DNA of 33,313 bases from contig NZ_NEUB01000119.1 in assembly GCF_002910825.1 (NCBI RefSeq), positions 1-33,313 on the forward strand, in the 5' to 3' direction. Source of the stretch: Streptomyces sp. SM1. Its GTDB lineage: Bacteria > Actinomycetota > Actinomycetes > Streptomycetales > Streptomycetaceae. Position 1 is the first letter of the stretch, and every line of letters begins with the position of its first letter. Position numbers and translations under genes: made by a program. Below are positions 1-33,313 of the stretch, piece by piece. The notes under the pieces were generated by a model, which saw nothing but the letters and a program-made list of their open reading frames with translations, was not told where the DNA came from and searched no databases.

Positions 1-465
1 AACCGCCTGAGCCGTCGGCTGCTGGGCCGGTGGCACCGGTTCGGCGGTGGGCGTCTGGGCCGGTGGCACCGCTTCGGCCGTCGGTTTCGGGGCCGGTGGC
101 ACCGGTTCGGCCGTCGGGGGTTGGCCCGGTGGAGCCGGCCGGGTCGTCGGTCCCTGGCCCGGTGGTTGCGGCCTGGGCGGACGCCGGGTCGGCGTGGCCG
201 GTTCACGGGAGCGGGAGGTCGGGCCGGGCGAGAGCGACGGCGCCGGCGTCCGTCCTCCCGTGCTCGACGGCTCTGTCGCGAAGGTCCACGACGGCAGCGG
301 GTTCAGCGTCGGAAGGGACAGATCGGTCGAGGCCGAAGGGGTGGGACCGGGACCGTCACCGTCCTGCGCGACCAACACCCACACCCCGATGCCGCCGAGG
401 ACGAGCACGGCGGCACCGCCTGCGACCCATGGGGCCCGCCGGGATGGGCGTCGGTGACGATTCAT
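1..465 (-). CDS. membrane-anchored Pro-rich repeat protein (partial, C-terminus off the left edge)
   Basis: On the minus strand an open frame runs from ATG at 465 to base 1 without a stop, giving the first 155 residues. A basic N-terminus (MNRHRRPSRRAPW) is followed by one hydrophobic segment at about residues 13-33. The rest is a long low-complexity Pro/Thr/Ser/Ala stretch. This is the pattern of a signal anchor with an extracytoplasmic, wall-spanning stalk. The last visible part is an 11-residue tandem repeat of the type PTAEPVPPAQT, three full copies plus the start of a fourth, encoded by 33-bp DNA repeats. AGGAC lies about 9 bases before the ATG. No enzymatic domain is visible; one could follow beyond the edge. 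Function is unknown. The reading frame and topology are fairly secure. Confidence 0.68.
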   Translation of the reverse strand, partial: MNRHRRPSRRAPWVAGGAAVLVLGGIGVWVLVAQDGDGPGPTPSASTDLSLPTLNPLPSWTFATEPSSTGGRTPAPSLSPGPTSRSREPATPTRRPPRPQPPGQGPTTRPAPPGQPPTAEPVPPAPKPTAEAVPPAQTPTAEPVPPAQQPTAQAV

Positions 466-652
466 GGTCTTACTGTCCTACGCGTCCCGGCGGGGCGCCT
501 GTCGCGTCGTCTGGAAGCCGTGCTTTCCACCTGCCTCCACCGTCCGTCCGGGTGACGCGCACGGGGGCGGTCGGCCTCCGACTGCCCCAGACCTCGAACG
601 ACGGCGCCGACGGCACCGGCGGCGAGTCGTCACCTTCCGTTCCGGGCCGCGG

Positions 653-1066
653 TCAGTTGTTGATCTCCCGGTTGAAGTCCTCGGTGCACGCGTCACGTTC
701 GCTCTTCGTGTCGGCCTGCCGGACACAGTCGTCGAAGTTCTTGAACTCGTCCGAATCGAGGATCGACGCGCCGATCGCGATGATCACCACGGATCCGGCG
801 ACCCCCAGTGCGCCGAGCACCGCGCCGATGACCGACATCGTGCCGTGCGGTGCCCGGCCGCCCCGTGCCCTGCGCGCGCCGATGATGCCGAAGATCAGTG
901 CCAGGATCCCCAGCACCACACCGCCGACGACGGTCCAGAACAGGACGACCGCCAGGACACCGAGAATCAGGGCGGCGACAGCCAGTCCGTTGTTCCGCCT
1001 CACACCCGTGTCCGGATGCGTCGGCACGGAGTCGGCTCGCGTCGGGGGGTGTTCCGGGAAGGACAT
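653..1066 (-). CDS. DUF4190-type small membrane protein
   Basis: The product has 137 residues. A Pro-rich cytoplasmic N-terminus of about 25 residues leads into two hydrophobic blocks, at about 28-62 (NGLAVAALILGVLAVVLFW onward) and 78-100. Between them is a short basic loop (RRARGGR). This two-helix arrangement with a G-rich first hairpin is typical of the DUF4190 family, common in actinobacteria. The C-terminal tail (about 101-137) is charged and has two Cys (DDCVRQ and RDACTE), probably extracytoplasmic and possibly disulfide-bonded. It lies upstream of, and in the same orientation as, the Pro-rich protein, with 187 bp between them. The biochemical role is unknown. Family assignment is from the hydrophobic pattern. 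Confidence 0.8.
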   Translation of the reverse strand: MSFPEHPPTRADSVPTHPDTGVRRNNGLAVAALILGVLAVVLFWTVVGGVVLGILALIFGIIGARRARGGRAPHGTMSVIGAVLGALGVAGSVVIIAIGASILDSDEFKNFDDCVRQADTKSERDACTEDFNREINN

Positions 1067-1256
1067 GTCATCACACTCATCTCTGCGTCGGCTCGGGCCG
1101 GTTGTGGTACGGGCCGGTTGCCCCGATACCGGAGGCGAATGCCTCCGTGTCCGCCTGCCGGCACCCCCGGTACGACGTCACCGCCACCGGCGGCGCCATA
1201 ATGGCCGGTTCGAAGCGCCTTGCGCTCCGCGTGTACTCAAGTGAGGTGAATGAGCG

Positions 1257-1676
1257 GTGTGGCCCCGGGTCGACGGCATGCGTGCGATGGAACTGGGCAG
1301 CCCGGGCGAGCTGAGGGCCCGGCTGAACTCCCTGGTCCTGGCCGGACGGAAGACGGCGACGACCGGTCTGCTGGCCGAGTACGCCGAGGAGACGGAGGGT
1401 CTCGAGTTCGTGGGCGAGCGGCTGGCGCTGCTGAGCGACGACGGCCGTTCCGTCGCCACTCTCGAGATCACCGGTGTCGAGCAGAAGTCCTTCGCCCAGG
1501 TCACATGGGACCACGCCCTCGCCGAAGGTGAGGGTGACACCTCGCTGGAGGAATGGCGCGCCGGTCACCGTCGGTTCTGGGAGCGTGAGGGCACCCCGGT
1601 CGACGACGACACCCCCCCTTGTGTGTCTCACCTTCCGCGCCGAGGCGACGGCCGGCGGATGAGCCCCGACACCTGA
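1257..1676 (+). CDS. ASCH-domain protein, C-terminus altered by a frameshift at a C7 run
   Basis: The 139-residue product matches the ASCH fold (a PUA-like, putative RNA-binding domain). Visible family features are the N-terminal ELGSPGELRARLNSLVL, the RKTATTGLL motif, GERLALL, and EWRAGHRRFWEREGTPVDDDTP near the end. Up to residue 118 it reads as an ordinary family member. The expected final beta strand (LVCLTFR) is missing from this frame but is present in the +1 frame directly after a run of seven C at 1612-1618. Removing one C would restore the ending TPLVCLTFRAEATAGG with a stop at 1660-1662. The start is GTG at 1257 with AGG about 10 bases upstream; ATG at 1278 is an alternative. The gene stands alone, convergent with the DoxX gene. 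Confidence 0.82.
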   Translation: MWPRVDGMRAMELGSPGELRARLNSLVLAGRKTATTGLLAEYAEETEGLEFVGERLALLSDDGRSVATLEITGVEQKSFAQVTWDHALAEGEGDTSLEEWRAGHRRFWEREGTPVDDDTPPCVSHLPRRGDGRRMSPDT

Positions 1677-1824
1677 GCCGGGTGCGCGGTCGGACCGCGG
1701 CCCTCCCGGCGGGACCGCTGCCGTTCACGGCACGCTCTCCGCCACCCTCCGTACCGCCGCGACGCGGGGCGGATGCCGGGGCGGCCTCCCGTCGACGGGA
1801 CCCTCACCCACGCCTGCCGTCCGG

Positions 1825-2289
1825 CTACCCCGCCTGGGCACCTCCCGGGCCCCCGGCCGGCGGGGACGCCGCGGCACTCCGCGCGGACCGTGGGCGGAGC
1901 AGCCCCGGCAGCGTCAGGGAGCCCGGCCCGAAGAAGACCAGGAGCAGGAAGCCCCAGCAGAACAGCGCTGGCGCCAGTCCGCCGTTCTGCAGGGGGAAGG
2001 CACCGTCCTTCTGGTGTTCGGTGAAGTAGGCGAAGGCCATGGCGCCCGAGCTGAGGAACGCCGCGCTGCGGGTCGCCACTCCGAGGAGAATGAGGGCACC
2101 GCATACGAGCTCGATGACACCGGCGTACCAGAACGGCCAGTCGCCCGTGGGGCCGGCCTGCCTGTCGAGTACACCGAAGAGCGTCGCGGCGCCCTCACTG
2201 GTGAACAGCAGGCCGAGGACGATGCGGAACAGCCCCAGTACGAGGGGCTGATGGCCGGCTAGCCGGTCACTCAGGGGGGTGGTGCTCAT
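1825..2289 (-). CDS. DoxX-family membrane protein
   Basis: The 154-residue product has four hydrophobic segments (about residues 15-35, 52-72, 76-92 and 105-125). It carries the DoxX hallmarks: the opening LVLGLFRIVLGLLFTSEG, then the WYAGVIELVCGALILLGVATR block, and a final FCWGFLLLVFFGPG helix. DoxX proteins are small four-helix membrane proteins linked to redox or quinone-associated stress functions; the substrate here cannot be told. AAGGAG lies 9 bases before the ATG at 2289. The C-terminus is an Ala/Gly/Pro-rich tail ending in TAG. It is divergent from the GH5 gene with about 220 bp between them. Confidence 0.88.
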   Translation of the reverse strand: MSTTPLSDRLAGHQPLVLGLFRIVLGLLFTSEGAATLFGVLDRQAGPTGDWPFWYAGVIELVCGALILLGVATRSAAFLSSGAMAFAYFTEHQKDGAFPLQNGGLAPALFCWGFLLLVFFGPGSLTLPGLLRPRSARSAAASPPAGGPGGAQAG

Positions 2290-2470
2290 CGCTGCGTACT
2301 CCTTGCGCGATCGGTGCGACGCAAAATGGACCGCTCGGGCGAGCGGCCGTCCGCTCTTCTTTACGCGCGCGGTGCTCCACTGGTTCAGCCGACCCGCTCA
2401 CCGTCCGGAACCGCGTGGCGGACGGGAGCGGGATGTCTGGACCACACCGCCTCCATGCCTCATTATGACG

Positions 2471-2482
2471 CTGTCATGACAG
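2471..2482. promoter_or_regulatory. perfect 12-bp palindrome upstream of the GH5 gene
   Basis: CTGTCATGACAG is a perfect palindrome 28 bases before the GH5 start codon, next to the AT-richer CATTATGACG. It differs from the cellulose-regulon CebR box (TGGGAGCGCTCCCA), so any regulator is unknown. The position between the divergent DoxX and GH5 genes suits an operator. Confidence 0.3.
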
Positions 2483-2510
2483 CCCCATCCGTGCGACGAC
2501 GACGGGGAAG

Positions 2511-4436
2511 GTGACCGTGCGCGGCACCCTGGCCAAGTTGGTCCTCACCACTGTCCTCCTGCTGGCGCCCTTGACGCCCGGTCCCGCGGGGGCGGCACCC
2601 CGGGAGACCGCCCCCGGTACGGAAGTCGCCGCCGCGGACGACTGGACGGCGCCGCTCAGTACGCGGGGCCGCTGGATCGTCGACGCGGACGGCGACCGGT
2701 TCAGACTCCGGTCCGGCAACTGGCACGGTGCCAGCGGTACCTGGAACGGCACCGGCAGCGTGGACGAGGACGCCAGTCATCACGCGGGGGAGAACTCCCA
2801 CCGGATCCCTCTCGGCCTCGACCGCGCCCCCATGACCGAGATCATCGCCGGTTTCCAGGAGATCGGGATCAACAGCGTCCGGCTGCCGTTCTCCAACGAG
2901 ATGATCCACGACACCCGGTCCGTCACGGACGACGCCGTCGCCGCCAACCCCGGCCTCAGGAGGCGGACCCCGCTCCAGGTCTACGACGCCGTGGTACGCG
3001 CACTCACCGACGCCGGCCTCGCGGTGATCCTCAACAACTACACCAACACGACCTGTTGGTGTTGCGGAGTCGACGGCAACGAGCGCTGGAACGCGAGCCG
3101 GTCCACGGAGGCGTGGGAGAACGACTGGCTCTTCATGGCCGCCCGCTACCAGCAGAACAAGCGTGTCGTGGGCGCGGATCTCTACAACGAGGTCCGCCGC
3201 GACATCTGGGACGACCCCAACTGGGGCCTCGGTGACAACCACGACTGGTTCACCGCCGCCCAGCGCGTCGGCGACCGCATCCTGTCCGAGGCCGGCCCCG
3301 ACCTCCTCATCATCGTCGAGGGCATCAACTGGACCGGCATCCCTGTCGACGGATTCGCGCACGGGCGGCCGACTCTGGAACCGGTGCGCGCGCTCTCGCA
3401 CACCCTCGTCGACTCGGGCAAACTCGTGTACTCCGCCCACTTCTACGGCTACACCGGCCCGAACCACAGTGGCGCCACCGGAATCGGCGAGACCACCGAC
3501 CCCCGCTACCAGGACCTTTCCCCCGGCGAACTGACCGCCGTGCTGAACCGCCAGGCGTTCTTCGTCACCGTCGAGCAGGACCGGCATTTCACCGCCCCCG
3601 TCTGGATCAGTGAGTTCGGTGTCGGCGGGCGGGAGGAGACGAGCGTCGCGGCTCGCGCCTGGTTCGAGAACTTCGTCGACCATCTGATCCGTACCGACGC
3701 CGACTTCGCGTACTGGCCGCTCGTCGGCTGGCACGAGAACCGCAGGGGCAACGGCTGGGCACTGCTGCACTGGGACTCCGCCGGCCGTCGCATGGGGATT
3801 TACGACGGTGACGACTGGCGGGCCGGGGCGTGGACCCGGCTCGTCCGGAGCGGCGGCCGCTCCGGACACGTCGCCCCCGTGGCCGACTGGTCGATGCTCA
3901 GCCCCGACCACAGCGACTTCGTCGCCTCCCGCCGTATGCGCGCGCTTCCCGACTGGGACTCCGGCGCACGCAAGGCGGCATGTCCCGACGGGCAGCGACT
4001 TCTCGGTCTCCGTCACACGGGCAACCGGGGACTGTGCTCCGACGTGACCACCGGGCACCTGTGGGACCCGGCCGGTCGGCACGAGGTGGTCAAGGACGAA
4101 CGGCATGGCGCGCCGGGTGGTGACTGGGCAACCGGCTACACGAAACTGCAGTGCCCCGCTGGGCACTTCCTCACCGGTTACAGCGTGCGCGGTGCCGCCG
4201 TCTCGGCCGCCCTGTGCGCGAAGGCCGCACCCGGCGGGATCACCGGCACGAGCGGTCGCACGGTCTGGTTCGACCGGAGCGACAACCGGGGGACCCACCC
4301 CAGGGGCGGCGACTTCGCGAGAGGCCACTACAAGGGCCAGTGCGCGGACGACGAGTACGCCGCCGGAATCGCCTACACCGGCCGCGTCGGCTCCTCACGG
4401 ACCCCGGACGCCCTGTACTGCCGCGACCTCGGCTGA
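2511..4436 (+). CDS. secreted GH5-family glycoside hydrolase (cellulase-like) with Cys-rich C-terminal module
   Basis: The product has 641 residues. A Sec signal peptide covers about residues 1-29, ending near AGAA. The catalytic barrel (about 45-440) has GH5 landmarks: INSVRLPFS near strand 2, GADLYNEVRRD with the predicted acid/base Glu227, SAHFYGY, and VWISEFGVGG with the predicted nucleophile Glu368. The usual NEP around the acid/base is NEV here. GH5 enzymes are retaining endo-beta-glycosidases; endoglucanase is the simplest guess, but a glycoceramidase or mannanase type is not excluded. Residues about 485-640 form a module with three Cys-paired segments of the type CPxGxxLxG...LC, not a binding module I recognise. 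GTG at 2517 has better spacing to GGGGAAG (2504-2510) and may be the real start. Confidence 0.88.
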   Translation: MTVRGTLAKLVLTTVLLLAPLTPGPAGAAPRETAPGTEVAAADDWTAPLSTRGRWIVDADGDRFRLRSGNWHGASGTWNGTGSVDEDASHHAGENSHRIPLGLDRAPMTEIIAGFQEIGINSVRLPFSNEMIHDTRSVTDDAVAANPGLRRRTPLQVYDAVVRALTDAGLAVILNNYTNTTCWCCGVDGNERWNASRSTEAWENDWLFMAARYQQNKRVVGADLYNEVRRDIWDDPNWGLGDNHDWFTAAQRVGDRILSEAGPDLLIIVEGINWTGIPVDGFAHGRPTLEPVRALSHTLVDSGKLVYSAHFYGYTGPNHSGATGIGETTDPRYQDLSPGELTAVLNRQAFFVTVEQDRHFTAPVWISEFGVGGREETSVAARAWFENFVDHLIRTDADFAYWPLVGWHENRRGNGWALLHWDSAGRRMGIYDGDDWRAGAWTRLVRSGGRSGHVAPVADWSMLSPDHSDFVASRRMRALPDWDSGARKAACPDGQRLLGLRHTGNRGLCSDVTTGHLWDPAGRHEVVKDERHGAPGGDWATGYTKLQCPAGHFLTGYSVRGAAVSAALCAKAAPGGITGTSGRTVWFDRSDNRGTHPRGGDFARGHYKGQCADDEYAAGIAYTGRVGSSRTPDALYCRDLG

Positions 4437-4639
4437 CCCGCGGCCTCGTGCCGGGCCTTCCGGACCTCACCCTCCTGGCTCATCGGACTCCCTTCGGCCC
4501 CCGCCACGACGGAGACGGACCGGGCGGCGGAACAGGCCCGGTCGGCCACTGGCCCCGCGTGCCCCGCACGCCTCGCACAGGTTCGCACAATGGGTCAAAA
4601 TGGACGGAGGATGCGGCGGCCTCGTGGGAAGGCGCGGTG

Positions 4640-5680
4640 ATGCACGACAACGGCGAGAGCGATGAGGGACCCGTCGAGGAGGGTGACACGTACGACGGTG
4701 AACTCGACGCCGAGGACACCGACGAGTACGCCGACGAGTACGCCGCCCCCGCGCCGTACGACCCGGGGGCGGAACCCGACGTCTTCCTCGACGTTCCCTC
4801 CCTGAAGGTCGACGAGATCGACCTGGACGTCGAGAACCTGCGGGCGCATGTCTCGCTGCAGGCCGAGGTCCTGGATCTGCTGAAGCTGAACGTGGGCGCA
4901 GATGTCGCGCTCGGCCGGGTGCACCTGGGAATCTCGGGCGTGGAGGCCCAGGCGCAGCTGAGAGTCCGCCTGGACAACGTCGCACTGATCATCAACCGGG
5001 TGCTCACCACGCTCGACCGCAACCCGGAGCTGCTGCGGGAGCTGGCGCGGGGGGTCGGGTCCGCCGTGCAGGACATCGGCGGCGGAGCCCGTGAGGCCGT
5101 GAGTGAGCTGGGCACGGGCGCCGGAACGGCCGTCCAGGACGTGGGCCGGGGCGCCGGGACCGCGGTGCGGGACGTGGGCCGGGGTGCGGGAACCGCGGTC
5201 CAGGACGTGGGCCGGGGCGTCGGCTCGGTGGCGGAGGACGTCGGCGGCGGAGCGGGCGAGGCCGTGCGGGACGTGGGCGGTGGCGCCGGACACGCGGTGG
5301 ACGAGGTCGTCGATGAGGCGGGCCGGGCTGTCGGACGGGCCGGCGAGCAGGTGGGCGGCGCCACGGAAGGTGCGGTCGACCAGGTCTCGGGCGTGACCGA
5401 CACGGCGGGACGAGCCGCGGCGGACCGCGCCGACGCCGTAACGGACGTCCCACCCGTGGCGGACGTCCCACCCTCCACGGACGTCCCATCCGCCACGGAC
5501 AGCACCGTGAGCGGAACCGAGCAGCCCCGACGGCGCGCGCCGCGCAAGACCGCTGACCGTGACCGGAGCACCGCCCCCCGCGAGGGGAGCGGTACCCGGC
5601 CACGCCGAGTGCGCGCCGAGGACGGGAAGCTGCCGCCCCGCCGCCGGCGCGCCGCCGAGGAACGGGAGGAGCCGCCCTGA
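4640..5680 (+). CDS. conserved actinobacterial acidic protein with nine 11-residue Gly/Ala repeats
   Basis: The product has 346 residues, starting at ATG 4640 after GGGAAGG. Residues 1-50 are very acidic. Residues about 51-135 form a conserved-looking domain (DVFLDVPSLKVDEIDLDVEN, then LRAHVSLQAEVLDLLKLNVG and a VRLDNVALIINRVL helix). Residues about 139-237 are nine tandem 11-mers of the type GAGTAVQDVGR, encoded at 5054-5350. The tail is Pro/Thr-rich and then strongly basic (RRRRAAEEREEPP). The 11-mers resemble amphipathic-helix repeats of LEA, apolipoprotein or phasin-like proteins in periodicity only; I infer surface or membrane association. No signal peptide or membrane span is seen. Its enzymatic role, if any, is unknown. 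The next small ORF lies immediately downstream in the same frame. Confidence 0.85.
   Translation: MHDNGESDEGPVEEGDTYDGELDAEDTDEYADEYAAPAPYDPGAEPDVFLDVPSLKVDEIDLDVENLRAHVSLQAEVLDLLKLNVGADVALGRVHLGISGVEAQAQLRVRLDNVALIINRVLTTLDRNPELLRELARGVGSAVQDIGGGAREAVSELGTGAGTAVQDVGRGAGTAVRDVGRGAGTAVQDVGRGVGSVAEDVGGGAGEAVRDVGGGAGHAVDEVVDEAGRAVGRAGEQVGGATEGAVDQVSGVTDTAGRAAADRADAVTDVPPVADVPPSTDVPSATDSTVSGTEQPRRRAPRKTADRDRSTAPREGSGTRPRRVRAEDGKLPPRRRRAAEEREEPP
5054..5350 (+). repeat. nine 33-bp tandem coding repeats
   Basis: Nine consecutive 33-bp units encode 11-mers such as VGSAVQDIGGG, AGTAVQDVGRG and AGEAVRDVGGG. Units 3-5 (5120-5218) are the most alike at the DNA level, which suggests recent duplication. 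The outer units are more diverged. Confidence 0.8.
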
Positions 5681-5959
5681 ACAGCGACCGCGGGATCGCG
5701 GGACCCGGCGTGGGACATCTCGTTCGGGTCGGCGGTCCACTCCGAGCGGCTCCGTTTCACCGAGGAGCCGAGGACGTCCGTCCGCTTTCCCGGCGCCGGG
5801 AGGCGTGAGTCGACGAGCCGCAGCGACCGTACGCACCTTCCCGACAGGGTGACTCCCGGCCAGGAGTACCGCGATGTCACCGTCGCCTACCGCCTCGCCA
5901 CACGGCTCACCGGGGAAGCCGAGGACGAACGGGGCGGGGACACCGGCGCGGACAGGTGA
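5681..5959 (+). pseudogene. small conserved-looking ORF without a start codon
   Basis: The frame from 5681 to TGA at 5957-5959 encodes about 92 residues with the look of real protein: PAWDISFGSAVHSERLRF, then a charged loop with RTHLPDRVTPGQEYRDV, then VAYRLATRLTGE. It follows the TGA of the repeat protein (5678-5680) in the same frame. It has no ATG, GTG, TTG or CTG before the central valine codon GTG near 5840, too late to give the conserved-looking part. A two-base insertion giving TGATG at the upstream stop would make an overlapping start and an MTATAGSRDPAWD N-terminus. Alternatives are stop-codon readthrough or a consensus error. I do not know its function. Confidence 0.5.
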
Positions 5960-6046
5960 CCGCACCGCCACAGCCACCCCCTCCGGCGGGCCGCCGCGCA
6001 TGCCGAGGAAGCCTGCTCCCCGTCGGCCGACAGATCCGAGGACGTC

Positions 6047-7105
6047 ATGAGTGACGGGAAGCACCGGGCGGGCCGAGAGGACTCGAACGGCCCGGGACCG
6101 GCGCCGGCCGGCCCGGCGTTCCGGCAGGACCTGCGCGGCGCGGTGACGCCGCGGGCGGTGATTCTCCTCCTCGGAGTGCTGATTCTCGAGATGGCGTTCG
6201 TCGTCTCGTTCATCGGCGCCTTCCACTCTCCCAGGCCCCGGAACCTCCCGCTGGCGGTCGTGGCGCCCGGGCAGGCGCAGGCGCGTCTGGTCGCCGAGCT
6301 GAACAGCCTGCCCGGCGAACCACTCGACGCCCGGGCGGCGGACAGCGCGAGCGAGGCGAGGGCCATGGTGCTCGACCGCCGTGTGGACGCCGCGTTGCTG
6401 GCGGGCCCCGGCGGGGGCCCGGACAGGCTGCTGGTGGCCACCGCCGGCGGGCCGGCCGCGGTGCAGTCGTTGCAGGCGGTCTTCGCGAAGACCGGCGGCG
6501 GCAGCGTCGTGGTCGACGACCTCCGGCCGCCCAGCCCTTCGGACGGCCGGGGGCTGGCCGGCTTCTATCTGGTACTGGGTGTCGTCGTCGGCGGGTATCT
6601 GGCCTCCGCCGCACTCTCCGCCTCCTACGGAGCACGCCCCGCCAGCCCGAACCGCACCTCCGTCCGACTCCTGGCACTGGCCGCGTTGTCGGTCGTCTCG
6701 GGCCTCGGCGGGGCGGTCGTCGTCGACCCGGTGTTCCACGCCCTGCCGGGACACTTCGGAGCCCTGTGGGGCATCGCGACCCTCATCACCTTCGCCGCGG
6801 CCGCCGCGGGGATGGCCTTCCAAGTGCTCCTCGGCACACCCGGAATCGCCTTGTCGGTACTGCTCTTCGTCGTTCTCGGCAACCCGAGCGCGGGGGGCGT
6901 GTATCCTACGACGCTCCTTCCCCCGTTCTGGGCGGCCATCGGGCAGGCGCTGCCGAACGGCGCCGGAGTGACCCTCGTACGCAATTACTCGTACTTCGGC
7001 GGCCACCAGACATCCACCGCCTGGTGGGTCCTCTCGGCGTGGGCCGCGGGCGGCGTCCTGATCAGCTGGCCGGCGTCTCTGCGGAGGCGTCCCGCAGCGG
7101 GCTGA
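6047..7105 (+). CDS. ABC-2/DUF3533-like multispan membrane protein
   Basis: The product has 352 residues, with GAGGAC just before the ATG at 6047. A hydrophilic N-terminus of about 35 residues is followed by one transmembrane helix (about 39-62). Then comes an extracytoplasmic domain (about 65-175; RNLPLAVVAPGQAQARLVAEL and later LLVATAGGPAAVQSL). Five or six helices fill about 180-345. The layout of one helix, a large outer loop and a helical bundle is that of ABC-2-type permeases and of the YhgE/Pip/DUF3533 group. No ATP-binding partner is next to it, so an export role is not demonstrated. The GVYPTTLLPPFWAAIGQALPNGAGV region matches the conserved loop of this group. Confidence 0.75.
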   Translation: MSDGKHRAGREDSNGPGPAPAGPAFRQDLRGAVTPRAVILLLGVLILEMAFVVSFIGAFHSPRPRNLPLAVVAPGQAQARLVAELNSLPGEPLDARAADSASEARAMVLDRRVDAALLAGPGGGPDRLLVATAGGPAAVQSLQAVFAKTGGGSVVVDDLRPPSPSDGRGLAGFYLVLGVVVGGYLASAALSASYGARPASPNRTSVRLLALAALSVVSGLGGAVVVDPVFHALPGHFGALWGIATLITFAAAAAGMAFQVLLGTPGIALSVLLFVVLGNPSAGGVYPTTLLPPFWAAIGQALPNGAGVTLVRNYSYFGGHQTSTAWWVLSAWAAGGVLISWPASLRRRPAAG

Positions 7106-7374
7106 GCAGCCGCGGAGAGTGCCGTGCGCGGATCTCCGGCCTCCGGGATTCCCCTCACCGGGGCGCCGGCACTTTGTCTCACGCGTGGAAGAAGATGAGG
7201 GATCGGACGCGAAAGGGGTTACGCGTTCGCGCGAGTCCCGCTAACTTCCTTGAAATGAACCGGTCATGAGCCCATTCGGGTGAAGGCACCGGTGCCCGAC
7301 GGCGCGACGGCGCGCGCCCGGACTTTCACGGCAGGCCCCCGGGCCGCCGCAACCCCCATAGTCCTGGAGACGCT

Positions 7375-10237
7375 GTGCGCACGAGACCCCTCGGACACAG
7401 ACGTGTCCGCACGCTGCTGACAGCCATGGCCTGCGCGTTGGGCCTGGCACTGCCCATGGGCCCCGCCGCCGCTGCCCCCGCACCCGCCCCGGCCGGACCG
7501 GGCGGCGCCCGGGCAGCGGCGGCCGAGGACTTCCAACAGGTCACCCTCGCCAAGGGCGTCGCCGAAATGGGCGAACCCATGACACTGGCCGTCCTGCCGG
7601 ACCGCTCGGTGCTCCACACCTCGCGCGACGGCACACTGCGACGCACCGACGCCGCCGGCACCACCACCGTGGCGGGCACACTGGACGTCTACAGCCACGA
7701 CGAGGAAGGCCTGCAGGGCGTCGCCGTCGACCCCGCCTTCTCCGCCAACCGCTTCGTCTACCTCTACTACGCCCCCCCGGTCGACCACCCCGGCCGGTGA
7801 CGCCCCGAGCGACGGAACGGCATCGGACTTCACCCCGTTCGACGGCGTCAACCGGCTCTCCCGGTTCGTCCTGAGGGCGGACGGAACCCTGGACCCCGGC
7901 AGCGAGAGGAAGATCCTCGGCGTGCCAGCCTCCCGCGGCCTGTGCTGCCACGTCGGCGGCGACATCGACTTCGACGCGGCAGGCAACCTCTACCTCTCGA
8001 CGGGCGACGACACCAACCCCTTCGCCTCGGACGGATACACCCCCATCGACGAGCGCGCCTCGCGCAACCCCGCCTACGACGCCCAGCGTTCCGCGGGCAA
8101 CACCAACGACCTGCGCGGCAAGGTCCTGCGCATCAAGGTGAACCCCGACGCGACGTACAGCATCCCGGCGGGCAACCTCTTCGCACCCGGCACCGCCAGG
8201 ACCCGGCCCGAGATCTACGCCATGGGATTCCGCAACCCCTTCCGGATGAGCGTGGACAAGGCCACGGGCACCGTCCACGTCGGTGACTACGGCCCCGACG
8301 CGGGCACCGCCAACGCCTCCCGCGGACCCGCCGGGCAGGTCGAGTTCAACCGGATCACGAAGGCCGGCAACTTCGGCTGGCCGTACTGCACCGGCGAGAA
8401 CGACGCCTACGTCGACCACGACTTCGCCGGCGGCACCGCGGGCGCGGCCTTCAACTGCGGCGCCCCGAGGAACACTTCGCCGCGCAACACCGGCCTGACC
8501 GAACTGCCGCCCGCCCAGCCCGCCTGGATTCCCTACGACGGCGGTTCGGTCCCCGAGTTCGGCAACGGCTCCGAGTCCCCCATGGGCGGGCCCGTCTACC
8601 GCTACGACGCGGGCTCCACCTCCGAGGTGAAGTTCCCGGCCGAGTACGACGGCGACTTCTTCGCCGGGGAGTTCGGCCGCCGCTGGATCAAGCGGATCGA
8701 GACCGGCGGCGGAACCGTGCAGTCCATCAACCCCTTCTCCTGGAGCGGCACCCAGGTGATGGACATGGCCTTCGGCCCGGACGGCGCGCTCCACGTCCTC
8801 GACTACGGCACCGGCTACTTCAACGGCGACGCCAACTCGGCCCTGTACCGCATCGAGCACGTGACCGGCGGACGCGCCCCGGTGGCCCAGGCGAAAGCCA
8901 GTACCACCTCGGGCGGGGCGCCCCTCACCGTCGCCTTCTCCTCCGCCGGCACCTCCGACCCGGACGGCGACGCGCTGACCTACGCGTGGGCGTTCGGTGA
9001 CGGCGCCACCTCCACGGCCGCCGACCCGTCCCACACCTACACCGCCGACGGCCGGTACACCGCGACACTCGAGGTCACCGACGCCACCGGCAAGTCCGCC
9101 ACGGCCTGCGTACAGATCACCGTCGGCAACACCGCCCCGACCGTACGGCTCGACACCCCCGCCGACGGACGCATCTACGACTTCGGCTCCGCCATCCCGT
9201 TCAAGGTGACCGTCACCGACCCGGAGGACGGCACGATCGACTGCACCAGGGTGAAGGTCACCTTCATCATCGGACACGACAGCCACGGACACCCGCAGAC
9301 CTCCGCCACCGGCTGCACCGGCACCCTGCAGACCCTGGCGGACGGCGAACACGACCCCAACGCCAACATCTTCGGCGTCATCGACGCCGAGTACACCGAC
9401 AAGGGCGCGAACGGACAGCCCGCGCTCACCGCTCACGACCAGCACATCACCCAGCCCAGCCACCGCCAGGCCGAGCACTACGGTGACTCCGCGGGCGTCG
9501 CGGTCATCAGCCACACGCCCGCGCACGGCGGCAGGACGGTCGGCGACATACACAACGGCGACTGGATCTCCTTCACGCCCTACAGCCTCGACAACGTCAC
9601 CGGCTTCACCGCCCGGGTCTCCTCGGGCGGCAGCGGCGGCACGCTCGAGGTCCGCGCGGGCTCCCCGGCCGGCACCCAGCTCGGCACCGCCACCGTGCCG
9701 GTCACCGGCGGCTGGGAGACCTTCCAGGACGTCACCGCCCCCCTGACCGACCGGCCGGCCGGATCCACCACCCTCCACCTCGTCTTCAAGGGCGGCAGCG
9801 CCGCCCTGTTCGACGTCGACGAGTTCTCCTTCACCACCTCCACCGGAACCGGCCCCCGTACGGGTGAGGTGAGGGGGGTGAACGGCAAGTGTCTGGACGT
9901 GGACAACGCGGGGACGGCGGACGGTACGGAGGTGCAGATCTGGACGTGCAACGCGTCGGCGGCGCAGCGCTGGACGGTGGCCGGTGACGGCACGCTGAGG
10001 GCGTTGGGCAAGTGTCTGGACGTCTCCGGTGGCGGGAGTGCGGACGGTACGCGGGTGCAGTTGTGGACGTGCAACGGTACGGGTGCGCAGACGTGGGCGG
10101 CCCAGCCGGACGGTACGGTCCGCAATCCGCAGTCGGGCAAGTGCCTGGACGCCTCGGGCGGTACCTGGAACGACGGGACGCCGGTCCACCTGTGGACCTG
10201 CCACACCGCACCCAACCAGAAATGGACCCTGCCTTGA
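7375..10237 (+). pseudogene. secreted sugar dehydrogenase-PKD-CBM6-ricin lectin protein, split by a C7 frameshift
   Basis: GTG at 7375 (GGAGA upstream) opens a signal peptide (about residues 1-35) and the first blades of a PQQ-type glucose/sorbosone dehydrogenase propeller. That frame stops at 7798-7800. The same protein continues in the +1 frame from about 7779 through CCHVGGDIDF, AAGNLYLSTGDD, YAMGFRNPFRM and NFGWPYCTGEND to 10237. Removing one C from the C7 run at 7772-7778 restores one product of about 950 residues. After the propeller come a PKD domain (about 8880-9120, AFGDGATST), an Ig/CBM6-like stretch (RQAEHYGDSAG) and a C-terminal ricin-type beta-trefoil with repeated GKCLDV...W-T-C motifs. 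It is expected to act extracellularly on polysaccharides or sugars; electron acceptor and substrate are unknown. As written it is non-functional. Confidence 0.85.
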
Positions 10238-10257
10238 CGGCTGACGGTCGCGGGTCA

Positions 10258-10295
10258 CCCCGGTGGTGCGTCGGAACACCGACGCACCACCGGGG
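10258..10295 (+). terminator. perfect 17-bp hairpin after the dehydrogenase gene
   Basis: Left arm CCCCGGTGGTGCGTCGG (10258-10274), loop AACA, and a perfectly complementary right arm (10279-10295). It begins 20 bases after the stop codon. There is no T-tract, as is common for high-GC actinobacterial terminators. Confidence 0.8.
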
Positions 10296-10493
10296 CCGGG
10301 GCCCGTCACAGGCCCCTGCCCCGGTCCGCCGGCGATCTCCGCCGCCGCCCGAGCTGCCCTGCGCGTCGCGATCCGGTTAGGGTGGATTCATCACCTCGGG
10401 CCGACGCCCGCCGACGCCCTCCCGCCAGGACTCCCACCCCGTCTCGCCACTCCCTCAGCGCCGCGGCTCGGCCCGCCTTCGCAGGGAGAGAAC

Positions 10494-10943
10494 ATGAGCA
10501 CTCAGTTCGAGATCGTCATCGACATCGACCGGCCCATCGAGGACGTCTTCGCCTACCTTGCCGACGGTCGCCACGACCCGGAGTTCAGCCCCCGGGTGCT
10601 GGAGATCGAGAAGAGCCCCGACGGCGCCACGCAGGTGGGCACCGTCTTCCACAGCACGGTCAAGGACGTCGGCATGCGCTCGCGGCGGGACTTCGAGATC
10701 AGGGAGCTGGCCGCCCCGCACCGCATTCGCTGGCACGAGGTCTCCCACAACTCCGTCACCGCCGACGAAGGCGGCTACGACCTCGAACCCACGGCGGACG
10801 GCGGCACCCGGGTACGTCTCTTCAACGTCCTCGAGGGGCACGGTCTGGGCAAGGTGCTGCTCCCGCTCGCGGGCAGCGCGGCACGCAAGGACGCCCCGGC
10901 TTTCGGCCGGCGCATCAAGATCGCCGTAGAGGCCTCGGCCTGA
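10494..10943 (+). CDS. SRPBCC-family (START-like) protein
   Basis: The product has 149 residues. It starts at ATG 10494 behind GGGAGAG, with the typical opening of a polyketide-cyclase/dehydrase-like SRPBCC protein: beta strand FEIVIDIDRPIEDVFAYLAD, then strands with EIEKSPDGATQVGTVFH and RIRWHEVSHN, and a closing long helix (AARKDAPAFGRRIKIAVE). These proteins form a hydrophobic ligand pocket; the ligand cannot be predicted. The gene stands alone between the dehydrogenase terminator and a small membrane-protein gene. Confidence 0.88.
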   Translation: MSTQFEIVIDIDRPIEDVFAYLADGRHDPEFSPRVLEIEKSPDGATQVGTVFHSTVKDVGMRSRRDFEIRELAAPHRIRWHEVSHNSVTADEGGYDLEPTADGGTRVRLFNVLEGHGLGKVLLPLAGSAARKDAPAFGRRIKIAVEASA

Positions 10944-11055
10944 CCGGACCCGGCACCCGGGGGGACGGGATCACACGCGTGTCGGCAGGAGAACGGGGAA
11001 CGAGTTACCGCACGAACCAGCCGGTAGGCGCCCCCTATCCCGTCAGGAGACCTTC

Positions 11056-11298
11056 ATGATGGTCGTCGGTATCATCGCTGTCTGCGTGGTCATCGCTGTC
11101 CTCGCCTTCCTCCTCCCGCGCTTCTCGCGGCACCCCCAGAACGGAGCACAACGCACCCTGGGCTTCGGCTCCCGGGCCGGGTCCAAGGCCCCGGGCCCGC
11201 TCGGGCGCCTGTTCAGCAAGCCCTTCAGGTCGAGTTCGCGCGCGGTCAACCGCAGTGGCTCCGCGGGCCGGCGGGCGCGCGGGAAGCTGCCGTTCTGA
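11056..11298 (+). CDS. small single-span basic membrane protein (DUF6411-like)
   Basis: The product has 80 residues, starting at ATG 11056 behind AGGAG. An N-terminal helix (MMVVGIIAVCVVIAVLAFLL) is followed by a strongly basic cytoplasmic tail rich in Ser, Gly, Arg and Lys (FGSRAGSKAPGPLGRLFSKP). The pattern matches a small protein family common in Streptomyces, which I recall as DUF6411. Function unknown. With a net positive tail it could bind lipid head groups or nucleic acid; that is inference only. Confidence 0.75.
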   Translation: MMVVGIIAVCVVIAVLAFLLPRFSRHPQNGAQRTLGFGSRAGSKAPGPLGRLFSKPFRSSSRAVNRSGSAGRRARGKLPF

Positions 11299-11636
11299 CC
11301 GGTGAGGCGGGTGCGCCACCACCACCGTCACCGTCACGGGCACCTGCCCACGGCATCGGGTCCGGCAACCCGGCGCCTCTGCCCCGGCCGCATCGATGAC
11401 ATCTGTCCGATACGACAAATCCAGTCGCCCGTCGCGGAGTTCGCCGCATCCGTCGTGACCCGCCCACCACGCGCCTTCCCATGTCAGCGACCGGACCGGC
11501 CGTGGGGCCGCGCGTGGTGGGGCAGGCTGTACCGCCGAACGGCGTGCCGGCCCCATCGTGCGGGGGCAGGGCTCCTTTCTGCCGTTGGTGAACACACCGG
11601 AGCGACCGTGTGCCCCCAACTCCAAGGAGCCGGACG
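11299..11636. other. intergenic region without a supported gene
   Basis: Frames on both strands here are Arg/Pro/Ala-rich shadows. The only clear signal is AAGGAG at 11622-11627, the ribosome-binding site of the next gene. No hairpin with a long stem was seen. Confidence 0.5.
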
Positions 11637-11911
11637 ATGAAGACGACGGTACGGGCCGAAGAGCTGGACGAGGTCTGGGCAGGGGCGAGATACGGGCTGG
11701 GCCTGCTGCGGATCGACCTCACTGCGGCGGCAGCTACTACAGCCACCCCGGGGACATAGCCGGCTACATGACCCGCAGCGGTTTCAGCGAGGACGGCCGC
11801 CACGTGGTCGTCGTCGAGGCGACCGGCGACGGCTCCGCCCCCGAGCTCGGCACCATGCGGGCCGTGAACGACCTGATCGACCGGCAACTGTGCGCCGTCG
11901 AGGGCCGGTAG
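11637..11911 (+). pseudogene. small conserved-looking protein with an apparent one-base deletion
   Basis: ATG 11637 follows AAGGAG at good spacing and reads MKTTVRAEELDEVWAGARYG then LGLLRID. After that the frame degenerates into Ala/Thr and stops near 11760. From about 11720 a different frame reads HCGGSYYSHPGDIAGYMTRS, followed by GFSEDGRHVVVVEATGDGSA and AVNDLIDRQLC to a TAG at 11909-11911. Adding one base at about 11720-11723 (for example a C making GACCCTCAC) joins the halves into about 91 residues. I do not recognise the family. Confidence 0.6.
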
Positions 11912-11948
11912 TGCCCCGGCGTCCGGAGTGGCCGGTCCGGTGACCCCG

Positions 11949-11965
11949 GCCCGGCCACGCCGGGC
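11949..11965. terminator. short GC hairpin between convergent genes
   Basis: GCCCGGC-CAC-GCCGGGC is a 7-bp stem with a 3-base loop, 38 bases after the stop of the small + gene and about 105 bases beyond the 3' end of the minus-strand PHP gene. It may serve both directions. Confidence 0.4.
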
Positions 11966-12070
11966 GGCCCGTGGCGGCCGCCACCGCGCGCGGCACCGTT
12001 CACCGTCCCGGTGAGGACCCCGCGCGTGGACCGGACCGGGAAGCCGGTCAGGACGACGCGGCGAAACGTG

Positions 12071-13564
12071 CTAACGGGCTTCCACGAACACGGGGTTGGA
12101 GTAGAACCACAGGTCGTCCCAAGGGCTTTCCAGGCCGTCGGCGAGCGGTTCCACCTCATCGGTGCTCGTCCCGCGCACCCGCACGTAGAGATCCGTCCCG
12201 GCGTCGCGCAACGTGTACCTGATGACGTGGTCGGGGCCCTGCCGGCGCCAGTCGCCCGGGCCGAACCGCGCCACCACCTTCGTGGTGGGGTTGGTGTCGG
12301 AGTCGAGGCCGGGGGCCGGCCCCGTGACGTGCCCGACGATCAGGTCGACGCGGCGCACTTCGGGACGTTCGCCACCCGCGTTCGCGCCGGCGGCCGGGCG
12401 GAACCTGATCTCGATGTCCACCTGATCGCGGTCGCGGCTGCCGAGGCGGAGGGTCCCGCCCATGGCCGCACCGCCGTGCCGGCCGGTGACGGTGAGGTCG
12501 AGACCGGTGATCAGGTCCCCCGTTCCCACCCAGACCCGGCCGTTGCGGAGCCCGTCCATGATGTCGGCGTAGTCGTGCCGGGCATGCACATGGGTCTTGC
12601 TGTACTCACCTGGCCAGAAGTCGTAGCCGCCACGGGTCCAGTGCACATGCGAGTCCGACGTCGCGGTGATCCACCAGCGGCGGCCCTCGCCCAGCAGGGA
12701 GTCCCACAGACCGCCGACCCGGGCGGTCATCTGGTCGAATCCGCCGTACGTGGGGTGCCTGCTGTAGCCGCCGCGCGCACGTCCGGTGAGCGGACCGGCC
12801 TGGTGCCCGGGTGCTCCTTCGAAGCCCACGTAGACGTCCGGGGCGGCATTGTTGCCGTTCCGGAACTCGTGCGGGGTGTCCTGGCCGTAGACACCGAGGC
12901 CGGTGGCCGTGCGTGACGTGTGGTGGGCGATGACCAGCGGCTTGTGCCGCATGTCCTTGGCGGTTCTCAGGAACTCGACCATCCTGGCCTCGGTGTTGCG
13001 GCCGGGGTCGGTGGGAAAGGCGTCGTACTTGGCGAAGCGGCTCTCGAGTTCGAACAGTTGCCGGGCCTCGTCCGCGTGGTGAGGGATCATCAGTGTGTGG
13101 TGGTCCAGAGCCGGCGCGTCGAACTCCATGCCCCAGAACTGGAGGACCTCGGGCACCAGTACGCGCGAGCGGAGCAGCTCCGGATAGGCCAGCTCCAGGT
13201 TCACCTTCGAGTGCGTGGGACCGCCGTGGTCGGTGCACATGGCCCAGGTGAGACCGAAGTGCTTGGCCATGATCGCGTTGGTGACGATCGGATACACCCC
13301 GTCCTCGCCCTTGTGGAAGGTGGGCGGGCTGGCGGACGTGTCGAACTCGCCGCTGTACTCGGAGTGCACGTGATGGTCACCGGCGTGCCACGCCCGCCCG
13401 CGGGAGCCGCCGGAAGCACGGTGGTCACCGGCCGCCGCCGACGTGACCGCCGCCCCCGCCAGTGAACTCGCGGCGACGAACGTCGCCCCCACACCGGCGA
13501 ACTTGACCAACTGGCGTCTGGACACAGCCGGGGGATTGCCGTCCTGGACGTTGTTGTCCTTCAC
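12071..13564 (-). CDS. Tat-exported PHP-domain phosphoesterase-like protein
   Basis: The product has 497 residues with a twin-arginine signal (SRRQLVKF at 15-22, then a hydrophobic run ending near residue 45). The mature part opens with AWHAGDHHVHSEYSGEF; His64, His65 and His67 fit the first metal-binding motif of PHP hydrolases. Further candidate ligands are in MCTDHGGPTH, EFDAPALDHHTLMIPHH, VIAHHTSR and TATSDSHVHW. This metal-rich set is expected for a PHP-type metallohydrolase exported folded through Tat. Residues about 365-497 form a second, beta-rich domain. The substrate is unknown; phosphate esters are the usual ones. GTG start with GGGGATGAGGG upstream. It is transcribed in the same direction as aztA, 288 bp downstream of it. 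Confidence 0.82.
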   Translation of the reverse strand: MKDNNVQDGNPPAVSRRQLVKFAGVGATFVAASSLAGAAVTSAAAGDHRASGGSRGRAWHAGDHHVHSEYSGEFDTSASPPTFHKGEDGVYPIVTNAIMAKHFGLTWAMCTDHGGPTHSKVNLELAYPELLRSRVLVPEVLQFWGMEFDAPALDHHTLMIPHHADEARQLFELESRFAKYDAFPTDPGRNTEARMVEFLRTAKDMRHKPLVIAHHTSRTATGLGVYGQDTPHEFRNGNNAAPDVYVGFEGAPGHQAGPLTGRARGGYSRHPTYGGFDQMTARVGGLWDSLLGEGRRWWITATSDSHVHWTRGGYDFWPGEYSKTHVHARHDYADIMDGLRNGRVWVGTGDLITGLDLTVTGRHGGAAMGGTLRLGSRDRDQVDIEIRFRPAAGANAGGERPEVRRVDLIVGHVTGPAPGLDSDTNPTTKVVARFGPGDWRRQGPDHVIRYTLRDAGTDLYVRVRGTSTDEVEPLADGLESPWDDLWFYSNPVFVEAR

Positions 13565-13852
13565 CCCTCATCCCCTTCGTTCGCACGGGTGACGCATGCT
13601 GGGGCGGCCGAGTCTCGAGCCGTTCGCTGAACACGGTGTGAACACCGGCCGCCGGACCGGGAGAACAGAGCCGGCAGAGTCCGGACCACGGCCGGTCCCG
13701 GGGACGGCGGAACGCCCGATGCCATCCGGTGAACGGCCGGCGGTCGTCCGCCCGCGGGGGTCTTGCCGCGCTACGGACGCACCCTAGCGTCGCCTGCGTG
13801 TCCGGCGCCGCACGACGATCCGGCCATTCCCGCCGCGGCACCCGACCGCGCC

Positions 13853-14587
13853 TCAGGCCGGTTGCCGGAGCCGGTCGAGTGCCGAGGGGGTGAGGATCCG
13901 GTCGGGGTGTCCCCGTCCCGCCAGCCGCCCCTCGCGGAGCAGGATGCAGGTGTCGGCCGACCGGGCGGCGTCCAGATCGTGTGTGGCGTGAACGACGGTC
14001 AAACCGTCGGCGGCCAGATCCGTCAGCAGTGTCGCCGTGCGTTCCCGGGCCTCGGGGTCCAGTCCGGTGGTCGGCTCGTCCAGCAGCAGGAGGTCCGACT
14101 CCTGGGCGAGCCCTTGCGCCGTCAGGGCGCGCTGCCGTTGTCCGCCGGAGAGTTCCCCCAGTTGCCGCGTGGCCAGGTCGGCGATGCCCAGACGGTCCAT
14201 GGCCGTGGCCACGGCGGCGTGGTCGCGGCTCGTCAGCCGGCGCCACGCTCCGCGGTCGCTCCATCGCCCCATCTGCACCGTCTGCCGGACCGTCAGCGGC
14301 AGCAGGCCGCCGACCGCGGTGCGCTGGGGGACGAACGCCGGCGGCCGGCCGCCGGCGCGATACAGCTCGCCCGCAGTGGGCCGGATCACACCGGCCAGCA
14401 CGCCGAGCAGCGTGGACTTCCCGCTGCCGTTCGGTCCGACGAGCGCCGTGATCGCCAACGCCGGTATGCCGACGTCGAGTTGATGGAGGACCGGTCGGCC
14501 GGCGTAGCCCGCGGACAGCCCGGCGACACGGATGCGGAACGTCGCGTCCTGGGGGGCGGGGGACGAGGAGGCGGTTTTATTGAACAT
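13853..14587 (-). CDS. aztA: zinc ABC transporter ATP-binding protein AztA
   Basis: The product has 244 residues and a complete ABC ATPase set: Walker A GPNGSGKST, Q-loop FVPQRT, signature LSGGQRQR, Walker B LLLLDEPTTGLD and the switch His in VVHATHD. It powers uptake through the divergent permease; zinc is inferred from the Zur-like box and the AztD-type neighbours. The best start is ATG 14587, because an in-frame ATG at 14596 falls inside the predicted -10 element. With TACAAT ending 7 bases before the ATG, the mRNA is probably leaderless. The frame stays open far upstream on this strand, but that extension overlaps aztB and is not credible. Confidence 0.9.
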   Translation of the reverse strand: MFNKTASSSPAPQDATFRIRVAGLSAGYAGRPVLHQLDVGIPALAITALVGPNGSGKSTLLGVLAGVIRPTAGELYRAGGRPPAFVPQRTAVGGLLPLTVRQTVQMGRWSDRGAWRRLTSRDHAAVATAMDRLGIADLATRQLGELSGGQRQRALTAQGLAQESDLLLLDEPTTGLDPEARERTATLLTDLAADGLTVVHATHDLDAARSADTCILLREGRLAGRGHPDRILTPSALDRLRQPA

Positions 14588-14595
14588 GATTGTCA
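14581..14595. promoter_or_regulatory. Zur-box-like operator between aztA and aztB
   Basis: TGAACATGATTGTCA matches 13 of 15 positions of the actinobacterial Zur consensus as I remember it (TGAAAATGATTTTCA). The sequence is an AT-rich island in an otherwise GC-rich locus and lies over the aztA start codon. Zinc-bound Zur on this site would block both divergent promoters. Confidence 0.75.
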
Positions 14596-14604
14596 TTGTA
14601 GTGT
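14595..14604. promoter_or_regulatory. overlapping divergent -10 elements for aztA and aztB
   Basis: On the minus strand TACAAT (14600-14595) lies 7 bases before the aztA ATG at 14587. On the plus strand TAGTGT (14599-14604) lies 8 bases before the aztB ATG at 14613. Both spacings fit transcription starting at or next to the start codon, so both genes are probably leaderless. No convincing -35 was seen in either direction. Confidence 0.5.
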
Positions 14605-14612
14605 GTGCCGCC

Positions 14613-15467
14613 ATGGAGTGGTTGACAGGCCCTTTCGAGGTGACTTTCGTGCAACGAGCCCTGTGGGGCGGGATGTTGGTGTCGGCGATCTGCGCCCTGG
14701 CGGGAACATGGGTGGTGCTCAGGGGGATGGCCTTCCTCGGCGACGCCATGTCCCACGGGCTGCTGCCCGGGGTCGCGCTGGCCGCACTGCTCGGCGGCAA
14801 CCTGCTGGTGGGGGCGTTGCTGAGCGCGGCCGTCATGACCGCCGGCGTCACCGTCCTCGGCCGTGCCCCGAGGCTGTCCCAGGACACCGGCATCGGCCTG
14901 CTCTTCGTGGGGATGCTCTCGCTCGGCGTCATCATCGTGTCGCGCTCGCAGTCCTTCGCGGTCGATCTGACCGGCTTCCTGTTCGGTGACGTACTGGCGG
15001 TCCGCGAACAGGACCTGATGCTGCTGGGTGCGGCTCTGGTGACGGCCCTCGTCGTCTCGGTCCTCGGCCATCGCGCCTTCCTGGCCCTGGCGTTCGACGC
15101 GCGCAAGGCACGGACTCTGGGCCTGCGCCCCCGCCTGGCCCACGCCCTGCTGCTCGGGCTGCTGGCGCTGGCCATCGTGGCGTCGTTCCACATCGTGGGG
15201 ACGCTGCTGGTACTGGGGCTGCTGATCGCCCCGCCGGCGGCCGCGCTGCCGTGGGCGCGGAGCGTGCGGGGCGTCATGGCGCTGGCCGCGCTGCTCGGCA
15301 TGACCGCCACGTTCTTCGGGCTGCTGCTCTCCTGGCATCTGAGCACCGCCGCCGGAGCGACCGTCTCGGCCCTGGCCGTGACCCTGTTCTTCCTCTCCCG
15401 CCTGGCATCCGCCATCCGCCACCGCCACGCACGCCCGGCCGGCTTCCGTCCGGCGGTCACCGACTGA
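14613..15467 (+). CDS. aztB: zinc ABC transporter permease AztB (ABC-3 family)
   Basis: The product has 284 residues from ATG 14613 (MEWLTGPFEVTFVQRALWGG), the usual opening of this permease group. It has about eight hydrophobic segments and the ABC-3 signature region GTWVVLRGMAFLGDAMSHGL near residues 35-54. The stretch ALAFDARKARTLGLRP is probably the cytoplasmic coupling loop that contacts AztA. ABC-3 permeases import Zn2+ or Mn2+; the operator and the neighbouring genes favour zinc. A longer frame from 14532 overlaps aztA and is rejected. The downstream lipoprotein gene starts 15 bases after the stop, so this is an operon. Confidence 0.9.
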   Translation: MEWLTGPFEVTFVQRALWGGMLVSAICALAGTWVVLRGMAFLGDAMSHGLLPGVALAALLGGNLLVGALLSAAVMTAGVTVLGRAPRLSQDTGIGLLFVGMLSLGVIIVSRSQSFAVDLTGFLFGDVLAVREQDLMLLGAALVTALVVSVLGHRAFLALAFDARKARTLGLRPRLAHALLLGLLALAIVASFHIVGTLLVLGLLIAPPAAALPWARSVRGVMALAALLGMTATFFGLLLSWHLSTAAGATVSALAVTLFFLSRLASAIRHRHARPAGFRPAVTD

Positions 15468-15482
15468 GAAGGACCTGAGGCG

Positions 15483-16733
15483 ATGTCCATGTTCGTCCGA
15501 AGAAACGTCACAGCCGCCGCTCCGGCCGCGCTGGTGGCACTCGTGCTGCTCACCGCCGGATGCGCCGGAGGAAGGCCCGACCCCGCCGCCGCGAAGCCGG
15601 GTTCAGCGACGTCCGCCCCTGAGCACGGCTACGTCGAGGGAGCGCGGGAGACAGCCGAGCAGCAGTCCCGGCTCCTGCTCAACGACCCCGCGACCGGAGA
15701 CACCCGGGTACTCGACCTGATCACCGGAAAGGCGCACGAGGTGCCGCCGGCGAAGGGCACCGCGGAACTCACCACGGACGGCAGATTCGGCTACTTCCAC
15801 ACCGCGGCCGGCACCCGTGTCCTCGACGCCGGTGCCTGGACGGTCGACCACGGCGACCACGTGCACTACTACCGAGCGGCGATACGCGACGTCGGCCGCA
15901 TACCCGCCGGCACCGGCGCCCGCGTCCGCAGCGACGCCGTCATGACCGCTGTGACCGGAGCGGACGGACGTGCCGTCACCTACCGCCGGACGGAACTGGA
16001 GAAGGGCCGCGTCGGCGCCTCCCGCACCCTGCCCGGAACCCGGGCGGGAGCGGTGGTCCCGTACGCCGGGCACCTGCTGGGCCTCACCGGCGACGGGCAG
16101 GGCGCGGCTGCCCGGCTCGCGGTACACGACCGTGCGGGCGGGCGCTCCACCGCCCCGCACGCCACCTGCGAGGACCCGATGGGCGACGCCGTCACCCGGC
16201 GCGGCGTCGTCTTCGGCTGCGCCGACGGCGCCCTGCTGGTCGGCGACGACGACGGACGTCTCACCGCCGAGCGGATCCCCTACGACGGTGACGTGCCCGC
16301 GGAGGAACGGGCGAGGTCCTTCCGCCACCGCGCGGGAAGCGACACCCTCACCGCGCCGGCCGGGGACCGGGCCGTATGGGTGCTGGACGTCGCGGAGCGG
16401 ACCTGGACCCGGGTGGAGACCGGTCCCGTCGTCGCGGCCAACACCGCCGGCGAGGGCTCCGCACTGCTCGTCCTGGAGACCGACGGGGCGCTGCACGGCT
16501 ACGACGTCGCCACCGGCAGGCGGATCGCCCGGACCGAGCCGCTCCTGGCCGGAGAACAGCGGCCGGCCACCGGCGGAAGAGGCCCCGTGATCGAGGTCGA
16601 CCGCAGCCGGGCCTACGTCAACGACCCCGAGGGCAGACGCGTGTACGAGATCGACTACAACGACGGCCTGCGCGTCGTCCGCACCTTCGCCCTGGACGTG
16701 AAGCCGGAACTGATGGCGGAGACCGGACGATGA
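15483..16733 (+). CDS. AztD-family beta-propeller lipoprotein, HGDHVHYY type
   Basis: The product has 416 residues. Signal peptide with lipobox LTAGC (Cys about 27), so it is anchored outside the membrane. The rest is repetitive beta-propeller sequence (RLLLNDPATGDTRVLDLITG, ALLVLETDGALHGYDVATGR, RAYVNDPEGRRVYEIDY). It is paralogous to the AztD gene at 17795: the Cys pair in TCEDPMGDAV...VFGCADGALL aligns with NCPGVHGEAA...AVGCEDGVLL there. It lacks that paralog's HHG and VHG histidines but has a VDHGDHVHYYR cluster after the second blade, a likely metal site. I infer a zinc chaperone or periplasmic zinc sensor working with AztC. Its stop overlaps the aztC start (ATGA). Confidence 0.8.
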   Translation: MSMFVRRNVTAAAPAALVALVLLTAGCAGGRPDPAAAKPGSATSAPEHGYVEGARETAEQQSRLLLNDPATGDTRVLDLITGKAHEVPPAKGTAELTTDGRFGYFHTAAGTRVLDAGAWTVDHGDHVHYYRAAIRDVGRIPAGTGARVRSDAVMTAVTGADGRAVTYRRTELEKGRVGASRTLPGTRAGAVVPYAGHLLGLTGDGQGAAARLAVHDRAGGRSTAPHATCEDPMGDAVTRRGVVFGCADGALLVGDDDGRLTAERIPYDGDVPAEERARSFRHRAGSDTLTAPAGDRAVWVLDVAERTWTRVETGPVVAANTAGEGSALLVLETDGALHGYDVATGRRIARTEPLLAGEQRPATGGRGPVIEVDRSRAYVNDPEGRRVYEIDYNDGLRVVRTFALDVKPELMAETGR

Positions 16734-17689
16734 CGACACCGAAGCGAACCGTGCTGCGGCTGCGCCGCCTGCTGTGGGCGCTGATCGCCCTCGCCTGCAC
16801 CGGCACGGCCACCGCCTGCGCCGGCGGTGACGACCGCCCCCGTGTCGTGGTGACGACCAACATCCTCGGCGACGTCACCCGCGAGATCGTCGGTGACGAG
16901 GCCGGCGTCACCGTCCTGATGAAGCCCGACGCCGACCCGCACTCCTTCGGCCTGTCGGCCCGGCAGGCCGCCGAGCTCGAGAACGCCGACCTGGTGGTCT
17001 TCAACGGGCTGGGCCTGGAGGAGAACGTGCTGCGACACGTGGAGGCCGCCGACGACGCCGGCGTCGCCACCGTCGAGGTCGGCAGGGCGGTCGACCCCCT
17101 CACCTACCGCGCACCGGCCGACGGAGGACCCGATGAGGCCGCCGGGCAGCCGGACCCGCACTTCTGGACCGACCCCGACCGCGTGCGCCTGGCCGCCGCC
17201 CTGATCGCCGACGAGGTGGTCGAGAACGTGGACGGCGTCGACGAGCGGACGGTCCGCAGCAACGCCGCACGCTACGACCGGCAACTCGTACGTCTCACCG
17301 CCTGGATGGAGAAGTCCTTCGACCGCATCCCCGAGGACGGGCGTGCCCTGGTCACCAACCACCACGTCTTCGGCTACCTCGCCGACCGCTTCGGCTTCCG
17401 GGTGATCGGCGCGGTCGTCCCCAGCGGCACCACCCTGGCGTCCCCCAGCTCCTCCGACCTGCGCTCGCTCACCCGGGCCATGCGCGAGGCCGGGGTGAGC
17501 ACGGTGTTCGCCGACTCCTCCCGGCCCACGCGGCTGGCCGACGTCCTGCGCGACGAACTGGGAGGCCGGGTCGAGATCGTCGAGCTGTACTCGGAATCGC
17601 TCACCGCACGGGGCGGGGGCGCCGACACCTATCTGCGGATGATGCGCGCCAACACCCTCGCCGTGACCGACGGCCTCACCGCCCACTGA
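16730..17689 (+). CDS. aztC: zinc ABC transporter substrate-binding lipoprotein AztC
   Basis: The product has 319 residues, starting at ATG 16730 inside the preceding stop (ATGA, translational coupling). It is a cluster A-I metal-binding protein (ZnuA/AztC type): VVVTTNILGDVTREI at the N-terminus, His71 in DADPHSF, His144 in PDPHFWTD and His211 in TNHHVFGY, matching the three His ligands of this family; the acidic fourth ligand is probably in the C-terminal lobe. It has no long His-rich loop, as expected for AztC, which receives zinc from AztD. The lipidation site is probably Cys23 or Cys30 (ALAC or ATAC), a weak lipobox. A frame that extends upstream to 16376 overlaps the propeller gene and is not used. 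Confidence 0.9.
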   Translation: MTTPKRTVLRLRRLLWALIALACTGTATACAGGDDRPRVVVTTNILGDVTREIVGDEAGVTVLMKPDADPHSFGLSARQAAELENADLVVFNGLGLEENVLRHVEAADDAGVATVEVGRAVDPLTYRAPADGGPDEAAGQPDPHFWTDPDRVRLAAALIADEVVENVDGVDERTVRSNAARYDRQLVRLTAWMEKSFDRIPEDGRALVTNHHVFGYLADRFGFRVIGAVVPSGTTLASPSSSDLRSLTRAMREAGVSTVFADSSRPTRLADVLRDELGGRVEIVELYSESLTARGGGADTYLRMMRANTLAVTDGLTAH

Positions 17690-17794
17690 CGCCCGCGCCA
17701 CCGCGCCGGCACCGGCACTCACGGCCACCCCGGCCCACCACCCCGACCCACCACACCCACGCCGCACACACGCGGCCCGAAAGGAACACACACC

Positions 17795-19000
17795 GTGAGA
17801 AAGCAGATACGCACCACCAGAGCCGTCACGGCTACGGCCCTCGCCCTGGCCGTGTCCGCCGTCCTGACCGCCTGCGGGGGAGAGGGAGGCGCCGCGTCCG
17901 ACGCGAAGACGAAGACGACGCCGAGCGCCGCACCCGCCACCCAGGTGAAGAACCCGCTGGTCGCCACCTTCGACGGCGGCCTGTACATCCTGGACGGCGA
18001 AAGCCTCGAGATCGCCGAGACCATCGCACTGCCCGGATTCAACCGCGTCAATCCCGCCGGCGACGACACCCACGTCATCGTCTCCACCGACAGCGGCTTC
18101 CGAGTCCTCGACGCCGCCGGACAGTCCCTCACCGGCATCACCTATCCGGGGGCCAAGCCCGGCCACGTCGTCCGCCACGCCGGGAAGACCGTGCTCTTCA
18201 CCGACGGCACCGGTGAGGTCAACGTGTTCGACCCCGCCGACCTGAAGGGCGGAACGAAACCCGAAGGCCGCACCTACACCTCCGCCGAGGCACACCACGG
18301 CGTGGCGATCGAGCTCAGCAACGGCGAACTGCTCAGCACCCTCGGCACCGAGGAGAAGCGCACCGGCGCACTCGTACTGGACACGTACGGCAAGGAGATC
18401 ACGCGCAACGAGAACTGCCCCGGAGTGCACGGAGAAGCCGCCGCCGAGGGCGAGACGGTCGCCGTCGGCTGCGAGGACGGTGTCCTGCTCTACAAGGACG
18501 GCGAGTTCACCAAGGTCGACGCCCCCGACGCCTACGGCCGCATCGGCAACCAGGCCGGCAGCGACGCCTCCCCGGTGCTGCTCGGCGACTACAAGACCGA
18601 CCCCGACGCCGAACTCGAGCGCCCGACCCGCATCTCCCTCATCGACACCGCGACGGCGAAGCTGCGCCTGGTCGATCTGGGCACCAGCTACTCCTTCCGC
18701 TCACTCGGGCGAGGCCCCCACGGCGAGGCACTCGTCCTCGGCACCGACGGCACCCTCCATGTCATCGACCCCGGGACGGGCAAGGTCGAGAAGGAGATCC
18801 CCGTCGTCGGCGAATGGCGGGAACCCCTCGACTGGCAGCAGCCCCGGCCCACCCTGTTCGTCCGCGACCACACCGCGTACGTGTCCGAGCCGGGCAAGCG
18901 GAAGCTGCACGCCGTCGACATCGAGTCCGGAGAGAAGCTCACGTCGGTGACCCTGCCGAAGAGCACCAACGAACTCTCCGGCGTGGTGCCCGGCCACTGA
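17795..19000 (+). CDS. aztD: zinc metallochaperone AztD (beta-propeller lipoprotein)
   Basis: The product has 401 residues from GTG 17795 behind AAAGGA. Lipobox LTAC. Propeller repeats run throughout (GGLYILDGESLEIAETIALP, GTLHVIDPGTGKVEKEIPVV, KRKLHAVDIESGEKLTSVTL). Candidate zinc ligands are the AEAHHGVAIE pair and His in CPGVHGEA, with a conserved Cys pair (NENC and VGC). AztD proteins are extracytoplasmic zinc chaperones that pass Zn2+ to AztC. It lies 105 bases after aztC; no second Zur-like box was seen in that gap, so it is probably read from the aztB promoter. A hairpin follows the stop. Confidence 0.85.
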   Translation: MRKQIRTTRAVTATALALAVSAVLTACGGEGGAASDAKTKTTPSAAPATQVKNPLVATFDGGLYILDGESLEIAETIALPGFNRVNPAGDDTHVIVSTDSGFRVLDAAGQSLTGITYPGAKPGHVVRHAGKTVLFTDGTGEVNVFDPADLKGGTKPEGRTYTSAEAHHGVAIELSNGELLSTLGTEEKRTGALVLDTYGKEITRNENCPGVHGEAAAEGETVAVGCEDGVLLYKDGEFTKVDAPDAYGRIGNQAGSDASPVLLGDYKTDPDAELERPTRISLIDTATAKLRLVDLGTSYSFRSLGRGPHGEALVLGTDGTLHVIDPGTGKVEKEIPVVGEWREPLDWQQPRPTLFVRDHTAYVSEPGKRKLHAVDIESGEKLTSVTLPKSTNELSGVVPGH

Positions 19001-19029
19001 CAGCCGCCCCGCTCGGCGGAAGCTCCCGC

Positions 19030-19068
19030 GCACCCGGCCCGCCGTCCTCTTCCGGCGCGGCCGGGTGC
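19030..19068. terminator. hairpin between convergent aztD and LysR genes
   Basis: GCACCCGGCC (19030-19039) pairs perfectly with GGCCGGGTGC (19059-19068). It lies 29 bases past the aztD stop and 31 bases past the LysR 3' end, so it can act as a bidirectional terminator. Confidence 0.6.
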
Positions 19069-19099
19069 CGCCCGCCACGCCGGAAGGGACCGGCGGGCG

Positions 19100-20038
19100 T
19101 CAGCGCGGGGTCACCCAGCCGGGCGTCCAGGTGTCGCCCGTGTCCGCGGCGGTGGCCCGTACGGCGGTGAGATGGGCGCGCAGGGTGACCAGTGCGGGGT
19201 GGGGGTTGTCGCGGTGCCAGAGCAGCGAGTGCGGGTAGACGGGGGTCGGACCGATGACCGGGATACGGCGCAGGTCGTGGCCGGCGGGCCAGACGAGGCG
19301 GGTCTGCTCGCTCATGAGCGTGGCCAGGGCGGGGGTGTCGGCGACGGTGTCGAGCAGTGCGTCGGAGCCGAAGTTCGGTCCGGTCGCCTCGATGGTGAGG
19401 CCGAACTCGGCGCCGAGGTCGTCGTAGTAGGCGGCCCACTCGGTTCCCGGCACGATGCCCGGCATCCAGATCCGGTGCCCGGCGAGCTGGGCGACGGTCA
19501 CCGACCGGGCGACCGCCAGCGCGTGGGTGGGGCCGGTGAGGAGCTGGAGCGGCTCGTCGAGCACCCGGACCGACTCGATGTCCTCGGGGAGGGGCCGGCC
19601 GGGCATGGCCACGGCGCGGAAGGACGCGTCGATCGTTCCGGACCGGAGGGCGGCGACGGCCGTGCCGACGTCGAACAGCATCACCACGTCGAGATCGATC
19701 TCGGGGTGCGCGCGGTGGAAGGCGCGCATCAGGCCCGACGGCGCGATGCGCGAGGCGATCACGTCGACGCGCAGCGGACGCCGGCCGGGGCGCACGGACG
19801 CTTCCGCGCGCTCGGCGACACGCAGCAGCTCACGCGCGTGCGGCAGGAACGCCTGCCCGTCGATGGTGAGCCGGGCGCCGCGGGCGGTCCGGGTGAACAG
19901 CCGCGTGCCGAGGCCGCGCTCCAGGGCGGCGATGCGCTTGGAAACGGCCTGCTGACTGACCGCGAGCTCGGCGGCGGCGGCCTGGAACCGTCCCGCGTCG
20001 GCGGCCGTGACGAAGGTCCGAACGGTGTCGAGGTCCAC
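19100..20038 (-). CDS. LysR-family transcriptional regulator
   Basis: The product has 312 residues (GTG start). The N-terminal winged helix-turn-helix is textbook: MDLDTVRTFVTAADAGRFQA, AVSQQAVSKRIAALERGLG and TRLFTRTARGARLT. A LysR substrate-binding domain fills about 85-290. It is divergent from the MFS gene with 136 bases between the start codons, and the inverted repeat there (20055-20071) is the natural target. It most likely controls the neighbouring exporter in response to an unknown small molecule. Confidence 0.92.
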   Translation of the reverse strand: MDLDTVRTFVTAADAGRFQAAAAELAVSQQAVSKRIAALERGLGTRLFTRTARGARLTIDGQAFLPHARELLRVAERAEASVRPGRRPLRVDVIASRIAPSGLMRAFHRAHPEIDLDVVMLFDVGTAVAALRSGTIDASFRAVAMPGRPLPEDIESVRVLDEPLQLLTGPTHALAVARSVTVAQLAGHRIWMPGIVPGTEWAAYYDDLGAEFGLTIEATGPNFGSDALLDTVADTPALATLMSEQTRLVWPAGHDLRRIPVIGPTPVYPHSLLWHRDNPHPALVTLRAHLTAVRATAADTGDTWTPGWVTPR

Positions 20039-20054
20039 CCCGCCACCCTACGGA

Positions 20055-20071
20055 CACAACCATCCGTTGTG
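20055..20071. promoter_or_regulatory. inverted repeat in the LysR/MFS divergent promoter
   Basis: CACAAC-CATCC-GTTGTG is a perfect 6-bp inverted repeat with a 5-base spacer, 17 bases upstream of the LysR start. It lies in a locally AT-richer stretch (20055-20120). The dyad form is what LysR proteins bind. Confidence 0.5.
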
Positions 20072-20174
20072 GTCTACGGGTCTCAGGGTTGTTTGATCCC
20101 AGGCCACGACGTTCGCTTTGATGCTCCGGATCGCGGAACGGTTGTGCGGCGAACGATCGACGGGGGCACCGGAC

Positions 20175-21981
<1,807 letters not shown>

Positions 21982-21999
21982 GCCCACCCCCGTCCGAGC

Positions 22000-22020
22000 C
22001 GGCCCCGGCCGCCGGGGCCG
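22000..22020 (+). terminator. GC hairpin after the Rpf-like gene
   Basis: CGGCCCCGG (22000-22008), loop CCG, CCGGGGCCG (22012-22020): a perfect 9-bp stem starting 19 bases after the stop codon. Confidence 0.6.
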
Positions 22021-22155
22021 TACGCCGGTCCGGCAGCCGCTCGGGCGCACCGGACCGGAGCGCGAACAGGCCTGCACCGGACGGACCCGGCGTTCTCCGC
22101 CTGTAGGCGTTTCCGTCGGCACGGACTTGCCCCTCTCCCCGGGGGAGGGCTCAGG

Positions 22156-22497
22156 GTGACGGACATGAACAGCAGAGATCTGGACACCCACCGGTTCGTC
22201 GAGGAGTACTTCGCCGCGGCACCGGACCCGGACCGGGAGCGCTACTTCGCACTGTTCGGAGACGACGTCGTCGTACGTGACGACGGCCGGAGCCTCCAAG
22301 GGCTCGCACAGGTGCGCCGATGGCGCGACGAGGTCCCGTCCGTCCACTACGCCCTCCGTGAGGTCACCGGTACGCCCACCGCCTGCCGGGCCGTCGCGGA
22401 GGTCTCCGGAGACTTTCCCGGCAGCCCGGTCACCCTCCGCTTCGCCTTCGAACGCGACACTCAGGGGAAGATCACCATGCTGGACATCGCCCCCTGA
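22156..22497 (+). CDS. NTF2-like/SnoaL-type small protein
   Basis: The product has 113 residues (GTG 22156; ATG 22165 is also possible). It has the NTF2-like cone pattern: helix THRFVEEYFAAAPDPDRERY, then FALFGDDVVVRDDGRSLQGLAQVRRW, then alternating strands ending in KITMLDI. The family covers isomerases, cyclases and small-ligand-binding proteins; no catalytic residue can be assigned. It lies 47 bases before the MerR gene in the same direction and may form an operon with it. Confidence 0.8.
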   Translation: MTDMNSRDLDTHRFVEEYFAAAPDPDRERYFALFGDDVVVRDDGRSLQGLAQVRRWRDEVPSVHYALREVTGTPTACRAVAEVSGDFPGSPVTLRFAFERDTQGKITMLDIAP

Positions 22498-22544
22498 CAG
22501 TGCCCCCGGCCCGGGGCCCGGCCGCACACGACGGCGAGGACACC

Positions 22545-23402
22545 ATGGCGGAACGACTGACGATCGGGGAGTTCTCCCGCATCACACACCTGAGCATCCG
22601 CACCCTCCGCCGCTACCACGAGCAGGACCTCCTCGTCCCCGCCGAGGTCGACCCGGCCACGGGCTACCGCTCCTGCTCGCCCGCGCAGGTGCGGCCGGCG
22701 CTGACCATCAGACGGTTCCGCGACCTGGACCTTCCGCTCGCGGATCTCCGGCGGTTCCTCGGGGCCGAGCAGAGCGGCGAGGCGGGGCACGACGCGGCGC
22801 AGCAGGTCGTCGCGGCCCACCTCCGCCGGCTCGAGGACCGGCTCGGCCGTACCCAGCGAGCCGTCGAGGCACTCCGGGAACTCCTCGTCCCCCGGGCCGG
22901 GCGGTCGGTGAGTCTGGAGGTGCTCCAGCCCCAGCGGGTCCTCGCCGTCTCCCTGGACGTCCCGGAGGGAGCCGGCCTGGACTGGTACGACTCCGCGATG
23001 CGCGATCTGGACGCGGCGGCCGGACACCGTCCGGTGCTCCCGCCGGGCGGCCGCTACGACCACCGTCTCTTCACCGAAGGCCACGGCCCGGCCACCGTCT
23101 ACCTCCCCGCCGACGCGCCACTGCCCCCGGGAGCGCCGGCCACCGTGCGCGAACTCCACCTCCCCAGGCGTACCGCCGCCGTCGCCACCCACTGCGGCCG
23201 CCACGACGATCTGGACCTCACGTACGGCGCCGTGGGCTCCTTCGCCGCCCGCCACGGTCTGCGCTCGCAGGACGTCGTCGAGGAGGTCTACCTCGTCGGG
23301 CCGCGTGACACCGACCAGGCCGACCGCTGGCGCACGCTCGTGGCATGGCTGATCGTTCCGGAGGACGAGGACGAGGACGAGGACGAGAAGGAGAACGACT
23401 GA
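22545..23402 (+). CDS. MerR-family regulator with GyrI-like effector domain
   Basis: The product has 285 residues from ATG 22545 (GCGAGGAC upstream). The N-terminal MerR domain is complete: LTIGEFSRITHLSIRTLRRY, EQDLLVPAEVDPATGYRSC, then the wing and a coiled-coil dimerisation helix (about 85-120). Residues about 130-270 resemble the GyrI-like/AraC_E_bind ligand domain of BmrR-type multidrug sensors. The C-terminus is an unusual acidic tail (EDEDEDEDEKEND) encoded by a GAGGAC hexamer repeat at 23361-23384. The regulated promoter is not obvious; the NTF2-like gene upstream is a candidate. Confidence 0.9.
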   Translation: MAERLTIGEFSRITHLSIRTLRRYHEQDLLVPAEVDPATGYRSCSPAQVRPALTIRRFRDLDLPLADLRRFLGAEQSGEAGHDAAQQVVAAHLRRLEDRLGRTQRAVEALRELLVPRAGRSVSLEVLQPQRVLAVSLDVPEGAGLDWYDSAMRDLDAAAGHRPVLPPGGRYDHRLFTEGHGPATVYLPADAPLPPGAPATVRELHLPRRTAAVATHCGRHDDLDLTYGAVGSFAARHGLRSQDVVEEVYLVGPRDTDQADRWRTLVAWLIVPEDEDEDEDEKEND

Positions 23403-23582
23403 CCGGCGGGAGCCCAGGCCAGGCCGGAAACCGGTGCCGGGCGATCGGCACGGCTCCGGGAGACCGCGATCGGCGATCTTTCACATCGGGATTCCCGGGT
23501 ACCCGAGGCCGTGGACAGGCACAGGGCGCCGGCACGCTTCCCACGACCGGTAGCCCTGCCACGATCGGACCAGGAGGGACCA

Positions 23583-24056
23583 ATGAGCACCGTCAAGGAC
23601 ACCGTCGACGTGGACGTCCCGCTCCGCAGGGCGTACGACCAGTGGACGCAGTTCGAGGACTTCCCGCGCTTCATGGAGGGCGTCGACGAGGTCAGTCAGC
23701 TCGACGAGCGGCACAACCACTGGACCACCAGCATCGGTGGCGTGCGGCGCGAGTTCGACACGGAGATCGTCGACCAGCTCGTGGACGACCGGGTCACCTG
23801 GCGGACCGTCAGCGGTGACACCCAGCAGCGTGGTTCGGTCCGCTTCGAGCCACTGGACGACACGCGCACCCGGGTGGAACTCACCATGGAGGTCGAACCG
23901 ACCGGCGTCGCCGAGAAGGGCGCCGACGCCCTCGGTCTGATCGGCCGGCGGGTCAAGGGGGACCTGGGCCGCTTCAAGGAGTACGTCGAGAGCGGCGGCA
24001 CCACGGGCGGCTGGCGGGGACGCATCCGGCCGGAGAACCCGGGCACCGCTCACTGA
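23583..24056 (+). CDS. SRPBCC-family protein (polyketide-cyclase-like)
   Basis: The product has 157 residues from ATG 23583 with a strong AGGAGG at 23571-23576. It opens with TVDVDVPLRRAYDQWTQFED, FPRFMEGVDEVSQLDE and HNHWTTSIGGVRREFDTEIV, the pattern of the SRPBCC group often annotated as cyclase/dehydrase. It ends with an Arg/Gly-rich tail (TGGWRGRIRPENPG). It is not closely similar to the SRPBCC protein at 10494. Ligand unknown; an envelope-stress role is possible but unproven. Confidence 0.88.
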   Translation: MSTVKDTVDVDVPLRRAYDQWTQFEDFPRFMEGVDEVSQLDERHNHWTTSIGGVRREFDTEIVDQLVDDRVTWRTVSGDTQQRGSVRFEPLDDTRTRVELTMEVEPTGVAEKGADALGLIGRRVKGDLGRFKEYVESGGTTGGWRGRIRPENPGTAH

Positions 24057-24133
24057 CGGCTCACCCCGCTCACCAAGCCGTTGCGCACGGCAGTGTGCTG
24101 ATTCACCACCGGTGACGGCGCTCCGGCAAGGTT

Positions 24134-24175
24134 GGCACGGGCTCCCTCAGCAGCATCACGCCCGGGGCCCGTGCC
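24134..24175. terminator. inverted repeat between convergent genes
   Basis: GGCACGGGC (24134-24142) and GCCCGTGCC (24167-24175) are perfectly complementary with a 24-base loop, between the convergent SRPBCC and GNAT genes. Confidence 0.45.
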
Positions 24176-24216
24176 GAGCGGCGCGCCGAACCCGGCGACG
24201 CGGCACCTGACGCCGC

Positions 24217-24792
24217 TCACGAAGGATCCGGCAGCTTCAGCCACTCGTCCCACGACAGGTCCCGGCCGATGAAGCGCGGCCGCTCGAAGGGCCAGTCCGT
24301 GGCGATCCAGGCCGGTACGAACGCGTCCAGCGCCCGTTCCAGCGCGCCGCCCACCTCCTCGTCCACCACCCACCACGAGATCTCTGCGTCGGCTCCGAGC
24401 TTCTCCGGCGGATCGATGTACACGCATCCGCGCAGCGCGGTGCGGTCCTCGTTCTCGATCGTGTAGTTGAACGACTCGTGAGCCTCGATCTCCGCGGCGT
24501 GCCGCTCCAGATCGGCGAGGTTCGCCTCGTACGACATCGTGGCCGACGGCCAGCCCCAGGCGAGTCCGAAGACCGACCAGAGCCGCTCCCGTGAACCCAT
24601 CACCGTCGGATAGTCCAGGGGAGCGTCCGCACCGCTGATGGGGCGCAGCCGGTGGCCCTCACCGCCGGGTATCACGACGTGGAGAGGATGGACGAAATCA
24701 GCGGGCAGCCAGGTCATGAGCGCGAGCCAACCACGCCGGGAGAACGCCGCGCAAAACATTATGCCGGCGCTGTCAGCCAGGCCTCCGCTCAC
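24217..24792 (-). CDS. GNAT-like acetyltransferase-fold protein
   Basis: The product has up to 191 residues. The core GHRLRPISGADAPLDYPTVM, then YEANLADLERHAAEIEAHES and CVYIDPPEKLGADAEISWWV resembles GNAT proteins, with EISWWVVDEEVGGALERALD in the region of the acetyl-CoA-binding strand and helix. The canonical Q/RxxGxG/A loop is not clear, so the activity is uncertain. GTG 24792 overlaps the TGA of the upstream DUF2235 gene (GTGA), which suggests coupling. However, ATG 24717 (MTWLPADFVHPLHV) gives a more normal N-terminus, and the extra 25 residues look unconserved. Confidence 0.72.
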   Translation of the reverse strand: MSGGLADSAGIMFCAAFSRRGWLALMTWLPADFVHPLHVVIPGGEGHRLRPISGADAPLDYPTVMGSRERLWSVFGLAWGWPSATMSYEANLADLERHAAEIEAHESFNYTIENEDRTALRGCVYIDPPEKLGADAEISWWVVDEEVGGALERALDAFVPAWIATDWPFERPRFIGRDLSWDEWLKLPDPS

Positions 24793-25997
24793 CTGGAGCG
24801 GCGCGTCCCCTTATCCGCGTCGGGCGCCGCTTCCGTGCCGGACGGTTCCTGGGGCAGGGGAGGCAGGCCCGAGGCGAGGCCCGGCAGCAGGACGGGTTCA
24901 AGGCGGATCCGGCCCTGCCCGGCGAGGTAGCGCTCCAGTTCCGGCGGCCGGTACTCGGGATCCCGGTCGAAGCGCTCCTTGGCAGGGACTGCCAGAAACT
25001 CGTTGCCGTCGGGTTCACCGTTGCCGTACACGGCTCGGCCGAGCGTCCGGTGGAACGGTTCGGCCAGCCGGTACATACCCGTGCGTGAGACGTGGAGGGC
25101 GCCCGAAGCGTCCGGCCGTACACGGAAATCGGTGCTTTCCCGAGCCCGCATCACTGCCGGGCCGCTCGTGCTCAGCGCCTCTTCATCGAACTCCAGCCCG
25201 TACCTGCGGGCTTGGCCGACCATCCACAGCAGGGTGATGTCGGACAGTCCCGTCTCCTCGTAGCCGCCTCCCGCGTCGCAGTGGACCCCGGCGAACCACA
25301 CCTGCTTCAGCTCCTGGCCCCGCGCCGCGGATCCGGGAAGCTGGTGCCAGAGGGCCGGCCGGAACGCCGAGCGCTGCTCGTCGATGGCCAGCACGTGGAA
25401 CGCCGCCCCGACCCAGCTGCTCAACTCGGTGTCGTGGAAGGCCTATCGGCGGTTGAAGCGGGCCACCGCCGCCTGCGGCCACACCCTGTCCGGGACCGGG
25501 ATGCCCAGGGCGCCGACCGTGTCCCACACACCGATGAACGCGATCTCCGTCTCCCGGGCGTACGAGCGGCGGAACAACGTCGCGGCCGCGCCGTTCGGTT
25601 GCTCGATCCGGTCGCGGTACAGCGCCCAAGCCTCCGGGATCCGGTCCGCGTGCTCCGTGCGCAGGATGCCGCTGTTGCGTACCAGCCCCGCCAGGCTGCG
25701 CGCGGTGAACGCGCCCCGGCTGAAACCGAAGAGGAACAACTCGTCGCCGGGTTCGTACGTCTCGACGAGGAACCGGTAGGCGTCCAGGACATTGCGGGAC
25801 AGTCCCACACCGAAAGCCCCACCGCGCAGACGATCCCGTCGATGGGTACCGACACCACTGTGGTAGTAGACGCGCTGCTCACTCCCGGCAGCGGCCTCCG
25901 GGCGGACCGACAGGGCCACCTTGGCGACATTGGTCTTGCTCGGCTGATCAGCGAAGTTCCAAGTGCCGTCGCAGCAGACGATCAGACGCCTGGCCAT
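24789..25997 (-). pseudogene. DUF2235 (Tle1-like) alpha/beta hydrolase interrupted by an in-frame TAG
   Basis: ATG 25997 (MARRLIVCCDGTWN) has AGGAG 9 bases upstream. The frame encodes a DUF2235 hydrolase: CDGTWN at 9-14, nucleophile Ser93 in GFSRGA and Asp159 in VWDTVG. It stops at codon 185, TAG at 25443-25445. The same frame then continues directly with AFHDTELSSWVGAAFHVLAI, the catalytic-His region FAGVHCDAGGGYEETG, and on to TGA at 24789-24791. Family members usually have Tyr where the TAG lies, so one base change (TAC/TAT to TAG) explains it. The truncated product lacks the catalytic His. The family includes type VI secretion phospholipases, but no T6SS genes are nearby. Confidence 0.85.
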
Positions 25998-26055
25998 GAT
26001 CATCACTCCTGGTGAAAAGCGGGGAGCGGCTCACAGCGCCACTTCCAGCGTGGCA

Positions 26056-26115
26056 CCGCCACGGCGGACCCCGCCACGGCGGACCCCGCCACGGCGGACC
26101 CCGCCACGGCGGAGC
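26056..26115. repeat. four tandem 15-bp repeats
   Basis: Three exact copies and one with a single mismatch of CCGCCACGGCGGACC lie end to end. Each unit contains the interrupted dyad CCGCC-AC-GGCGG. They lie between the divergent DUF2235 gene (start 25997) and the small gene at 26278. Confidence 0.85.
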
Positions 26116-26277
26116 CCTGCTCGGCCCGGGAGACCTTCACCCCCGACCCACACCGTCCGGGCGGCCCCGGCCGCACGGTGCCGCGGGGGAGCGGGCGACG
26201 CGCGGTGCTGCACGGCCGACAGCGGTAACTGCGAACGCCGTCCGGGGTCTCAAGGGCCGCTGGGGCACCAGGTCTCG

Positions 26278-26529
26278 TTGTCCGTCGTCACCCGGTTCGC
26301 CGAGCAGCACGGCTTCGAACTGGCGGGCCGACTGCCCTGGGGCGCGCCGGTCTACCACGGCAATTGGGACGGCCGGCCGATGCGGATAGCCGCGTACACC
26401 GAACCCAGCCTGCTCTGGGAACGGACTCATGGGATCGCCCGCAGCTGGAACGTCATGGCCGACGGACGCTGCTACGCCTCCCTGGAGGACAGGGCCAGCG
26501 AGATCGTGCCGGAAGGCGCGACGGCATGA
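26278..26529 (+). CDS. small unknown protein coupled to a PLP-fold enzyme
   Basis: The frame reads VVTRFAEQHGFELAGRLPWG, APVYHGNWDGRPMRIAAYTE, LLWERTHGIARSWNVMADGR and CYASLEDRASEIVPEG, about 83 residues with balanced composition. TTG 26278 is the only in-frame start near the N-terminus, with weak ribosome-binding potential (GGGGCACCAGG), so the true start is uncertain. The stop overlaps the ATG of the next gene (ATGA), evidence of a shared message. I do not recognise the family. No signal peptide or membrane span. Confidence 0.6.
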   Translation: MSVVTRFAEQHGFELAGRLPWGAPVYHGNWDGRPMRIAAYTEPSLLWERTHGIARSWNVMADGRCYASLEDRASEIVPEGATA

Positions 26530-27542
26530 GGTTCGACGAGTTCCGGGAATTCCGCCGGCGGCAGCTCAGTGCCGGTTCGCCGCTTCCGGACGCCGCCGAG
26601 ACCAACGTGTACAGGGCGCTCGCTCCGATGCGACCGGAGCCGCCGACCGGCATGAATACGGTGCACCGGTGCGATCTCGCCCGTGCCTGGCTGCGGCGTT
26701 CCGAGCTGCCGGAGGAGTGGTCCGGCCGTGCCATGGTCTGCCGCGGGGTCGGTCACGGGCTCGGCGTGGCGTTCCACCGGCTGCGCGCCGGCCGAGCGCG
26801 GTTGTGGCTGCCCGGCGACGTGTACCCGGCCTATTTCGAGCTGGCGCACGCCGCGGGCCCGGTGCCCGCGTCCTACCCCACGCTGCCGGCGCCGGTCCTG
26901 CCGAGGTCACCGGCGGACGACCGCCCTGAGTACCTGCTGATCGCCAACCCCAGCAAGCCGCTCGGCCGGTACCTGTCGGGTGCCGAGTGCGACGCGGTGA
27001 TCGCGTGGCTGCGGAGATCACCACACCGCCGCCTGCTGATCGACAGCGTCTACGACCCGGGAGCCCCGTTCGCCGCCGGCACACGGCGATTGCTGGACAC
27101 CGGCCGTGCGGTCCTGCTGCACTCGGTCACCAAGGGATGGCTGTGGCCACGCACGTTCGGCGTGGTCCTGCTGGGTCCGGAGCAGGCCGAATGGGCCGAG
27201 GCGTTCCGGGCGGATCCGCCGACGCAGACGCAGTTGAGAGTCGCCGACCGTCTGCTGACCGAGCACGGCGACATGCCCCGGCAGGTCGCCCGCGAGTTGG
27301 CCGCACGCGCCGAGAGGCTGTTCGGACGGTTGCCGGACGAGGTGCTCCGCGAGATCCCCACGGAGAGCCGTACCTGTCCCGGCAACTACTTCTTCCCGGT
27401 CGGGATACCGGCGGAGACACTCCGGCGTGAGTGCGGCGTGCTCGCCATGCCGGTCAGCGTGTTCGGGGAGAGCAGGTGGCCCGGCTCCATCCTGACCAGC
27501 CTCGCCGACGCCTTCGGCTCGACTCCGGCGGTGGCCCGATGA
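26526..27542 (+). CDS. short class I/II PLP-dependent aminotransferase-fold protein
   Basis: The product has 338 residues from ATG 26526, shorter than the usual 380-420 of the fold. Fold-type I landmarks are present: ANPSKPLGRYL with Asn141, LLIDSVYD with Asp173 and Tyr176, and the Schiff-base lysine as Lys203 in HSVTKGWLWPRTFGVV. A C-terminal SRWPGS could supply the substrate carboxylate-binding Arg. The reaction is unknown; the shortened N-terminus and the neighbouring methyltransferase suggest a specialised amino-acid modification. Both ends overlap neighbouring genes by ATGA, so the three genes are translationally coupled. Confidence 0.82.
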   Translation: MRFDEFREFRRRQLSAGSPLPDAAETNVYRALAPMRPEPPTGMNTVHRCDLARAWLRRSELPEEWSGRAMVCRGVGHGLGVAFHRLRAGRARLWLPGDVYPAYFELAHAAGPVPASYPTLPAPVLPRSPADDRPEYLLIANPSKPLGRYLSGAECDAVIAWLRRSPHRRLLIDSVYDPGAPFAAGTRRLLDTGRAVLLHSVTKGWLWPRTFGVVLLGPEQAEWAEAFRADPPTQTQLRVADRLLTEHGDMPRQVARELAARAERLFGRLPDEVLREIPTESRTCPGNYFFPVGIPAETLRRECGVLAMPVSVFGESRWPGSILTSLADAFGSTPAVAR

Positions 27543-28290
27543 AGCCACTGGAGGACCTGGCCGTATACGACGACGCGGACTTCTACGATCAGGAATTCGC
27601 CGCGCGCACCCACGACATCCCGTTCTTCCTCGGCCAAGCCGTCCGGGCGGACGGTCCGGTGTTGGAGGTGGCCTGCGGAACCGGGCGCATCACCCTGCCG
27701 ATCGCGCGGGCGGGTGTCGAGATCACAGGGCTTGACATCATGCCCTCGATGCTCGCGCGAGCCCGTCAGCGGGCCGAGGACGAGCGGCTGCCGGTCGAGT
27801 GGCTGGAACAGGACTGCAGAGACATCCGCTCGGACAGGCGCTTCGCCCTGGTGTTCTCGGCGACGCGATGCAGCACCTGCACGACCTGGACTCCGTGGTC
27901 GCGTTCCTCGCCTCGGCTCGAAGCGTGCTGAAACCGGGCGGGACCCTGATCCTGGACGTGTTCAACCCCGACATGGCCAAGCTGTGCCGGCTCCCCGAAA
28001 CGCCCTACCACCACAAGTCGGTCGTGGACCGGAACGGGGCGAGGCTCGACGTCCGAGCCACGACCGGCTACGACGCCGCCGCCCAGGTGCTGCGCTTCAC
28101 GCTGGACTACCTGCGCGACGGCGTATGCGTACGCACCAAGAAGGTCAGCATGCGCTGCTTCTTCCCGGAGGAACTGCCGGCACTCTGCCGACTGGCCGGT
28201 CTCGACGTCGCGCAGCGCTACGGCGACTACGATCGATCCCCGTTCGCGAGCACGTCGCCGAAGCAGCTCCTCCTCTGCCATCCGAGCTGA
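27539..28290 (+). pseudogene. SAM-dependent class I methyltransferase, frameshifted near 27860
   Basis: ATG 27539 overlaps the preceding stop. The first half reads MKPLEDLAVYDDADFYDQEF, motif I VLEVACGTGRITL and motif II ITGLDIMPSMLARAR, then loses the frame after RFALVFS. From about 27860 the -1 frame continues with GDAMQHLHDLDSVVAFLASA, LKPGGTLILDVFNP and AGLDVAQRYGDYD to TGA at 28288-28290. Inserting one base at about 27857-27862 joins them into about 250 residues, a normal length for methyltransferase_25/11-type enzymes. Substrate unknown; it is probably the product of, or precursor to, the adjacent PLP enzyme. As written the enzyme is broken. Confidence 0.82.
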
Positions 28291-28291
28291 G

Positions 28292-28337
28292 CCGGTGACG
28301 GCGGGCCCGCCCTCACCGGCGCACACGCCGTCACCGG
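28292..28337. terminator. 12-bp hairpin between convergent methyltransferase and Asp23 genes
   Basis: CCGGTGACGGCG (28292-28303) and CGCCGTCACCGG (28326-28337) are perfect complements around a 22-base loop, directly after the methyltransferase stop and about 50 bases past the 3' end of the Asp23-like gene. Confidence 0.6.
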
Positions 28338-28388
28338 AGCCGACGGCAGCCGTCCCTCACCCGCCGTCCACCGGCGCGGATCCGACGG

Positions 28389-28871
28389 TCAGGCGACCCG
28401 CCGCTCCTCCTGCGCGGGCTCCTCCTCGTCCGGCAGGTGGACGTCGTCCACGGCTATGTCCACCTCGACGACCTCCAGTCCGGTCATCCGTTCCACGGCT
28501 CCGATGACGTTGGCCCGCACATCCCCCGCCGTGTCGGTGATCGAGGCGCCGTATTCCACCACGACCTGCAGTTCGACAGCCGCCTGGCGCTCCCCGACCT
28601 CCACGCTGACTCCCTGTGTGACACTGCCGCTCTGGCCGGGCATGCGCTCACGCATCGCCCCGAACGCGCGGGCCGTCCCGCCGCCGAGGTTGTGGATCTC
28701 GGGAATCTCCCGGGCGGCCATGCCGGCGATCTTCGCCACGACGGCGTCGGCCACGGTGGTGTTCCCACGCCTGCCCGGAGGGGTGTCGGGGCCCCTGCTT
28801 CCCTGGAGTGTCGTCTCCTTGTCGCCGTGAGACTTCGCCTTCGCGTACGGGCGGTTCGAGGTCTCGGTCAT
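28389..28871 (-). CDS. Asp23/Gls24-family envelope stress protein
   Basis: The product has 160 residues from ATG 28871 (GAGG upstream; GTG 28880 is also possible). After a charged 45-residue N-terminus comes the Asp23 domain: TTVADAVVAKIAGMAAREIP, a TQGVSVEVGERQAAVELQVV segment, GDVRANVIGAVERMTGLEVV and VDIAVDDVHLP. Such proteins sit near the membrane and are linked to cell-wall or alkaline stress. In actinobacteria several paralogs often occur together; here it stands alone. Confidence 0.92.
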   Translation of the reverse strand: MTETSNRPYAKAKSHGDKETTLQGSRGPDTPPGRRGNTTVADAVVAKIAGMAAREIPEIHNLGGGTARAFGAMRERMPGQSGSVTQGVSVEVGERQAAVELQVVVEYGASITDTAGDVRANVIGAVERMTGLEVVEVDIAVDDVHLPDEEEPAQEERRVA

Positions 28872-29410
28872 GTCGGTCACCTCGCGATCATCGGTGCGTC
28901 TTCACTGCGTGGTGTTCCCACTCCACCTTAGTTCCCGATGACATAAGGGACTAATAGTGATGTAGGGGATGTGTGGGGGGCGGGTTTCCTGAACCTCGGA
29001 GTCGGAAGGGCCCCGGCGGGTCGCGTGTGAGCAGAGCGCCTCACGCATGTCGGCGGAGGCGGTGGACACGAAATCCGCCGGAGGGGGTGTGCCGCCTGCC
29101 TGATCACTCACGGTGATCGAGCGGAACACGTTTCGGGTGCACGGGGCTCCTCGGCCTGCCCCGATCAGCATGCACGCTCGTGCCCGACGGCGACGAGGGG
29201 ACGGGAAGCCCGGCCTCCCACGAAGCCGTGGTCGGGAAGGGCAGGGACTGCGAGCTCGCCATGGCCTTCGCCGGAGCGGCCGACGGCCCCGGCACGAGCA
29301 ACCACAATCCCGCGGCGCGGGTCCTTCCGCATGGAGCCGGCTTGTCGCGCCTCATGGGCGCATGGCTCCTCGTGCACCGACGGTTCCGGGGACAAGGAGA
29401 GAACGAGGCT
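28872..29410. other. non-coding region upstream of the Asp23-like gene, with inverted repeats
   Basis: About 540 bases without a supported gene. It holds an AT-richer island (28926-28975) with the imperfect dyad TTAGTTCCC / GGGACTAA (28928-28954), and a small GATCAC-TCACG-GTGATC dyad at 29102-29118. Frames here are Arg/Pro/Gly-rich shadows. Confidence 0.5.
28928..28954. promoter_or_regulatory. imperfect inverted repeat upstream of the Asp23-like gene
   Basis: TTAGTTCCC and GGGACTAA pair apart from one extra T, around a 10-base AT-rich spacer. They lie 57-83 bases upstream of the ATG. The low G+C is exceptional for this window. A stress-regulator operator or promoter is likely. Confidence 0.4.
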
Positions 29411-29585
29411 ATGGCGAGATGCAGGAAATGTGGTGCGGGGAAGCGCCGTTGGCCCCGTTCCTGCTCCCGGTGCCGTTAGGGAGAGGGCCGGGGCGAGGCG
29501 GCCACGGACGTCGCCGAACTGGTCGTGGAGACAGGGCTGCTCGGGTGGATCGGGCGGGCGGGGCACGGTACAACTGCGGCGGCTG
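29411..29585 (+). pseudogene. small zinc-ribbon-like gene interrupted by TAG
   Basis: ATG 29411, preceded by GGAGAG, opens MARCRKCGAGKRRWPRSCSRC, which has two CxxC pairs (CRKC, CSRC) like a zinc ribbon. It stops at TAG 29477-29479. The same frame then continues with GEGRGEAATDVAELVVETGL and LGWIGRAG, which looks like the helical remainder of a small protein. One base change would remove the stop. The end of the reading frame and the family are not certain; this may be a decayed gene. Confidence 0.4.
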
Positions 29586-29649
29586 CTGAGCCCGTCGGAA
29601 TCCCGGCCCGAGGCTCCTCCGCCGGGCGGCACCCGGACCTCCCTCGCTC

Positions 29650-29861
29650 TGATGCACGTGGCGGTCGCGGCGGTACTGATTCCGGGGCTGGGCGCCCGCG
29701 AGGCGGGAGCCGCATACGACGTCAGATGACAGCCGACGCAAGTGCCCTTGCGGCGGTGCGGGATGGAGGCGGTCGCGGTGGCCGACATCCTGGGCACGGC
29801 GCCGCGGACGTTCCGCCAGTGGGCCGCCGGCCACGCCAGCGCGTTCAAGCCAGGTTCGTGA
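29650..29861 (+). pseudogene. remnant of an NAD(P)-binding (NmrA/SDR-like) oxidoreductase C-terminus
   Basis: In one frame, LALMHVAVAAVLIPGLGARE then AGAAYDV is followed by a stop (29727-29729) and then by MEAVAVADILGTAPRTFRQW, AAGHASAFK to the TGA at 29859-29861. These two blocks resemble the HV.DVA.V....G..Y.VTG and TGR.PRTF.EWA..HA.AF endings of NmrA-type proteins. The middle is missing and there is no intact N-terminus, so this looks like a deletion-derived fragment. Confidence 0.35.
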
Positions 29862-30033
29862 CCTCGTCGACCGCGCCCTGCGGTGGCCCTCGCGTCCGGG
29901 CCGTGCGGCGCCGTTCGGGGCACCCGGGCTGGCCCTTCAGGTGATCGCCGGACACCGCACGAGCCGGCCGGCCGCCGCAGGGGTACGACGTCTCGGCAGA
30001 GGACGAACCCGGAACGCCGTGAGGAGCATGAGG

Positions 30034-30318
30034 ATGTACGCAGCAGTACGCCGGTACGAAGGCGTGACCGATCCGGCCGAGGCGGCCCGTCTCGTGAACG
30101 AGGGATTCGTGCCGCTGATGCGCGAAGTCACCGGCTTCGTGGCCTACTACTGGATCGATGCCGGGGACGGTGTGATGGTCTCGACCAGCGTGTTCCAGGA
30201 TCGGGCGGGCGCCGATGAATCGATCGCGCGGGCTGCCGACTTCGTGCGCGACAACCTCGCGTCACTGCTTCCCCACCCTCCGAAGGTCATGGCCGGCGAA
30301 GTGGTGGCTTCCGGGTGA
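30034..30318 (+). CDS. ABM-like small protein (dimeric alpha-beta barrel)
   Basis: The product has 94 residues. ATG 30034 lies 8 bases after GAGGAG; ATG 30028 is also in frame. MYAAVRRYEGVTDPAEAARL, FVPLMREVTGFVAYYWIDAG and DGVMVSTSVFQDRAGADESI make the beta-alpha-beta-beta-alpha-beta pattern of the antibiotic-biosynthesis-monooxygenase superfamily, but no catalytic residues can be assigned. It lies 198 bases upstream of the AraC/GyrI regulator on the same strand; the gap is long enough for a separate promoter. Confidence 0.82.
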   Translation: MYAAVRRYEGVTDPAEAARLVNEGFVPLMREVTGFVAYYWIDAGDGVMVSTSVFQDRAGADESIARAADFVRDNLASLLPHPPKVMAGEVVASG

Positions 30319-30516
30319 CGGTGTCCGGGCGGCCGTGGCTGAGCCCGGTCGGTCGTCCTGAGCGTGAACCGGTGCCCTCGGTGTGCCCGCAGGCCGTACA
30401 CGGCCGTATCCGCGTGTACCGTCCCGCGTCGGTCCGGGCGCCTGATCGGATCGGATCGCGGCGATCGGGTCCGGCCGGGGCGCCCGCTGCCAGGGTTGGA
30501 GTCGAAGGGAGGCCTC

Positions 30517-31386
30517 ATGATCTCGGCACTCAACCGGCTCGTCGATCTCGTCGAGCAGCACCTCGCGGAGGAGCTCGACGTCGACGGGTTGGCCAAGGGA
30601 CTCGGCACCACCGAGTACCACCTGCGACGGATGTTCTCGTCGTTGGCCGGTATGCCGCTGTCGGAGTACGTGCGGCGGCGCCGCATGACCGTGGCCGCCG
30701 CCGACGTCGTCCGGGGCGAGCGGGATCTGCTGGACATCGCCGTCCGGCACGGATACGGCTCGGGCGAGGCGTTCGGAAGAGCGTTCCGCGCCGTCCACGG
30801 GTCCGGCCCCGGTGACGTGCGCCGTGATGGAGGCCCCCTGCGTACACAACCGCAGCTCAGGTTCCGCCTGACCGTCGAAGGGACTCTCCCCATGGACACC
30901 CGCCTCGTCGACCGCCCCGCGTTCCGGCTGGTCGGACACGCCACTCGGGTTCCGCTGATCCACGAGGGCGTCAATCCGCACATCCAGCAGCACATCGCCG
31001 CGTTGCCGCAGGACGAGCACCGGCGGCTGAAGGCCCTCAGCGACACCGAACCGAAGGGCTTGCTGCAGGTCAGTGACGATCTCGATCCCGACGCCACGGA
31101 AGGCAGCGAACTGACCTACCTGCACGGAGTCGCCGTCAGCCGGGAGACACCGGCCCCCGACGGGCTAGACGCCATCCACGTCCCGGCCGGGATGTGGGCG
31201 GTCTTCCGTACCAGCGGACCGCATCCGCAGGCCCTGCAGGCCACCTGGGCGGCGACCGCGACCGAGTGGTTCCCCTCCAACCCGTGGCGACTGCGGCCGG
31301 GGCCCTCGGTCGTCGCCGTCCTGGAGCGGGCCGACGACTTCAGCACCGCCACCTGCGAACTGTGGCTTCCCGTCGAACCCGCGTGA
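30517..31386 (+). CDS. AraC-family regulator with GyrI-like effector domain
   Basis: The product has 289 residues from ATG 30517 behind GGGAGG. The N-terminal double helix-turn-helix (about 1-105) reads LVDLVEQHLAEELDVDGLAK, TTEYHLRRMFSSLAGMPLSE and IAVRHGYGSGEAFGRAFRAV, the standard AraC fold. Residues about 125-285 form a GyrI-like small-molecule domain (FRLVGHATRVPL, VPAGMWAVFRTSG, TATEWFPSNPWRLRP). It probably senses a hydrophobic or cationic compound and regulates genes nearby. A longer frame from 30364 is not supported by a ribosome-binding site. Confidence 0.92.
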   Translation: MISALNRLVDLVEQHLAEELDVDGLAKGLGTTEYHLRRMFSSLAGMPLSEYVRRRRMTVAAADVVRGERDLLDIAVRHGYGSGEAFGRAFRAVHGSGPGDVRRDGGPLRTQPQLRFRLTVEGTLPMDTRLVDRPAFRLVGHATRVPLIHEGVNPHIQQHIAALPQDEHRRLKALSDTEPKGLLQVSDDLDPDATEGSELTYLHGVAVSRETPAPDGLDAIHVPAGMWAVFRTSGPHPQALQATWAATATEWFPSNPWRLRPGPSVVAVLERADDFSTATCELWLPVEPA

Positions 31387-31517
31387 CGCGCCGGCGGTCG
31401 CCGAAGGCCGCTGAACGCCTGGGCTGAACGAGCCTCCATCCCGAACAGGCCGGAGGCGGACGGCACCTGGCAACGCCCGGCCCACCGGGCGGACTCGGAC
31501 ACCCACTCCCATCGCCT

Positions 31518-31550
31518 CGGCGGCGCCGGCTGCTCCAGTCGGCGCCGCCG
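31518..31550 (+). terminator. 11-bp hairpin downstream of the AraC gene
   Basis: CGGCGGCGCCG (31518-31528) and CGGCGCCGCCG (31540-31550) pair perfectly around an 11-base loop, about 130 bases past the stop. Confidence 0.55.
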
Positions 31551-31615
31551 TGTGAGGGGCGGCCGGGGAACGGTCGGTGCCGGCCGCCCCAAGGGGCGGG
31601 AGGCATCCCTCATCG

Positions 31616-31641
31616 CCAGGGCGCGCACTCGCGCGCCCTGG
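31616..31641. terminator. second 11-bp hairpin before the NRPS
   Basis: CCAGGGCGCGC (31616-31626), loop ACTC, GCGCGCCCTGG (31631-31641): a perfect stem. With the hairpin at 31518 it insulates the NRPS from upstream transcription. Confidence 0.55.
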
Positions 31642-31946
31642 CGGACGACCGTGTACGGGCCGCCGACAGGAGGGGAACGGATCCGTGAGTGGTACCCCAA
31701 CGTGCGCCGCGCCTTGCGCACCGGGTCGGCGGCTGCAAGCACGTGCGTGTGGCGGCCCGTTGCCTCCCGATCCCGGCGGACGGACCGCCGCGTTCGTGCC
31801 CCCGGGCCGGTCACACGGACGTAGCGGACGCCACGTGCCCGCTTCCCCAACCGCGGCCGGCTCTGCTCGCGGTGCTGCGTCTTCTTCCCTATGGGCCCCG
31901 GGCCGGCGGCGGCAGTCTGCTGCGAAACACCGCTTGGAGGCTCACA

Positions 31947-33313
31947 GTGACAGCAGGACCGGCCCACGAAAAGGCTCCGAACGACGTCGGCTCCGACACG
32001 GCATCCTTCGCGCAGCGCCGCCTGTGGTTCCTGGACCAGTTGGCCGGTACGTCCACCGGATCCATGCTTCCGCTGGTCCTGCGACTGCGGGGCGCGCTGG
32101 ACGAGGACCGGCTCGAGCGGTCGCTGTCCGCGATCGCGGCGCGGCACGAGGTGCTGCGCACCCGGTTCCTTGCCGTCGGAGGTGAGCCGGTGCCGGTGGT
32201 CGACCCGTTCCCGGGCGTCGAACTGGAACGGGTCGCGGCGGACGGGCCGGAGGAACTGTTCGCGCGGCGCCTGGGGCGTCCCGTCGACCTGTCCACCCAG
32301 CACCCGCTGCGGGCCGTACTCGCCCGCGTCGCGCCGGACGAGCACCTGCTGCTCGTCGAGGTGCACCACATCGCCGTGGACGGCTGGTCGTGGGGCATCC
32401 TGCTGGACGAACTCGCCGCCGGATACCGGGGTGAGCAGGTGGCCCCGCCCACCCTGCGCCACGCCGACCTCGCCCGCGCCCAGTCCGAGCGGCTGAGCGG
32501 CGAACGGCTGGAGCGCCTCCTGGGCCACTGGCGCGAGCGGCTGCGCGGTCTCACCCCGCTCGACCTGCCCACCGACCGGCCGCGCCCGCGGATCTGGGAC
32601 GGCTCGGGCGACGTGGTCCGCTTCGACCTGCCGGCCGACCTGGTCACCGCGGTCGACGCCCTGGCCCGCTCCCGGCGCGTCACCCGGTACACCCTCCTGC
32701 TCACCGCCTACCAGGCGCTCCTCGGGCACCGGGCGGGCGACCGCGACGACGTCGCCGTGTGCAGCACGCTCGCGGACCGGTCCCGGCGCGGCACCGACAC
32801 CCTCATCGGCCCCCTCGTCAACACCGTCGTGCTCCGCGCCGACCTGGCGGGCCGGCCCGGCTTCGGCACCCTCCTGGACCGGGCGCAGAGCCGCGTGCCG
32901 GTGGACCTCGCTCACGCCGAGGCCCCCTTCGACCTGGTCGTCGCCGCCCTCGGCGGTACCCGGGACCTGTCCCGCCACCCGCTGGCCCAGGCCTCGTTCA
33001 CCCTGCTCAACGCGCCGATCCGGCCGGTACGGATGCCCGGTCTGGAGGTGACGCTGGTCGAGCCGCCGCTCACCGAGACCCCGATGGACGTATTCCTCGA
33101 CCTGACCCTGCGCACCGACGGCAGCGTCGCCGCGATCCTCCAGTACGCCACGGCGCTGTTCGACACCGCCACCATGCGTGCCTTCGCCCGCTCCTACACG
33201 ACCCTGCTCAGGGCCGTCCTCGCCGACCCCGACACGCCCGTGCAGGACCTGCTGCGAGCCCTGTCCGACGGCCCCGCCCGACGCGGCAGGCCCCGGCCCG
33301 ACTGGCACCGGGC
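31947..33313 (+). CDS. nonribosomal peptide synthetase, N-terminal condensation domain (partial, runs off the right edge)
   Basis: GTG 31947 follows GGAGG at 31936-31940. The visible 455 residues are one condensation domain with all main motifs: C1 SFAQRRLWFLDQL, C2 RHEVLRTRF, C3 HHIAVDGWS with catalytic His141 and Asp145, C5 IGPLVNTVVLR, C6 HAEAPFDLVVAAL and C7 RDLSRHPLAQ. The C4 region is variant (RHADLARAQSERL instead of Y.DYA.W). It joins an upstream donor to a downstream acceptor in peptide assembly. Because the protein begins with a C domain, it either takes the donor from another protein or uses an acyl starter (lipoinitiation). Adenylation and carrier domains should follow off the edge. 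Confidence 0.92.
   Translation, partial: MTAGPAHEKAPNDVGSDTASFAQRRLWFLDQLAGTSTGSMLPLVLRLRGALDEDRLERSLSAIAARHEVLRTRFLAVGGEPVPVVDPFPGVELERVAADGPEELFARRLGRPVDLSTQHPLRAVLARVAPDEHLLLVEVHHIAVDGWSWGILLDELAAGYRGEQVAPPTLRHADLARAQSERLSGERLERLLGHWRERLRGLTPLDLPTDRPRPRIWDGSGDVVRFDLPADLVTAVDALARSRRVTRYTLLLTAYQALLGHRAGDRDDVAVCSTLADRSRRGTDTLIGPLVNTVVLRADLAGRPGFGTLLDRAQSRVPVDLAHAEAPFDLVVAALGGTRDLSRHPLAQASFTLLNAPIRPVRMPGLEVTLVEPPLTETPMDVFLDLTLRTDGSVAAILQYATALFDTATMRAFARSYTTLLRAVLADPDTPVQDLLRALSDGPARRGRPRPDWHR

Follow-up and report, generated by a model that had tools for sequence, protein, structure and literature searches.

In Corynebacterium glutamicum, the genes cg0042 and cg0043 (znuB2/znuC2) are transcribed divergently across a gap of only 29 bp (Schroder et al. 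2010, PMC2823685). The transcription start sites of both genes were assigned to the A of the ATG, that of cg0043 being deduced bioinformatically according to the figure legend. A single 21-bp Zur motif can serve both genes, Zur was found to bind in the presence of zinc in gel shift assays, and both genes were upregulated in the zur mutant (PMC2823685). Doubly leaderless, Zur-controlled azt promoters have thus been known since the 2010 description of this C. glutamicum gene pair. Paracoccus denitrificans AztABCD is composed of the same four components as the importer described here, its aztA gene is likewise preceded by a Zur motif, and it is induced under zinc limitation; however, it is encoded by a single aztABCD operon, whereas in the locus described here aztA diverges from aztB-aztC-aztD (PMC5387054, PMC6689063). 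Zur boxes situated on the core promoter are also known from the znuA promoter of Streptomyces coelicolor, which differs in that it is read in one direction and has two boxes (PMC5472717, PMC6103462). For the same species, ChIP-chip yielded the Zur consensus tGaNNatSatNNtCa, and DNA protected by Zur at zitB measured 38 bp (PMC5472717).

The aztA-aztB junction of Streptomyces sp. SM1

The analysed stretch of DNA, hereafter the window, comprises 33,313 nt from Streptomyces sp. SM1, the locus being situated on contig C934 of the 8.06-Mb genome. It includes aztA, encoding the ATPase of a zinc ABC transporter (13853-14587, minus strand; NF040873 AztA, 263.1 bits, cut-off 220), and in divergent orientation aztB, encoding the permease (14613-15467, plus strand; NF040871 AztB, 368.7 bits, cut-off 280). 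Further downstream on the plus strand are aztC for the zinc-binding protein (16727-17689; NF040870, 387.7 bits, cut-off 350) and aztD for the zinc metallochaperone (17795-19000; NF038015, 493.1 bits, cut-off 400), both presumed to form an operon with aztB. All four products scored above the curated NCBI cut-offs, which identifies the set as an AztABCD zinc importer and confirms the names aztA and aztB given in an earlier sequence-only reading. The AztB most similar to that of the window was found in Streptomyces sp. CHD11 (95% identical). Between aztB and aztC, an AztD-like degenerate gene was detected (15483-16733, plus strand; NF038015, 53.8 bits, cut-off 400), and a hypothetical protein is encoded at the same position in S. 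clavuligerus pSCL4 and in an S. anulatus plasmid. AztB matches were present in 18 Streptomyces plasmid records, including S. clavuligerus and S. anulatus plasmids, indicating that this zinc importer is carried on plasmids too.

The predicted leaderless starts of aztA (ATG 14587-14585, minus strand, with the A at 14587) and aztB (ATG 14613, plus strand) are separated by the 25 bases 14588-14612, exactly as the sequence-only reading had it. Its proposal of a 15-bp Zur-like box also held: the predicted Zur operator TGAACATGATTGTCA at 14581-14595 does not deviate from any of the fixed positions of the S. coelicolor Zur consensus (PMC5472717). When the window was searched for this box with up to three mismatches, the site itself was found with 0 mismatches among four matches in total (shuffle mean 0.39), one of which was the same box on the other strand; the only two additional sites had three mismatches each, and no box-like site adjoined aztD. 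What had escaped that reading is that the aztA ATG (14585-14587) lies inside the box, of which it forms letters 5-7.

The predicted aztA -10 element TACAAT (14595-14600, minus strand) is located 7 nt upstream of the ATG, and the final nucleotides of this element and of the box form one base pair. The predicted aztB -10 element TAGTGT (14599-14604, plus strand) is located 8 nt upstream of the aztB ATG. As proposed before, these two opposed elements overlap, namely at TA 14599-14600, which is the sequence arrangement of a shared -10 bidirectional promoter. Box and both starts together occupy 35 bp (14581-14615) rather than the about 33 bp originally stated. Inspection by eye revealed no convincing -35 elements. 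Additional in-frame ATGs, previously overlooked, are present upstream of aztA (14599) and aztB (14586). The former overlaps the -10 element of aztA and the latter is upstream of the -10 element of aztB, so that neither would be contained in RNAs originating from these elements. Within the first 60 codons of aztA in the window, no in-frame ATG or GTG other than the start was found. S. coelicolor promoters have the -10 motif TANNNT, and 21.0% of the primary start sites in this species give rise to leaderless RNAs, defined by a 5'-UTR shorter than 9 nt (PMC4895711). Each half of the junction is therefore ordinary, and it is the combination that stands out.

Conservation of the compact arrangement in Streptomyces

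Related loci were represented by the best 80 of 153 matches, giving 81 loci together with the window, and aztA was divergent from aztB in all 80 fetched loci. Loci with the aztA ATG within the box were designated type I (71 of the 80 fetched loci; 72 of 81 including the window) and the other nine type II. Throughout the 72 type I loci, the gap between the two starts measured 22-25 bp, and the aztA ATG was preceded at a distance of 7 nt by TACAAT (65 loci) or TATAAT (7 loci). All 81 loci had the motif TAnnnT 6-8 nt upstream of the aztB start. If the RNAs start at the ATGs, type I transcription starts would be 23-26 bp apart, near the common 23-bp class of the shared -10 bidirectional promoters (PMC12825309). 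The overlap of the -10 elements is a further likeness to these promoters, which however were described in E. coli, in a study whose main text does not contain the word leaderless.

Comparison of 72 different 57-base type I stretches showed that 12 of the 15 box letters (1-8, 10, 11, 14 and 15) are invariant, as are the TT and the TA that follow the box, while the stretch deeper into aztA is variable. At the protein level, M1 and F2 of AztA were invariant in 72/72 type I loci and the subsequent residues varied. As the type II AztA proteins do not have M-F at the N-terminus, these two residues are apparently held constant by the box and not by the protein. The longest anti-Shine-Dalgarno match of type I aztA was 3 nt in 71 loci and 4 nt in one; for aztB it did not exceed 3 nt in 69 of 72. 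With a -10 element 6-8 nt from the start and little Shine-Dalgarno complementarity, both aztA and aztB thus have the sequence characteristics of leaderless genes. Codons 2-24 of type I aztA contained no in-frame ATG or GTG in 65 of 72 loci, and such codons were present in the remaining 7.

A 20-base core was found, by pattern match alone, in exactly one copy in each of 37 out of 295 Streptomyces genomes, compared to 0 of 295 for the reversed-pattern control. Together with the type I conservation, this single-copy occurrence rules out a chance origin. The feature at the aztA-aztB junction is real and conserved, and it is very probably functional.

The notion that such compression is rare in a GC-rich genome gained modest support only. 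It was favoured by the background of divergent gaps: by reading, 23 other divergent pairs in four stretches of two Streptomyces plasmids were separated by 83-1139 bp, values lengthened by incomplete gene tables. A strict pattern (CAT N7, overlapping -10s, N7 ATG), on the other hand, applied to 61 Streptomyces genomes, matched 13 distinct sites versus 8 for the reversed control, so that a general genome-wide excess of the overlapping -10 design was not evident and this idea was dropped. Four of the 13 sites were azt by position; the window, with its 8 nt on one side, does not fit the register of this pattern.

Probable assignment of the box to Zur

The same genome contains four further sites with zero mismatches to the published Zur consensus, and a match to the consensus alone consequently proves little. 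A scan allowing up to one mismatch returned 86 sites versus 14 in the control; it was discarded as too loose, the listed matches appearing codon-driven by eye. The genome also carries znuA, znuC and znuB in a cluster, and directly after it lies a FUR-family gene (PF01475, 112 bits). By its neighbourhood, this gene is probably zur, which would provide the regulator expected for a Zur regulon. Judging by the 38-bp footprint at zitB, Zur protection would be long enough to include both azt starts. The literature searched, mostly without subscription papers, contained no transcript or Zur-binding data for the azt locus of Streptomyces.

Two side observations were made in this genome. The ATG of znuA touches its Zur box, TGAAAATGAGTGTCATG, too (L158, G000:C841, 8169-8183), and a second box-like site, TGACAACGGTTTCCA, lies just 5' of it (L158). 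Elsewhere, two Zur-like boxes 45 bp apart (G000:C927:22516-22575; L082, L094) are flanked by an ATP-grasp/L-amino-acid-ligase-like gene on one side and a GNAT acetyltransferase gene on the other, and this is possibly a zinc-responsive small-molecule locus.

Type II relatives and a possible origin of the embedded start codon

In the nine type II loci, the box and the aztA -10 element hold the same position relative to each other as in type I. The type II aztA start, picked by eye, lies 32-44 nt after the -10 element, corresponding to a leader of roughly 25-37 nt, and is preceded by a Shine-Dalgarno match of 4-6 nt in eight of the nine loci, with only 3 nt in L073. Box position 5 is C in 72/72 type I and A in 9/9 type II loci; by reading, it is also A in 44 other divergent boxes, which had been picked with a pattern requiring A at this position. 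The C completes the triplet CAT, which reads as ATG on the aztA strand. The DNA between the box and the first conserved AztA motif measures 77-92 bp in type I (83 bp in 60 of 72 loci) versus 69-93 bp in type II. With this similar length, the N-terminal stretch of type I AztA takes the place of the type II leader.

In a quick tree built from 142 AztB rows (138 different; several long branches flagged elsewhere in the tree), a single branch (SH-aLRT 98) separated the 77 type I rows, 74 of them distinct, from all others, in agreement with one change. The simple reading of these sequence data would be one leadered-to-leaderless change that turned the operator into the start codon. Among 44 divergent loci not belonging to type I, a loose criterion identified an SD-like aztA start outside the box in only 29, which makes a leadered ancestor of type I likely without proving it.

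Divergent azt loci in other actinomycetes

A survey of 394 actinomycete genomes identified 336 with an AztB-like match, 47 of them over the cut-off. These 47 loci were read together with three just under the cut-off and with 12 of 30 from the g135 survey, which covered 121 genomes of one genus, taken to be Corynebacterium. Not counting the copy in the window itself, this resulted in 49 divergent loci and 12 same-strand loci, in which aztB follows aztA. A box with no more than two mismatches to TGANAANNNTTNTCA was present upstream of aztB in 47 of the 49 divergent loci and in none of the 12 same-strand loci. TAnnnT occurred 4-9 nt before aztB in 36 of the 49 divergent loci, a count in which the aztB start of L163 was mis-set, and also in 6 of the 12 same-strand loci; outside Streptomyces it is therefore a weak, non-discriminating sign. 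In six g135 loci with the aztA start at a gap of 29, TAnnnT was counted by eye six nt before this start. The g135 same-strand loci L165-L170 have TAnnnT 6-7 nt before the GTG of aztB although aztB follows aztA, and internal leaderless aztB starts are possible there.

Locus L163 combines the published C. glutamicum motif with the 29-bp gap. Its products scored 238 for AztA (cut-off 220) and 319 for AztB (cut-off 280), with AztC just under the cut-off (333 versus 350), and no AztD match was obtained at the threshold used in the short piece of a further gene. The window and cg0042/cg0043 have in common an orthologous divergent gene pair, as judged by the curated models in L163, a gap of less than 30 bp and one Zur motif. 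However, L163 has a centred box with one -10-like TATCAT in either half-site, each located 6 nt from its ATG. In Streptomyces type I, and hence in the window, the box is instead shifted onto aztA and contains its ATG, and the -10 elements overlap each other rather than being distributed over the two half-sites. The operator-embedded start codon and the different register are what is new in Streptomyces, as a tighter version of a known switch.

Alternative readings of the junction

Translation of aztA from the upstream in-frame ATG (14599-14597, minus strand), driven by a promoter further inside aztB, would mean that this gene is not leaderless. Such an ATG is present in frame 9 nt upstream of the aztA start in 72/72 type I loci, and PGAP sets the aztA start there in S. 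clavuligerus pSCL4 and the S. anulatus plasmid (L202, L203; gap 15). However, it overlaps the conserved TACAAT, which requires that another promoter be used, and the type II loci retain the -10 element in the same place relative to the box though their starts lie far downstream. We therefore regard an upstream start as improbable and the public aztA start in L202 and L203 as probably mis-set. Boxes of the Fur family are mutually similar, and this resemblance speaks for another member of the family, e.g. Fur or Nur, as the regulator acting at the junction. Recognition by such a regulator instead of Zur seems very improbable given that the S. coelicolor Zur consensus is matched throughout its fixed positions, that the C. 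glutamicum ortholog is bound by Zur (PMC2823685), and that the curated models identify the genes as zinc-importer genes.

The two promoters may also be less alike than assumed, with only one gene leaderless or with firing under different conditions, and with the box mainly controlling aztA. In support of this, many aztA genes beyond the type I clade look leadered while aztB often retains the short distance. Within type I, however, the distances of both -10 elements are narrow (7 nt for aztA and 6-8 nt for aztB), and the known Zur footprint exceeds the length of the gap (PMC5472717), so that we attach little weight to an unequal role of the two sides.

A proposed model: Zur control from a box that contains a start codon

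In line with the sequence-only reading, whose interpretation is supported by what can be judged from sequence, we favour a joint leaderless switch, and consider it likely from the sequence features that the predicted Zur operator at 14581-14595 also supplies the aztA start codon and that one zinc-bound Zur dimer would shut both aztA and aztB. RNA polymerase would start at each ATG or no more than about one base away from it, giving rise to leaderless RNAs, and because the -10 elements overlap it could be bound in only one of the two orientations at any moment. None of five bidirectional promoters examined in E. coli showed competition between the two sides at basal activity, but competition could occur when one side was strongly activated (PMC12825309). 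Under zinc sufficiency, Zur on the box, probably extending over both -10 elements and starts, would block polymerase both ways. When zinc is short, Zur would leave, and the ATPase (aztA) would be made together with the permease, the binding protein and the chaperone (aztB-aztC-aztD). With regard to its origin, replacement of A by C at position 5 of the box in one Streptomyces lineage may have created the start codon at leaderless distance, and the former leader and its Shine-Dalgarno sequence would then have turned into the variable N-terminal extension of AztA.

A more comprehensive scenario, for which we see the chances as evenly balanced, is a start-codon capture. The Zur box would have become the leaderless start of the very gene it represses in one Streptomyces clade, with the old leader converted into a protein extension, and Corynebacterium would have reached its doubly leaderless azt switch separately and in another register. 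The shared TA would force one-way firing and thereby couple the output of ATPase and permease.

Altogether, the repressor site, the promoter and the start codon apparently are one piece of DNA in this locus, and close relatives keep them separate. The locus and its relatives would allow direct tests of how a leadered gene turns leaderless and of what encoding a start codon costs an operator in binding. They would equally allow a test of whether two subunits of the same transporter are kept in balance by overlapping -10 elements.
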